Origin: an uncultured SAR86 cluster bacterium
GTDB lineage: Bacteria > Pseudomonadota > Gammaproteobacteria > Magnimaribacterales > D2472
Assembly (NCBI GenBank): GCA_902617045.1
Contig: CACMVA010000005.1
Coordinates: 1 to 64,000 of the forward strand
Length of the DNA: 64,000 bases
Direction of reading: 5' to 3'
Positions 1 to 64,000 of this stretch are shown here, piece after piece. The position numbers and the translations under genes are program-made. Within the stretch, counting starts at the first letter, position 1. Every line of letters begins with the position of its first letter. The notes beneath the pieces were generated by a model. That model saw only the letters and a program-made list of their open reading frames with translations. It made no database searches and was not told the DNA's origin.

Positions 1-1
1 A

Positions 2-2698
2 TCAGTTTCCTCCAAAGATTTAACAATTGATCTATCTGCTGCGTATAGTCAAAACATAACAGTTGATTATGCGGTAACTGGAACAGCAACAGGCTCCGGT
101 ACTGATTACACTCTAACCAATGGAACCCTCACAATAAGCGCTGGTTCAACGACTGGAACAATTACTATTACTGATATTATTGATGATACGTTGGATGAAG
201 AGAATGAGACGGTTATAGTCACCTTATCAAATCCAAACAATGCAATCTTAGGTAGCGATAACACTCATACTTACACCATTAATGATAACGATAACCTACC
301 TGCAATTGATTTTAATATTACAAGTTCAGAAAGTGATGAGCCTTCATCTTCAATAAGTATCACGGTCGATATTTCTGAGATATCTGGTAGGCAAATTTCT
401 GTAGACTATCAGTTGACGGGTACAGCTACTGGGTCAGGTGTTGACCATGATTTTGAGAATGGTACTTTAACAATAGATCCTGGCGAAAATACTGGCATTA
501 TAATAATCCCTAATATTATTGATGATGATCTGGCAGAAGGAGATGAGACGATCATCATTACGTTGTCTAATCCAACTAATGCAATTATTGGTGATGATAA
601 TATTTATACTCATACAATACTGGCAAATGATGATGATAAAAGACCTATTTTAATAACAACTAGTCCTCAAGATGATACAACAAGGGTTCCAGTAGACAGT
701 GATATCATTTTGACCTTTAACAAGGTTGTGAATTGTGCATCAGGCACGATTAACATTGAATCAGAGGATAATTCTTCTTCTTTTACTGTAAGCCTACCAA
801 ATGATATTGTTTCAGGTTGTGGGACAGATACTATTACAATTAATCTACCAACAGATCTTGAATATGAAACTGAATATTACGTTTTAATCGAGTCGACTGT
901 ATTTGAGGATCTTTTAGGTAATTCTTATAAAGGCATTAGTGATAAGAAAGAGTTTAATTTTAAAACTCCTATTATATTAACTGATCCTACTCTAAAGCAG
1001 CCAGTTATTGATAATGCAAAAGCTATGACGCAAATTGCAACACGATGGGTTGATAAAAATATTGATGTAATTTCTAAAAGAATGCAGACTTCATCTCGAC
1101 AGGGATTAAGGGTCAATTTTAGCAATAATATTATTGATTCAATTAGTACTATTGGAGTGACTGATGTTGATGATAGTTATGTTGAGGAGCCAATAGTTGA
1201 GTTTTGTAGGATTAATTCTAGTGGCTCAAAAACTGATCCATCTTTAAGAGTAAAAGTTCATTTATCTTCAATTTCAACTGAAAATATCGCTGTAAAATTT
1301 AATGTTACTGGATCATCAGAAATAGAAAACTTCTCATATGGGGAAGGGATATTAAATATTGATGCTGGGCTTAAATTTGGCATTATTAATATTGATGATA
1401 TTCCTCAAGACAGATTTGCTTTTATCCAAGGTGATAGAAAGATTATTTTAACTTTAACAGAATCTTCCAATTCACAGCTAGGAAATAATTTGGTCTATAC
1501 CCATACATTAACAGATGATCAAAACACATGGACAGATCCAAATGTAAATTATTTCTGTCTGTCAGATTTTGATAATCCAAGATCTTCAGAATCAAATCTT
1601 GTAAAGTCTCCATCTAATTCTGAATCAGAGGTTAATAACTCTCAAGTCAATAATTTAGATCCACAAAGTAACTTTGTAGATGTAAATCCTGAAGTAAATA
1701 TTATGAATACAACTCCTGAACAGGACCAAGTCGATAATACGCAAAATTTAGAGGAATTTAAATCAACTATTAAAGCATGGGCATCGGACCCTGTGAAAGT
1801 TACAGCTGATGGAGAACTCAATGAGGTTATTGGTGATTGGACGGTATGGATTGATGGTGAATTTGGAGAATTCACCTTGGGCAAGACTAAGCCTAGTCCA
1901 AAAATTCTTGATGAAAGGTCTTTTCACATAGGGACTGATAAGTTAATGAGTGATGATGGTGATTTGTTTGGTTTTGCATTGGGATTAGGTGAAAGTAAGC
2001 CAATAGAAAGAAATCACGATTCAAATGTAGAGTCTAGGAACTATAGTTTTTCAACATATGGAAAATTTGATGATGCAAGTAGTGCTATACAATATATCTT
2101 TGGTATTAGTAAATTAGAGTTCAATACAGATCGATTGGATAAAGAAGAGCTTTTAAAAGGCGAACGAGAGGCGAACCAATTATATGCTTCTCTTGCTTTT
2201 ATTCGCTCTCTTAGCAATGAGTCTAGCAACTGGAACGTTTCACCTTATCTCAGATTTGATGGTTCATATACTGAGTTCGATAGATATAGTGAGATAGGTG
2301 GTGAAACAGCACTAACTTTTGATGAATTAACACTATCTAATACTAAAGCATCAATCGGAACAGATATCAGTTATATTTTTGCAGGATCAAAATATAAAGT
2401 AATGCCGTACATTAACCTAGAATACGGCTTGGATTACTCTAAAACCTCTAGCCAGAATATGTATTACACCGTGGAAGGAGCAAGTAAAAATTATATGTTA
2501 GAGTTGGATGATGGAATGAAAGCTCATAATTGGGAAGTTGACGTAGGATTAATACTAGAAATATTCACCAATATGAACGCAAATATTGGTTGCAGACGGG
2601 AAGGAAGATCAAGCTATCTCTCTGATTCATCAAGTGTTACCAACAACGATCTCTCGTCATCAGATGTTTGTTTCCTTGAACTAATGTGGAATTTTTAA
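2..2698 (+). CDS. Calx-beta repeat protein with SbsA/Big_5-like Ig domain and C-terminal autotransporter-type beta barrel (5' truncated by window)
   Basis: Frame is open from base 2 upstream of the listed ATG at 191; repeated VDYxxTGTATGSGxD...DETxxxTLSNPxNAxxGxDNxxTxTI units; C-terminal ~300 aa alternating beta-strand pattern ending in aromatic Phe. Confidence 0.85.
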   Translation, partial: SVSSKDLTIDLSAAYSQNITVDYAVTGTATGSGTDYTLTNGTLTISAGSTTGTITITDIIDDTLDEENETVIVTLSNPNNAILGSDNTHTYTINDNDNLPAIDFNITSSESDEPSSSISITVDISEISGRQISVDYQLTGTATGSGVDHDFENGTLTIDPGENTGIIIIPNIIDDDLAEGDETIIITLSNPTNAIIGDDNIYTHTILANDDDKRPILITTSPQDDTTRVPVDSDIILTFNKVVNCASGTINIESEDNSSSFTVSLPNDIVSGCGTDTITINLPTDLEYETEYYVLIESTVFEDLLGNSYKGISDKKEFNFKTPIILTDPTLKQPVIDNAKAMTQIATRWVDKNIDVISKRMQTSSRQGLRVNFSNNIIDSISTIGVTDVDDSYVEEPIVEFCRINSSGSKTDPSLRVKVHLSSISTENIAVKFNVTGSSEIENFSYGEGILNIDAGLKFGIINIDDIPQDRFAFIQGDRKIILTLTESSNSQLGNNLVYTHTLTDDQNTWTDPNVNYFCLSDFDNPRSSESNLVKSPSNSESEVNNSQVNNLDPQSNFVDVNPEVNIMNTTPEQDQVDNTQNLEEFKSTIKAWASDPVKVTADGELNEVIGDWTVWIDGEFGEFTLGKTKPSPKILDERSFHIGTDKLMSDDGDLFGFALGLGESKPIERNHDSNVESRNYSFSTYGKFDDASSAIQYIFGISKLEFNTDRLDKEELLKGEREANQLYASLAFIRSLSNESSNWNVSPYLRFDGSYTEFDRYSEIGGETALTFDELTLSNTKASIGTDISYIFAGSKYKVMPYINLEYGLDYSKTSSQNMYYTVEGASKNYMLELDDGMKAHNWEVDVGLILEIFTNMNANIGCRREGRSSYLSDSSSVTNNDLSSSDVCFLELMWNF
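53..630 (+). repeat. Tandem Calx-beta coding repeat (two units about 114 codons apart, diverged)
   Basis: ITVDYAVTGTATGSGTDYTLTNGTLTI...NPNNAILGSDNTHTYTI followed by ISVDYQLTGTATGSGVDHDFENGTLTI...NPTNAIIGDDNIYTHTI. Confidence 0.75.
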
Positions 2699-4140
2699 TC
2701 TTTAAAATTATCAAATTTTAAGTTTGTATCATCAATTGACATTAATCTAACAGCAAATATATCTTTTATATAATTTTGGTAATTTTTCCAGGGTGCTTTA
2801 TTTCCTTGTTTAGGCATTTGATTTAATCCTCTTTGAAAATAACCTGAAGTAAAATCAATTAGCTTATCGTCACCATATGCACTTTTATCATCCATAGGCA
2901 TGCAGCATTTAACACCCTTTTTATCCATTAAGTTAATTAATCTACATACATATTCACAAGTAAGGTCAGCTCTCAAAGTCCATGAAGCATTTACATATCC
3001 AAATGAAATTGCAAAGTTTGGAACTCCACTTAACATCATACCTTTGTATGTCAGTCTTTCATTTGCAACAACTTTGATGTTGTCAATGGTCACGTTAATA
3101 TCATTTAGTGAATTTAACTCTATACCTGTAGCAGTAATAATAATGTCTGCTTCAATTTTTTTTCCAGAGTCAAGAAGAATGCCATCGGATTGAAATTCAG
3201 AAATTGTATCAGTGACAATAGATGCTTTTTTATTATTTATTGCATTAAATAAATCGCTATCAGGCACTAAGCATATTCTTTGGTCCCATGGTTTATATGA
3301 TGGAGTAAAGTATTGATTAACATTATCAGAACCTATCTCACTCTTGGCTAAATCTAAAATTTTATTCTTAGTTCTTTCAGGAAATTTTTTTGCCATAAAA
3401 AAACTAAAACTTTGAAATAATATATTTTTCCATCTAATTAAAAAATATGTAACTCTTGTTGGAAGAATTTTTTTAAGAAATTTATTTATTGCATCTTTAC
3501 TTGGTCGAGATACAACATATGTTGGCGACCTTTGAATCATTACCACATGATCTGCATTTTCTGCAATTGCAGGAACAATTGTTATTGCAGTAGCGCCGCT
3601 CCCAATAACAGCTATTTTTTTGTTTTTGTAATCAAGTGATTCATCCCAAAATTGAGGATGAATTATTTGGCCTTCAAAATTATCTTGATTTTTAAAGTAG
3701 GGCATATGAGGTTTTGAATAACTGTAATACCCACCACATAAAAACAAGAAATTACATGTCATATTTTTTATCTCTTCATTGAATTTAATCTCTAGCTCCC
3801 ATAAAGATCTTTCTGAATTCCAGTTCGCTGAATCGACTTGATGATTTAATAAAATATCATTTTTTAATTCATACTCATTAACTGTTTCATGAAGATACTC
3901 CATTATTGAGGGACCATCAGCTATGGATTTATCATGTATCCATGGCTTAAACCTAAACCCAAGAGTATGCATATCAGAATCAGATCTAATACCCGGATAT
4001 TTAAAAAGATCCCACGTACCACCAATATTTTTTCTTCCTTCAAGTATTGAAAAGGATTTATTAGGACAGGATTTTTTTAAGTTATAACCAGCAGCTATAC
4101 CTGAAATTCCGGCTCCGACAATAATTACATTTTTATGCAT
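2695..4140 (-). CDS. Flavin-containing monooxygenase / Baeyer-Villiger-type NAD(P)-binding oxidoreductase
   Basis: N-terminal GAGISGIAAGYNL FAD motif, GGTWDLFKYPGIRSDSDM, second Rossmann GSGATAITIVPAIAE. Confidence 0.88.
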   Translation of the reverse strand: MHKNVIIVGAGISGIAAGYNLKKSCPNKSFSILEGRKNIGGTWDLFKYPGIRSDSDMHTLGFRFKPWIHDKSIADGPSIMEYLHETVNEYELKNDILLNHQVDSANWNSERSLWELEIKFNEEIKNMTCNFLFLCGGYYSYSKPHMPYFKNQDNFEGQIIHPQFWDESLDYKNKKIAVIGSGATAITIVPAIAENADHVVMIQRSPTYVVSRPSKDAINKFLKKILPTRVTYFLIRWKNILFQSFSFFMAKKFPERTKNKILDLAKSEIGSDNVNQYFTPSYKPWDQRICLVPDSDLFNAINNKKASIVTDTISEFQSDGILLDSGKKIEADIIITATGIELNSLNDINVTIDNIKVVANERLTYKGMMLSGVPNFAISFGYVNASWTLRADLTCEYVCRLINLMDKKGVKCCMPMDDKSAYGDDKLIDFTSGYFQRGLNQMPKQGNKAPWKNYQNYIKDIFAVRLMSIDDTNLKFDNFKD

Positions 4141-4190
4141 TTATTTAATATTAGTAACTTAAAATATCTTCGTTGAGTTAAAATTTATCA

Positions 4191-4970
4191 ATGAAAACTA
4201 TTCTACTATCAATATTGTTATTTTCTAATACTTTATTGTCATTCGATGTAAATGTTAAATCTTTAGACAATAAAACACCCGAAAGGGTTTTATACATAGG
4301 AAACAGCTACTTATATTATAACGATAGCTTGCATAATCATGTAAGGAGAATGTTAGAGGAAAAATATTTAAAAGAAGTTGATACTAATAATTATAAAATG
4401 GTAACAATTAGCGGTTCTAGACTTTCACATCATAATATTGATCACTCTTTAGATTACTCTAAACTTGGAGCTGAAAAATCTTTTGAATTAGTTATTCTTC
4501 AAGGTGGAAGCGGCGAAACAAATTCTCCATTAGAAAGAAAAGTATTTGCTGATAAAGCAAGTGAGATGATTCAAAAAATTCATAAAGCAGGAGCTGAAGC
4601 TGCTTTATATATGATTCATGCTTATGTAGAACCTCATGAAAATAGTAACCCGCAAATGATTAAGGACATAAAAAAAATGTACATTGATGTTGGTAATAAG
4701 AATAATATTTTAGTCATACCTGTTGGAATTGCTTTTGAAAATGCATATTATGCAAATCCAAATATTAAGCTACATAAAGAATATGATGGATCTCATCCAA
4801 GTCTTCTTGGAACATATTTAGCAGCTTGTGTAGTCTATTCTAGTATCACTCAAGAATCGCCCAAGGAAATAAGCTATAACTATTTTGATAATATTAGTGA
4901 CGAGCACAAAAGTTTCTTACAGGAAATTGCACACGAAACTATTGAGAATTTTTATGATATTGAATTATAG
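4191..4970 (+). CDS. SGNH/GDSL-like hydrolase (DUF4886-like), secreted
   Basis: Signal-like N-terminus; VLYIGNSYLYYND block I; DGSHPSLLGTYLAA catalytic Asp/His block. Confidence 0.65.
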   Translation: MKTILLSILLFSNTLLSFDVNVKSLDNKTPERVLYIGNSYLYYNDSLHNHVRRMLEEKYLKEVDTNNYKMVTISGSRLSHHNIDHSLDYSKLGAEKSFELVILQGGSGETNSPLERKVFADKASEMIQKIHKAGAEAALYMIHAYVEPHENSNPQMIKDIKKMYIDVGNKNNILVIPVGIAFENAYYANPNIKLHKEYDGSHPSLLGTYLAACVVYSSITQESPKEISYNYFDNISDEHKSFLQEIAHETIENFYDIEL

Positions 4971-5567
4971 TTTGTCTGCGTAATTGTGATTGGTTTCACT
5001 ATGATGCTCCTCATCAGCTCTGACACATCTAATTAAGTCAGAAAGCTTTGAATCTGTACCAAGTTTATAATATTTAATTGCAAGCTCTGGTGCTTGAATA
5101 TTTTCAACCACTCCTGTTTCAACAAGTTCTAAATATTCTGAATAACTTTTCACTGCTTCATCTTCAAAGTATCCAATCATTCGATGTGCAGTTCTTGTAA
5201 AAAAAACATACATGAAAAGGTAGAAGAGACCAAAAATAAACTGGGCTAATAAAACAATGGATCTCTCAAAAAAATTTGGTTTTGCTATTTCAATAAAAAA
5301 CATTAAATGCATTCTTTCATTTTCAGCTTCGGCAAGCATCTCTCTGATTTGTTCACCATAACCTGCTTTCATGGCTCTTAAGCTCTTGAAATGCATCCAA
5401 ACACCAGCAACCATTCCTGGAACACCAGCAACAGTTTCAAGTACAACCGCTCTATGCCCATAACGTTTTGCAAAAAATGTATCAGCAATTGTTCTGAAAA
5501 ACTTTGTCATTGAAAGGGCAAAGGCATCAGATATATTTTCTTTGTTAATTTTATCTAAAATTTGCAT
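4965..5567 (-). CDS. aox: Alternative oxidase (AOX), di-iron ubiquinol oxidase
   Basis: LETVAGVPGMVAGVWMHFKSLR, AENERMHLM, RADEEHHSETNH di-iron ligands; start moved to internal Met of the listed ORF (4965..5618). Confidence 0.92.
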   Translation of the reverse strand: MQILDKINKENISDAFALSMTKFFRTIADTFFAKRYGHRAVVLETVAGVPGMVAGVWMHFKSLRAMKAGYGEQIREMLAEAENERMHLMFFIEIAKPNFFERSIVLLAQFIFGLFYLFMYVFFTRTAHRMIGYFEDEAVKSYSEYLELVETGVVENIQAPELAIKYYKLGTDSKLSDLIRCVRADEEHHSETNHNYADKL

Positions 5568-5656
5568 ATATAAATTATATTTATAATATATTATATATAT
5601 TAATGATACTATATTCAAATGCTCATTAGATTAATTAAATAAGTTAATATTTAAAG

Positions 5657-6439
5657 ATGAAATTAGATATTTATTATGTTGATGCATTTTCACATGAAAC
5701 CTTTGAAGGAAACCCGGCTGCCGTTATATTTTCTAATCTCAATGATGACAATCTTATGCAAAATATTGCAGCTGAAAACAATTTATCTGAGACGGCCTTT
5801 GTTAATGTTACAGAAAATGAAAATATTATTAGATGGTTTTCTCCAACAAAAGAAGTAGATCTTTGTGGGCACGCGACTTTAGCATCAGCTTTTGTATATT
5901 TTAATTATATAAACACTGGAAAAGAAACTATTGAGTTTAAATCAAATGGCGGAATCTTAATTGTCAATAAAAAAGATAATCTTCTTGAATTAGATTTTCC
6001 CAAAGATACATTTACTCAAATAAATAACCGGGACGTAGTAGGTGATGCGGTTGGATTGAAACCAATTGAAACATACAAAGGCCAAATAAATTTAATGGCT
6101 GTTTATGAGAATGAAGAAGATATTTTAAATCTTAAACCTGATTTCAATAAAATTATTAAGCTTGCTGGTCAAGGGCTAATAGTTACTGCTCCAGGCTTAT
6201 ATCATGATTTTGTGTCTCGATATTTTTGTCCAAAATACGGTATAAATGAAGATCCAGTCACAGGATCTGCTCACACTACATTGACACCTTATTGGTCAGA
6301 TAAACTTGCCTCTAAAAAGCTTTTAGCCAAGCAAGTATCCAAAAGAGGAGGTGAGTTGTTCTGTGAAAATAAAGATGATAGAGTTTTAATTGGAGGTAAT
6401 GCTGTTTTATATATGAAGGGCAGTATCAATATTTCCTAG
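5657..6439 (+). CDS. PhzF family isomerase/epimerase
   Basis: YYVDAFSHETFEGNPAAVI, NLSETAFV, LCGHATLASAFV, NEDPVTGSAHTTLTPYW. Confidence 0.93.
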   Translation: MKLDIYYVDAFSHETFEGNPAAVIFSNLNDDNLMQNIAAENNLSETAFVNVTENENIIRWFSPTKEVDLCGHATLASAFVYFNYINTGKETIEFKSNGGILIVNKKDNLLELDFPKDTFTQINNRDVVGDAVGLKPIETYKGQINLMAVYENEEDILNLKPDFNKIIKLAGQGLIVTAPGLYHDFVSRYFCPKYGINEDPVTGSAHTTLTPYWSDKLASKKLLAKQVSKRGGELFCENKDDRVLIGGNAVLYMKGSINIS

Positions 6440-7449
6440 ATTTCAATAATTTGTTTTCCGAAATTTTTACCAGTTAATACGTCTCTCAATGCTTGAGGAG
6501 CATTCTCAAATCCTTTTGTAATAGTTTCTCTGTACCTCATTTTATCTTCAGACACTAATTTGAGGATTTCTTTTGTAGCCATTTCCCATTCATTCATCCA
6601 TTCTGTTACAACAAAGAATCTATGCTCTGGTTTTGGATTAAGTGATCCAAAGACGTGAAAAGGCGTTTCAACATTCATCATGTCTTTCTCATTATATTGA
6701 GATATAAAGCCACAAATAGGAACCCTCGATCCTTCATTTAATAGTGGTGCAACAGCTTTCGAGACAGGACCACCAACATTTTCAAAATATATATCTATGC
6801 CATTAGAACAAGCTGATTTTAGATCATCTTCTAAATTATTTGTCTTATAATCAATACACTCATCAAACTTTAAAACATCTTTAACATAAGCACATTTTTC
6901 AGGACCTCCGGCAATACCAATTACATTACATCCATATATTTTGCCTAACTGACCAACTACTGTTCCAACTGCTCCGGATGCAGCTGAGACAACTAAAGTT
7001 TCGCCAGATTTAGGTTTTCCGACTCTATTTAGTCCAAAGTATGCGGTTCTTCCAGGCATCCCTAGCGTCCCTAAGAAAGAAGACAATCCAATGTCGGCTT
7101 CAGGAACTTTTAGCAAAGCAGGGTCAGTATCCTTTACTTTAATATATGTTTGCCAGCCTTTATGAGCACAAACTTTATCACCAACGCTAAATAGTTTTGA
7201 TTTACTTTCAATAACAACTCCTGCAGTTTCACCTGTCATAGGATCACCAATCTTTGCTGGTGCAGCATATGATCTTGAATCATTCATTCTTCCCCTCATG
7301 TATGGGTCTATAGACAAGTATTTAACCTCTATCAAAATTTCATTGTTTCTAATGGTAGAGATCATTTCTTCATTCATTTTCCAGCAATCATCTTTTGGCA
7401 TTCCTTCTGGCCTTTTATTTAACAACAATTGCTTATTCATATATTCCAT
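6436..7449 (-). CDS. NADP-dependent MDR oxidoreductase (CurA/YncB/prostaglandin reductase-like)
   Basis: YLSIDPYMRGRMND, VSAASGAVGTVVGQLGKIYG, YFENVGG motifs. Confidence 0.92.
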   Translation of the reverse strand: MEYMNKQLLLNKRPEGMPKDDCWKMNEEMISTIRNNEILIEVKYLSIDPYMRGRMNDSRSYAAPAKIGDPMTGETAGVVIESKSKLFSVGDKVCAHKGWQTYIKVKDTDPALLKVPEADIGLSSFLGTLGMPGRTAYFGLNRVGKPKSGETLVVSAASGAVGTVVGQLGKIYGCNVIGIAGGPEKCAYVKDVLKFDECIDYKTNNLEDDLKSACSNGIDIYFENVGGPVSKAVAPLLNEGSRVPICGFISQYNEKDMMNVETPFHVFGSLNPKPEHRFFVVTEWMNEWEMATKEILKLVSEDKMRYRETITKGFENAPQALRDVLTGKNFGKQIIEI

Positions 7450-7464
7450 TTTTACTCCAACTTT

Positions 7465-8046
7465 TTAAATTAAATTTGTTAATTTTCTAAAATGCTTTCT
7501 ACATACTGTCTTATAGATATCATTTCCACCTACAAGAACTTTATTACCTTTTAATAAAACATTTCCATTTTCATCAAGCCGAACAACCATGGTTGCTTTT
7601 TTATCACACTCACTACAAATTGTTTTTAATTCTATAAGGTTATCTGCTATCGCAAGCAGAGCAGAACTGCCTTCAAATAGATCTCCTCGAAAATCTGTCC
7701 TTATTCCATAACACATAACAGGAATATTTAATTCATCTGATACCTTGCCTAGACTGTTAACTTGTTTTCTTGATAAAAATTGTGCTTCATCTACAAAAAT
7801 ACAATTAATGTCCTCAGGAGTATTTTTTTTAATTTCAGTAAAAAAATTATAATCTTTGTTGACTACTTTTGCTTTTGCCTCTAATCCAATTCTTGATATG
7901 ATTTTGCTATCTGATATTTCTTTTAATTCTTCTGGAATAAAAAGCATTGTCTTTAGATCGCTTTCTAAATAATTATGATTAGACTGAAGTAGAGCAGTAG
8001 ATTTGCCTGCATTCATTGTTGAATAAAAGAAATGAAGTTTTGCCAT
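7465..8046 (-). CDS. tdk: Thymidine kinase
   Basis: FFYSTMNAGKSTALLQ P-loop, CIFVDEAQFL, zinc site CSEC...CRKHF; start trimmed to MAKLHFFYS. Confidence 0.95.
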   Translation of the reverse strand: MAKLHFFYSTMNAGKSTALLQSNHNYLESDLKTMLFIPEELKEISDSKIISRIGLEAKAKVVNKDYNFFTEIKKNTPEDINCIFVDEAQFLSRKQVNSLGKVSDELNIPVMCYGIRTDFRGDLFEGSSALLAIADNLIELKTICSECDKKATMVVRLDENGNVLLKGNKVLVGGNDIYKTVCRKHFRKLTNLI

Positions 8047-8076
8047 ATAATTATTATATAACTTTAATTTGGTTTC

Positions 8077-8316
8077 TTGTTTATGATTGTATTCAATGAA
8101 AATGGCATTACACATCTAGATTTACATGGAGTAAGACATTCGGATGTCTCAGAGGAAGTAATTGATTTCATCTTTCAGTACCAAAAATTAATCCCATTGA
8201 TAATTATTTGCGGCAATTCAAACAAAATGATTGAATTAGTTGAATCCTCATTAAATTCAAATTCTATAATGTTCTCGATGCCAAGATTTGGTATCATTAG
8301 GGTCGAAAAATTATGA
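8077..8316 (+). CDS. Small Smr-like domain protein
   Basis: [20 protein letters not shown] matches Smr LDLHG start; very short. Confidence 0.6.
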
Positions 8317-9470
8317 GCAGCACGGATATACTTCTTTTTGAGAGCCAATTGACAGATGAGGAATTAATAATTCAAAAATCTGCAAATGATTATTGCCAAT
8401 CTAAATTAATGCCTCGAATACTTGAGGCAAATAGAAATGAAGTTTTTGATAAATCTATTTACAAAGAAATGGGTGAGATGGGTTTTTTGGGAGCTCCAAT
8501 AAATGGGTATGGATGTGCAGGTACAAATTATGTTTCTTATGGATTAATTGCCAGAGAAATAGAAAAAGTTGATTCTAGCTTCCGATCTGCTTATAGCGTC
8601 CAGACTTCACTCTCTATGCATGCTATATATGAATTTGGATCTGAGGAACAAAAAGAATTTTATCTCCCAGTTATGGCAAAGGGTGAAAAAATTGGTTGTT
8701 TCGGTCTAACAGAAGCTGATGCGGGCTCTGATCCTGGTTCTATGAAAACAAATGCAAAAGAAAAAGATGGAGGATATATTCTCAATGGCTCAAAAAATTG
8801 GATAACAAATTCACCAATTGCAGATGTATTGGTAGTATGGGCAAAAGATGAGCAAGGTATTTTAAGAGGCTTTATTATAGACAGAGATTCTAAAGGTTTA
8901 TCAACTCCAAAGATTGAAGGTAAATTTGCACTTAGGGCATCAGAAACAGGTCAAATATTTCTTGATGATGTCTTTGTTCCAAAAGATAAAGTATTACCAA
9001 ATGTGCAAAGTTTTAAAGGACCTTTTTCATGTTTAAATATGGCGAGATATGGAATTGCGTGGGGTGCAATAGGAGCTGCTGAATTTTGCTGGAATGCAAG
9101 CTTAGATTACTCATTAGACAGAAAGCAATTTGGCGAACCTTTGGCTGCAAAGCAACTTGTTCAAAAAAAATTAGCTGACATGCAGACTGAAATTACTCTT
9201 GGACTTCAGTCTGTATTGAGATTAGGAAGACTCATTGATGAAAAAAAGATGGAACCTGAAATGATCTCTTTGCTTAAAAGAAATAACTGTCAAAAAGCTT
9301 TAGATATAGCGAGAGTTGCTAGAGATATTCATGGAGGTAATGGAATATCTGACGAATACCATATTATCAGACATTGTATGAATCTCGAGGCTGTAAATAC
9401 ATATGAGGGCACTAGTGATATTCACGGTCTGATATTAGGTAAATACCAGACCGATATAGCTTCTTTTTAA
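8313..9470 (+). CDS. gcdH: Acyl-CoA dehydrogenase, glutaryl-CoA dehydrogenase-like
   Basis: [63 protein letters not shown]. Confidence 0.88.
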
Positions 9471-11509
9471 TTAAATAAATATTTATTAAGGAATTCTTCT
9501 TGTTTATTTAAATATTCTAGATTTGCAAGTTCCCCACATGAAACAACACAGTGACCTTCATAGGCCTGGAACATTGAGTCATAAGTTTTACCAAGTCTAT
9601 CCAGTTTACTTATAAGATCTCTTGCATGAAATACTGGGACCACATAGTCATTACTTCCATGTAAAATTAGTACAGGAGCCTTCATATTATCTACATGCAA
9701 AATTGGTGATATTTCTTTAGCATATTTTTGACCTTCCTCTGTTGAAAGATCGCCCCATTCTAATAGTGGCTCTTCATCCCAAGATTGGAATCGACTAGCT
9801 CTTCTTGCAAAATTATCTAAAAGTTGTTGTTGGTCAGTAACACCAATTGAATTAATTCCACATCTATATAAATCAGGTGTGAAAACTAATCCTGCCATTG
9901 TTGCATAACCACCATAACTAGCCCCTGCAATACAAACTCTATCTTCGTCTGCATATCCGTTCTCTATAGCCCACATTACACCATCAGTAATGTCGTCCTG
10001 CATTTTTTTACCCCATTCAAGATTACCAGCCTTGTAATGGTTGGTTCCTAAACCAGTCGATCCTCTAAAATCTGGTTGAAGAACGTTAATTCCCAAATTT
10101 GCAAAAAACTGAGCCCAAGCATCGAATCCAATTCGTTGTTTAGTATTTGGTCCACCATGAGGAAGAATGATGAAATAATTTTTATCTGTTTCTTTTGAAG
10201 TGAGAGTTAGTAGAGCTGGAATTTCTAGTCCATCTCTTGCTGTGTAGGTTACGAACTCTCTTTTTGCTAACTTTGATCTATCTAACCAAGGTCTTGACTG
10301 ATATAACTGATTGACCTGATTTTTGTATAAATCAACAATATAGTAATCACCAGGATTACTTGGACCTGATACTAAAATCATCATTACCTTACCTGATACG
10401 TCTGAAGATAGCACCTCAACTTCTTCACCTGGGAATAACTGTTTTATTGCTATATATGTAGCTTCAAGTTCTTTATCAAAAAATAATGCTTCTTGTTGGT
10501 ATGATTCATATCCAATAGCGCTTATTTCTGAACTACCAAAGCTAGAGTAGGGATTTCCAGAGGCCTGTCTGCAACTTCCAGTTAATCCTCCAACGTCATA
10601 TCTTGGATCTTGATATAATTTTTCTGAAAACTCTCTAGTCTCCATATCATAGAAATAAATTGCATTGGTGTCATTCTCTTCAAGTAACTTACCAGATGGG
10701 CTAAACTTTGAGCCAGATACGACTACCTTTCCTTTATATGTTCCAATTGGTGTAAATCCTGGTTGTTGACAGGCAAACCTAAAATGCTCCTTCCATTGTT
10801 TTTCATTAGCATCATATTCATATAAAACTCTATCTAAACCAACATCTACTAACATACCTAGTGGTAATTTTGTTTCATGATCATTTAAGGCACCTAGGAT
10901 AGCTTTACCTTTCATATCTCCTATATCCGGTCCATAGGCTAGTCTGGTTTTTTTACCGGTGAATATGTTTAGTCTGTAGTAATCAAAAATTACAGCTCTT
11001 CTTTCGTTTGTAATAACATACACATGATTAGGATCATCATAATCATAGTTATAGATTTCCTGTCCCCAATTACCACCTTTTTTAATAATTGTTCTTTTTG
11101 TCCCATCAATATTCATGGCAAATGTAACTCTAGATTCAATATTTTGGCCAGTCTTATATCTTGGTGTATACCAAATTCTATTACTACTTAGCCAGCCGGC
11201 ACCATTGATGCCGCCTTCAGCACTTCCATCACTAATCATAGTGGTTTCCATAGAATCTAAATCAAGAAGAAGAAGTCCTCTATCTCTCATTTCATCTTCT
11301 ACCTGTTTAACTTTATCTTGTTCAATATCACATACATTGTCTTTTACAGTATTAATAATAAGAAGATGTCTACCATCAGGTGATACCATCATGCTATTAA
11401 AATTAGAGTAGCAAGCAAAGTATTCATTTGGTATATCTTCATAGGCTTGAAGACTATATGAACTAAGTGCAAAAATTGCTGACAAAAGAGTAAGATTTAT
11501 ATATTTCAT
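9467..11509 (-). CDS. S9 family prolyl oligopeptidase, secreted
   Basis: Signal peptide; C-terminal alpha/beta hydrolase [33 protein letters not shown] nucleophile, [17 protein letters not shown]. Confidence 0.93.
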
Positions 11510-11667
11510 AATTATTTAGTATTTTTTAAAATTTTTAGTTTAACGAGAAAATACTATTATATTTGTTAGATTGAGCATATAAAAGCTAAAAATTGCAATT
11601 TGTACTATTTTATTTATAAATCTTGATTAATTTACAATTACAAAGCAAAATAACCATTGGATAGTCG

Positions 11668-11705
11668 ATATTTGACGTATTTATTTCGTTGAAGTCGTCA
11701 AATAT
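11668..11705. promoter_or_regulatory. Perfect 10-bp inverted repeat upstream of TonB receptor
   Basis: ATATTTGACG - 18 nt - CGTCAAATAT, 21 nt before ATG at 11727. Confidence 0.6.
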
Positions 11706-11726
11706 ACACACACGGGGATATTTATT

Positions 11727-14700
11727 ATGAAAATTAAATACTTTTTTTCTTTATATTTTTTATTGTTTTTAACTTCAGGATTTGCATTAGCGGATAATCC
11801 TGGTGAAGTTGTTGCTTCTTCTCCAGAGACATCTGAAGAGTCTTCTGAAGACCAGACTGTAGAAACGACTGAAAGCGAAAGCGAAGTTGTTGAATCTTCA
11901 GACGGCGATGAAGAAGTTGTGAAACTTCAAAAAGTTGTTGTTACAGGATCAAGAATTAAAAGAACTGATCTATCTGGAGCATTACCACTTTTGGTCATAA
12001 CAAAAGAGGACATTGATGCTGGTGGCTTTAGGAATATTACAGAAGCTTTGCAAGCTGTTCCTGCTGCGAATGCATTTAACCAGAACGAACAAGAAACTAA
12101 TTACTTTACTCCAAATGCAAACTCACTTAACTTGAGAAACATTGGACCTAGTAAAACTCTTTATTTAATTAATGGAAGAAGAACTGCTGACTATCCAGTC
12201 CCTTATAACAATGCTAGTAACATTGTTAACTTATCAACGATACCAAATGGTTTAGTTGATAGAATTGAGGTTTTATCTCAAGGTTCTTCTGCTATTTATG
12301 GTTCAGACGCAGTTGGTGGTGTTGTAAACATTATCACCAGAGAAGGCATGGACTATTCAACAATCCAAGGTTTTTCATCTATAACTGAACATGGTGGTGA
12401 CATGATAAATAGTCTCACCTTTACAACTGGAGGATTCTTTGGAGCATCTAGTTGGACTTTGGGTATTGATGCCACACAAGTAGATCCCATGTATCTTGCT
12501 GATAGAGATGGATATAACGACTGGAAAGACGATCCGGATTATGGACAAACATATGCAAACCCAAGATGGGGTGCTGCAATGCAATTTATACCATGGTATT
12601 GGCCCGGTGGTGACGCTGTGACAGTTTCTCCTGAAGATCTCGGTTATCCTTGTGATAGTCAAGACTTATCTGGAGGAGCTTTCAGACTATTCAGTAGAGA
12701 CAAGCCTGAAGTTTATGGTACTACTAACTATACTGGTTCATATCAAGGATATGCTTGTGCATATAACAGAGGTGCTAACGGTGGTGACTCAACAAGTATT
12801 GTTAACGAAAGAGATGATGTCACTATAATGGGTACTTTTACTCATAACTTTGATAGCGGCACTCAATTTAATGCAAGAGTTTATCATTTTACTGAAGAAG
12901 CTTATTTCAGAAGTTCTGTTTCAAGATATATATCATTAGGATCTATGATTGATTCAAGAATTCTTATTGCTATGCGAGATGTTGAAAATGATCTTATACC
13001 TGCTGGTAACCCTGTTGGTAGAGCCTCATATATTCTAAGGTACTTCACGCCTGCTATGGGTAAACCATTTGAAGCAAGATCAGATTATGAAGAAGATATG
13101 ACAGATATTTTCTTTGGTTTTAATGGAACTCTTGATAATGGTTACGAATGGTCAGTTGGTGCAAACATGACTGAATATAACTCATTCTTTGAGGATTCAG
13201 AGCTTACTCAAAAAGGTAAGGATTATATGGCTGGTGTTGGAATGACTAATCCTGATGGCTCACTTGCAACTGGTTGGTATGCTGGGGATCCTTGTCAGCA
13301 TCGTGATTCTGGAATGGGTGGATTGCTTGCAAGCTTTGGTTTTTCAAACTGTTTCTTCCCAGAAAGACTTTATGGACCTATTTCTCAAGAGTTGTTCTCA
13401 TCATGGTTGGTTGACGATTCGGTTGATGCTGAATCCTATCAGTATATGATTGATGCAGACTTAACTGGTGAGTTTATGGCTGGATCTACTCCGGTAGCAT
13501 TCAATATTCATGCTGAATATCAGTATCAAGACTACGAAGTTATTCCATCAGAAGGTAGACTTGATGACACTATCTACGGTGGTGATGACGCAATTCAAAT
13601 CATTCAAGGATCAACCAGGTATGGTTTTGGTGATAGGAATAGATTTTCACTAGGTTTTGAAGCACAAGCTCCAATTGGTGATAAATTAGAAATCACATTA
13701 GCGTCAAGATATGACTCATACGATGATGATTCATCTAGTATCGGATCAAGATGGTCTTCAATGTTTAACTTTGCTTATAGACCAACTGAAGACTTCTTAC
13801 TTAGAGGTTCTGCAGGCCAAACATTTAGAGCACCAGATATGCACTATGTTTATTCACAACCTAGTTCAGTGTTTTCATATGGTGTTGATTATCCTCAATG
13901 TTATGCAAACTATGTAGCTGGATCTACTGCAACAGGACCAATAGATCCTCAAGATTTAGCAACAGCTGCATCGCTTTGTGGAAACCAAGGAGCTTACGGA
14001 GATTACTTTAAAACTTTCCAAAGTGGTAATAAAGAACTTCTAGCAGAAGAGGGCGAAAATTACTCATTAGGTTTTGTTTTAAATATTGGTGAAAATATGA
14101 GCTGGCAGTTTGATGCATACCATGTTTACCTTGAGAATCAAGTTGCTCAAGAGTCAAACTCATCACAGTTAGTTGCTGAGGGTGTTTGTCTATATGGCCA
14201 AGCATTTATTGATTGGTATGACATTGCTGAAAACGTACCCCAAAGAGATTGTGATTTAATTACATCAAGAATTACAAGATCACAAGATACTTTCCCTGGA
14301 GACGCTCCTACATCATTAACTGATGTTGTTAATATTACTAGAAGCCCAAGAAATAATGGTTATATTGAGTATGTAGGTGCTGATACTTATATCAATTGGA
14401 GAAAAGAAACTGAAAATGTTGGTGACTTTGCAGTTTCAATAGGTTCGACAACAATTGATCATATTAATTATTTAGCTGACCCATACGGAGATGAAATTGA
14501 GTTCTTAAGTTATTACACCTATGAACCAAGATCTAGACAAAATATGAACTTCTCATATCAGTATGAGAAACATCAAGTGAATGTGAATATGACTAGAATG
14601 GGTCATATGAATATCGTTCGTAATTCAAGTGGAGGAACAAAATCTGATCCACATATTATTACAAACGTATCATATTTCTATGACTTTAATCCTGATTTCG

Positions 14701-14837
14701 ATACTTATATAAGTATTAGAAATATTGACGATGTAATGCCTCAGAAAGACGGTGGTTATTCATATCCTTTCTTTGCTAATGGTTATTACAGCGCATTTGG
14801 ACGATATGCCACAATTGGTGTAACTTATAGATTCTAA
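11727..14837 (+). CDS. TonB-dependent receptor
   Basis: Signal peptide, acidic linker, VVVTGSRIKRTDLSGALPLLVITKEDI plug, IEVLSQGSSAIYGSDAVGGVVNIITR, C-terminal YATIGVTYRF. Confidence 0.96.
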   Translation: MKIKYFFSLYFLLFLTSGFALADNPGEVVASSPETSEESSEDQTVETTESESEVVESSDGDEEVVKLQKVVVTGSRIKRTDLSGALPLLVITKEDIDAGGFRNITEALQAVPAANAFNQNEQETNYFTPNANSLNLRNIGPSKTLYLINGRRTADYPVPYNNASNIVNLSTIPNGLVDRIEVLSQGSSAIYGSDAVGGVVNIITREGMDYSTIQGFSSITEHGGDMINSLTFTTGGFFGASSWTLGIDATQVDPMYLADRDGYNDWKDDPDYGQTYANPRWGAAMQFIPWYWPGGDAVTVSPEDLGYPCDSQDLSGGAFRLFSRDKPEVYGTTNYTGSYQGYACAYNRGANGGDSTSIVNERDDVTIMGTFTHNFDSGTQFNARVYHFTEEAYFRSSVSRYISLGSMIDSRILIAMRDVENDLIPAGNPVGRASYILRYFTPAMGKPFEARSDYEEDMTDIFFGFNGTLDNGYEWSVGANMTEYNSFFEDSELTQKGKDYMAGVGMTNPDGSLATGWYAGDPCQHRDSGMGGLLASFGFSNCFFPERLYGPISQELFSSWLVDDSVDAESYQYMIDADLTGEFMAGSTPVAFNIHAEYQYQDYEVIPSEGRLDDTIYGGDDAIQIIQGSTRYGFGDRNRFSLGFEAQAPIGDKLEITLASRYDSYDDDSSSIGSRWSSMFNFAYRPTEDFLLRGSAGQTFRAPDMHYVYSQPSSVFSYGVDYPQCYANYVAGSTATGPIDPQDLATAASLCGNQGAYGDYFKTFQSGNKELLAEEGENYSLGFVLNIGENMSWQFDAYHVYLENQVAQESNSSQLVAEGVCLYGQAFIDWYDIAENVPQRDCDLITSRITRSQDTFPGDAPTSLTDVVNITRSPRNNGYIEYVGADTYINWRKETENVGDFAVSIGSTTIDHINYLADPYGDEIEFLSYYTYEPRSRQNMNFSYQYEKHQVNVNMTRMGHMNIVRNSSGGTKSDPHIITNVSYFYDFNPDFDTYISIRNIDDVMPQKDGGYSYPFFANGYYSAFGRYATIGVTYRF

Positions 14838-14851
14838 GTAGATCTTAACTT

Positions 14852-14883
14852 AAAAAAACATCCTCATATGAGGATGTTTTTTT
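14852..14883 (+). terminator. Rho-independent terminator after TonB receptor
   Basis: AAAAAAACATCCTCAT/ATGAGGATGTTTTTTT perfect inverted repeat with T-tract. Confidence 0.9.
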
Positions 14884-14910
14884 ATTAATTGATGTAAAAT
14901 ATATATAAAT

Positions 14911-15678
14911 ATGAAATATATTTCTAACACATTAGCCGCGCTTGTTATATCAATATCTTTTGATATTTATGCTCAAGAAATAGTAGATGAGACTATCGAT
15001 ACACAGGTTTCTGCCAGCTCAATAAGCCAGAATGCTCAAATCAAAATTGACGGACTCGATGAACAGTCTAAAGAGCTTTATTATGAGTATAAAGATACTA
15101 TAGCTGAGTATAAAAGTTTAAAGATTTATGATGATCAACTCCAAGAAATCATCAACGCACAAAATGATGAAATAAAGAGTATCCTAAATCAAATAGACTC
15201 ACTTGATTCAACTAATAAAGATATTCTCCCGTTCCTTAAAAGAATGATTGATGCTCTGAGGGAGTTTGTTCTTCTTGATGTACCATTTTTAAAAGAACAA
15301 AGACTGAATAAAATAAATGAACTTGATAGTATCTTGCTTAAAGCAAATGTGACTACTGCAGAAAAGTTCAGAAAAGTTTTTGAGGCATATCAATCAGAGT
15401 ATAACTTTGGAAATACTATTGAAACTTATAGCGGTACTATGGAGATTGATAATGATCAAATGGCCGTAAGATTTTTTAGATTAGGTAGAATTGGTTATTA
15501 CTACGCCTCGTTAGATTATAAAAAAACAGGATATTGGGATGATTTTAGTAAAGAATGGGTTCACTCAAGAGGTAAATTTAGTAATGAACTCGAAGCTGCA
15601 ATAGATATTGCTAATAGACAAGCTCCACCAAACTTTATAAATCTTCCAATTAAACCAATTGATAGGACAGAGCTATGA
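14911..15678 (+). CDS. DUF3450-like periplasmic protein of TonB energising operon
   Basis: Signal peptide + coiled-coil; position immediately before the TtpC/ExbB/ExbD/TonB genes; LLKANVTTAEKFRKVFEAYQSEYNFGNTIETYSG. Confidence 0.8.
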   Translation: MKYISNTLAALVISISFDIYAQEIVDETIDTQVSASSISQNAQIKIDGLDEQSKELYYEYKDTIAEYKSLKIYDDQLQEIINAQNDEIKSILNQIDSLDSTNKDILPFLKRMIDALREFVLLDVPFLKEQRLNKINELDSILLKANVTTAEKFRKVFEAYQSEYNFGNTIETYSGTMEIDNDQMAVRFFRLGRIGYYYASLDYKKTGYWDDFSKEWVHSRGKFSNELEAAIDIANRQAPPNFINLPIKPIDRTEL

Positions 15679-17000
15679 TTAAAAATAATTTACTAGCTCT
15701 TTCGTTTCTATTATCAGTTTTTATTTTTGCTCAAGAAGAAGTAGAGGAAATACCAATTGAAGAGCAAAGAAATAATAAAATCAAAGAATTACTTCAAACT
15801 GTTGAGACTAACAAAAGTATATACATTCAGGAAGATCAACTAAGAATAAATGAATTCTTAGATTTGATAGATGAAAGACAAAACATGCTTTCAAAAGCAA
15901 AAACAGACCTTCAAAATGAAAAAGCAAGAAATGAAAGACTTGAAAAAGAATTTGAGGAGAACGAAAAACTTTTAGCTGAACTTGAAGAAAGGCTGCAGAT
16001 AAAAATTGGTGTTTTAGGAGAATTATTTGGAGTTGCAAGACAATTTGCTGGCGAACTTTTATCTAATTCAGAGAATGCTTATACCTTTACTGAATTTCCA
16101 CAAAGAGGAGATAAATTAAGAGAAATTGGACAGATACAGGTTCATAATATTAATGAGCTTGAAACATTATGGTTGGAATATTTTAATGAAATAGTAGCCT
16201 CAGGTGAAATAAAAGAATTCAAATCAAAAATCATTAATTCTAAAGGAGATGCTTTTGAAGATAATATAATTAGATATGGTTTATTCTCAGCGTCATATAA
16301 CTCTAAATATATTAAAACACTTCCTGAACTAGGAGGTTTTGAGCTTCTTCAAAGACAGCCCGAAAGGAGTGTTCGTAAAACACTTAGAAGACACCAAAGA
16401 GCAGATGAATACAGATCTGCTTCAATTGATCCAACAAGAGGATTTTTGCTATCTTTATATTTAGATAAATCTAGTTGGTTTGAGAGGATTGCTCAAGGAA
16501 AATCAGTTGGGTTTATTATTATCTTAATTGGTATTGCTGGAGTTATTTTTTCTTCATACAAAATATATTTGCTAAACGAAAATAAAAAATTACTAGAAGA
16601 TCCTAATGAATCTAATGTTATAAGTGAAATGGTTGAAAGTATAAGAGAAGGCACCTCATATCAATCAAAAGAGAATATTATTGATGAATTAATCTCCAAT
16701 TACAGTGCCAAACTCGATTGGGGTGTCAGCTGGATTAAGTTTGTAGCAGCTGTTGCACCGTTACTAGGTTTGTTAGGAACTGTTATTGGTATGATTGAAA
16801 CCTTCCAAGCTATAACTTTATTTGGCACAGGAGATCCTAAACAAATGGCTGGTGGTATATCGCAAGCATTAGTAACTACTATGCTTGGTTTAATTGTTGC
16901 AGCTCCTCTGCTTGGTTTTTATACATATATATCAGACAGAGTTAATACCCTTATTCAAGTGGTTGAAGAGAAGGGCTCCTATCTATTATCAAAAGAATAA
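15675..17000 (+). CDS. MotA/TolQ/ExbB proton-channel family protein with long periplasmic domain (TtpC-like)
   Basis: C-terminal FVAAVAPLLGLLGTVIGMIETFQAITLFGTGDPKQMAGGISQALVTTMLGL. Confidence 0.9.
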   Translation: MIKNNLLALSFLLSVFIFAQEEVEEIPIEEQRNNKIKELLQTVETNKSIYIQEDQLRINEFLDLIDERQNMLSKAKTDLQNEKARNERLEKEFEENEKLLAELEERLQIKIGVLGELFGVARQFAGELLSNSENAYTFTEFPQRGDKLREIGQIQVHNINELETLWLEYFNEIVASGEIKEFKSKIINSKGDAFEDNIIRYGLFSASYNSKYIKTLPELGGFELLQRQPERSVRKTLRRHQRADEYRSASIDPTRGFLLSLYLDKSSWFERIAQGKSVGFIIILIGIAGVIFSSYKIYLLNENKKLLEDPNESNVISEMVESIREGTSYQSKENIIDELISNYSAKLDWGVSWIKFVAAVAPLLGLLGTVIGMIETFQAITLFGTGDPKQMAGGISQALVTTMLGLIVAAPLLGFYTYISDRVNTLIQVVEEKGSYLLSKE

Positions 17001-17509
17001 TGCTTGATGAACTATTTATAAGAGGCGGACCAGTACTTTATGTATTGTTTTTTATTACTTTGCTTATTTTTTATATTCTTATAGATAAATATAATTTTCT
17101 ACTATTAAATTCTAAAGATTGGTTAAACAATCAATTAAGCAAATTCAAAGAAGAGTTTCCTCCAGAATCTACAGACTTTAAGATTGTTGATCGAGTTTTA
17201 TTGTCATCAACTACACGAGAATTTAATTCAAACATAAAAATTCTTCAAGGTTTGATAAGTATGTGTCCAATGATTGGCCTATTGGGGACTGTGTATGGAA
17301 TGATAGAAGTTTTTGAGGTTTTATCATTTTTAGGAACTGGTAATCCAAGAGCAATGTCATCAGGTGTTGCTATGGCAACAATACCAACTATGTCAGGAAT
17401 GGTAATTACTCTTTTCGGTCTCTATTTTTATCAGGACATTAATGGAAGAATAGAGAATCTATCAAAAGATTTTAAATTAAGTTTAAAATCCGAGGGATAT
17501 AAATTATGA
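17000..17509 (+). CDS. exbB: ExbB-like proton channel
   Basis: GLISMCPMIGLLGTVYGMIEVFEVLSFLGTGNPRAMSSGVAMATIPTMSGM. Confidence 0.92.
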   Translation: MLDELFIRGGPVLYVLFFITLLIFYILIDKYNFLLLNSKDWLNNQLSKFKEEFPPESTDFKIVDRVLLSSTTREFNSNIKILQGLISMCPMIGLLGTVYGMIEVFEVLSFLGTGNPRAMSSGVAMATIPTMSGMVITLFGLYFYQDINGRIENLSKDFKLSLKSEGYKL

Positions 17510-17910
17510 AAAGAAGATCAAGAAGGAATAATGAAGAGAACGCATTAGATTTAACTCCAATGATGGATATCGTTTTTATCATGTTAATTTTCTTTATAGT
17601 TACAACTTCATTCGTAAAAGAAACAGGAGTGGATATAAACAGACCAAATGCTGAAACTGCTGAAAGAGATGAGAAAGGTAATATTTTAGTTGCACTCACT
17701 GAAAATAATGAGATATGGATTGATAAAAGAAGAGTTGACCTTAAAGCTGTAAGAGCAAATATAGAAAGATTAAAAATAGAATATCCTGGCGGCTCTGTAA
17801 TTATTCAAGCAGATAAGTTATCTAAATCAGGATTACTTGTTGAAACAATGGATCAAATTAGATTAGCTGGAATTCAAAATATATCTATTGCAGCAAAAAA
17901 TGATAATTGA
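17506..17910 (+). CDS. exbD: ExbD biopolymer transport protein
   Basis: LDLTPMMDIVFIMLIFFIVTTSFVKETGVDINRP. Confidence 0.94.
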   Translation: MKRRSRRNNEENALDLTPMMDIVFIMLIFFIVTTSFVKETGVDINRPNAETAERDEKGNILVALTENNEIWIDKRRVDLKAVRANIERLKIEYPGGSVIIQADKLSKSGLLVETMDQIRLAGIQNISIAAKNDN

Positions 17911-18526
17911 TCAAAAAAAAGTTATAAATTTATCAATCACTTTTGTCGTAACAGTTGTAATTTTCTTGATTATCCAATCTCTTATTACAAGAAATTCAAA
18001 TTTAGATTTAGAAAATAGACCTCAGAATTATATTGAATTTATAAGAATTAAACAGGATGATAATTTAGAACAAAGAACTAGAACGTTGCCCGAAAAGCCA
18101 CCACAACCAAAAAGACCACCTCAGCCTGAGGTTGAAATTGATGACACGAAGCCACCTCCTATGCAAAATTTAGACATTGATATACCTGATTTTGATGTCC
18201 CAACAGATTTTAAAGGTGCTTTTTTGGGTGATATATCCAATCTAGGTTCAGGTACTAGTCAATTAATACCCTTGGTAAAAGTTGCTCCTAGATGTCCACC
18301 TGAAGCAGCTTTAGCTGGAATTAATGGCGAAGTTTTGTTAAATTTGCTTGTGAATTCTTCTGGAAGGGTTGAACAAATAAGACTGGTTAGAGCAAATCCT
18401 CCAAGAGTGTTCAATAGAGAGGCTACTAAAGCCGTTAGAAGATGGCAGTTTAAGCCAAAAACAATTGATGGTATTGCTGTAGAACAAAGAGGTGAACTTA
18501 AAGTGGAGTTTATTTGTAATGTTTAA
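17888..18526 (+). CDS. tonB: Energy transducer TonB
   Basis: Single N-terminal TM, Pro-rich PEKPPQPKRPPQPEV linker, C-terminal CPPEAALAGINGEVLLNLLVNSSGRVEQIRLV...RAVRRWQFKP-like domain. Confidence 0.93.
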   Translation: MQQKMIIDQKKVINLSITFVVTVVIFLIIQSLITRNSNLDLENRPQNYIEFIRIKQDDNLEQRTRTLPEKPPQPKRPPQPEVEIDDTKPPPMQNLDIDIPDFDVPTDFKGAFLGDISNLGSGTSQLIPLVKVAPRCPPEAALAGINGEVLLNLLVNSSGRVEQIRLVRANPPRVFNREATKAVRRWQFKPKTIDGIAVEQRGELKVEFICNV

Positions 18527-19748
18527 AATCAAAAAAATTATTTATACATTGTCCTTAATTGGATTTATTGGCAATGCACCCATTATTAATGCTTCTGAGG
18601 ACACTATAAGCCAGTGGACTTATAACTATTTCAAGAGAATTCATAATTATATGGAAATGGAACGATTTGAGGATGCAGGGCGAGAATTAGAAACTCTTGC
18701 AAATAGATATTTTAAAAATGAAAGAAGTTATGAAAGGGCACTTATAAACCAACTTTACGGACAGTTTTATATGATTCAGGGTGATTTTTATAGCGCTATA
18801 CCTTGGTTTGAAAAAGCAGTGCAGTTTGGCTATCTAAATCTACCAGGAGAAATACAAACCAGGTCAAATCTTGCTGCTGCATATTTCCAAGCAGGTCGAT
18901 ATGATGATGTTATTAAAACTTTACTTATGACTCAGGAAATGGGCATGAAAAGAGGTATAGACTTAAGTGCGAGTAATTTTGTAATGCTTGGAATGGCGTA
19001 TTATCAATTAAATGATATCCAACCAGCATACAAATATATTTCTAAAGGTAATGATGTATCAGAAAAACTTAATGAGGATTGGTTACAGTATGAATTTGGA
19101 CTTGCTGTAAAGTTAAAAAAGTACAATGAAGCTATAGAAGTTGGTCAATTTTTAATTTTTGTTAATCCTGATAAAAGTACATATTGGAAACAGTTAAGTG
19201 GAGTTTATTATGGTGGTAATAACGAAGATCAGTCGTTAGCTGGTTTAGAACTTGCTTTTGAAAAAGGTGCTATGGAAAAAGAAGTTGATTTTTTAAATCT
19301 CTCAAAATATTTTCTTTATAAAGATCTACCGACCAAGGCAATTAAAGTCTTAAATTTTGGCTTTGAAAATAAGAAGATTAAAATCGATAAAAAAAATCTT
19401 GATCTATTGGCTGACGCATATTTCTTATCTAAAGATAGAGAGGAGGGTATTAACACCCTAATCAAATCTCTTGACATTGAAGCTGATTCTAAAACTTCAT
19501 ATAAAATTGCTAGATTTGCTTTTGAAGCAGAAAATTGGGATATGGCTATAAAGTATTTTAATAGAGCTAAGTCTGAAAAATGGAATGATGTGCCAGGACG
19601 AATAGATCTTTTAACTGGTATTGCTTATTTTGAAAAGGATCAGTTTAATGATGCTCTAAAATATATGGAGATTGCTATCAACTATGATGAATCTAAGTCT
19701 GCAGCTGAAGGATGGATTCAATACATAAAACAATCAATGGGCGCTTAA
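18519..19748 (+). CDS. Tetratricopeptide repeat protein of TonB operon
   Basis: TPR-like repeats (NLAAAYFQAGRYDDVIKTL, GMAYYQLNDIQPAYKYI, GIAYFEKDQFNDALKYME); start trimmed to MFKIKKIIYTL. Confidence 0.85.
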   Translation: MFKIKKIIYTLSLIGFIGNAPIINASEDTISQWTYNYFKRIHNYMEMERFEDAGRELETLANRYFKNERSYERALINQLYGQFYMIQGDFYSAIPWFEKAVQFGYLNLPGEIQTRSNLAAAYFQAGRYDDVIKTLLMTQEMGMKRGIDLSASNFVMLGMAYYQLNDIQPAYKYISKGNDVSEKLNEDWLQYEFGLAVKLKKYNEAIEVGQFLIFVNPDKSTYWKQLSGVYYGGNNEDQSLAGLELAFEKGAMEKEVDFLNLSKYFLYKDLPTKAIKVLNFGFENKKIKIDKKNLDLLADAYFLSKDREEGINTLIKSLDIEADSKTSYKIARFAFEAENWDMAIKYFNRAKSEKWNDVPGRIDLLTGIAYFEKDQFNDALKYMEIAINYDESKSAAEGWIQYIKQSMGA

Positions 19749-19770
19749 TTTTTATTAGTGTAATTTTAAA

Positions 19771-20457
19771 ATGCTAATATCTACTCAAAACTTAGAAAAA
19801 AAGTATCAAGTTGGTTCTGAGACTGTCGTTGCATTAAAAGGAATAAATCTCTCAGTTAAAAAGGGAGAATTTCTTTCAATTATGGGACCATCAGGCTCTG
19901 GAAAAACTACTTTAATGAATATTATTGGTTGCCTAGACTCACCTTCATCCGGTTCTTATATGCTTAATAATAAAACTGTATCTGATCTTAGTGATGATGA
20001 ACTTGCTAAAATTAGAAATTCAGAGATTGGTTTTGTATTCCAGTCATTTCATCTACTTGCAAGAAATACTGCATTAGACAATGTAATGCTTCCATTAAAA
20101 TATGCTGGAAAACAAAAAGCAGAGGCAATTACATTAGCAAAAGACGTTCTTGGACAAGTAGGTTTATCAGATAGATGTAGTCATTCTCCTTCTGAGCTTT
20201 CTGGTGGTCAACAGCAAAGAGTTGCAATAGCAAGAGCATTAGTTAACAAACCAAGTATTCTCTTTGCTGACGAACCTACAGGTAATCTTGATTCAAAAAC
20301 AGGTTCAGAAATTATGAAACTATTTAAAAAGCTAAATGAAGAGGGACAGACTATAATACTAATTACTCATGAAGATGAGATAGCAAAAAAGTCGAAAAGG
20401 GTAATAACAATTATGGATGGTTTAATAGAGTCAGATGTTGAGAATAATGATGAATAA
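19771..20457 (+). CDS. ABC transporter ATP-binding protein (MacB/LolD type)
   Basis: Walker [25 protein letters not shown], Walker [13 protein letters not shown]. Confidence 0.95.
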
Positions 20458-21637
20458 ATATTTATTATTATTGGTATCAATCTTTATAATCGTTAGTTGC
20501 GGTGGTAGTGATTCCAAAGATACTCAATTCTATAAGAAAGAACAGACAGTCCCACAAAGACTTGAGGTATCTATTGAGGCATCTGGAGTTATAGAGGCAA
20601 TTTCATCTGTTGAAATAAAATCAAAGGCATCTGGAGAAGTTTTATTTTTAGGTGCTGAGGTTGGAGATTTTGTTGATAAAGGTTTTATGCTCGCTCAAAT
20701 CGATCAAAGAACTGCTAATAACATTGTAGACCAAACAAAATCAGATCTTGAGGCAGCTAAGGTAAGATTAATAAATGCTGAGTCTCAATATGAGAGAGGT
20801 ATTGAACTTCACAAAAATTCTAGTATTTCTGATAAGGATTTTGAGGATATAAAGGAAAATTTTGCTCAAGCAAAATCCACTCTTGTTAGAAATGAAGTTT
20901 CATTTGAAAATGCAAAAATTTCCTTAGACGATACTATTGTGAAATCTCCGATAAATGGAACAGTTATTTCAAGACCAGTTGAGGTTGGTCAAGTAATTTC
21001 ATCACCTACTTCTGCTTTTGGTGAAGGCAGCATAATAATGACTATGGCGGATTTGTCTAAGGTTAGAGTAAGGGCCTTGGTTGACGAAATTGATGTTGGA
21101 AAAGTTGCTTTGGGCCAAAGAGTTTCTATTAAAGTTGCTGCATATAGGGATAAAGAATTTATCGGTACTGTATCAAAAATTGAACCCAAAGCATTTGTTC
21201 AACAAAACGTTACTACCTTTCCAGTTCTTATTGATATAGATAATGAGGAGAATTTATTACTTATTGGTATGAATACTGATGTAGAAATACAAATCTTAAA
21301 AAAAGACGTCACATTAAGTATTCCTACTATGTCTCTTAGAACGAGGAAAGATATTTACACCGCTGCAGCAGTGCTAAACATTGAAAAATATATTATTGAT
21401 GAATTCTTAACTAACAAAGTTGATGGTGAAAATTTTAATAGATTTATAGTTATCAAAGACTCAAATGATGGGCCATATTTATCATGGGTTAAGGTTGGTG
21501 TTTCAGATTTATATAATGTTGAAGTTCTCGAAGGTTTGACAAACGATGATGTTGTTTATATTTTGCCCAGCAAAAGCTTATTTGATTATCAACAACGTTT
21601 CAAAGAAAGAGTAAGTGGTACATTTAGTTTTGGTTAA
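20447..21637 (+). CDS. MacA-like efflux periplasmic adaptor
   Basis: Lipoprotein-like N-terminus IVSCGG; HlyD/biotinyl-lipoyl pattern [33 protein letters not shown]. Confidence 0.9.
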
Positions 21638-22845
21638 TGTTAGTTGAAGAATCCATAAAATCCGCAATTTCCTCTATAAAGACAAATGGTGTGAGGTCAT
21701 TCTTAACTGCTTTAGCGATTATTATAGGAACTGCTGCTGTAATTACTGTAATTGGAATTGGATCTAGTGCTGAAAAAGCACTTGAGGCAAGTATAGATGA
21801 TTTAGGACCAAGAACCTTATCAATCTTTCCAAGTCAAAGAAAAAGGGGAGGCATTTCATCAGGATATAATCCATTAGTTATTAAAGATGCAGAAGCTTTA
21901 GCAAAAAATAAAGAACATGACTGGATGATAGCTCCAGCAATGTCGGGCAATCGACAAGTTAAATTTAATAACTCAAATATTAGCGGTGATATAAATGGTT
22001 ATTTACCGATAAATTTTAAAGTTCGTGGCTTTGACATAGGGCAAGGCAGGATTTTTACTGAAAAAGAAAATTTAGGTAGAAAAAAAGTTATTGTTTTAGG
22101 ATCAAAAGTACCAGGAGAGCTTAAAACCTCCGCGAACCAACTTCTAAACAAAGATATTCTTGTTGCGGGTACTTCTTACAAAGTTATTGGAATTTTGAAA
22201 GAGGAGGGTTCAACAGGATGGCAAAATCCTGATGATGATTTGTATGTTCCACTATTGACTGCTTCTCAAAGAATTTTTGGAACTGATAGGCTTGGATGGA
22301 TTAATGTTGGAATATCTAATGATACAAATGTAGATTATGTAATGATGACAATTGAAGAAATCTTAAGGCAAAAACACGATATCGGTCCTGGTGGAGATAA
22401 TGATTTTAGAATTAATGATTGGAGTCAATATTCAGATCTAAGAAGACAAGCAACAGGTATCTTTACAGCTTTGATAGCTGGAATAGCTGGTATTAGCTTA
22501 ATAGTTGGTGGAATAGGAGTTATGAACATCATGCTTGTATCAGTAACTGAAAGAACTCGAGAAATTGGATTACGAAAAGCCCTTGGAGCCACACAAAAAT
22601 CAATAATGATGCAGTTCATAATTGAAGCTGTTCTTCTGTGCATATTGGGTGGAATATTAGGAATCATAATAGCAACTTCATTACTCTTTCTTTTCATTTC
22701 TATTAATGATTGGGTCTTTTCTATGCCTTTAAGTGCAATTATTGGATCAATAACATTTTCAGCACTCGTAGGTTTATTTTTTGGTATATGGCCTGCAAGA
22801 AGAGCAGCTAAATTAGATCCAGCTGTTTCTTTAAGATATGAGTAA
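21637..22845 (+). CDS. MacB-like ABC transporter permease (FtsX family)
   Basis: SFLTALAIIIGTAAVI, GGIGVMNIMLVSVTERTREIGLRKALGA, FFGIWPARRAAKLDPAVSLRYE. Confidence 0.95.
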   Translation: MLVEESIKSAISSIKTNGVRSFLTALAIIIGTAAVITVIGIGSSAEKALEASIDDLGPRTLSIFPSQRKRGGISSGYNPLVIKDAEALAKNKEHDWMIAPAMSGNRQVKFNNSNISGDINGYLPINFKVRGFDIGQGRIFTEKENLGRKKVIVLGSKVPGELKTSANQLLNKDILVAGTSYKVIGILKEEGSTGWQNPDDDLYVPLLTASQRIFGTDRLGWINVGISNDTNVDYVMMTIEEILRQKHDIGPGGDNDFRINDWSQYSDLRRQATGIFTALIAGIAGISLIVGGIGVMNIMLVSVTERTREIGLRKALGATQKSIMMQFIIEAVLLCILGGILGIIIATSLLFLFISINDWVFSMPLSAIIGSITFSALVGLFFGIWPARRAAKLDPAVSLRYE

Positions 22846-23938
22846 ACTTAAAGTAATTCAGCTTTTACCAGAGTTAAATATTGGAGGTGTTGAGAGGGGA
22901 ACAAAAGATTTCTCAAGCGCATTAGTTCAAAGAGGTTATGAATCAATCGTTATATCTAATGGAGGTATATTTGAAAATGATATTATCGAAGATGGCGCAA
23001 GGCACATAAAAATACCAATTCACAAAAAAAGCTTATTTTCGTTACTATTATCTAAGAAATTAAGGTCTATATATGAATTGGAAAAACCTGATATTGTTCA
23101 TGTAAGATCTAGAATGCCAGCATGGATAAATTTTTATGCTTTCAAGGGATTATTAAAAAAACCAGTTCTAATATCTACATTTCATGGCTTATACAGTACA
23201 CCAGTCTATAGTCAGGTGATGTCTAAAGTTGATCATATGATAGCTATATCCAATACAGTAAAGGAATACATTATAGATACTTACAACGTAAGTAATGAGA
23301 AAATCTCAGTTATTCCAAGAGGTTGTGATATGAACCATTTTAATAAAGATAAAGTTGACATTGAATGGACAGAAAAATGGTTTAGAGAATTTCCTCAAAC
23401 AAAAAATAAGATTATTCTTACTTTGCCAACAAGAATTTCGAAGTGGAAAGGAGTTGATAACTTTATTGAATTGATTTCAAGAATGGATGGTAATGTTTTT
23501 CATGGTTTGATTGTAGGACCAACTTCAAATTCTAAACTAAGATATTTAAATTCTCTAAAAAAGAAAATTTCAGATCTTGGCATTAACAAAAGTATAACCT
23601 TTACCGGTTCAAGAAATGATATTAGCAATATTTATAAAATATCTGATATTGTTTTTAATCTTTCTATTGATCCTGAGCCATTTGGAAGAACAACTATAGA
23701 AGCAATAAGTTGTGGAGCAAAATTTATAGGTTGGAATCATGGAGGAACAAAAGAAATACTTGAAGAGCTATTTCCTTATGGCTTAGTTTCTCTTGGTAAT
23801 ATTGATGCTTTAGAGGAGAGAGTAATAAAAGTATCTGATAAAGACTACTTCACTCCAAAAGAAAATATATTTACCTCTGATAGAATGATTAATGAAACAA
23901 TAAATTTATATCATCAGTTATTAAGCACAGATGAATAA
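22838..23938 (+). CDS. Glycosyltransferase family 4-like
   Basis: LLPELNIGGVERGTKDFSSALVQRG; SIDPEPFGRTTIEAISCGAKFIGWNHGGTKE. Confidence 0.9.
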   Translation: MSKLKVIQLLPELNIGGVERGTKDFSSALVQRGYESIVISNGGIFENDIIEDGARHIKIPIHKKSLFSLLLSKKLRSIYELEKPDIVHVRSRMPAWINFYAFKGLLKKPVLISTFHGLYSTPVYSQVMSKVDHMIAISNTVKEYIIDTYNVSNEKISVIPRGCDMNHFNKDKVDIEWTEKWFREFPQTKNKIILTLPTRISKWKGVDNFIELISRMDGNVFHGLIVGPTSNSKLRYLNSLKKKISDLGINKSITFTGSRNDISNIYKISDIVFNLSIDPEPFGRTTIEAISCGAKFIGWNHGGTKEILEELFPYGLVSLGNIDALEERVIKVSDKDYFTPKENIFTSDRMINETINLYHQLLSTDE

Positions 23939-24885
23939 ATTTGTTTCATTTTATTAATTTTTTTATCAATAGAGTATTCATTTGTTACGAAATCAAAAAT
24001 AGCTTCTTGATTTAGTATATCTATATTGTCTACGTATTTTTCTAGAAGATTTTGTAAGGACTTTTGATCATTTTTATTAGCTAATAATTCTTGAGGAAGA
24101 ATATTATTCATGTGTCCTACATTTGTTGAAAGCACAGGAATTCCAAGAAATAGAGCCTCAAGGGCTACTCTTGGTCCTCCCTCATCCCTTGATGAAACAA
24201 TTAGAACAGAAGCTTTTTTATAATAACTGTTTAGATCTTCTTTTTTGATGTTCTCAAGTATTTTTATTTTCTTCGAAAGTTCATGCATTTCTATCAGTGA
24301 CATCAAGTTTTCTTTTTCTTTACCTGATCCAATTATTAAAAGTTCTTTATCAATGTTTTTCCATGATGGAATCAAAAGATCAAAACCTTTAATTTTTTCT
24401 AGTCTTCCTATTGCTATAGCATATTTATTTTCCTTAGCTTGAAATTTAGATAAGCCTGGGTGCCACCAATTTGAAACAATTTCTGTATTATTTTTAATAT
24501 TTTTTACGGCTATTTCACTAACTCCAATTACAAAGTCTGGTTTATCAAATATAGATTTATTTTTTTTAATACCATGGACTGTTGCTATATGCTTATAATC
24601 GTTTTTCTTTATGCCTGAAATTATGGCAGTTGTTTTAGCTCCATGAGTATGAACAATGTCCGGATTAATTGTTTTTAATAATTTTTTTATTTTATATTTA
24701 CCTATTAGAGATCTTCTTCCATAATTTTTAATTTTGAAAATTTTAATGCTCTTGTTAAAGTTATGTGCAATGGATTCATTGCATACAAGAATTGGATTTT
24801 TTAAAAGATTATTTGATAAGAGTTCATCCACATGCTGCTCAATTCCCGCAAAAGTTTCACTCATAACAAAATGAACTATGTTCAT
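23914..24885 (-). CDS. Glycosyltransferase family 4-like
   Basis: DIVHTHGAKTTAIISGI, AIGRLEKIKGFDLLI, SSRDEGGPRVALEALFLGIPVLSTNVGHM. Confidence 0.88.
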   Translation of the reverse strand: MNIVHFVMSETFAGIEQHVDELLSNNLLKNPILVCNESIAHNFNKSIKIFKIKNYGRRSLIGKYKIKKLLKTINPDIVHTHGAKTTAIISGIKKNDYKHIATVHGIKKNKSIFDKPDFVIGVSEIAVKNIKNNTEIVSNWWHPGLSKFQAKENKYAIAIGRLEKIKGFDLLIPSWKNIDKELLIIGSGKEKENLMSLIEMHELSKKIKILENIKKEDLNSYYKKASVLIVSSRDEGGPRVALEALFLGIPVLSTNVGHMNNILPQELLANKNDQKSLQNLLEKYVDNIDILNQEAIFDFVTNEYSIDKKINKMKQIYSSVLNN

Positions 24886-25796
24886 ATTAGTTGTAATAAT
24901 TTATATGAAATTTTTTCAACTTCAGCATAAATTTCATTATGAATATTTTGTTTTTGAAGTTTCATTTTAGATATGCCATCTGTGATATCACTACAATCAA
25001 TAAAACCAATTTTTTTATGTTCAATAAGACTATCAATAACTTTTACTACCTTATTTGAGCTCCTAATTTTTTTCATATCCATTAGGTATGTTTTACCTTT
25101 GCAAGAGAGACTTTCAAAAACCATATTAACGCTATCTCTAGTTATCAATTTAGAGGATGCATTTTTTAAAGTTGTTTCAAAATCACTTGAGCCATGATTA
25201 AAATCAAAAAACTTAATATTTTTGTATATATCTAGTAATGACTTTAATTTTTCATTTGTAGAGGGAGGCGTTCTTCTTGAATTATAAATATAACAATTTT
25301 TATTTGGATGAACGGATATAAAATAATTAATTTGAGCAATGATATGGTTTTCATCAAAATAGTAATGTTTATTTTTACCACCAACCGCAATTAAAATTAT
25401 ATTTTCATCGGTTTCACTATCAGATACTTTTGCAATTGATCCTTCGAAGAAAATAACATTATTAGTTTTTTTAAATTTGTCTCTGTCATGATTGGGAGCA
25501 CAAATAAGATCAAACTTGTCTTTGTTGAAAGTAGGAGAAAGAATCGCTACTGATTTTGTATCACTCTTTTGCTTCTTTTTAGTGTCTAATATTAATGAGT
25601 AAGTTTTGTGACCAGCTCCAATTATTAGATCATATTTTTTTTCTTTAATATTTTCTAAATATGTAAAAAAGGGAAAAAACCCTTTTACAAGCCTCTCATC
25701 AATATTTAGATCAATTTTCTTGGAAATTTCATCAAGCAGATTTTTTACCTGCTTTTCATGCCCAATATTATTGTCTTTAACCCATAAAATGTTCAT
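24882..25796 (-). CDS. ELM1/GtrOC1-like (mitochondrial fission ELM1 family) putative glycosyltransferase
   Basis: GHEKQVKNLLDEI, LIIGAGHKTYSLIL, SRRTPPSTNEKL, ITRDSVNMVFESLSCKGKTYLM. Confidence 0.8.
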   Translation of the reverse strand: MNILWVKDNNIGHEKQVKNLLDEISKKIDLNIDERLVKGFFPFFTYLENIKEKKYDLIIGAGHKTYSLILDTKKKQKSDTKSVAILSPTFNKDKFDLICAPNHDRDKFKKTNNVIFFEGSIAKVSDSETDENIILIAVGGKNKHYYFDENHIIAQINYFISVHPNKNCYIYNSRRTPPSTNEKLKSLLDIYKNIKFFDFNHGSSDFETTLKNASSKLITRDSVNMVFESLSCKGKTYLMDMKKIRSSNKVVKVIDSLIEHKKIGFIDCSDITDGISKMKLQKQNIHNEIYAEVEKISYKLLQLI

Positions 25797-25848
25797 TTAA
25801 GTTAATTATACATTGGATAAAGTGCTCAATATTGGTTAACCTAAAAAT

Positions 25849-26040
25849 ATGGATGAAAAGAAAACTATTAAATCGATAGCAACAGCGTTAGTATCTCAAT
25901 ACGGGGATGACGCTCATACTGTTGCTATGTTAAGGGCTGCAGAATTCGCAGCAGAACTCAACAATGATGAATGGGCAAAGTGGGAAAAGGTTGTCATAGA
26001 AATTGAAGGATTAGACAATCAATCAATTTTAGATGGATAA
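25849..26040 (+). CDS. Hypothetical 63-aa protein
   Basis: Intact ORF in a gap with good codon usage; stop overlaps next start. Confidence 0.5.
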   Translation: MDEKKTIKSIATALVSQYGDDAHTVAMLRAAEFAAELNNDEWAKWEKVVIEIEGLDNQSILDG

Positions 26041-26224
26041 ATTATCTTTATATAAAATGTTTTTGATGATAATTACTAAAACTATTCACCCACCAGCAGG
26101 CGCTAATCTTATAATTGCAATTTTGGGAACAAAAACTATTGAATTCGATATAATGCCTGTTGTTATAGGGGCTTTATTTATAGTTATTTTTGCTTTTGTG
26201 TATAACAAAATTTTGAAGAGGTAG
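26033..26224 (+). pseudogene. C-terminal remnant or minimal form of HPP-family membrane protein
   Basis: TKTIHPPAGANLIIAILG carries the HPP signature, but only ~63 aa of the normal multi-TM domain. Confidence 0.55.
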
Positions 26225-26248
26225 CTAATCATTATTGATTAATGCAAA

Positions 26249-26554
26249 ATGGGAAACATTGAAAATACTATAAAAAATGTTTTAATTGATGAGTTCAATC
26301 CATCAATCTTATCAATTACCAATGAGAGCTATATGCATAATGTCCCTGAAGGCTCCGAGAGTCACTTCAAAGTAATTCTTGTTAGCGATTCATTTAAAGA
26401 TGTTCCAAAAATTAAACAACATCAAACAATTTACAAAGCTCTAGGTAATATTATGAATCAAATTCATGCGCTATCTATTCATTCGTTTGATAAGGAAGAG
26501 TTTAAAAATAATCCAATGATTATTGATTCGCCAAACTGTGTTAATAAGAAATGA
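26249..26554 (+). CDS. bolA: BolA family protein
   Basis: NESYMHNVPEGSESHFKVILVSDSF...HQTIYKALGNIMNQIHALSIHSF. Confidence 0.93.
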   Translation: MGNIENTIKNVLIDEFNPSILSITNESYMHNVPEGSESHFKVILVSDSFKDVPKIKQHQTIYKALGNIMNQIHALSIHSFDKEEFKNNPMIIDSPNCVNKK

Positions 26555-29016
26555 GAATAGATTTAAAAAATATTGCTTCCGTTCTAATCGATAAGTACAT
26601 AATTATTTTATTTTTAATTTTTGCCTTAACTGTATTATCTGGGCTAGGACTGAGTAATTTTAAACTTGATGCATCTTCAGATGCTCTGGTTTTAGAAAAT
26701 GATGAATCTTTAAAAACATACAGAGAAGCTGAGGATGAATTTGGTGACTCAAGTTTTTTGATTGTTACTTATGAACCTAGTAAAGAATTATTTTCTGATT
26801 ATTCCATTAACAGGATTGCAAACTTAGAAAATGATTTAAAAAATATTGATGGAGTTGATTCTGTTTTATCACTCCTCGATGCACCTATTTTTTTTCAACC
26901 AAAAGTTGGTTTAACAGATGTAGCTGATAACTTAAAAGATATAACTTTTGAAGATATAGATTTAGATCTAGCCAAAGAAGAGATTATTAATAATCCTATA
27001 TATAAGGAGTTAATTATCAGCAAAGATGGAAAAGTTACAGCTATGCAGGTTGTACTTAAGGGTAATAATGAATATAACAATCTTATTACTAAAAGATATG
27101 CGATTCTTGAGAAACTTGATTCAAAAGAAGTTCTTACAAGCAAAAGTCGACTAGATCTTCAAAATGATCTAAATGATATTAATTCAAGAATAAGTAAGAT
27201 TAATGATTCAGAATCAGAATTTAATAAGATTCTTATAAATAATATAAGAAATACTCTTGATAAATATAGAGATGATGCAACCATTTATCTTGGTGGCCCA
27301 TCAATGATAGCAACTGATATGATGGAATATATTGAGTCTGATTTAACAATATTTGGTTTGGCAGTAGCAATAATTTTTGCAGTAATGCTCTACCTCTTTT
27401 TTGGGTCAATTTGGCTCGTGATTTTACCCTTAATGAATGCTTTTTTAGCAACATTCATAACAGCTGGTTTTCTTGGATTCATGGATTGGAAAATCAGTGT
27501 AGTATCCTCAAATTTTATCGCGCTTTTACTAATTTTAACAATCTCATTAACAGTTCACTTGCTAGTTAAGATAAATGAATTAAAAGAAAAACATGATTTT
27601 AGAACTGCTATATTGAAAGGTTATGAGCAAATGTTTGCACCATGTTTTTTTGCAGCTTTAACAACTGCTGTAGCATTTTTATCACTTACTTTTGGAGAAA
27701 TAAAACCGGTAATTGAATTTGGTAAAATGATGGCATTTGGGATCTCAATAGCATTTATTTTAACGTTTACATTTTTACCTTGTTTGATATATCTATTAAC
27801 AACTAATCAATCAAAAGATTATTTATCGATTCATAAAGTAACAAAATCGTTATTAAAATTTTCTCAGAAAAATGTTCGCTTAGTTTCATTTGCTTTTGGT
27901 ATTTCATTTTTACTTTTATGTTTTGGAATATCTAAGTTGGAAGTAGAAAATAGATTTATTGATTACTTTGATCCTGATACAGAAATATATAAAGGAATGT
28001 ATGAAATTGATTCTAAACTTGGAGGTACTGCAACTCTTGATATTATTATCTCTCAACCTGAAGATTCATTTGAATCTATTGAGATTGAGGATGAATTTTT
28101 TGATGATGATTTATTTGAAGATGAATCAAGCTCAGCAGCTGGTTATTGGTGGAATATATATTCTTTAAATGAACTAGAGAAAATTCATGATTATTTAGAT
28201 TCAATTCCTGAAATTGGTAAAGTATTAAGTGTTGCAAGTGGAGTAAAGTTAGCAAGACAGATTAATGATGGCGAGGATCTAAATGATCTTGAATTAGCTC
28301 TGCTAAGATCTGTTTTACCAGAGGATATAAGAGAAACACTCTTATATTCTTACATTAATAAAGATGACTCAGTTGTCAGAATATCTACAAGAGTAAATGA
28401 ATCTGCATCAAGTTTAAATAGAGATGTTTTGCTTAAAAAAATAAATAACGATCTTCAAAATAAATTTAATTTAGAAGAATCTCAATATGAAATTACTGGC
28501 TTGGCTGTGTTATACAACAATATGCTTCAGTCATTATTTCAATCTCAAATAAGTTCACTGATTATTGTCTTTGCTGTAATTTCTTTAATGTTATTTTTAA
28601 TTTTTAGATCTTTGAAAGTAATGTTAATAGGCTTAATTCCAAATATCTTTGTAGCATCTTCAGTTATGGGATTATTAGGATTGTTTAATATTCCTCTAGA
28701 TATTATGACAATTACTGTTGCAGCAATAAGTGTGGGAATGGCAGTTGATAACACCATTCACTATATTTATAGATATAAAAAAGAACTCAAAAAAAATAAT
28801 TCTGGTCAAGCATTACAAAATGCACATAGCACAACAGGAAGAGCAATATTTTATACAGCTACAACTATTTCAGCCGGTTTTTGCATTCTCATACTTTCCA
28901 ACTTTTTTCCAACACTTTTATTTGGACTTTTCACATCAATAGCTATGATTTTAGCTTTTATAAGTTCGTTAACTTTGCTACCAAATCTATTAGTAAAATA
29001 TAGAGTTTTTCAATAG
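26551..29016 (+). CDS. RND/MMPL family transporter
   Basis: Two 6-TM halves; LGGPSMIATDMMEYIESDL; VGMAVDNTIHYIYRYKKE; FLPCLIYLL. Confidence 0.9.
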   Translation: MRIDLKNIASVLIDKYIIILFLIFALTVLSGLGLSNFKLDASSDALVLENDESLKTYREAEDEFGDSSFLIVTYEPSKELFSDYSINRIANLENDLKNIDGVDSVLSLLDAPIFFQPKVGLTDVADNLKDITFEDIDLDLAKEEIINNPIYKELIISKDGKVTAMQVVLKGNNEYNNLITKRYAILEKLDSKEVLTSKSRLDLQNDLNDINSRISKINDSESEFNKILINNIRNTLDKYRDDATIYLGGPSMIATDMMEYIESDLTIFGLAVAIIFAVMLYLFFGSIWLVILPLMNAFLATFITAGFLGFMDWKISVVSSNFIALLLILTISLTVHLLVKINELKEKHDFRTAILKGYEQMFAPCFFAALTTAVAFLSLTFGEIKPVIEFGKMMAFGISIAFILTFTFLPCLIYLLTTNQSKDYLSIHKVTKSLLKFSQKNVRLVSFAFGISFLLLCFGISKLEVENRFIDYFDPDTEIYKGMYEIDSKLGGTATLDIIISQPEDSFESIEIEDEFFDDDLFEDESSSAAGYWWNIYSLNELEKIHDYLDSIPEIGKVLSVASGVKLARQINDGEDLNDLELALLRSVLPEDIRETLLYSYINKDDSVVRISTRVNESASSLNRDVLLKKINNDLQNKFNLEESQYEITGLAVLYNNMLQSLFQSQISSLIIVFAVISLMLFLIFRSLKVMLIGLIPNIFVASSVMGLLGLFNIPLDIMTITVAAISVGMAVDNTIHYIYRYKKELKKNNSGQALQNAHSTTGRAIFYTATTISAGFCILILSNFFPTLLFGLFTSIAMILAFISSLTLLPNLLVKYRVFQ

Positions 29017-29025
29017 TATTAACTT

Positions 29026-30135
29026 ATGGGACCTTTAAAAGATATTAAAGTTATAGAGTTTTCAGGTATTGGTCCAGGTCCGTATTGCGGGATGTTATTG
29101 GCGGATTTAGGAGCTGATGTAATAAGAGTTAGTAGAAAGGATGCTGAAGGATTAGAAAATAAGTACGATATTCACAATCGTTCCAAGCGAAGCATAACGG
29201 CAGATTTAAAAAATAAAGAATCGGTTAATGAATTGCTCAAACTTGTCGCTCAAGTTGATGTAGTTTTTGAGGGATTTAGACCTGGTGTTATGGAAAAGTT
29301 AGGTATTGGGCCTGATGATTGTTTAAAGGTAAATCCTAAACTAGTATACGGTCGCATGACAGGTTGGGGTCAAGAGGGACCAATGTCAAAATTGGCAGGT
29401 CATGATATTAATTATATCAGCCTCTCAGGTGCTCTTAATTCTATTGGTAGAAAGGACTCTAATCCAACTCCGCCACTAAATTTAATTGGTGATTATGGGG
29501 GTGGTGGAATGCATTTAGCTTTTGGAATTGTTTCTGGATTGATACATGCTTTAAGAACCGGAGAAGGGCAAGTTGTTGACTCTGCAATGGTGGACGGATC
29601 ACTTTCACTAATGTCATTCTTTTATTCACTAAAAGAAATGGGTCACTGGGTAGATAAAAGAGAATCAAATCTTTTAGATGGTTTTGCACATTTTTATGAC
29701 ACCTATGAATGTTCAGATAACAAATTTTTAGCAGTAGGGTCCATAGAGCCTCAATTTTACTCAGAGCTTTTAGATAAACTTGGTATAGAAGAAGACAAAT
29801 TTAAAGATCAACACAATACAGACCTTTGGCCTGAATTAAAAAATATTATGTCATCAAAAATTAAATCAAAGTCTAGATCTGAATGGATTGAAATATTCAA
29901 AGACAGTGATGCCTGCGTCTCACCTGTATTAAGTATGGAAGAGGCTAAAAAACATCCTCATAACATTGAAAGAGAAGCCTTTATTAACATCGATGGATTC
30001 AATCAACCTAATGCATCGCCTAGGTATTCGGTAACTAAACAAAAAATCAAACATAATGCAAAACAAGTTGGAGCAGATCTTGATGACATATGTAAAGAAT
30101 TTAACTTATCAATTGACGCTTTGAAAAAAACTTAA
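29026..30135 (+). CDS. CaiB/BaiF CoA-transferase family, alpha-methylacyl-CoA racemase-like
   Basis: IKVIEFSGIGPGPYCGMLLADLGADVIRV, GRMTGWGQEGPMSKLAGHDINYISLSGAL. Confidence 0.94.
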   Translation: MGPLKDIKVIEFSGIGPGPYCGMLLADLGADVIRVSRKDAEGLENKYDIHNRSKRSITADLKNKESVNELLKLVAQVDVVFEGFRPGVMEKLGIGPDDCLKVNPKLVYGRMTGWGQEGPMSKLAGHDINYISLSGALNSIGRKDSNPTPPLNLIGDYGGGGMHLAFGIVSGLIHALRTGEGQVVDSAMVDGSLSLMSFFYSLKEMGHWVDKRESNLLDGFAHFYDTYECSDNKFLAVGSIEPQFYSELLDKLGIEEDKFKDQHNTDLWPELKNIMSSKIKSKSRSEWIEIFKDSDACVSPVLSMEEAKKHPHNIEREAFINIDGFNQPNASPRYSVTKQKIKHNAKQVGADLDDICKEFNLSIDALKKT

Positions 30136-30903
30136 AGTATTTTTAAATGATTCATTTCTAATATCTTCTTCATCAGTATCTAGAAGTATAGATATCTCTG
30201 TCACAATATGGTTTAAGTAACTTGGTTCATTTCTATTATTTTTAGGTTTATCTAGAAGATTCTTAGGTATTAAATATGGACAATCAGTTTCTATCATTAA
30301 TTTTGATAAAGGTATATTTTTGATGGTTTTGCGAAGCTCAACATTTCTTTTTTCATCACATATCCAACCAGTAACACCTATATAACAATCTAATTCTAAA
30401 TAATCATCTAATTGACTTTGTGTTCCGGTAAAACAATGAACAACTGCTTTGCTAATATCAGATGAATATTTTCTTAGAATTTTAATAAAGTCTTCATGTG
30501 AATCTCTCTGATGAAGAAAAAGAGGCTTATTTGTATCAATTGCTATTTTGATTTGCTCCTCAAATGCATACATTTGTTCTTCATAGGTTGATAAGTTTCT
30601 AAAGAAATCTAATCCTGTTTCACCAATTGCATGAGGATTATTTTTATTTATTACTTCTTTAAGTTTTTCTAAATATTTTGCATTGATTTCGTTTGCATGA
30701 TGTGGATGAACTCCGATTGTAAAAAACATATTTTTAGAATATCGATTATATATATCTAGTAACTTATCTATATCTCTTAATCGACTGCAGATAAGACCAA
30801 ATTTAGTAATATGATTAGCAATAGCTCGATCTATTACTTCATCTAAATCATTATCAAATCTATCACTAGTAAAATTACAAGCTATGTCGGCAATTTCATG
30901 CAT
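30109..30903 (-). CDS. tatD: TatD family metal-dependent DNase
   Basis: GVHPHHANEI, AIGETGLDFFRN, LFLHQRDSHEDF, MIETDCPYL. Confidence 0.92.
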   Translation of the reverse strand: MHEIADIACNFTSDRFDNDLDEVIDRAIANHITKFGLICSRLRDIDKLLDIYNRYSKNMFFTIGVHPHHANEINAKYLEKLKEVINKNNPHAIGETGLDFFRNLSTYEEQMYAFEEQIKIAIDTNKPLFLHQRDSHEDFIKILRKYSSDISKAVVHCFTGTQSQLDDYLELDCYIGVTGWICDEKRNVELRKTIKNIPLSKLMIETDCPYLIPKNLLDKPKNNRNEPSYLNHIVTEISILLDTDEEDIRNESFKNTLSFFQSVN

Positions 30904-30957
30904 ATAGGTCTATATTAATTTCTAATAATATAAATTATGAACTAAAATTAACTCATC

Positions 30958-31800
30958 ATGAATCAATTTGAAAGATTTCAAGATGCTCTTAATCTAGAGA
31001 ATACTGAAGATAATAAGTTTTTAGTAAATCCAAATACTAATTATTTTGTTGGTAATACGCCCCATGGTGGATATTTAATGGCAGTGATGCACAAAGCATT
31101 AACAAACATACTGCCTCATTCAACTGCAATAAGCTCATCAGTTCAGTATTTAGATAGAATTGATGCAGCTCCTTTTGAGTTAGAAGTTGAAACTTTTAAA
31201 ATTAGCAGAGGTAGCTCATCAGGTATTGTTAAGTTGAAGCAAAATAGTAAAACTTGTACTACTTTTACTGGAACTTGCTCTGATTTTGAATTTATGAAGG
31301 GATATGATGGTTTATCAAAGCCCTTGCCTGCAATATTTAAAGACAGAGATAAGAAAGATTATGTAAAAATGAATTACGATAAAATTTCAAAAGGCTTTAC
31401 ACCAGCATTTATCCAACAATTGGAGTGTTTAGTTCATCCAGATCATGCTTGGTGGAATAGAGAATCAAATAACGATAAAGATAATGAAGCAAGATGTTCT
31501 GCTTTCCTTGAAATGGAAGGTGGAACACCTGATCAATTCTGCCTATCTTTTTATTCAGATATTCTTCCACCTGTTGTATCAAATAAGTATGGACCTCTGG
31601 GATGGATTCCAACTATTACTTTAACAACTCATATAAGACAATTACCTTCAACATCAGTGGTTTATGCTGACTTTAAAGCTACTGATATTAATAAAGGATA
31701 TTTTGAACAAGATTGTAATATATGGGATTTAAATGGAAATTTAGTTGCTTCGAGCCGTCAACTCACTAGAATACTAAAATCAGAAGAAAAATTATCATAA
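30958..31800 (+). CDS. Acyl-CoA thioesterase-like hotdog family protein
   Basis: VGNTPHGGYLMAVMHKAL; SSVQYLDRIDAAPFELEVE; DCNIWDLNGNLVASSRQLTRIL. Confidence 0.85.
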   Translation: MNQFERFQDALNLENTEDNKFLVNPNTNYFVGNTPHGGYLMAVMHKALTNILPHSTAISSSVQYLDRIDAAPFELEVETFKISRGSSSGIVKLKQNSKTCTTFTGTCSDFEFMKGYDGLSKPLPAIFKDRDKKDYVKMNYDKISKGFTPAFIQQLECLVHPDHAWWNRESNNDKDNEARCSAFLEMEGGTPDQFCLSFYSDILPPVVSNKYGPLGWIPTITLTTHIRQLPSTSVVYADFKATDINKGYFEQDCNIWDLNGNLVASSRQLTRILKSEEKLS

Positions 31801-31823
31801 AATATTAATTAAAAGGACATCTA

Positions 31824-32675
31824 ATGCAATTTAAAGGTACAAAGAACTACATATCTACTGAAGATTTGAGCATGGCTGTAAACGCAGCCAGAGCCTTAGA
31901 GAGGCCTTTATTAGTTAAAGGCGAACCAGGAACAGGTAAAACGTTGTTAGCTATTGAGGTAGCTAATGCTCTTGGTATGGATCTTATTGAATGGCATATC
32001 AAATCAACCACTAAAGCATCTCAGGGATTATATGAATACGATGCAGTTACAAGACTAAGAGACTCTCAATTAGGTGACGAGAGAGTAAAAGATATATCTA
32101 ATTACATTAAGAAAGGGAAACTTTGGGATGCTTTTACATCTGATAAACAGGTTGTTCTTTTGATTGATGAAATTGATAAAGCAGATATTGAATTCCCGAA
32201 TGATTTGCTTCAAGAACTAGATCGTATGGAATTTTTCTGTTATGAAACTGGTGAAACTATTAAAGCAAAACATCGTCCATTAATAATTATGACTTCAAAT
32301 AATGAGAAAGAATTACCTGATGCATTTTTAAGGAGATGCTTTTTTCACTACATTCAATTTCCTGATAGGGAAACAATGAACAAAATTGTTTCTGTTCACT
32401 ATCCTAAAATAAAGAAAAAATTAGTTAGTGAGGCACTTGAAATATTTTTTGATTTACGAAAAATTCCTGGACTAAAGAAGAAACCATCAACTTCTGAATT
32501 AATCGATTGGCTAAAATTATTACTTTCAGATGATATGCCAGATGAAATTCTAAAAAATGCTGATTCGTCAAAAGCTATTCCTCCTTTATATGGCGCACTT
32601 CTAAAGAATGAACAAGATGTTCAACTCCTTGAAAGGCTTGCATTTATGTCAAGAAGAGAATCAAACTCAAAGTAG
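31824..32675 (+). CDS. MoxR-family AAA ATPase
   Basis: LVKGEPGTGKTLLAIEVANALGMDLIEWHIKSTTKASQGLYEYD; VVLLIDEIDKAD; TSNNEKELPDAFLRRC. Confidence 0.94.
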   Translation: MQFKGTKNYISTEDLSMAVNAARALERPLLVKGEPGTGKTLLAIEVANALGMDLIEWHIKSTTKASQGLYEYDAVTRLRDSQLGDERVKDISNYIKKGKLWDAFTSDKQVVLLIDEIDKADIEFPNDLLQELDRMEFFCYETGETIKAKHRPLIIMTSNNEKELPDAFLRRCFFHYIQFPDRETMNKIVSVHYPKIKKKLVSEALEIFFDLRKIPGLKKKPSTSELIDWLKLLLSDDMPDEILKNADSSKAIPPLYGALLKNEQDVQLLERLAFMSRRESNSK

Positions 32676-33851
32676 ATGTTAATTAATTTATTTCAAACAA
32701 TTAGATCCTCTGGTGTGCCTTGCACCGTAAGAGAGCTTTTAGATTTATTAGGTGCTCTTGAAAACCAATTGGTTTATGCAAATATTGATGACTTCTACTA
32801 TCTTTCAAGAGCAACTCTAGTCAAAGATGAAAAATATTACGATAAATTTGATAAAGCTTTTGAAATTTATTTTAAAGGTATTGAACGCATGGAAGACGTT
32901 TTTCAAGCACTCATTCCAGAGGATTGGTTAAGAAAAGCATTTGAAAAAGAACTTGATCCAGAGGAATTAAAAAAGATCAAGTCTCTTGGAGGATTAGAAA
33001 AACTATTAGAGGAATTTAAAAAACGTCTAGAAGAGCAAAAAGAGCGACATGAGGGCGGTAATAAGTGGGTTGGAACTAACGGTACCTCACCATATGGTCA
33101 CGGGGGTCAAAATCCTGAAGGTATAAGAATTGGCGGCCCTGGGGGACAAAAAAAAGCTGTAAAAATTTGGGAACAACGACAATATTCAAATCTTGATGAT
33201 TCAGTAATTATTGGTACCAGAGATATTAAAATGGCATTAAGGCGATTAAGAAAATTTGCCAGACAAGGCAATGATCTTGAGCTAGATATGGATGATACTA
33301 TTAAGTCAACAGCAAAAAATGCTGGTTATCTAGATATTAAAATGGTTCCTGAAAGACTTAATTCAGTGAAAGTTATAGTTATGTTTGATGTTGGTGGTTC
33401 AATGGATCCATACGTAAAACTATGTGAGGAATTATTTTCTGCCATTAAAACTGAATTTAAAAATTTAGAATATTTTTATTTTCATAATTCAATATATGAA
33501 TCTGTTTGGAAAGATAATAGAAGAAGATCACAAGAACGATTTATGGTACAAGATATTATCAATAAATTTTCATCTGACTACAAGGTAATCGTTGTTGGAG
33601 ATGCAACAATGGCGCCATATGAAATAACGAATGCAGGTGGAAGTATTGAACATTGGAATGAGGAGCCTAGTCATGTTTGGATTAAAAGATTATCAGATCA
33701 TTTTGAAAATATGGCTTGGTTAAATCCTGTTCCTGATGATCACTGGGATTACACATCATCAATATGCATCCTTAGAGATTTATTTGAAAATAGAATGTAT
33801 CCTCTTACATTAAAAGGTTTAGAAGAGGGTATGGCGGAGCTATCAAAATGA
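32676..33851 (+). CDS. CoxE-like VWA-domain protein
   Basis: RSSGVPCTVRELLDLLGAL; MFDVGGSMDPYVKLCEELFSAIK (MIDAS-like); YFHNSIYESVW. Confidence 0.9.
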   Translation: MLINLFQTIRSSGVPCTVRELLDLLGALENQLVYANIDDFYYLSRATLVKDEKYYDKFDKAFEIYFKGIERMEDVFQALIPEDWLRKAFEKELDPEELKKIKSLGGLEKLLEEFKKRLEEQKERHEGGNKWVGTNGTSPYGHGGQNPEGIRIGGPGGQKKAVKIWEQRQYSNLDDSVIIGTRDIKMALRRLRKFARQGNDLELDMDDTIKSTAKNAGYLDIKMVPERLNSVKVIVMFDVGGSMDPYVKLCEELFSAIKTEFKNLEYFYFHNSIYESVWKDNRRRSQERFMVQDIINKFSSDYKVIVVGDATMAPYEITNAGGSIEHWNEEPSHVWIKRLSDHFENMAWLNPVPDDHWDYTSSICILRDLFENRMYPLTLKGLEEGMAELSK

Positions 33852-35212
33852 ATAATGAAGTATCAAAACAAAGTGGAATTAAATGGGGTCCATTTACATT
33901 GAGAATTCCTTTTATACACATGAAGTTTCTTACAGGAGAATTTCTACAGGGCCTTATAATCGCTGGAGCAACTGCATTAGCTGGAGCACCAGTGGTAATG
34001 GCGCTTGGATTAAGTTTTGAACAGGCTGTTGCATGCTGTTTTATAGCAAGTATTTTGATTACATCTGGTCCAATTATATTTGGTGAACCACTAGCTCCAG
34101 GTTGGGTCACTCCAGCATTACCACTTGTAATAGCTTTCTTCATTTCAAAAGGATATTTCGATGGAGTATATAGGGAAGAAGCTTTTCATTATATGGCTGC
34201 AATGTGTATCGAGTTTACAATCATAATTTTATTTTTAGGTTTAACTGGATTAGGTAGAGTAATTGTTGAAAAAATTCCTAATGCTTTGAAATCAGGAATT
34301 ATTTTAGGAGCTGCTCTTGCAGCCTTTTATCAAATCTTTTTTAGTGATTTTGAAAGGTATATTGCAGAAACTCCAGTAGCTATGTTAACAATATTGATAA
34401 TTTGTACTATTACTACTTTTTCAGAACCATACAAAAGAATTGCTGAGCATAATAAGATATTAAAGATAATTGGATCGTTAGGACTACTACCAGGATTTTT
34501 AATAGCAGCCTTTGTTGGATATCTTGTTGGAGAAATAAATTTTGATATTCAGTCAGGATTTTTATTGCCGCCTATGAATGAGGTATTTGAGTTAACTTCA
34601 CCATTATCAATTGGAATGCCACCAGTTGATTATTATCTTGAAGTTTTTCCACTCGTGATAATTGGATATTTATTGTTATTTGGAGATTTTGTTACAGGTA
34701 TTGAAATTATTAATGATGCTCAAAAAAATAGACCTGATGAACAAATCAACATAGATATCAATAGGGCACACAACAGTGTAGGAATCAGAAACTTTATTGG
34801 CGCATGTGTAAATCCTTTTTTTCCAACTCAAGGAACATTGTGGACAGGAATTCATGTAATCATTGTCGAAAGATGGAAACAAGGCAGTGGTGTTATGAAG
34901 TCTCTCTTTGATGGAATTGGTTCATATTATTTAATGGGAATACCATTATTATTTTTTGTAGTTCCCTTTATTACATTAATGAAACCATTAATGATATTGG
35001 CTCTTGGCGTTACATTAGTTCTAACTGGACTTGCTTGTTCTTATGTCGCTATTTCACTGGTTAAAAAAAATAGTGAAATTGCAATATCTATAATAACTGC
35101 TCTTTTTGTTGCATTCGGAGAATTTAATGGTGTTGCAGCTCCATGGATCGGCTTATTAATTGGACTCTTTTTAAGTTTAGTGCTTGTAGATAATTCAATA
35201 AATGAGAACTAA
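33848..35212 (+). CDS. Polytopic membrane permease of uncertain substrate
   Basis: ~12 hydrophobic segments; GATALAGAPVVMALGLSFEQAVACC; 4-bp overlap with VWA gene. Confidence 0.65.
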   Translation: MNNEVSKQSGIKWGPFTLRIPFIHMKFLTGEFLQGLIIAGATALAGAPVVMALGLSFEQAVACCFIASILITSGPIIFGEPLAPGWVTPALPLVIAFFISKGYFDGVYREEAFHYMAAMCIEFTIIILFLGLTGLGRVIVEKIPNALKSGIILGAALAAFYQIFFSDFERYIAETPVAMLTILIICTITTFSEPYKRIAEHNKILKIIGSLGLLPGFLIAAFVGYLVGEINFDIQSGFLLPPMNEVFELTSPLSIGMPPVDYYLEVFPLVIIGYLLLFGDFVTGIEIINDAQKNRPDEQINIDINRAHNSVGIRNFIGACVNPFFPTQGTLWTGIHVIIVERWKQGSGVMKSLFDGIGSYYLMGIPLLFFVVPFITLMKPLMILALGVTLVLTGLACSYVAISLVKKNSEIAISIITALFVAFGEFNGVAAPWIGLLIGLFLSLVLVDNSINEN

Positions 35213-36128
35213 ATTGGATAATTTTGCTCTAGAAATATCAGATTTAAACAAAGTATATTCTGGAGGTACACAGGCGTTAAAGGGTATTTCTCTAAAGGTA
35301 AAAGAGGGAGATTTTTACGCTCTTCTTGGGCCCAATGGTGCAGGAAAGTCCACAACCATTGGCATTATTGGAACGTTAGTTACAAAAACGAGTGGAACTG
35401 TAAAAATATTTAATCATGATATTGATCAAAATGTTTCTATTGCAAAGTCAATCTTGGGGGTAGTATCTCAAGAATTAAATTTTTCTCAATTTGAAAAAGT
35501 AATTGATATTGTCACCACACAAGCAGGATTTTATGGGATACCAAAATTCGTAGCAAAACCAAAAGTAGAAATTATGTTAAAAAGATTAGGTCTTTGGGAT
35601 AAGAGAGATGATCAAGCTAGAACTCTATCGGGAGGCTATAAGAGGAGGTTAATGATTGCAAAAGCACTTATTCATGAACCCAAATTATTAATTCTTGATG
35701 AGCCAACAGCCGGAGTTGATATTGAATTAAGAAGGGAGATGTGGGATTTCTTAAAAGAAATTAATAATAATGGAACCACAATAATCTTAACAACTCACTA
35801 TCTTGAAGAGGCTGAACAATTATGCAGAAATATTGGAATTATTGATCATGGAGAAATAGTTGTTGATACCTCAATGAAGGATTTATTAAGAAAATTAGAT
35901 GTTCAAGGATTTGTTCTTGATCTTGAGGAACCTCTAAAAGAAGCACCAAATATTAATGGATTCGAGATAAGATTAGAAGACCCACTTACTCTAGTTACTG
36001 CTGTAAGCAAAAAAAGTTCTATAAATAACTTATTTAGTGAGCTTAATAACATTGGTATTAATGTAAAGTCTATGCGTAACGAATCAAATAGGCTTGAAGA
36101 ATTATTTATAGAAATGATCAAGAAATAA
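35202..36128 (+). CDS. ABC-2 type exporter ATP-binding protein
   Basis: GPNGAGKSTTIGIIGTL, LSGGYKRRLMIAKALIHEPKLLILDEPTAGVD. Confidence 0.95.
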   Translation: MRTKLDNFALEISDLNKVYSGGTQALKGISLKVKEGDFYALLGPNGAGKSTTIGIIGTLVTKTSGTVKIFNHDIDQNVSIAKSILGVVSQELNFSQFEKVIDIVTTQAGFYGIPKFVAKPKVEIMLKRLGLWDKRDDQARTLSGGYKRRLMIAKALIHEPKLLILDEPTAGVDIELRREMWDFLKEINNNGTTIILTTHYLEEAEQLCRNIGIIDHGEIVVDTSMKDLLRKLDVQGFVLDLEEPLKEAPNINGFEIRLEDPLTLVTAVSKKSSINNLFSELNNIGINVKSMRNESNRLEELFIEMIKK

Positions 36129-36129
36129 A

Positions 36130-36915
36130 ATGAAAGATATAAGCAACAGAACAATTTTAATTACATTATGGACTTTGACATCAAAGGAAATAAGAAGATT
36201 TATGAGAATATGGATTCAAACACTAGTTCCACCTGCTGTAACAATGTCATTATATTTTGTGATTTTTGGTTCTTTGATTGGTCCTCGAATTGGTGAAATG
36301 GATGGATTTGATTACGTCCAGTTTATGATACCCGGTTTAATTATGATGTCAGTTATTACAAATTCATATGCGAATGTTGTATCTTCTTTTTACGGAGTTA
36401 AGTTCCAAAAATCCATTGAAGAATTATTGATATCACCTATGCCTCATTGGGTTATATTGCTTGGATTCATTCTAGGGGGAGTGTCTAGAGGAGTCCTTGT
36501 TGGAATAATTGTTTTTTGTGTAAGTTTGATATTTTATCCAGAATTTGAGATAGCAAACTTGGGCTTAACCTTATTAGTGCTGGTTTTAACGGCTATCTTG
36601 TTCTCATTAATGGGTTTTATAAATGCTGTATTTGCAGACAGTTTTGATGATATATCTGTAATTCCAACTTTTGTTTTAACTCCATTGATCTATTTGGGAG
36701 GTGTTTTTTACTCAATTAATATATTGCCCGAATTATGGAGACAAGTATCAATGGCAAATCCAATGTTATACGTAGTAAATACTTTTAGAGAAGGGATGTT
36801 AGGAATAAGTGATGTATCAATTTCATTTTCATTAACAATGATTTCTATATTTATATTTGTTTTTACATCACTATCTCTATATTTATTGCATAAAGGCATT
36901 GGAATTCGAGAATGA
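36130..36915 (+). CDS. ABC-2 type transporter permease
   Basis: QTLVPPAVTMSLYFVIFGSLIG; FVLTPLIYLGGVFYSI; NPMLYVVNTFREGMLG. Confidence 0.93.
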   Translation: MKDISNRTILITLWTLTSKEIRRFMRIWIQTLVPPAVTMSLYFVIFGSLIGPRIGEMDGFDYVQFMIPGLIMMSVITNSYANVVSSFYGVKFQKSIEELLISPMPHWVILLGFILGGVSRGVLVGIIVFCVSLIFYPEFEIANLGLTLLVLVLTAILFSLMGFINAVFADSFDDISVIPTFVLTPLIYLGGVFYSINILPELWRQVSMANPMLYVVNTFREGMLGISDVSISFSLTMISIFIFVFTSLSLYLLHKGIGIRE

Positions 36916-37634
36916 AGACTTCGTTTCTTGGAAAGAATTCAAAAAGCATTAAAAAAAGTGATATAAATCTTCTTGATAGCATTGGCAGGATAAAAGAAGA
37001 TATAAAACATGGATCAGACATATGGAATGTTTATGATTTTATGTACTTAGATAAAAATAAAATTCCTGCATTAAATGTATTAGAAATATCTATACCTTCA
37101 AAATCAGATTTTATAATTGAATCAAAATCTATGAAGTTGTATCTGAACAGTTTTTATAACAAATCTTTTAAGACAAAGACTGAAATAATTAACAAAATTA
37201 AAAAAGATCTTGAATCAAAACTTAAAACAAAAATAAGAATAAAATTTATAAATTCTTTTCATAAAGAGCCTAAATGTATTGATTTAAATAATCTTAAGGT
37301 AAAGAAAACACCTACAAAAAAAATTATAAAATTCAATGGATTTAGATCTATATGTCCAGTAACCTCACAACCAGACTTTGCAAATATCTATATTTATTCT
37401 GATAAATCTATTAATACCTCATGGCTTAAAAAGTATTTAATATCTTTTGCAAATCATGGCGGATTCCATGAGCAATGTATTGAACTTATTTTTAAAACTT
37501 TAAAAAATGATCTCTTAATTAATCATTTAGAAGTTTGTGGTCGTTTTCAAAGAAGGGGAGGTATAGATATAAATCCCATAAGAGGCTCACATAATAAAAA
37601 ATTATTTGTAAATTTCAGAGAATTTAATCAATAA
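36912..37634 (+). CDS. queF: NADPH-dependent 7-cyano-7-deazaguanine reductase QueF
   Basis: GFRSICPVTSQPDFANIYI, SFANHGGFHEQCIELIF, VCGRFQRRGGIDINPIR. Confidence 0.95.
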   Translation: MKTSFLGKNSKSIKKSDINLLDSIGRIKEDIKHGSDIWNVYDFMYLDKNKIPALNVLEISIPSKSDFIIESKSMKLYLNSFYNKSFKTKTEIINKIKKDLESKLKTKIRIKFINSFHKEPKCIDLNNLKVKKTPTKKIIKFNGFRSICPVTSQPDFANIYIYSDKSINTSWLKKYLISFANHGGFHEQCIELIFKTLKNDLLINHLEVCGRFQRRGGIDINPIRGSHNKKLFVNFREFNQ

Positions 37635-37658
37635 TAACTTATTACATAAGGAGAAATT

Positions 37659-38099
37659 ATGAAAAAAATATTGTTACTTGTTATTACGTTTTCAATATCA
37701 AATGTATATGCAGAGATTTGGAAGGACTATGAGCCATCTGAAAGGCAAATTCAATTAACTGTTATTGATGTTCAAGCAAACTATCTTGATAATTATTTAG
37801 TCAATTTAAAGAGAACATGGGTAAGATCTGTTGAAGTTCAAAAAGAACTTGGTCATATACTTGATTATGGTGTTTATGTATCTGATGGAGCAAATAGTCC
37901 AAATGTTTGGTTAACCATTGAATATGAAAATATGGCTGCAATGGAACAAACTAAAGAGAAATATGATGCAGTTAATGCTGTACTTGCTGAAAGATATGGT
38001 GATGACGAAGAAGAACTTGATAAGATTTCAAAAGGATATGAAGAAATCAGAAGAATGGTAGATAACCAGAGAATTAATCAAGTAAATTTTAAAATGTAA
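37659..38099 (+). CDS. Hypothetical secreted protein
   Basis: Signal peptide MKKILLLVITFSISNVYA; no recognised domain. Confidence 0.7.
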   Translation: MKKILLLVITFSISNVYAEIWKDYEPSERQIQLTVIDVQANYLDNYLVNLKRTWVRSVEVQKELGHILDYGVYVSDGANSPNVWLTIEYENMAAMEQTKEKYDAVNAVLAERYGDDEEELDKISKGYEEIRRMVDNQRINQVNFKM

Positions 38100-38135
38100 T
38101 CAATTGCCCCCTTTTTAAAATGAGGGGGCCAAATT

Positions 38136-38220
38136 TGGCGGAAGGTGAGGGAATCGAACCCCCGCGCCGTTGCCGACGACACCTTTCCAAGGTGCTGCAT
38201 TACCGCTCTGCCAACCTTCC
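38136..38220 (-). tRNA. tRNA-Ser (GGA anticodon)
   Basis: Reverse complement GGAAGGTTGGCAGAGCGGTAATGCAGCACCTTGGAAAGGTGTCGTCGGCAACGGCGCGGGGGTTCGATTCCCTCACCTTCCGCCA; GGAAGGT/ACCTTCC acceptor, long variable arm, encoded CCA. Confidence 0.96.
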
Positions 38221-38260
38221 AATTTAGAAAATAATTATACTTGTTTCAGTATATCTTTAA

Positions 38261-38566
38261 ATGTATGATTTTGTGATGCCAAGCAATTATTCAAAGAACC
38301 TAACAAGCATTTTAGAAATGCTTTGGAATATAGAAAAAGATCTAAATTTAGTTCCATATAACGAAACTGAAAAGAAAATTTATTATATTATTGCGTGGAA
38401 ACTCTCAAATTGTGGAACATGTAATATAAGTGATGTTATTGATTCGTCAGGATTTTCAAGATCAACTGTTTATAAAACTATTAAAAAATTTGAATCAGCA
38501 GATCTTGTTTTAGTTAAACAATCAGAAGGAGACAAAAGAGAATTTAATTTAATATTAGCTAATTAA
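38261..38566 (+). CDS. MarR/TrmB-like winged-helix DNA-binding protein
   Basis: ISDVIDSSGFSRSTVYKTIKKFESADLVLVKQSEGDKREFNLI wHTH pattern. Confidence 0.65.
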   Translation: MYDFVMPSNYSKNLTSILEMLWNIEKDLNLVPYNETEKKIYYIIAWKLSNCGTCNISDVIDSSGFSRSTVYKTIKKFESADLVLVKQSEGDKREFNLILAN

Positions 38567-38585
38567 AAACTTTTAAATCTTTACC

Positions 38586-39185
38586 ATGATTCATACTATA
38601 AAAGTAACCATTACTGTATACGTATTTGCAATGTTTTGTTATTCAGTTTGGTACTTCCTTCAAGTCCTTGATATTGCAAATATGAATCCAAACGGTGAAT
38701 GGGTTGGAAGTTTATGTTATTTGCCTCATGGTGCTAGAGTTTTAATGTTTTGTTTTTTTAGATATCACTCTCTACCAGGTTTATATTTAGCAGAAATAAC
38801 TGGCCCTGCTCTTATTCACCACAATGACTATATGGAGGGTTGGTCAATAGCTGCAATCGCTTCATTATTTTCTGTTGTTGCTGCTGTTGAGCTAGTTAAA
38901 TGGACAAGAGCAACACCTGGATTCTTCTCTTTTTTCAAGGAGGTTAATTTTGAAAACTATAAATTTCTATATCTTGTAATAATAGTTTCATCCTTATTAA
39001 ATGGGTTGTTGGTAAATTTAATCCTATCAGTTATTAATTCAATAAGCTCTATTAGTGTGATTACTGTTTTCAGATTTGCAGTTGGTGATTTTCTTGGCGC
39101 TACTGCTGTAATAGCCGCATTATGGATAATTTTTAGAACACTTGTAGATACTCGCTTAATCGTTGATCCAAAGATAGAAGATTAA
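38586..39185 (+). CDS. Integral membrane protein, possible MASE1-like sensory domain without output domain
   Basis: YLPHGARVLMFCFFRYHSLPGLYLAEITG resembles MASE1 PPHG...R..PG.xLG pattern; several TM segments. Confidence 0.45.
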   Translation: MIHTIKVTITVYVFAMFCYSVWYFLQVLDIANMNPNGEWVGSLCYLPHGARVLMFCFFRYHSLPGLYLAEITGPALIHHNDYMEGWSIAAIASLFSVVAAVELVKWTRATPGFFSFFKEVNFENYKFLYLVIIVSSLLNGLLVNLILSVINSISSISVITVFRFAVGDFLGATAVIAALWIIFRTLVDTRLIVDPKIED

Positions 39186-39189
39186 AATC

Positions 39190-39218
39190 TTGTATACTGT
39201 ATAAATATACAGTATAAT
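39190..39218 (+). promoter_or_regulatory. LexA/SOS box embedded in sigma70-type promoter
   Basis: TTGTAT (39190-39195), 17-nt spacer, TATAAT (39213-39218); TACTGTATAAATATACAGTA at 39195-39214 fits CTGT-N8-ACAG and differs by one base from TACTGTATATATATACAGTA. Confidence 0.85.
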
Positions 39219-39224
39219 TACTTA

Positions 39225-39443
39225 ATGAATAATTTAATTTACTTAAATAAAGATCCAATTTTGATGGAACTAAACTCATCGGTAGACAAGAATTCTGCAA
39301 AAAAAATGCTTGCTTTTAAATTTTTTAATGGCGATGAAGTACTTTTGGAGAAATATCTTTCTGATAATACATATGAAACAGTTAACAACTCATATAATAA
39401 CGATTTCATAGAACCAAAGTCTCAACTAGAGTTTTCATTTTAG
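39225..39443 (+). CDS. Small (72 aa) hypothetical SOS-regulated protein
   Basis: Intact ORF starting 7 nt after the -10 hexamer; C-terminal SQLEFSF. Confidence 0.7.
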   Translation: MNNLIYLNKDPILMELNSSVDKNSAKKMLAFKFFNGDEVLLEKYLSDNTYETVNNSYNNDFIEPKSQLEFSF

Positions 39444-39478
39444 TATTAAATAAGTCTTTATTTACCAACTATTGCGTA

Positions 39479-39484
39479 TATAAT
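39479..39484 (+). promoter_or_regulatory. Candidate -10 (TATAAT) for downstream ncRNA
   Basis: ATTGCGTATATAAT; no strong -35. Confidence 0.4.
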
Positions 39485-39490
39485 TTATAT

Positions 39491-39691
39491 GAGTGTCTTA
39501 TTTAGTGATTTTTTAAGGGGATTGCTAAATATGTTTATTACTACCCTGAACATGGAGGTGGTCCTATTAGTATTTATTTAACAACAGGAAACGGAGGATT
39601 TACCTTTTGACAGGGGTAATTTTTTAGTTTCCGGCTAACAATTGTAATTAACGAGAGTTAGTTTTTAACCCCCATTTCGATGGGGGTTTTT
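39491..39691 (+). ncRNA. Candidate structured ncRNA / 5' leader upstream of EamA transporter
   Basis: No ORF in 250-nt gap; hairpins ACTACC/GGTGGT, GGAAAC/GTTTCC enclosing TTACC/GGTAA, CTAAC/GTTAG, then strong terminator. Confidence 0.6.
39667..39691 (+). terminator. Rho-independent terminator with UUCG loop
   Basis: AACCCCCAT-TTCG-ATGGGGGTT followed by TTT. Confidence 0.92.
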
Positions 39692-39699
39692 ATTTGATT

Positions 39700-40581
39700 A
39701 TGGAATTAAGGTACTGGGTAGTTTTAACTTTTCTTGGAGCAATATGGGGTAGTGCTTTTATTTTTATAAAAGTTGCTGCACCTGAATTTGGTGCTATAGG
39801 CTTGGTTCAAGCTAGATTAACAATTGCTTCATTGGTTTTTATGCCTATTTTGTTGAGAAAAAAATATCTTATTTTGCTCAAACCTGCTTGGAAACATTCA
39901 CTAGTCTTAGCTGTCACAAACAATGCTATCCCTTTTTCATTATTTTCTTATGGTAGTTTTGGAGCGGACTCTAATATTCTTGCAATATTGAATGCTACAA
40001 CAGCATTTAATACTATGATAATAGCTTTATTATGGCTAGGAGAAAAAGTAACACCTAAGCAAATATTCGGTTTGGTTCTTGGATTTATTGGTGTAATAAT
40101 TCTTGTTAATCCTGAGTCATCTTCAACTTCAATAATATCTGCATTGTTTTGTTTAATTGGCGCAGCTTGTTATTCATTCTCTACTGTCTTTATTCAAAAG
40201 TATTCACAAAAAACAGACAAAATGGTTCTCATTGGTTGGTCCATTATCTTTAGCTGTTTTATTATGATTCCTTTAACATTAATAAATCTTCCTCCTCAAA
40301 TTCCATCTACTAATGCCTTGTTGTCAGCAACTTGGCTTGGTTCAATATCAACCGGATTAGCTTTTTTTGGTTATGTATATTTAATAGAAAAAATTGGAGC
40401 AGTAAAAACTTCAACTGTTGCTTATTTTCTTCCTGTTTTTGGTATTATTTGGGGAGCAGTATTTCTAAATGAAGTAATAACTGTTGGAATTATATTAGGA
40501 TGCGCAACAATATTAATTGGAGTATTTTTTGCAACATCTAATAAAAGAAATAATATAAGTGGTGAGATACATGCAAACTAA
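39700..40581 (+). CDS. EamA/DMT superfamily transporter
   Basis: FLGAIWGSAFIFIKVAAPEFG; two EamA repeats; 10 TM; start trimmed to ATG at 39700. Confidence 0.93.
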   Translation: MELRYWVVLTFLGAIWGSAFIFIKVAAPEFGAIGLVQARLTIASLVFMPILLRKKYLILLKPAWKHSLVLAVTNNAIPFSLFSYGSFGADSNILAILNATTAFNTMIIALLWLGEKVTPKQIFGLVLGFIGVIILVNPESSSTSIISALFCLIGAACYSFSTVFIQKYSQKTDKMVLIGWSIIFSCFIMIPLTLINLPPQIPSTNALLSATWLGSISTGLAFFGYVYLIEKIGAVKTSTVAYFLPVFGIIWGAVFLNEVITVGIILGCATILIGVFFATSNKRNNISGEIHAN

Positions 40582-40957
40582 AACTCTTGAATCACTATTA
40601 ATTGAGGCAAATGAGCTTGTAAAACGTTTATCTTATAACGAATCACTTGAATTAATTAACAATACACAGACTGTAATTATTGATGTTCGAGAAGAGTCTG
40701 AAGTTTTTAATCTTGGTCTGATTAAAAATGCTGTTCATATACCAAGAGGGTTAATAGAATTTAAACTTTCACCAAATTCTCAAAACAATCCTGTTTTAAT
40801 TAATGATAATACAAATATTTTAGTTTACTGTGCAGGTGGCTATAGATCAGCTTTAGCAGCAAAAACTCTTTTAGACCTGGGATTTAAAAATGTATACAAT
40901 TTAGGTGGATTTAATGAATGGGTTGAATCAGGTGGAGAGATTCAGGCAAATATCTAA
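40559..40957 (+). CDS. Rhodanese-like sulfurtransferase domain protein
   Basis: VIIDVREESEVFNLGLIKNAVHIPRG; LVYCAGGYRSALAAKTLLDLGFKNVYNLGGFNEW. Confidence 0.93.
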   Translation: MVRYMQTKTLESLLIEANELVKRLSYNESLELINNTQTVIIDVREESEVFNLGLIKNAVHIPRGLIEFKLSPNSQNNPVLINDNTNILVYCAGGYRSALAAKTLLDLGFKNVYNLGGFNEWVESGGEIQANI

Positions 40958-41002
40958 ATAATTGCTGTATAATTTACGAAAAAAAATAATTGGGGGCAAT
41001 TA

Positions 41003-43438
41003 ATGAGATTTTTTAAATATACATTTTTATTCAGTTTATTCATTTTTTCTAATTATAGTATCACCCAAGATACTATTGATATTGAAGAAATAATTGTCAC
41101 AGCAACTAAAACAGAAAAAACTCTTCAAGAAGTTCCGGTTGCTGTTTCAGTAGTTACTGCTGATACAATTGAGAAAGCAAACATTATTGATATTCTTGAC
41201 TTAAAAGCAGTTGTTCCTTCACTTGATACAAGACAAAGAACAACATCTACACAATCTACATTTTTTATTAGGGGTTTTGGAAATGGTGATTACAATCAGG
41301 GTATTGAACCCTCTGTAGCAGTTTTTATCGATGGGATTTATAGATCTAAAATGCAGTCTCAGATTTCAGACTTACCAATAATTGAAAGAATAGAAGTACT
41401 GAGAGGCCCTCAAAGTACATTGTTTGGTAAGAATGCTACGGCAGGTGTTATTAATGTTGTAACAAAAAAGCCGTCTTTTGAAAAATCAGGTTTTATCTCT
41501 ACAACTTTTGGAAATTATAACTCAAAAAGGGTAAAACTATATTCAACTGGTCCTTTAAGTGAGACATCAGCTTATAGCTTTTCTGTTGGTTTAAATCAAT
41601 CTGATGGTTATGCAGATAACATTACAACAGGGAATGATGTTAATAACAGAGATAGATATAACATTAGAGGTGAGCTTTTAATTGAACCTAGTAGTGAGCT
41701 ATCAATTAGGATTACTGCAGACTATGATGAGTATGATGAAACATGTTGTACAGTTGGGAGTACAAGTTATGGTGTTGCAAATCAGATTGCAGCTGCTTTG
41801 GGAGGTCAAGTAATTCCAAATGATCCATATACTCAAAAAGTTTTTTATGACTTTGATCCTGATACCTCTGGTGACAACTCAGGACTCTCAGCGCATGTAA
41901 AATATGATTTAGACAATAAAGTATTTGAGAGCATTTCATCTATAAGAAGCTCATATATGGAAAACGTACAAGATGTTGATTTTGATGGTGCTCCAATTGT
42001 TAATCCTAGTCCAATAACACAGGATCTTGATCAAGTTACTCAAGAATTCAGACTTTATAGTGATAATGATTCAAATTTTAATTGGTTGATAGGAGCATAT
42101 TATTTTCAAGAGGATATGGATTATGAAGAATCTATTTATTATGGCCCCGCATTTAGACCATATATGGCAGCTTTTCTACCAGCCGGAGCTTTTGAAGGTT
42201 TAGAAGCGGCTTTTGGTCTTCCAATAGGAACCATTTTTCCAGCTGGTGTTGGAAACACTGAAACTGCAACACAGGACAACTCAAGTACTTCTATATTTAT
42301 GCAAGCTGACTTAGATTTATCTGAAAAGTTAAATATTCTTGCTGGCGTAAGTTATATGGAAGATGAAAAAACAGTTTCTTATAATCAAATAAATACTGAC
42401 TTCTTCTCTCAATTAGATTTTGTTGGTATAACAGCTGCTGGACTAATGCAATTGGGAATTCCAGCATCTCAAGCTCTTCTTTTAGCATCAGATCCAGTTC
42501 AAAACCCATTATTAGCCTTTCAAGCTCTTCAGTTGCTACCTCAGTTTGTAAATTTTCCAAATTCAGTAAATGATGGGAAAAGTAAGGATAACAATACAGA
42601 TTATAATTTGAAATTTACTTATGCTTTTAATGATTTTGCCTCTATATATGGTGGAGTCTCAACTGGGTTTAAAGCTTCAGCCTGGAATATTTCTAGGGAT
42701 TCAAGACCAACTGCTAATGAAATTGCAGGCTTATCAGCTGCTGGAACACCTGTTGGTCCAAATACAACCGTTGGGACTAGATATGCTAATCCTGAAAAAG
42801 CGGAGGTATTAGAACTCGGTGCTAAAATTGCTTTACCCACCGGTTATCTAAACATTGCAATCTTTGATCAAGAAATTGAAGATTTTCAAACTAATACATT
42901 TGTTGGAACTGGTTTTGTTCTTGCCAATGCTGGATCTCAATCTGCTGATGGATATGAATTTGATTTAGTTATTTCACCAACTGATAATATTGATCTTGCT
43001 CTTAGTGGATTATTTATTGATCCTATATATGACTCATATGTCGGTGCAGCGCCTGGTGATCTTTCTGGAACTGTTCCATCTAATACTCCAGAAGATACAA
43101 TTTCATCCACAATTACTTGGAGCTATAATGTTAATGGTTGGGACTCATTCTTAAGAATTTCACATCTCTATTCTAGCGAAGCACAGTTACTTGAAAATCC
43201 CGTTCACCAGGCATTAATTGAAGCACAAGGTAATGGTTATAGAAAGCAAGATACTCTAAATTTAACTGCTGGTTTTGAGAAGGAAAATTTATCAATAACT
43301 TTATGGGGTAAAAATATAAATGATGATGAGTATTTAACATCTGCATTTATTGGTGTTGCTGATTTATCTGAGACTACATTTTTTGGATACCCAAATAGTT
43401 TTAAGAGTTATGGTTTGACTCTAAATTACTCTTTTTAA
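41003..43438 (+). CDS. TonB-dependent receptor
   Basis: TEKTLQEVPVAVSVVTADTIEKANI, IERIEVLRGPQSTLFGKNATAGVINVVTKKP, C-terminal SYGLTLNYSF. Confidence 0.96.
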   Translation: MRFFKYTFLFSLFIFSNYSITQDTIDIEEIIVTATKTEKTLQEVPVAVSVVTADTIEKANIIDILDLKAVVPSLDTRQRTTSTQSTFFIRGFGNGDYNQGIEPSVAVFIDGIYRSKMQSQISDLPIIERIEVLRGPQSTLFGKNATAGVINVVTKKPSFEKSGFISTTFGNYNSKRVKLYSTGPLSETSAYSFSVGLNQSDGYADNITTGNDVNNRDRYNIRGELLIEPSSELSIRITADYDEYDETCCTVGSTSYGVANQIAAALGGQVIPNDPYTQKVFYDFDPDTSGDNSGLSAHVKYDLDNKVFESISSIRSSYMENVQDVDFDGAPIVNPSPITQDLDQVTQEFRLYSDNDSNFNWLIGAYYFQEDMDYEESIYYGPAFRPYMAAFLPAGAFEGLEAAFGLPIGTIFPAGVGNTETATQDNSSTSIFMQADLDLSEKLNILAGVSYMEDEKTVSYNQINTDFFSQLDFVGITAAGLMQLGIPASQALLLASDPVQNPLLAFQALQLLPQFVNFPNSVNDGKSKDNNTDYNLKFTYAFNDFASIYGGVSTGFKASAWNISRDSRPTANEIAGLSAAGTPVGPNTTVGTRYANPEKAEVLELGAKIALPTGYLNIAIFDQEIEDFQTNTFVGTGFVLANAGSQSADGYEFDLVISPTDNIDLALSGLFIDPIYDSYVGAAPGDLSGTVPSNTPEDTISSTITWSYNVNGWDSFLRISHLYSSEAQLLENPVHQALIEAQGNGYRKQDTLNLTAGFEKENLSITLWGKNINDDEYLTSAFIGVADLSETTFFGYPNSFKSYGLTLNYSF

Positions 43439-43460
43439 TATTTGAAACAATGCTAACAAT

Positions 43461-43484
43461 AAAAGGGTTCATTTGAACCCTTTT
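43461..43484. terminator. Bidirectional terminator between TonB receptor and tRNA-Arg
   Basis: AAAAGGGTTC-ATTT-GAACCCTTTT. Confidence 0.85.
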
Positions 43485-43488
43485 ATAC

Positions 43489-43565
43489 TGGCGCGCCCGG
43501 GAAGATTCGAACTCCCGACCCCTTGGTTCGAAGCCAAGTACTCTGTCCAACTGAGCTACAGGCGC
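43489..43565 (-). tRNA. tRNA-Arg (TCG anticodon)
   Basis: RC: GCGCCTGTAGCTCAGTTGGACAGAGTACTTGGCTTCGAACCAAGGGGTCGGGAGTTCGAATCTTCCCGGGCGCGCCA. Confidence 0.95.
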
Positions 43566-43682
43566 TAAGCTTGACATAGATTAATTCAATCTAACGAAAG
43601 TATCAAAATTTATCTAGATAAATATTGTAAGAAAATGACCCAAATCTTATAATTTATGCATCATTTTTCTTTGGGGGAATTA

Positions 43683-45830
43683 ATGAAACATATTAGAAAT
43701 GCACTTCTAACTATAATAGGTCTATATATATTAATTTTAGGTTTAGTCTATGTTGATGTATATGATAGTAGGCCAATAATCAGTTTATTTAAAAATATAC
43801 AATCTGATTCTGCTCTTGAGATTGTTGATTTTTCTATAGAGAAAAAAGTTAGCTCTAAAACTAAACCAAATCCTAATAAGGATAGGAATCCTTATTATGG
43901 AGATTTACATGTACACACAAAATATTCTTTTGATGCCTATGTATTTGGTGTAACAGCATCACCAGATGATGCATATAGATATGCTAAAGGAGAGGGCGTT
44001 AAACATCCTCTTGGTTATGAAATGAAGCTTAGAGAGCCATTAGATTTCTATGCAGTGACAGATCACGGTTTTTATATGGGCATGATTCAGGCATATGCTG
44101 ATACTACAACAGATATCTCTCAAAATGTTTTTGCTGAGCCTTTTCATAATTTAAATAGATTAGATAATTTAACCGTTGAATCAGCGGGAGAAAGATCAAA
44201 TATTTTTAGTTCTGTTCTTGGTGCAACAATTATTCAACCATATCCAGATTGGCATCCAAAATTATTAAAAGCATATTTAACTAGAAATACTCAAGATGCT
44301 CTTCAATCATTTGATTATGATATACATAAATCTGCCTGGGCTGATGTTGCAAGATCAGCAAATGAGCATAACGATCCAGGGCATTTTACAACTTTTATTG
44401 GATATGAGTTTACAACCTCAACAGATATTGAAGGTGGAAATTTACATAGAAATGTTATCTTTAATTCGTCGAAAGCATCTATTAGGCCATGGACAAGAAT
44501 AGATTCTATTAATCCAGAAGATCTATGGACATGGCAGGATAAATTAAGAGATAAAGGTGTTGATACTATTGCAATACCTCATAATTCAAATGGTTCTAAT
44601 GGCCAAATGTTTGAAATGGAGTCATTTAAAGGTAATGCGCTTGATTTAGAGTATGCAAATAAGAGAATGAGAAATGAGCCAATAGTTGAGATCACGCAAG
44701 TAAAAGGGACTTCAGATACACATCCATTGTTATCACCAGATGATGAATGGGCTGATTTTGAAATTATGGATGTGAGAGTAGGAAGTCGACCTCCAACTTA
44801 TAGTAAACCTTCAGGATCATATGTAAGAGAAGCATACCTAAATGGCCTTACTTTAGAATTTACAAAACAAGGCAATCCTTATAAATTTGGTTTAATAGGC
44901 TCTACTGATACTCATGTTGTTGCAGCCTCACTTGATGAATCTAATTTTTGGTCAAAGGTAGGGCTTCTTGATGGTGATCCTGAAAATAGAGGCTCGGTTC
45001 CATTAAAAGAGGAGAATGTTGAAAGATTAGATGAATATATGAGAGCTTTTAATCAACCTGTTAGTAGAGTAAGTTTAGAACAGGGAGAGTATGCAAATAC
45101 AGGTTTTACTCAATGGGGTGCTTCAGGATTAGCTGCTGTATGGGCTGAAGAAAATACAAGAGAATCAATTTTTAATGCATTTAGAAGAAAAGAAACTTTT
45201 GCAACAACTGGAACAAGAATAGCTGTAAGATTTTTTGGTGGATATAATCTTTCATCAATTGATTTAAATTCAGAATACCTTGTTAGTCAGGCCTATCAAA
45301 AAGGTGTAACTATGGGTTCTGATCTATTACACAATGAAAATAAAATTCCAGAATTTCTCGTATGGGCGCAAAGGGATAAAAATGGAGCTCCACTCCAAAG
45401 AATCCAAATTATAAAAGGTTGGATTGATAATAATAGTGGAAGACCAAAAGAAAAGGTTTATGATGTGGCGTGTTCTGATGGAATGCAGCCTGATCCAGCA
45501 ACTAATAGATGTCCAGACAATGGAGCTCGAGTAAATATTAACGATTGCTCAATTAGTACAAATGTTGGCTCATCTGAGTTAAAAACTGTTTGGAAAGATC
45601 CAGAATTTGCTCCTGATGATAAAACTTTTTATTACGTACGTGTACTAGAAAATCCAACATGCAGATGGAGTACATGGGATGCAATTAAAGCAGGGTATAA
45701 ACCTAGAGAAGGTTTACATGAAACAATACAAGAAAGGGCTTGGTCTTCACCAATATGGTATATTCCAGAACAGTCTGATGTTGAAGTGGTTCCACTTGGA
45801 GGAACAATTCAATTAAGGAATATTGACTAG
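43683..45830 (+). CDS. DUF3604 protein (PHP-like, membrane-anchored)
   Basis: N-terminal TM; YYGDLHVHTKYSFDAYVFG, DFYAVTDHG, HFTTFIGYEFT, IPHNSNGSNGQMF, GSTDTHVV. Confidence 0.9.
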   Translation: MKHIRNALLTIIGLYILILGLVYVDVYDSRPIISLFKNIQSDSALEIVDFSIEKKVSSKTKPNPNKDRNPYYGDLHVHTKYSFDAYVFGVTASPDDAYRYAKGEGVKHPLGYEMKLREPLDFYAVTDHGFYMGMIQAYADTTTDISQNVFAEPFHNLNRLDNLTVESAGERSNIFSSVLGATIIQPYPDWHPKLLKAYLTRNTQDALQSFDYDIHKSAWADVARSANEHNDPGHFTTFIGYEFTTSTDIEGGNLHRNVIFNSSKASIRPWTRIDSINPEDLWTWQDKLRDKGVDTIAIPHNSNGSNGQMFEMESFKGNALDLEYANKRMRNEPIVEITQVKGTSDTHPLLSPDDEWADFEIMDVRVGSRPPTYSKPSGSYVREAYLNGLTLEFTKQGNPYKFGLIGSTDTHVVAASLDESNFWSKVGLLDGDPENRGSVPLKEENVERLDEYMRAFNQPVSRVSLEQGEYANTGFTQWGASGLAAVWAEENTRESIFNAFRRKETFATTGTRIAVRFFGGYNLSSIDLNSEYLVSQAYQKGVTMGSDLLHNENKIPEFLVWAQRDKNGAPLQRIQIIKGWIDNNSGRPKEKVYDVACSDGMQPDPATNRCPDNGARVNINDCSISTNVGSSELKTVWKDPEFAPDDKTFYYVRVLENPTCRWSTWDAIKAGYKPREGLHETIQERAWSSPIWYIPEQSDVEVVPLGGTIQLRNID

Positions 45831-45850
45831 ATTTATTCTATTAAATCAAA

Positions 45851-46645
45851 TTGAAGTATAAATTATCTATATTTTTTATTATTGGATTAACTTTATATCT
45901 TATTGATATAGGGTTAAATTCTTACGATGAAAAAGAAATATATATAAGTGATCAAGAGATTATAAGTCTAGTAACTGCATGGAAATCTCAAGTTGGCAGA
46001 AATCCAAATGACGATGAAATAGCTCGTATTATAAATAATCTTGTAGAAGAAGAAATCTTGTATAGAGAAGCTCTAAAGTTAGGTTTAGACAGAGAAGATC
46101 GAATCATTAAAAGGAGGCTAGCTCAAAAAATATCTTTTTTAAAGCAAGAATCAGTACCAGATTCACCTTCAAATGATGATTTAATTAAATACTTCAATGA
46201 TAATAATGACAAATATTTTATTGATTCTAAATATACTTTTAGTCACTATTTTTTTTCATCTGAAAATAATTCTATAGAAAGATCATCACAAGCTTTTAAA
46301 GATTTATCTAATAGGATTCCTATTAATTCTGATCCTTTTTTCTTAGGCAAGAATTTTGCTGACGTTAGTATAAAAAAAATTAAAAGTGAATTTGGTAAAG
46401 ATTTTAGTTCACACTTTATAAATGTTGAACTTAATAAATGGATTGGTCCAATAGAGTCACCATTTGGTCACCATATCATATATGTAACAAATTATACTGA
46501 AGGTTATCTTCCAAATATTACAGATGTTTTAAAACAAGTTGAGGTTGATTTTTTGCAGAATAAAAGGGACGAGGCAATTGAGAACTATTTAAATCAAATA
46601 AGATCTGAATATAAAATTTATATAAATCCAGATTTACAAATTTAA
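45851..46645 (+). CDS. Peptidyl-prolyl cis-trans isomerase, parvulin-like
   Basis: DEIARIINNLVEEEILYREALKLGLDREDRIIKRRLAQKI; C-terminal PIESPFGHHIIYVT; apparent TTG start. Confidence 0.8.
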   Translation: MKYKLSIFFIIGLTLYLIDIGLNSYDEKEIYISDQEIISLVTAWKSQVGRNPNDDEIARIINNLVEEEILYREALKLGLDREDRIIKRRLAQKISFLKQESVPDSPSNDDLIKYFNDNNDKYFIDSKYTFSHYFFSSENNSIERSSQAFKDLSNRIPINSDPFFLGKNFADVSIKKIKSEFGKDFSSHFINVELNKWIGPIESPFGHHIIYVTNYTEGYLPNITDVLKQVEVDFLQNKRDEAIENYLNQIRSEYKIYINPDLQI

Positions 46646-47592
46646 TGAAAAGTTTTCTTTTTGCTTTATTTTTTTTAGGATCATTAGATATAAATTCTCA
46701 TGAATTTAATCCAGCTCATCTAGTTATAAAGCAATTAAATGATGATCTTTCATATGAAGCTGTATGGATGTATCCATATAAAAATATTGGCAAAAGAGCT
46801 GAAGTAATTTTCCCTGATAAATGTTCAGCTGAATCAAATGATCTTTTTTACCAAGGAAAATATATAAATGAGATCATATTTTTGGACTGTTTGTCGACTC
46901 TAAAGGGATCGTCAATCGAAATTATTAATCTTAGTGTATTAACAGATGCTTTAATAACAATAAACTTTAATGATGATACATTTCAGGGACTTGTAAATGT
47001 TCAAAATAATGTTCTAAATATTCCCTTAGAGAGTAATTATTATCCTTCCTCCTATTTACAGCTAGGTTTTTCTCATTTGTTTGATGGTTTAGATCATATT
47101 TTATTTATTTTTGGATTACTTTTTTGTATATCTGGATTTATAAATATAATTAAGACTATTACAGCTTTTACAATAGCACACAGTATTACACTTGGATTAA
47201 CAGTTTTTGAACTAATATCGTTACCCCAAGGAACCATTGAGGCTTTGATTGCATTAACTATTGTATATTTAGCAACTGAGATAAATCGAAATAAAGGATC
47301 AGTAAAAACACCTTGGATAATGGCATTTGGTTTTGGTTTGCTTCATGGTCTAGGCTTTGCTGGAGCTTTAATGGATATTGGTATAGCAAACAACAATATG
47401 CTTTTGTCGTTATTCTTTTTTAATGTTGGTATAGAGATTGCTCAAATAGCTTTAATACCAATACCCTTAATAATTTTATTAATATCAAATAAGTTTAATA
47501 TCACTGAAATTACTAAAATCATTGTAAGTTTATGTATTGGTGGAATGGGTTTCTATTGGTTTATAGACCGTGTAATTGGTATTATTCTTTAA
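46645..47592 (+). CDS. HupE/UreJ family membrane protein
   Basis: LGFSHLFDGLDHILFIFGLL, FTIAHSITLGLTV, FGFGLLHGLGFAGAL. Confidence 0.92.
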   Translation: MKSFLFALFFLGSLDINSHEFNPAHLVIKQLNDDLSYEAVWMYPYKNIGKRAEVIFPDKCSAESNDLFYQGKYINEIIFLDCLSTLKGSSIEIINLSVLTDALITINFNDDTFQGLVNVQNNVLNIPLESNYYPSSYLQLGFSHLFDGLDHILFIFGLLFCISGFINIIKTITAFTIAHSITLGLTVFELISLPQGTIEALIALTIVYLATEINRNKGSVKTPWIMAFGFGLLHGLGFAGALMDIGIANNNMLLSLFFFNVGIEIAQIALIPIPLIILLISNKFNITEITKIIVSLCIGGMGFYWFIDRVIGIIL

Positions 47593-47608
47593 ATAATTTT
47601 ATATATAT

Positions 47609-48799
47609 ATGTTTTTTTCCAATAAAAATGTTCTTATCGGAGTGACTGGCGGCATTGCAGCTTATAAGTCTGCAGAAATTATTCGTCTTTTTAAAAAAGA
47701 CGGAGCTGATGTAAGAGTCGTTATGACTGAATCAGCTAAAGAATTTATAACCCCTTTAACTCTTCAAGCAATCTCAGGAAATGAGATACACGATTCTTTG
47801 CTTGATGCTAGAGCTGAGTCAGCTATGGGCCATATTGAATTAGCAAAGTGGGCTGACATAATATTGATAGCACCATGCACCGCAGAGACAATCTCAAAAA
47901 TTACTCATGGTAGAGCCGATGATTTAATTGGAGCAATACTTCTTGCTTCAAAAGCAAATAAATATATTGCCCCAGCAATGAATATGAATATGTGGACAGA
48001 TGAAAGTACTCAGGATAACTACAATACTCTACTAAAAAGAGATTTATCTTTTATTGGTCCTGGGATAGGTGAGCAAGCATGTGGAGATATAGGGCCTGGC
48101 AGAATGGAAGAACCTGACAAAATCATAGACTTCATAAAAAGTACATTTAAGTCTGGGCCTCTTTCTGGCAAGAATATAACAATAACAGCAGGTCCAACAA
48201 GAGAACAAATAGATCCAGTTAGATTTATTTCAAATAATAGTTCTGGAAAAATGGGATATGCATTAGCTGACGCAGCTATTGAAGCAGGAGCATTTGTAAA
48301 CTTAGTTAGTGGACCAGTATCAATAAAAGCAAATAAACATGCTAATTTAATAAAAGTTAATTCAGCTAAAGAAATGTTAGATAAAGTTGTTAAATCTATG
48401 AATGATTCAGATATTTTTATTGGATGTGCTGCTGTTTCAGATTTTAGACCATCTGGTTACTCAGATAGAAAAATTAAAAAAGAGGACATAAAAAATATTG
48501 ATATACACCTTAAAAAAAATGAAGATATTTTGAGCTACGTTGCCTCAAACTATCCTGAAGCATTCGTTATAGGATTTGCTGCTGAAACTGCTGATGTTAA
48601 TACAAATGCAAAGAAAAAACTTAAATCAAAGAATTTAAATATGATTATTTCAAATGATGTCTCGGATAAATCAATTGGTTTTGATGTTGATCATAACGAG
48701 GTAAATGTAATTACAAATAAAGAAACAATTTTTCTTAAAAAGGATAAAAAGATTAGAATAGCAAGAGAGATTTTTAAAATAATAGCTTCAAATATTTAA
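47609..48799 (+). CDS. coaBC: Bifunctional phosphopantothenoylcysteine decarboxylase / phosphopantothenate-cysteine ligase
   Basis: VLIGVTGGIAAYKSAEIIR, APAMNMNMW, ITAGPTREQIDPVRFISNNSSGKMGYALA. Confidence 0.96.
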   Translation: MFFSNKNVLIGVTGGIAAYKSAEIIRLFKKDGADVRVVMTESAKEFITPLTLQAISGNEIHDSLLDARAESAMGHIELAKWADIILIAPCTAETISKITHGRADDLIGAILLASKANKYIAPAMNMNMWTDESTQDNYNTLLKRDLSFIGPGIGEQACGDIGPGRMEEPDKIIDFIKSTFKSGPLSGKNITITAGPTREQIDPVRFISNNSSGKMGYALADAAIEAGAFVNLVSGPVSIKANKHANLIKVNSAKEMLDKVVKSMNDSDIFIGCAAVSDFRPSGYSDRKIKKEDIKNIDIHLKKNEDILSYVASNYPEAFVIGFAAETADVNTNAKKKLKSKNLNMIISNDVSDKSIGFDVDHNEVNVITNKETIFLKKDKKIRIAREIFKIIASNI

Positions 48800-48807
48800 T
48801 TTTCATT

Positions 48808-49623
48808 ATGTCAAGTAAGTCAGATTACAAATTAGTTACTTTAGATACTTTAAATAGATATAAAGAGAAAAATGAGAAATTTACATGTTTAACAGCCTAC
48901 GAATCAACAATGGCATCTGTTATTAGTAAAGCTGGTGTAGATATTATTTTAGTTGGTGATAGCTTAGGTATGGTAGTTCAGGGCCACGATAGCACTCTGC
49001 CTGTAACCATGGATCAGCTCGTTTACCACCTTGAGTGTGTTGTTAATGGCAATAACGGATCTCATATAATGGCTGATATGCCTTTTATGAGCTATGCAAC
49101 TGATGATCTCGGATTGGAAAATGCAAAAAGATTAATGCAAGCTGGTGCTAACTCAGTAAAGATTGAGGGTGGTGAATGGATTTCAAAAATGGCTAAAGCA
49201 CTTTCTGATAGAGGAATACCCGTTTGTGCTCATATGGGACTTACACCTCAAACAATTAACAGATTAGGAGGTCATAGAGTTCAAGGCAGAGACCCATCTC
49301 AGAAAGAAAAAATTATCAATGAAGCAATGTCACTTGAAAAAGCAGGCGCAGCCATGCTTTTGTTGGAGTGCGTTCCTGATGAGTTAGCTAAAGAAGTAAC
49401 TAAAGAATTAAAAATCCCAGTAATTGGTATAGGTGCTGGCGTTCATACCGATGGTCAAATTATGGTTGTTCATGACATGTTAGGAATATCATGTCTAGAT
49501 AACCCTCCCAAATTTGTAAAAAACTTTATGGAAGAATCCTCATCAATTAAAAATGCTATAGAGAACTATGTAAAAGAGGTTAAAAATCTTAAATTTCCAT
49601 CAGATGAATATACATTTAAATAA
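48808..49623 (+). CDS. panB: 3-methyl-2-oxobutanoate hydroxymethyltransferase
   Basis: LTAYESTMASVISKAGVDIILVGDSLGMVVQGHDSTLPVTMD. Confidence 0.97.
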   Translation: MSSKSDYKLVTLDTLNRYKEKNEKFTCLTAYESTMASVISKAGVDIILVGDSLGMVVQGHDSTLPVTMDQLVYHLECVVNGNNGSHIMADMPFMSYATDDLGLENAKRLMQAGANSVKIEGGEWISKMAKALSDRGIPVCAHMGLTPQTINRLGGHRVQGRDPSQKEKIINEAMSLEKAGAAMLLLECVPDELAKEVTKELKIPVIGIGAGVHTDGQIMVVHDMLGISCLDNPPKFVKNFMEESSSIKNAIENYVKEVKNLKFPSDEYTFK

Positions 49624-49625
49624 GA

Positions 49626-50444
49626 TTGAAAATTTATAACTCCATTTCAGAATTTACAAATATAAAAGATAACCTAACTGAACTAACTTTTGTACCAACA
49701 ATGGGAAACCTCCATCAAGGACATATCTCCCTGATAAATCTTGCAAAACAATATGAAAATGAAATTATTTCATCTATTTTTATAAATAGACTTCAATTTA
49801 ATGATAAAAATGATTATGAAAAATATCCTAAATCACTTGAAAGTGATATTGAGTTATTAGAAAAGAATGGTTGTGATCATCTTCTTATTCCTGATGAATC
49901 AATATTAGACGATATAAAATTAATAAAAGCTCCTTCAAAATCAAAAAAACTATGTGGAAAAAATAGACCAGGCCATTTTGATGGTGTTTTAACAATATTA
50001 AATAGATTTTTTAAATTAATTAATCCAAAAATATCAATATTTGGAAAGAAAGACTACCAGCAATTTTTGTTAGTTAAGGAATTTGTCATTAAAAATTACT
50101 CAAATATTAAAATTATTGGTGGTGATACAATAAGAGAAGATTCTGGACTAGCCTTATCTTCAAGAAATAACCTTTTATCAGAAAAGGAAAAAAATATTGC
50201 GTCATCTATATACAAAGTTCTGTGTGATATTAAGTCGTCTAAAAATTTATTAAATACAGAACTGTTGGATAATAAAAAAAAATATTTAACAAAATTAGGG
50301 TTTGAGGTTGATTATTTAACCATATGTGATGCTTCAACTCTTGAAGACAGTTTTTCAATTGATACAAACGATCTATTAGTTGCTGTTGCAGCAAAACTTG
50401 GTGAAGTAAGGTTAATAGATAATATTTTATTAACAAAACTTTAA
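49626..50444 (+). CDS. panC: Pantothenate synthetase
   Basis: FVPTMGNLHQGHISLINLAK, FGKKDYQQF, REDSGLALSSRN. Confidence 0.96.
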   Translation: MKIYNSISEFTNIKDNLTELTFVPTMGNLHQGHISLINLAKQYENEIISSIFINRLQFNDKNDYEKYPKSLESDIELLEKNGCDHLLIPDESILDDIKLIKAPSKSKKLCGKNRPGHFDGVLTILNRFFKLINPKISIFGKKDYQQFLLVKEFVIKNYSNIKIIGGDTIREDSGLALSSRNNLLSEKEKNIASSIYKVLCDIKSSKNLLNTELLDNKKKYLTKLGFEVDYLTICDASTLEDSFSIDTNDLLVAVAAKLGEVRLIDNILLTKL

Positions 50445-50477
50445 TAATTTTTAATATTTCACTATACTTTCGTCCCT

Positions 50478-50867
50478 ATGAATAAAACATTACTAAAATC
50501 TAAACTTCATCGAATTAATGTCACACAAGTTGAGCTTGACTATGAAGGTTCATGTGCTGTCGATAGAGATTTCTTAAAATTAGCCGGTATGCAGGAATAC
50601 GAAAAAGTTGATGTTTACAATGTTACTAATGGTGAGAGATTTTCAACATACTTAATCTTAGCTGAAGCAGGATCAAAAACGTTATCTATAAATGGTGCAG
50701 CAGCCCACAAAGTTTCTATTGATGATGTTGTAATTATATGCACATATGGTTCATATGATGAGACAGAAGCCAAGACTCATATTCCAACATTAGTATATTT
50801 CGACAAAAGTAATAATGTGACAAAAGTGAAAAACACTATACCCGAGCAAAAACTTAAATCAGTTTAA
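50478..50867 (+). CDS. panD: Aspartate 1-decarboxylase
   Basis: LLKSKLHRINVTQVELDYEGSCAVDRDFL with Gly-Ser processing site; NGAAAHK. Confidence 0.97.
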   Translation: MNKTLLKSKLHRINVTQVELDYEGSCAVDRDFLKLAGMQEYEKVDVYNVTNGERFSTYLILAEAGSKTLSINGAAAHKVSIDDVVIICTYGSYDETEAKTHIPTLVYFDKSNNVTKVKNTIPEQKLKSV

Positions 50868-50868
50868 T

Positions 50869-50979
50869 CTAAAAGATAAAATAGGTATCGCCAATAAAGA
50901 AACCGCAAAAGAAAAAAGCAAGTGCCCATAGGGGTTCGTTTTTACAGAAATCAATTAACTTTTCAATGTAATCGTTCAT
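50869..50979 (-). CDS. Unannotated 36-aa putative single-pass membrane peptide
   Basis: RC reads MNDYIEKLIDFCKNEPLWALAFFFCGFFIGDTYFIF*; fills the gap between panD and tRNA-Arg. Confidence 0.55.
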   Translation of the reverse strand: MNDYIEKLIDFCKNEPLWALAFFFCGFFIGDTYFIF

Positions 50980-51023
50980 AGCTATTGTTATGCAATTTAC
51001 ATACCAATACACTTACAGACGAT

Positions 51024-51101
51024 TGGCGCGCCCGGAGAGATTCGAACTCCCGACCTCTTGGTTCGTAGCCAAGCACTCTAATCCAACTGAGCTACGGGCG
51101 C
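51024..51101 (-). tRNA. tRNA-Arg (ACG anticodon)
   Basis: RC: GCGCCCGTAGCTCAGTTGGATTAGAGTGCTTGGCTACGAACCAAGAGGTCGGGAGTTCGAATCTCTCCGGGCGCGCCA. Confidence 0.95.
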
Positions 51102-51106
51102 GATTA

Positions 51107-51277
51107 CTAAACTTTGCGTGCTTCTTCTGGAAGCATTACAGGAATACCATCTCTAATTGGATAAGCCAAACCGGATTCTTTACAAATTAACTCATTTGTA
51201 CTTTCATCGTATGACAGTGTTTTTTTTGAAACCGGACACACTAATATTTCTAGTAATGTTTTATCTATGGTTGTCAT
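51107..51277 (-). CDS. Trm112/YcaR family protein
   Basis: [47 protein letters not shown]; start trimmed. Confidence 0.9.
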
Positions 51278-51351
51278 AGCAGGAAAGTATACATGATGAA
51301 TGAATTTTTGTTTATATATGTTATCTTTAACCAAAATATATTCTCAATATT

Positions 51352-52110
51352 ATGGATTCTCTTGAATTATTGGCTTTAAATCATTTTCCTTTAGTTGAAC
51401 CAGGTGATGACCTGTCATCAATTATATTTGATTCCATTAAGGACAATGAATTGATAATTAATAAGAACGACGTTATTGTAATAGCTCAAAAAATTGTATC
51501 AAAAGCTGAAAATAGATATGTAAATTTGAAAACAATTGAAATATCTGAAGAAGCAAAAGATTTATCAAAAAAACTGAAAAAAGATGAAGGATTAGTTCAA
51601 GCCATAATGAATGAATCTAATAAAATATTATCTACAAAAAAAAATGTCATTATTGTTGAGCACAAATTAGGATTTATAAATATTAACGCAGGCATAGACC
51701 TTTCAAATGTACCTAGTGAAAATCTTGCTCTTTTATTACCTAAAAATCCAAAAAAAAGTGCAAAAGATCTTCAAAACAGTTTGTCAAAAAAATTAAATAA
51801 AAAAATATCAATAATAATTACTGACTCAATGACTAGACCTTATAGATCGGGTGTAATCAATTTTGCATTAGCAAGTCATAACATCCAGAGTCTTGTCGAT
51901 CTCAAAGGCAATAAAGATATTTATGGAAAAAAACTTAGAGGAACTGAAGTAGCTGTTGCTGATGAACTGGCATCTGCAGCAGGTTTATTAATGGGTCAAA
52001 GTAATGAAAAAAAGCCTGTTGTTTTAATCAAAGGTTTCAAACAAGATGGTTCTGAAACAAACGATGCATTTGATTTGATTGTGACTGAAAAAGAAGATCT
52101 ATACAGGTAA
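51352..52110 (+). CDS. cofE: Coenzyme F420-0:L-glutamate ligase (CofE/FbiB-N-like)
   Basis: VIVIAQKIVSKAENRYV, INAGIDLSNVPSENLALLLPKNPKKSA, IIITDSMTRPYRSGVINFALAS, GKKLRGTEVAVADELASAAGLLMGQ. Confidence 0.87.
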   Translation: MDSLELLALNHFPLVEPGDDLSSIIFDSIKDNELIINKNDVIVIAQKIVSKAENRYVNLKTIEISEEAKDLSKKLKKDEGLVQAIMNESNKILSTKKNVIIVEHKLGFININAGIDLSNVPSENLALLLPKNPKKSAKDLQNSLSKKLNKKISIIITDSMTRPYRSGVINFALASHNIQSLVDLKGNKDIYGKKLRGTEVAVADELASAAGLLMGQSNEKKPVVLIKGFKQDGSETNDAFDLIVTEKEDLYR

Positions 52111-52133
52111 TATTTGAAATATATAATTAACAA

Positions 52134-52877
52134 ATGAAATTAAGCGTAAATCTTAATAAAATTGCTCTTCTTAGAAACGCACGAGGCGAGAATTATCCTC
52201 AAATAGAATACTTTGCCAATAAGGCTATTGATCTTGGAGTTGATGGGTTAACACTTCATCCAAGACCCGATCATAGACACGCAACTAGTGATGACGTCAT
52301 TAATATTTCTAAATTATCAAAGGCTAGGGGTGTTGAATTCAATATTGAAGGAAATCCATTCTCGAAACCAAATAAAGAATTCATTGGTTTTTGTGAATTG
52401 ACTGAAATCATAAAGCCTGAACAAATAACCTTAGTTCCTGATGCTATTGATCAAATTACTTCTGATCATGGATGGTCTTCTGGTTCACATGATTTAGAAT
52501 TAAAAAACTTGATACATTCACTAAAAGAAAACTCAAATGATGCCCAAATTAGTTTATTTATTGATAATATTGAAGGTGTAGACTATGCGGCTGAAATGGG
52601 TGCTAATTTGATAGAAATTCATACCGGTGCTTTTGCAAAAGCTATAAATGATAAAAATTTATCTATAATAGACGAAATAAAAAAAATTATTGATCATGCT
52701 ATAAGTTTAAATTTAAAAATCAATGCAGGTCATGATTTAAATCTAAATAACTTACATTATTTAGTTGAAATGGGTAATATTAATGAGGTATCTATTGGAC
52801 ATGCTATTGTAGTAGATTCTCTTCATTATGGTTTTGAGGAAACAATATCTAAATATTTAGAAATTATTAGGAAATAA
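52134..52877 (+). CDS. pdxJ: Pyridoxine 5'-phosphate synthase
   Basis: LSVNLNKIALLRNARGENYP, LTLHPRPDHRHAT, INAGHDLNLNNL. Confidence 0.97.
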   Translation: MKLSVNLNKIALLRNARGENYPQIEYFANKAIDLGVDGLTLHPRPDHRHATSDDVINISKLSKARGVEFNIEGNPFSKPNKEFIGFCELTEIIKPEQITLVPDAIDQITSDHGWSSGSHDLELKNLIHSLKENSNDAQISLFIDNIEGVDYAAEMGANLIEIHTGAFAKAINDKNLSIIDEIKKIIDHAISLNLKINAGHDLNLNNLHYLVEMGNINEVSIGHAIVVDSLHYGFEETISKYLEIIRK

Positions 52878-52878
52878 A

Positions 52879-53193
52879 ATGGATATAGAAGAAAAACTTA
52901 AAGAACAAATTAAAGAGAATGACATATTGATTTATATGAAAGGTACTCCATATGAACCAAGATGTGGTTTTTCAGCTAGAACTGTTCAAACATTGATTGA
53001 ATGCGAATCACAATTTAGTTATGTAGATGTATTAGAAAATGATGATGTCAGAGTAGCATTGCCCAAAGTTTCAGATTGGCCTACCTTCCCACAGGTATTT
53101 ATTAAGGGAAATCTTGTAGGAGGTGCTGATATTATTGCTCAAATGCATGAAAATGGTGAGTTAAAAAAACTCATAGATTCAGTAGAATCTTAA
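52879..53193 (+). CDS. grxD: Monothiol CGFS glutaredoxin
   Basis: ILIYMKGTPYEPRCGFSARTVQ; WPTFPQVFIKGNLVGGADII. Confidence 0.96.
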   Translation: MDIEEKLKEQIKENDILIYMKGTPYEPRCGFSARTVQTLIECESQFSYVDVLENDDVRVALPKVSDWPTFPQVFIKGNLVGGADIIAQMHENGELKKLIDSVES

Positions 53194-53774
53194 AAATCAA
53201 AATTATTAATAATTTTACAGAAAACTTCAGCTGTCACTTTAGTATCATATGCAGCAGAATGAGCTTCATCATTATCGTATTCAATTGACAACTTTTCGCA
53301 TATTCTAGCAAGAACAGTTTGGCCTGTTGCAAGGACACCTAAAGAAACAGTGTCTATTACAGAAAACTTATGAAATGGAGTTTTTGTTATGTTATTCCTT
53401 ATTACAGATGCATCTAGAAAAGATTTGTCAAAATGTGCATTATGACCAACTAATATAGCTCTTGAGCATTCATATTTATTTCTCGCTTTGTTAATAATTT
53501 TAAATAAATCTTGAAGAGCATCCTTTTCAAGAACAGCTTTCCTTAATGGATGATCTAACTTAATTTTTGTAAATTCAAGTGATTCCTTTTCAACAATAGA
53601 TCCTTCAAAAGGCTGAATATGATGTCTAAATGTTTCGCCAGGTACAAATTTATTCTCTTTTTCTTCAATGAGGGTAATGGCAATCTCTAAAATTGCATTT
53701 ACTTCTGGATCAAAACCCCCAGTTTCAATATCTACAACTACAGGAAGATATTTTCTAAATCTATTTTTTAACAC
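53190..53774 (-). CDS. rnt: Ribonuclease T (DEDDh exonuclease)
   Basis: VVVDIETGGFDPEVNAILEIA, VGHNAHFDKSFL, AHSAAYDTKVTAEVF; probable GTG start, listed ORF runs to 53816. Confidence 0.9.
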   Translation of the reverse strand: MLKNRFRKYLPVVVDIETGGFDPEVNAILEIAITLIEEKENKFVPGETFRHHIQPFEGSIVEKESLEFTKIKLDHPLRKAVLEKDALQDLFKIINKARNKYECSRAILVGHNAHFDKSFLDASVIRNNITKTPFHKFSVIDTVSLGVLATGQTVLARICEKLSIEYDNDEAHSAAYDTKVTAEVFCKIINNFDF

Positions 53775-54798
53775 CAAGTTTTTCTTGTAATTTTGAATTT
53801 GAAGTTGTGTAACCAAAAGGGACTCTTTCTCCGGGATAGATCCTTTTGTAGGCCTCTTGAACTGCTAATGTAGTTTCATGAAAACCAGATAAAATTAAAT
53901 CAAGTTTTCCAGGATAGTCATTGATATCTCCAACAGCAAATATTCCTTCTTTTGACGTTTGATAGTTTTCTGTATTTACTTGTATTTTTTTTCCGTTTAA
54001 ATCAATGTTCCAATCAAGTATTGGACCAAGTTTTTTATTGAGACCAAAAAGAAATAATAATTCATCTGCTTCATAAGACTCAATTTCATTAGTTTCAAAG
54101 TTCTTTAAAGTTATAGAATCTACTTTTTTATCTCCAATAATTGAATCAATAAGATATGGAGTAAGTAAATTAACCTTATTTTCTTTCACTAAATTTCTCA
54201 TGAGCTCTTCAGTATGTTGTGCTCCTCTAAATGCATCTCTTCTGTGTACTAGGCTTATGGATTTTGCAATCTTAGATAATTCAACTGTCCAATCAAGTGC
54301 TGAATCACCGCCGCCAAATATAAAAATATTTTTATCTTTATATTTGTCAACAGACCTAACTGCATATTCAACACCATTTGTAAGAAATTTATCCGGATCC
54401 TCAATATTTGGAGGTCTCCTTGGCTCAAAAGATCCAGCTCCAGCTGCAATAAAAATATTTTTTGAAAAAAATTCTTTTTCTTCAGTTGTTTTAACCTTCC
54501 AAAAATTATCATCTTCATGTTTAATTTCTTCAATTGAATCAACCCTTTCTGAAAGATGTAATTCATAGTCAAAAGGCTTAATTTGTTCTAAAAGAGCGTC
54601 AACATGTTCTTGAGCAGTTTGAAATGGAACACCTGGAATATCGTATATTGGTTTTTCAGGATATAACTCAGCACATTGACCCCCAGGTTTATCAAGATTA
54701 TCAATAAGCGTACAATTTAATCCAAGTAATCCAGCTTCAAAGACCGTAAATAATCCAACTGGACCTGCACCAATTATAATTATGTCAGTTTTAACCAT
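53761..54798 (-). CDS. Ferredoxin/flavodoxin-NADP+ reductase, TrxR-like type
   Basis: IIIGAGPVGLFTVFEAGLLGL, LDKPGGQCAELYPEKPIYDIPG, FGGGDSALDWTVEL, AVGDINDYPGK. Confidence 0.93.
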   Translation of the reverse strand: MVKTDIIIIGAGPVGLFTVFEAGLLGLNCTLIDNLDKPGGQCAELYPEKPIYDIPGVPFQTAQEHVDALLEQIKPFDYELHLSERVDSIEEIKHEDDNFWKVKTTEEKEFFSKNIFIAAGAGSFEPRRPPNIEDPDKFLTNGVEYAVRSVDKYKDKNIFIFGGGDSALDWTVELSKIAKSISLVHRRDAFRGAQHTEELMRNLVKENKVNLLTPYLIDSIIGDKKVDSITLKNFETNEIESYEADELLFLFGLNKKLGPILDWNIDLNGKKIQVNTENYQTSKEGIFAVGDINDYPGKLDLILSGFHETTLAVQEAYKRIYPGERVPFGYTTSNSKLQEKLGVKK

Positions 54799-56750
54799 TA
54801 TCTTACCTTCATCCCAGGTTTTGCACCTTCATCTGGTGAAACTAGATAAATACCTTCATCATTACTAGAGGCAAGCACCATTCCCTCAGATATTCCAAAT
54901 TTCATTTTTCTCGGCTCTAAATTATTGACTAAAACAATATACTTATCAGTAAGATCTTCAGGTTTGTAAGCACTTTTAATTCCAGCAAATACATTTCTTG
55001 TTCCTAAATCTCCAACATCTAAAGTTAGTTGAAGCAGCTTATCAGCCCCTTCAACGTCATCTGCCTTGATGATTTTAGCAACTCTTAAATCAACAGCTGA
55101 AAATTGATCAATATTAATTAAATTTACATTATCCATATTTTCTTCCTCAGGAATTATTATTTTTTCAAGTCTATTTAGCAATGGTTTGTAATCATTTATT
55201 TTTGTTATTGCTTCATCAACATTATTCATTGAAACTTTCTTAATATTTAAGAATTTAAATGCTTCATTGGTAATACTGGGTATGATTGGATGAAGATATA
55301 AAGATAAAATATAAAAAGCTTTTATTGCAGTTGAACTTATATCAACTGCTTCATCTATTTCTTTTTTCCATGGAGTTTGCTCATTTATATATTTATTAAC
55401 ATCATCAGCTAAATCCATAATAATTCTAATTAATTTTGAATATTCTCTAGATTCATACAAGGACACAACTTTATCTTTTTTAGAGACTAAATTGTCAAGA
55501 ATATTTTTATCAATACTTGTTGATAAGATATTATTATTATTCTTTAAGAATGAAGCAGATCTTGATGCAATGTTTAAATACTTGCCAACTAAATCAGAAT
55601 TTATCCTTTGAACATAATCATCAAAGTTTAAATCTATATCCTCAACTTTGTTATTAAGTTTAGCTGCAAAGTAATATCTCAAAGTTTCAGGATTCGTAAT
55701 CTCAGCAAATTCTTTTGCTAATATACCTGTACCTTTTGACTTAGACATTTTTTCACCATTTATGGTTAAAAAACCATGAACATTGATTCCACTTGGTAAT
55801 TTGAGGTTTGCTGCACTCAATAACGCTGGCCAAAATAACCCATGAAAATAAGCAATATCTTTTCCAATAAAATGATAAATCTCATATTTAGAATTTTCGG
55901 ACCATAAATCTTGCATATTCAATTTATTTTTTTCTGCCCAGTTAGAGATTGATGCTAAATAACCTATAGGTGCATCTACCCACACATAAAAGTATTTATT
56001 TTCTTCTCCAGGTATTTCAAAACCAAAATAGGGTGCATCTCGAGAAATATCCCATTTTTTTAAGTCATCATTTAACCATTCGTTTAACTTATTTTTAATT
56101 GATTCCTGAAGATCTACATTTTTTAAAAAGTCTTTAAGCATTTTATTCTTTTGAGGTAGATCAAAAAATATATGCTCACTTTCTTTCTTAATTGGAGCTG
56201 TATTTGAGATAATTGATATTGGTTTTTTAACATCAAGTACGTTGTAGGAAGCTCCACATACACCACAATTGTCACCATTCTGATCTTCAGCACCACATTT
56301 TGGGCATGTTCCTTTTATAAATCTATCGGAAAGAAACATTTCTTCTTTTTCGTCATAGTATTGTTCAATATTTGCTTTAGAAATTAAATTATTATTTTTA
56401 GCGCATTCATATATATATTCTGAATATTTTCTATTTTCATCGCTATGTGTTGAGTAAAAATTTGTAAAATTTATTCCATAAAGTTCATATGAGGATTTAT
56501 GGTCTTTATAAACATCAGAAATTAATTCTTCTGGCTTTATACCCATTTCATTAGCTTTCAACATAACTGGTGTTCCATGAGTATCATCAGCACAAAAGAA
56601 TAGGCATTCGTTACCATTAAAGTTTTGAAATCTAGTCCAAATATCTGTTTGAACAGCTTCAAGAATATGTCCTAAGTGCAGTGGTGCATTTGCATAAGGC
56701 AAAGCTTGAGTGACAAGTATTTTTCTTTTAGTTTTTTTAGAATTGTCCAT
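54798..56750 (-). CDS. metG: Methionyl-tRNA synthetase
   Basis: [21 protein letters not shown] (HIGH), KMSKSKG (KMSKS), [18 protein letters not shown] zinc knuckles, C-terminal tRNA-binding domain. Confidence 0.97.
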
Positions 56751-56786
56751 TTATTATCTGTATTATATGTGAAAATATTACTTAAT

Positions 56787-57461
56787 ATGCCTATAAAAAA
56801 AATAATTGCATTAGGTTCTGCTAAAGGCGGAGTTGGCAAAAGTTCAATTACAGCATCTATAGCACTTAGCCTATCTAAGCACAAAAAAATAGGGATATTG
56901 GATGCAGATGTTTATGGACCTAATCAAAATATATTATTTAATCTGGATACAAAAAATGAAATTGTAGATAAACAAATCATACCGATTACAAAGAAAGGTA
57001 TAAAGATTATATCTATGGGAAATATTATGAATTATGATGATGCAGCTGTATGGAGAGGTCCTATGTTAAGTGGCGCTATTAAGAAGCTAGTTCATGATAC
57101 AAAATGGGGTGAATTGGATTATTTATTGGTTGATATGCCTCCTGGCACCGGTGATGTATATCTAACTATTTTTAATGAACTTTCAGTAGATGAATTTATT
57201 TTGATTACAACACCTAATATATTGGCAAATTCGGATCTTCAGAAAACTATAACAACGTTAAAAAAACTTAATGTGAATATTTTTGGATATATTTCTAACA
57301 ATATTTTTAATGTAGAAGACCAAAATAGCAGCATATTAATTTCTGATAACATTAATCATCTTGGTACATATAAATTTGATAAAAACCTACATGATTTTAA
57401 TTTAGATTATAATTCTGAAATAACAGAGGAGATATCTAAAAGAATTTTGTCGGATACTTAG
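56787..57461 (+). CDS. apbC: Mrp/NBP35-type Fe-S carrier ATPase
   Basis: GSAKGGVGKSSITASIAL, ILDADVYGPNQNILF, WRGPMLSGAIKKLV, LLVDMPPGTGDVYL; start trimmed. Confidence 0.94.
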   Translation: MPIKKIIALGSAKGGVGKSSITASIALSLSKHKKIGILDADVYGPNQNILFNLDTKNEIVDKQIIPITKKGIKIISMGNIMNYDDAAVWRGPMLSGAIKKLVHDTKWGELDYLLVDMPPGTGDVYLTIFNELSVDEFILITTPNILANSDLQKTITTLKKLNVNIFGYISNNIFNVEDQNSSILISDNINHLGTYKFDKNLHDFNLDYNSEITEEISKRILSDT

Positions 57462-57467
57462 CTAATT

Positions 57468-58166
57468 GTGAAATATTTATATTTATTTACGCTTGTCTTT
57501 TATTTTAATTATTTAATAGCAGATGAGGTAAGAGACCCATATGAAAACTTCAATAGAAAAACTTTTGAATTTAATGAAAAGCTAGATGAGAATATTCTAA
57601 AACCAATTGCTAGTACATATTCAAAATTTCCACCCAAAATTAAGATTGGTGTATCAAATTTTTTTAATAATCTTGAGGATGTGGAAACTTCTATTAATCA
57701 ATTTCTTCAAGGCAAACCAAAAAAATCTATAAATGATTTATCAAGATTTTTAATAAACTCAACAATCGGATTGGGCGGGTTTATTGACGTTGCCTCAAAA
57801 ATCGGACTTGAGAGGCATGAGGAAGATTTTGGACAAACTCTTGCTGTATGGGGTGTAGGACAGGGTCCTTACATAATGTTACCTGGATTAGGACCATCAA
57901 CTTTAAGGGATACATTAAGTAGGCCCGTATCATCTTTTTCATCGGTCACATTTCATATGACTGATACCGATGTAAACATTGCCTTAAAAACTATAGATGC
58001 AATTGAAACAAGAGAGAGGTTATTGGACGTTGAATCATTACTGTCTGGTGATAAATATGCATTTGTTAAAGACGCTTATATACAATCGATGAATTATGAA
58101 ATTGCAGATGGTATCGATGTCCAAGATGATTTCATTGATGATATGGAAGATTTTTTAATAGACTAA
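57468..58166 (+). CDS. mlaA: MlaA (VacJ) family lipid-transport protein
   Basis: RDPYENFNRKTFEFNEKLDENILKP, EDFGQTLAVWGVGQGPYIMLPGLGPSTLRD. Confidence 0.94.
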   Translation: MKYLYLFTLVFYFNYLIADEVRDPYENFNRKTFEFNEKLDENILKPIASTYSKFPPKIKIGVSNFFNNLEDVETSINQFLQGKPKKSINDLSRFLINSTIGLGGFIDVASKIGLERHEEDFGQTLAVWGVGQGPYIMLPGLGPSTLRDTLSRPVSSFSSVTFHMTDTDVNIALKTIDAIETRERLLDVESLLSGDKYAFVKDAYIQSMNYEIADGIDVQDDFIDDMEDFLID

Positions 58167-59123
58167 AAGATCTTCAAGTTCGTTTTTATGATTTTTCAAA
58201 CTATTATCTCTGATAACTTCCAAAATTTTTATTCTAAAGGACTTAGCATATTTGTCTCCTCTGGATAAACCAAACAAATGCTTCATCATCCTGCTAAGAT
58301 TGTGACCATTTTGAATTTGTCTCTCAACATATTCTAAATATAGATTAAGTACTTCTTTTTTTGAATTTATTGATGAGTCAAGTTTATAAAACCTTGGTTC
58401 AACATCTTTTAACATAAATGGATTATCGTATGCAGCTCTTCCAATCATAACTCCATCAACTTTTTTTAAATGATTTGAAGAATCATCAAGATTCTTAATT
58501 CCACCGTTTATTATTATTTCTAGATCAGGAAAGTCATTTTTTAATCTATAGACATAATCATACTTTAAAGGAGGTATGTTCCTATTTTGACGTGGGCTAA
58601 GTCCTTTTAAAATTCCATTTCTGGCATGTATTATAAAAACTTTAATTCCTGATTGTTTAACGATTGAAACAAAGTTATAAAGAAATTCATAATCCTCATT
58701 ATCATCAATTCCAAGCCTACATTTAATAGATACTGGAATACTTACCGAATTTTGCATATTTGATAAGCATTCTGCTACTAAATTTGGCTCAAGCATTAAA
58801 CATGCTCCAAACTTTCCTTTTTGAACTCTATCAGATGGACATCCTACATTAAGATTTATTTCGTCATAACCGAATTGTTCACATTTTTTTGAGCATTCAA
58901 TAAGATCCGAAACGTTGGAGCCGCCCAATTGAATACCTACAGGATGTTCTTCCTTATTGAATTCTAACTGATCAAAACATTTACCATATATTAATGAACC
59001 TGTTGCAATCATTTCGGTATATAAAAAAACTTTTTTTGATATTAGACGCAATAAAAAACGATCATGCATATCCGTGTATTGCATCATTGGAGCGACGCAA
59101 AACTTTCTATCCAAAGCTTTCAT
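58155..59123 (-). CDS. dusA: tRNA-dihydrouridine synthase A
   Basis: FCVAPMMQYTDMHDRFLLRLIS, INLNVGCPSDRVQKGKFGACLM, RLGIDDNEDYEFL. Confidence 0.95.
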   Translation of the reverse strand: MKALDRKFCVAPMMQYTDMHDRFLLRLISKKVFLYTEMIATGSLIYGKCFDQLEFNKEEHPVGIQLGGSNVSDLIECSKKCEQFGYDEINLNVGCPSDRVQKGKFGACLMLEPNLVAECLSNMQNSVSIPVSIKCRLGIDDNEDYEFLYNFVSIVKQSGIKVFIIHARNGILKGLSPRQNRNIPPLKYDYVYRLKNDFPDLEIIINGGIKNLDDSSNHLKKVDGVMIGRAAYDNPFMLKDVEPRFYKLDSSINSKKEVLNLYLEYVERQIQNGHNLSRMMKHLFGLSRGDKYAKSFRIKILEVIRDNSLKNHKNELEDLLVY

Positions 59124-60634
59124 TAAAGAAATAAATTAATTGCTGTGTACCCGACGATTGATAAAACTATTGTGTATGGTAGTGCCATATATACCATTCT
59201 TAAATAGGAGAGATTAATTAGTGGTGCAAGTGAAGATGTTAATAAAAATAAAAAGGCAGCTTGACCATTTGGTGTTGCAACACTTGGAATATTTGTACCA
59301 GTATTAATTGCAATAGCAAGATTGTTAAACTGTGTTTCAGTAATAACTCCACTATCAAAAGCACTTTTGACTTCATTGATATAAATTGTTGCAACAAATA
59401 CATTGTCACTTATTGCAGAAAGAAAACCATTTGCAACAAAGAATAGTGAGGGTTGAGTTGAAGGATCCTGTGATAAGACATAATCAATTACTGGAGAAAA
59501 AAGATGTTGATCATGAATAACACTTACAATTGCAAAAAACACCGCAAGTAATGCTGTAAAAGGTAGGGCCTCGTGAAATGCCTCACCTAAATGATGTTCT
59601 TCCGTGATACCTTTGAATGCAGTTAGCAAAATTATTACACTTAATCCAATTAGACCGACAGCAGCCAAATGTAATCCAAGAGCAATTACAAGAAAAACCG
59701 CAACCAAGGACTCTACGAGAAGTTCTGCTCTATCTTTAGCTGTGATATTTTCCTCTCTATATACTGAATAATCATTAAAGATTTCTCTTATATTAGGAGG
59801 TAGCTGGTTGCCAAAACCAGCGATAGAAAATTTCTCAATGATAAAACATGTAAAAATACCTGCTACAAAAACAGGCATCGTTATCGGAGCCATTCTTAGG
59901 AAGAACTCAACAAACTCCCAACCAGCAATGGTAGCAATCAGTAAATTTTGTGGTTCTCCAACTAGTGTACAAACACCACCCAAAGCAGTTCCAACTGCAC
60001 CATGCATAACTAAATCTCTAAGAAAAGCTTTGAAGTTCTCTAATTCTTCTAGCTTCAAAGTATTTATTGACGAGTTAGCATGGTAATCATGTGATTCATC
60101 AGAAAATGAGCTACCTGATGCCACAGCATGATAAATTCTGTAAAAGCCTATAGTTACCCCAATTAATACTGCTGTTACTGTTAGAGCATCTAAAAAAGCA
60201 GATAAAACTGCTGCAGAAATGCAAAATAAAAGTGATAGTAATGTTTTTGAACGAATGCTTAATAACAATTTAGTAAATATTGTTAACATTAAGTTCTTCA
60301 TAAAATATATACCCGCTACCATGAAAACCAATAGTAGTATTACTTCTAAGTTATTTTCGATTTCATGAAATACAGACTTTGTTGAGGTTAAGCCCATGAC
60401 AATTGCTTCCAATGCAAGCAGGCCTCCTGGTTGAAGTGGATAACACTTTAAAGCCAAAGCCAATGTAAAGATAAACTGTAATAAAAAAACCCATCCAATT
60501 ATAAAATTTCCATCCAATCCCATAGAATTAAGTATCAATAATAACGGTGGGTTAATTATAAGAAAGGCTATTATGGTAGACTTGTACCATCCTGGGGCAT
60601 TACCTAGAAATAATTTTTGGACTTCATTGAACAT
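59123..60634 (-). CDS. nhaB: Na+/H+ antiporter NhaB
   Basis: [79 protein letters not shown]. Confidence 0.96.
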
Positions 60635-60658
60635 CAGGACATTTTAAACTTATTTGTT

Positions 60659-61471
60659 ATGTATTTTAAAAGATTTTTAGAAATAAATAATAAAGAAAAT
60701 AATAAATTTATTCTTTTTAAGAATAATAAAATATTTTACGAAACCGAAATAAAAACTTTTTTACTCGATAGCAACTATTTAGATATTGATATTGATAATT
60801 CTATTGTCATTGGAATAGCTGAATCAGAAAGTAAAATCTATGCTGTTGATATTTCTAATTGTGAAAAAGATATAAATATTGGTTATAAATCACTTGTTGA
60901 ATATGATGTTAGACATCTTTTAGCAATTTCTGAACCTGAAGATATTGTTTTAATGGGTAGGGCAAATCAATTATTACACTGGATAAGAAGCAATAAATAT
61001 TCAGGCTATTCTGGTGAATTAAATAAATTTGATACAAACGAAGAATCATTAGTTTGTCCAACTACATCTACAATGATATATCCATCAATAGCACCATGCG
61101 TATTAGCTATGGTAACCAGGGGTGACGAAATCTTATTAGCAAGAAATAATTTATTTCCAGAAGGTTTGTTCAGTGTTTTGGCAGGTTTTGTAGAAGTGTC
61201 AGAATCCGCAGAAGAAACAGTAAAACGAGAAGTTTTTGAAGAAGTAAATATTAAAGTTAAAAATCTTAAATATTATGGAAGTCAACCGTGGCCATTTCCC
61301 TCTCAACTGATGTTAGGATTTTCTTGTGAATACGATTCTGGTGAAATAAAAGTTGACGAAACTGAGATCGTTGAAGCTAATTGGTATAAATACAATAATT
61401 TGCCTTATGTTCCACCAACAACCAGTTTATCTGGTTTATTAATTAATTCTTTTGTCGAGGATCATTCTTAG
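60659..61471 (+). CDS. nudC: NADH pyrophosphatase NudC (zinc ribbon degenerate)
   Basis: YPSIAPCVLAMV, LAGFVEVSESAEETVKREVFEEV Nudix box, SQPWPFPSQLMLGF; start trimmed to avoid nhaB overlap. Confidence 0.93.
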   Translation: MYFKRFLEINNKENNKFILFKNNKIFYETEIKTFLLDSNYLDIDIDNSIVIGIAESESKIYAVDISNCEKDINIGYKSLVEYDVRHLLAISEPEDIVLMGRANQLLHWIRSNKYSGYSGELNKFDTNEESLVCPTTSTMIYPSIAPCVLAMVTRGDEILLARNNLFPEGLFSVLAGFVEVSESAEETVKREVFEEVNIKVKNLKYYGSQPWPFPSQLMLGFSCEYDSGEIKVDETEIVEANWYKYNNLPYVPPTTSLSGLLINSFVEDHS

Positions 61472-63401
61472 CTCTAAGAGGAATATCTTTTTTTGGTTTT
61501 TTTTCTTTAACGATTTCCTTTATTGCAGGTTCTTTAGTTTTATTTTGTAATTCTTTTTTAGGTTCCTGTTTTTTTGATTCTTTAGCCTTAAAGCTTCTTT
61601 TATCATTATTTTTTTTGTTTGTATTTTTAGTCTTAATGGTAGAAGAAGCTTTATTATTTTTATTTACTTTATTATTAGGCTTATTTTTAAAGTTTTTATT
61701 AGACTTAGCACGTTGCGCATTATTTTTTCTTCTATATTTTCTTTGTGGTCTTTTCTTCTTTTTGGTCTCTTCAACCTGTATACCAGTGATTGACTTTAAC
61801 CATTTCATTAAGCCAGATTGTCTTGTTTTAGGCATTTTTGGTGGTTTAATACCATCAACTAATGGTTTCATTGTTTTTGACTGATTATTAGAATCTCTCC
61901 AATTAATATCAGGCTCTGGACTATCTGGCGTTAATTTATAAGAATCTGTATTTTTAACATCTGAGCTTTTTATTCTTACGACTTTGTAATATGGCCTTGA
62001 TTTATATGGATCAGCAATTACTAGAACTTTAACTTTATTTGTTTTTTCGATACTAATAATGTCATATCTTTTTTCATTCAAAAGATAGCTAGCAACATCT
62101 GATGGAACATAAACATGTATTTCACCAGTATTTTCTTTTGCTGCATCTTCTCCAACAATTCTAAGAATTGAAAGGCCAAGAGATCTTGGACCTCGGACTA
62201 AAACGTGTTCAATATCATAAGATTCATTTAATGAAGGGCGCAATCTTTGTCTTGATATCTCTAAAAGACCAAATCTAGATATATTTGATACTTGTACTCT
62301 GGCCCTATCAGAGAATATAGCTTTTCTAAATGCAGACTCAACTTTATTTTGATTATCTTCATTTGTCATGTCTATGAAATCTATTACAACTAGACCACCG
62401 ACATCTCTAAGTCTTAATTGCCTTGCAACTTCTGTTGCTGCTTCTATATTTGTTCTAAAAGCTGTTTCTTCAATGTCTTTACCTTTTGTAGATCTTGCAG
62501 AATTAACGTCAATTGTTGTCATGGCCTCAGTGGGATCAATAACAATGGACCCGCCTGAGTTTAATGATATTTCTCTTTGAAAAGCTAACTCTATTTGAGA
62601 TTCAATCTGATATCTATTGAATAGAGGTATTTCCTCATCATAAAACTTAACTTTTTCAGAATGATCTGGAATAACAGCTTCAATAAATTCTTTAGCCTCA
62701 TTAAAAATTTCTTTGTCATCAATTAATATTTCTTCAATATCTTCTTTAAAATAATCTCTAACAACTCTTACAATTAATTTATCGTCTCTGTAAATCAAAG
62801 ATGGTGATGTTGCATTTGGAATTGTGTTGTTTATTTCATCCCATAAAGCAAGTAGATAGGCTAAATCTAAGCTTAGCTCCTCAACAGATCTGCCTAAACC
62901 ATTTGTCCTAACAATTGCACTCATATTTTCAGGAATATTTAACTTATCAAGAATATTTTTTATTTGATCTCTTTCTTCCCCACTAATCCTTCTAGAAATA
63001 CCACCAGATCGAGAAGAATTTGGAATTAGTACTAAAAACCTCCCAGCCAAACCAATCTGAGTTGTAAGAGCGGCTCCTTTAGTGCCTCTTTCTTCTTTTG
63101 TTACTTGAACAACAATTTCTTGGCCTTCTTCTAACGTACATATTGATTTACCTTTTTTGTCCTTTTTATAAAATTCACTTGAAAGATCCTTTAATGGAAG
63201 AAATCCATGCCTTTCTGAGCCAAAATTTACAAACGCAGCATCTAAACTAGATTCAATTCTAGATACAGTTGCCTTAAATATACTTCCTTTGAGAAGTACT
63301 TTTTCAGGTGATTCTGTATCAAAGTCGTATAATTTGGCACCATCAACAAGTGCTACTCGTAGTTCATCACCATAGGATGAATTTATTAATATTCTTTTCA
63401 T
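61443..63401 (-). CDS. rne: Ribonuclease E/G
   Basis: MKRILINSSYGDELRVALV, S1 domain GSIFKATVSRIESSLDAAFVNFGSERHGFLPL, IDPTEAMTTIDVNSAR, RLRDVGGLVVIDFIDM; basic C-terminal tail. Confidence 0.96.
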   Translation of the reverse strand: MKRILINSSYGDELRVALVDGAKLYDFDTESPEKVLLKGSIFKATVSRIESSLDAAFVNFGSERHGFLPLKDLSSEFYKKDKKGKSICTLEEGQEIVVQVTKEERGTKGAALTTQIGLAGRFLVLIPNSSRSGGISRRISGEERDQIKNILDKLNIPENMSAIVRTNGLGRSVEELSLDLAYLLALWDEINNTIPNATSPSLIYRDDKLIVRVVRDYFKEDIEEILIDDKEIFNEAKEFIEAVIPDHSEKVKFYDEEIPLFNRYQIESQIELAFQREISLNSGGSIVIDPTEAMTTIDVNSARSTKGKDIEETAFRTNIEAATEVARQLRLRDVGGLVVIDFIDMTNEDNQNKVESAFRKAIFSDRARVQVSNISRFGLLEISRQRLRPSLNESYDIEHVLVRGPRSLGLSILRIVGEDAAKENTGEIHVYVPSDVASYLLNEKRYDIISIEKTNKVKVLVIADPYKSRPYYKVVRIKSSDVKNTDSYKLTPDSPEPDINWRDSNNQSKTMKPLVDGIKPPKMPKTRQSGLMKWLKSITGIQVEETKKKKRPQRKYRRKNNAQRAKSNKNFKNKPNNKVNKNNKASSTIKTKNTNKKNNDKRSFKAKESKKQEPKKELQNKTKEPAIKEIVKEKKPKKDIPLRAKNDPRQKN

Positions 63402-63590
63402 TTTTTCTCCCTGTATAGGAAGATAATTCAGCAGTGTGCTTTTACTAAGCGTTTATCAGTAAGTCTTACTCTTTAGTGCTTACATGATCAGCTCTATTAG
63501 GAGCTTTTTAATATATAACTGTTGTATTTATCTTTCTTATTAATTTTCTAGGAAAACCTAGTTATTTAAGTCTATATCCTATAGATTTGT

Positions 63591-64000
63591 ATGATGACTG
63601 TCAAAAAAATACTAATCAATGAAGATAATGAAGGTAGAAGAATAGATAATTTTTTAATTTCGATATTTAGCACAGTTCCTAAAAGTAAAATTTATAATAT
63701 TATAAGAAAGGGTGAAGTTAGGGTTAATTCTTCTAGAAAAAAACCTAACTATAAACTTAAATTAAATGACCTAATTAGAATACCACCTAATCTTGAAATC
63801 TTAGATAAGAAAATAAAGATAATAAAATCAGATCAAATTTTAAAACACACTAAAAATATAATTTATGAGAATGATAATTTTATAGTTGCTAATAAAAGAA
63901 ATGATATAGCTGTTCATGGAGGATCAAAGAACTCCTATGGATTGATTGATATATTTAGGAAAAGATATGGAAATAACCTGGATTTATGTCATAGACTAGA
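63591..64000 (+). CDS. rluC: RluC-type 23S rRNA pseudouridine synthase (3' truncated by window)
   Basis: Open frame MMTVKKILINEDNEGRRIDNFLISIFSTVPKSKIYNIIRKGEVRVNSSRKKPNYKLKLNDLIRIPP...VANKRNDIAVHGGS; divergent from rne. Confidence 0.9.
   Translation, partial: MMTVKKILINEDNEGRRIDNFLISIFSTVPKSKIYNIIRKGEVRVNSSRKKPNYKLKLNDLIRIPPNLEILDKKIKIIKSDQILKHTKNIIYENDNFIVANKRNDIAVHGGSKNSYGLIDIFRKRYGNNLDLCHRL

Follow-up and report, generated by a model that had tools for sequence, protein, structure and literature searches.

A conserved DUF3604–parvulin–HupE/UreJ-2 gene module of a SAR86 cluster bacterium and its possible role in the maturation of envelope metalloenzymes

Results and discussion

The genes coding for a DUF3604 protein, a parvulin and a HupE/UreJ-2 protein, which lie in tandem in the window analysed here (a stretch of 64,000 nucleotides from an uncultured SAR86 cluster bacterium), form a well-supported conserved module, and their association is far beyond chance. 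The parts belong to known families; the association and the role proposed for it are new, and no description of the trio was found in the open literature, the search excluding subscription papers. We tentatively favour the view, while giving it somewhat less than an even chance, that the genes make up a dedicated envelope maturation cassette, in which the parvulin and the HupE/UreJ-2 protein would fold and metallate periplasmic DUF3604 enzymes. This prediction draws on the observed trio, its gene pairing, copy numbers in example genomes, conserved ligand residues and predicted folds, and on analogy to a known system.

Organization of the locus

The source genome comprises 1.155 Mb in 21 contigs and is 87.5% complete. 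The features of the region are as follows.

43459–43486, no strand assigned: 12-bp hairpin resembling a bidirectional terminator (folding energy –15.7 kcal/mol, z –5.86), which separates the tRNA-Arg gene from the TonB receptor gene and is not part of the trio
43489–43565, minus strand: tRNA-Arg(tcg) gene predicted by ARAGORN, context rather than part of the module
43625–43653, plus strand: promoter-like site TTGTAA-17-TATAAT matching the consensus in 10 of 12 positions, the best in the region, just 5' of the DUF3604 gene; consensus match only
43683–45830, plus strand: DUF3604 gene (PF12228, 751 bits); product with N-terminal membrane anchor, PHP-type metallohydrolase domain with embedded insertion, and C-terminal beta-sandwich, predicted to be periplasmic
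45851–46645, plus strand: parvulin gene (Rotamase_2) with TTG start; product with N-terminal membrane anchor, helical SurA-like segment and rotamase domain
46645–47592, plus strand: HupE/UreJ-2 gene (PF13795, 145 bits); product with signal peptide, periplasmic beta-sandwich and eight transmembrane helices

The initial annotation had described three tightly spaced, co-directional genes, the first of them starting at position 43683, separated from a TonB receptor gene by a terminator and a tRNA-Arg gene, and this layout is borne out in each respect. According to the ORF list, the DUF3604 and parvulin genes are 20 nt apart, while the parvulin and HupE genes overlap by one base (TAATG), and the products matched all three Pfam families. 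A GGGGGA Shine-Dalgarno sequence and an M-K start at 43683 are conserved in the congeners examined; a longer ORF starting at 43656 was rejected as lacking such conservation. The TTG start of the parvulin gene at 45851 is likewise found at the same place in the congeners examined. Upstream, the terminator is represented by the folded 12-bp hairpin, which a pattern scan for terminators did not flag, and the tRNA-Arg(tcg) gene is a fixed landmark that lies 5' of the trio both in congeners and in sister genera (syntenic loci L174–L181). Promoter matches in the region were not commoner than in shuffled sequences. Downstream, coaBC begins 16 nt past the end of the HupE gene at 47592 and is followed by panB and panC; given this short distance, a longer transcription unit is possible.

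The TonB receptor, which the initial annotation had placed next to the module, turned out to be a neighbour at genus level only. It occurs at the trio locus in the congeners G334, G424, G294, G276 and G358, but in the sister genera G286 and G278 an EamA gene, a rhodanese gene and the tRNA-Arg gene are directly followed by the trio. As the receptor is absent from the same locus in these two genomes and is rarely found near the trio elsewhere, it was rejected as part of the module.

Conservation of the module

A co-occurrence limited to this lineage was what the initial annotation had held to count against a functional link; instead, the three families are usually adjacent and co-directional across many phyla. 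Besides the window's order, the trio was detected in other Gammaproteobacteria, rhizobia, Desulfobacterota, Verrucomicrobiota, Bacteroidota and one cyanobacterium. Examples are provided by Xanthomarina (L094), Haloferula (L103), metagenome-assembled genomes of Desulfobacterota (L093, L112, L142) and Nitrospirales (L106), and the cyanobacterium Microseira (L128), and the trio is also located on plasmids of Rhizobium and Rhodobacter; a named scan returned 80 loci from many phyla. Fifty-one parvulins among 101 loci share the locus with a HupE gene, on the same strand in 50 of the 51 pairs and in the order parvulin–HupE in 50 of the 51, with ends that mostly touch or overlap. The DUF3604 gene may precede or follow the pair, usually at a distance of <150 nt. 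Class-wide, 25 of 275 genomes contained DUF3604 matches and 78 contained HupE_UreJ_2 matches, and full-length DUF3604, where present, commonly adjoins HupE. Orthologues of the parvulin, defined by a score of at least about 80 bits against model A5, occupied 16 places in 15 genomes of the class, 14 of the 16 adjoining HupE. DUF3604 and HupE distances correlated with a Mantel r of 0.72, a value inflated by shared ancestry.

Within the window's order (199 genomes), DUF3604 is present in 164 genomes, which represent 21 of 22 genera; the corresponding totals are 158 genomes for HupE and 149 for the parvulin. DUF3604 and HupE occur together in 157 genomes, DUF3604 only in seven, HupE only in one and neither in 34; among the 149 parvulin genomes, 147 contain HupE and 148 contain DUF3604, all of these being counts over related genomes and not over independent events. 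In G425, the lone order genome with a parvulin but no DUF3604, the parvulin gene lies at a contig edge (base 9). In the seven congeners that were tested and have no trio, the adjoining coaBC is missing too, so that a larger block may have been lost within the genus; three trio-bearing congeners and G322 are likewise devoid of coaBC.

Copy numbers bear on the relationship between the genes. The genomes G277, G310 and G275 each contain three to four classical DUF3604 genes versus one classical parvulin, and Rhodobacteraceae EL53 shows five DUF3604 genes versus one pair at the three loci examined. In G239, DUF3604 is encoded on another contig than the pair, and in G277 the pair lies apart from some of the DUF3604 genes. 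This presence of several DUF3604 genes per single pair is the main reason for regarding parvulin–HupE as accessory to the DUF3604 enzymes. Moreover, a diverged DUF3604 relative of 695–782 amino acids, scoring 50–80 bits with the DUF3604 model made here, is widespread in the order. At L163 and L164 the gene for such a relative (about 750 amino acids) is oriented divergently to neighbouring genes for a diverged parvulin and a HupE relative of 377–438 amino acids, and diverged parvulin and HupE genes are adjacent in genomes of family f172; they adjoin in G297, G384 and G281. Finding this partnership twice, in families that have diverged, speaks for a functional link.

Predicted properties of the gene products

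The DUF3604 protein is predicted to be a PHP-superfamily hydrolase. It matched PF12228 with 751 bits (cut-off 20.4) over profile positions 2–591 of 591. The structure prediction that the initial annotation had called for yielded an AF2 model with a pTM of 0.83, comprising an anchor helix (residues 6–35), a mixed alpha/beta domain, a low-confidence insertion and a C-terminal beta-sandwich. The best PDB match in a Foldseek search with this model was the PHP-like phosphoesterase 3e38, which has two domains (E 3.7e-4, probability 1.00), with low global TM values of 0.26/0.49, which we attribute to the insertion in the DUF3604 model. In view of these values, the assignment leans also on nine ligand positions, H85, H87, D93, H137, E251, H264, H309, D418 and H420 (numbered from the ORF start at 43656), which are invariant in 50 sequences and were assigned to PHP by textbook motif, not by superposed coordinates. 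Like the PHP hydrolases BVU_3505 (PDB 3e38) and CehA/McbA, the protein combines a PHP-type ligand pattern with a two-domain layout of PHP domain and beta-sandwich, but it is about twice as long, carries a large insertion and shares only about 10% identity. Membership in the CehA/McbA metallohydrolases was rejected, because model NF038032 gave 12.6 bits (E 0.069), far below the NCBIfam cut-off of 80. PDB sequence searches with the single sequence and with a profile returned no meaningful match. Several DUF3604 relatives are lipoprotein-like or have ordinary signal peptides. The open full-text literature contained one incidental mention of DUF3604, for a chlamydial protein, and no functional paper; PF12228 and IPR022028 were not mentioned there, nor was CehA together with "PHP domain".

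The parvulin matched PF13145 (Rotamase_2) with 38 bits (cut-off 27), and this profile matched 27 of 27 family members at E values up to 1. Its C-terminal catalytic residue, His208, is kept in all 27 members; the first catalytic position, His132 in the window's protein, is His in ten and Gln in 17. The initial description as a parvulin-like PPIase stands for the rotamase domain and for the window's protein, which has both catalytic His residues, but extends less well to isomerase activity in the family: the replacement by Gln suggests chaperone work over fast isomerization in most members, and the family probably acts more as chaperone than as isomerase.

The HupE/UreJ-2 protein matched PF13795 (HupE_UreJ_2) with 145 bits (cut-off 24.5), and PF04955 with 22.7 bits, just under the cut-off of 23. 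HupE-family proteins carry metals; HupE and TerC probably belong to one transporter clan in Pfam, and the window's protein, a member of PF13795, gave no TerC match. Its transmembrane segments contain the motifs HxxxGxDH, AHS and LLHG, and the structural model (pTM 0.79) consists of a beta domain and eight helices. His19 (codon 46699–46701) directly follows the signal-peptide-like segment, at the presumed cleavage site; among 43 HupE homologues from trio loci, 35 have His and eight have Asp at this position. In structure searches the N-terminal domain resembled metal-binding ZrgA and PA4063, which both outscored the Ang-1 domain (9gce), a weak match (E 0.14, probability 0.89, TM-target 0.34). 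A PDB search with a sequence profile of HupE gave no meaningful match and none to 9GCE, and matches to designed leucine-rich repeats from a single-sequence search were rejected as spurious. The transmembrane domain is related to that of the HupE/UreJ nickel transporters (PF04955, e.g. HupE of Rhizobium leguminosarum), but the window's protein differs in its extra periplasmic His-terminal domain, its other gene partners, and the lack of urease or hydrogenase clients in the order.

A possible envelope maturation cassette

If the module is indeed a maturation cassette, the DUF3604 protein would be a Sec-exported, inner-membrane- or lipid-anchored PHP-family hydrolase needing about three metal ions, and the parvulin, on the periplasmic face of the membrane, would be its foldase or holdase. 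The transmembrane part of HupE/UreJ-2 would move a metal ion, and its periplasmic domain with the N-terminal His might capture the ion or pass it to the folding enzyme. One parvulin–HupE pair could thereby serve several DUF3604 paralogues per genome. We infer the periplasmic location of the client, its dependence on the pair, the direction in which the metal moves, and what the metal and the substrate are. The initial annotation had suggested a metal- or substrate-processing envelope system with the PPIase as maturation factor of the DUF3604 protein; for metal, it is also the reading favoured here.

A precedent is provided by MeeF and MeeY of Bacillus subtilis, TerC-family proteins that supply Sec-exported enzymes with metal and are co-purified with PrsA, a parvulin (PMC10550928). 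As would hold for the trio, a polytopic membrane metal protein and a membrane-anchored parvulin act there on Sec-exported metalloenzymes. The comparison concerns the mode of action only, since MeeF and MeeY belong to TerC (PF03741), handle Mn, serve general clients and have no dedicated operon. This precedent is in line with folding and metallation of DUF3604 by the pair. A bolder version, possible but in our estimate doubtful, is that parvulin–HupE constitutes a dedicated, portable metallation-and-folding machine for periplasmic PHP-family enzymes, in which HupE would work in the direction of the periplasm and its domain with the N-terminal His would hand the ion to the client, as an operon-encoded Gram-negative counterpart of TerC/PrsA existing in two diverged versions.

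Several observations were counted against maturation. The pair occurs without a DUF3604 match in G259, and DUF3604 without the pair in G010 (each genome 97% complete), and 45 of 101 DUF3604 loci have no pair nearby. Those HupE proteins that have been characterised are described as importers, and an inward delivery of metal is proposed for Ang domains (PMC12537917). The literature searched yielded no experimental work on a protein of the trio. The possible loss of a larger block with coaBC in the genus and the inflation of the Mantel r by ancestry were counted likewise.

For the question of how exported metalloenzymes acquire their proper metal, the trio is a widespread, compact and genetically tractable candidate; as the genes for client, foldase and metal protein adjoin, dependence is testable by single deletions. 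The cassette would also offer a first functional frame for DUF3604, which in a streamlined, probably marine SAR86-like order has been amplified to several copies even where the genome measures only about 1.3 Mb.

Alternative functions

For the Ni/Co uptake named in the initial annotation, known nickel client enzymes are wanting here. NiFe hydrogenase was found in none of 101 order genomes, urease gave no convincing match in them (partial urease-domain matches were near or below the cut-off, none in the window's genome), and Ni-SOD was present in 17 of the 101 but not in the window's 87.5% complete genome. The lack of client enzymes led us to reject nickel import for urease or hydrogenase as unlikely in this order, and, with Ni-SOD in so few genomes, disfavours nickel import for known enzymes.

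Import of a metal other than nickel is the chief rival of the maturation cassette; we consider metal acquisition rather unlikely. In general terms, HupE would be an anglerase-type importer that takes Cu, Ni, Zn or another ion via its N-terminal His into the cytoplasm, DUF3604 would hydrolyse a periplasmic ligand or ester to free the ion, and the parvulin would fold both proteins. The N-terminal domain of the HupE/UreJ-2 "anglerase" Ang-1 binds Cu at about 73–74 nM and Ni at 220 nM and is proposed to feed the permease, and ZrgA (8f1b) is the closest structural match of Ang-1 too (Franco Cairo et al. 2025, PMC12537917; PDB 9GCE). Ang-1 and the window's HupE both have a PF13795 transmembrane domain, a signal peptide followed by an N-terminal His, and a periplasmic beta-sandwich, whose fold in the window's protein may be related to that of Ang-1 and is closest to zinc-binding ZrgA and to PA4063; the similarity to Ang-1 is weak, and the N-domain has about 176 residues in Ang-1 versus about 118 in the window. 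The text of the Ang-1 paper mentions neither DUF3604 nor parvulin (PMC12537917). Two further classical HupE/UreJ genes at the trio loci L067, L093 and L112 also fit acquisition. On the other hand, HupE is present in about 80% of the order genomes despite the scarcity of nickel enzymes noted above, and the TonB receptor is not conserved. Rfam matches near the trio were confined to tRNAs, so that a described metal riboswitch, considered as a clue to the metal, was dropped. Acquisition moreover leaves the several DUF3604 copies per single HupE unexplained, which the maturation cassette accommodates.

Scavenging of organic esters is improbable. DUF3604 would then be a periplasmic hydrolase of small phosphate, sulfate or carbamate esters working alongside sulfatases, and HupE would carry the product or a counter-ion instead of a cofactor metal. 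PHP enzymes do include phosphoesterases and carbamate hydrolases, with the CehA/McbA model reaching only E 0.069 here. As a raw count, 14 of 101 loci have a sulfatase gene no more than four genes away from DUF3604, and sulfatase genes also lie near DUF3604 copies in G277 and G310; AraC regulators are found near DUF3604 in 10 of the 101 loci, and DUF3604 paralogues of the order adjoin genes for P450, DSBA-like proteins and acyl-CoA dehydrogenases. Yet the neighbours of DUF3604 are variable, and the conserved His/Asp transmembrane motifs of the metal-carrying HupE family fit a metal and not an organic product.

That the three are mere housekeeping neighbours without shared function might be suggested by their distance of 16 nt from coaBC-panB-panC in a possible longer transcription unit, and by synteny, which alone could keep the block within the genus, but it can be dismissed with near certainty, being refuted by the recurrence of the trio in unrelated surroundings, in many phyla and on rhizobial plasmids, DUF3604 being located before the pair in some cases and after it in others.

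coaBC and the tRNA-Arg landmarks

Two tRNA-Arg genes flank the DUF3604-parvulin-HupE/UreJ trio and coaBC-panB-panC-panD in the window (43489-51101), and congeners keep both landmarks. In the relative G358, coaBC is missing from the interval between them.
47609-48799 (window), coaBC
CoaBC gave no match at E<=0.001 in fourteen relatives, namely the genomes G282, G330, G388, G403, G405, G418, G437, G358, G385, G413, G322, G290, G425 and G426. The lack of matches in these relatives, some of which are >90% complete, suggests that phosphopantothenoylcysteine synthesis may have been lost in part of the group, which would then be reliant on external CoA precursors.

Neighbourhoods and relatives of the DUF3604 genes

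Genes of the sulfatase family turn up repeatedly in the neighbourhood of DUF3604 genes, occurring in 14 of the 101 examined loci (L052, L053, L062, L073, L092, L094, L122, L125, L145 and others among them), and are also found near DUF3604 copies in the window's order (L155, 18564-19901; L159, 1111-2760). AraC regulators recur in 10 of the DUF3604 loci. DUF3604 paralogues of the window's order are moreover adjoined by genes for DSBA-like fusion proteins, a cytochrome P450 and acyl-CoA dehydrogenases, in the following set:
L151, 11654-13027
L153, 10815-12158
L168, 10471-11766
L152, 10092-11342
One paper (PMC11925237) lists Chlamydia trachomatis CT_425 among proteins with a DUF3604 domain.

Two additional classical HupE/UreJ (PF04955) genes come after the trio in three loci, one on a Rhizobium plasmid and two in Desulfobacterota MAGs:
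L067, 13160-14370
L093
L112, 10767-12001

Genomes of the window's order carry several copies of a diverged family of DUF3604 relatives (about 695-780 aa), which reside at conserved housekeeping spots (L149, L150, L154-L158, L161-L165), for example next to an adenylosuccinate-synthetase-like gene. A second, diverged version of the parvulin-HupE pair is present as follows:
L163, 10439-12408
L164, 7524-9585
contigs G297:C31, G384:C8 and G281:C5
Both in L163 and in L164, a DUF3604 relative is oriented divergently from this pair. Two DUF3604 copies in genome G364 (contig C1, 688801-690599 and 333077-334906) contain many in-frame stops or frame breaks and are apparently decaying paralogues.
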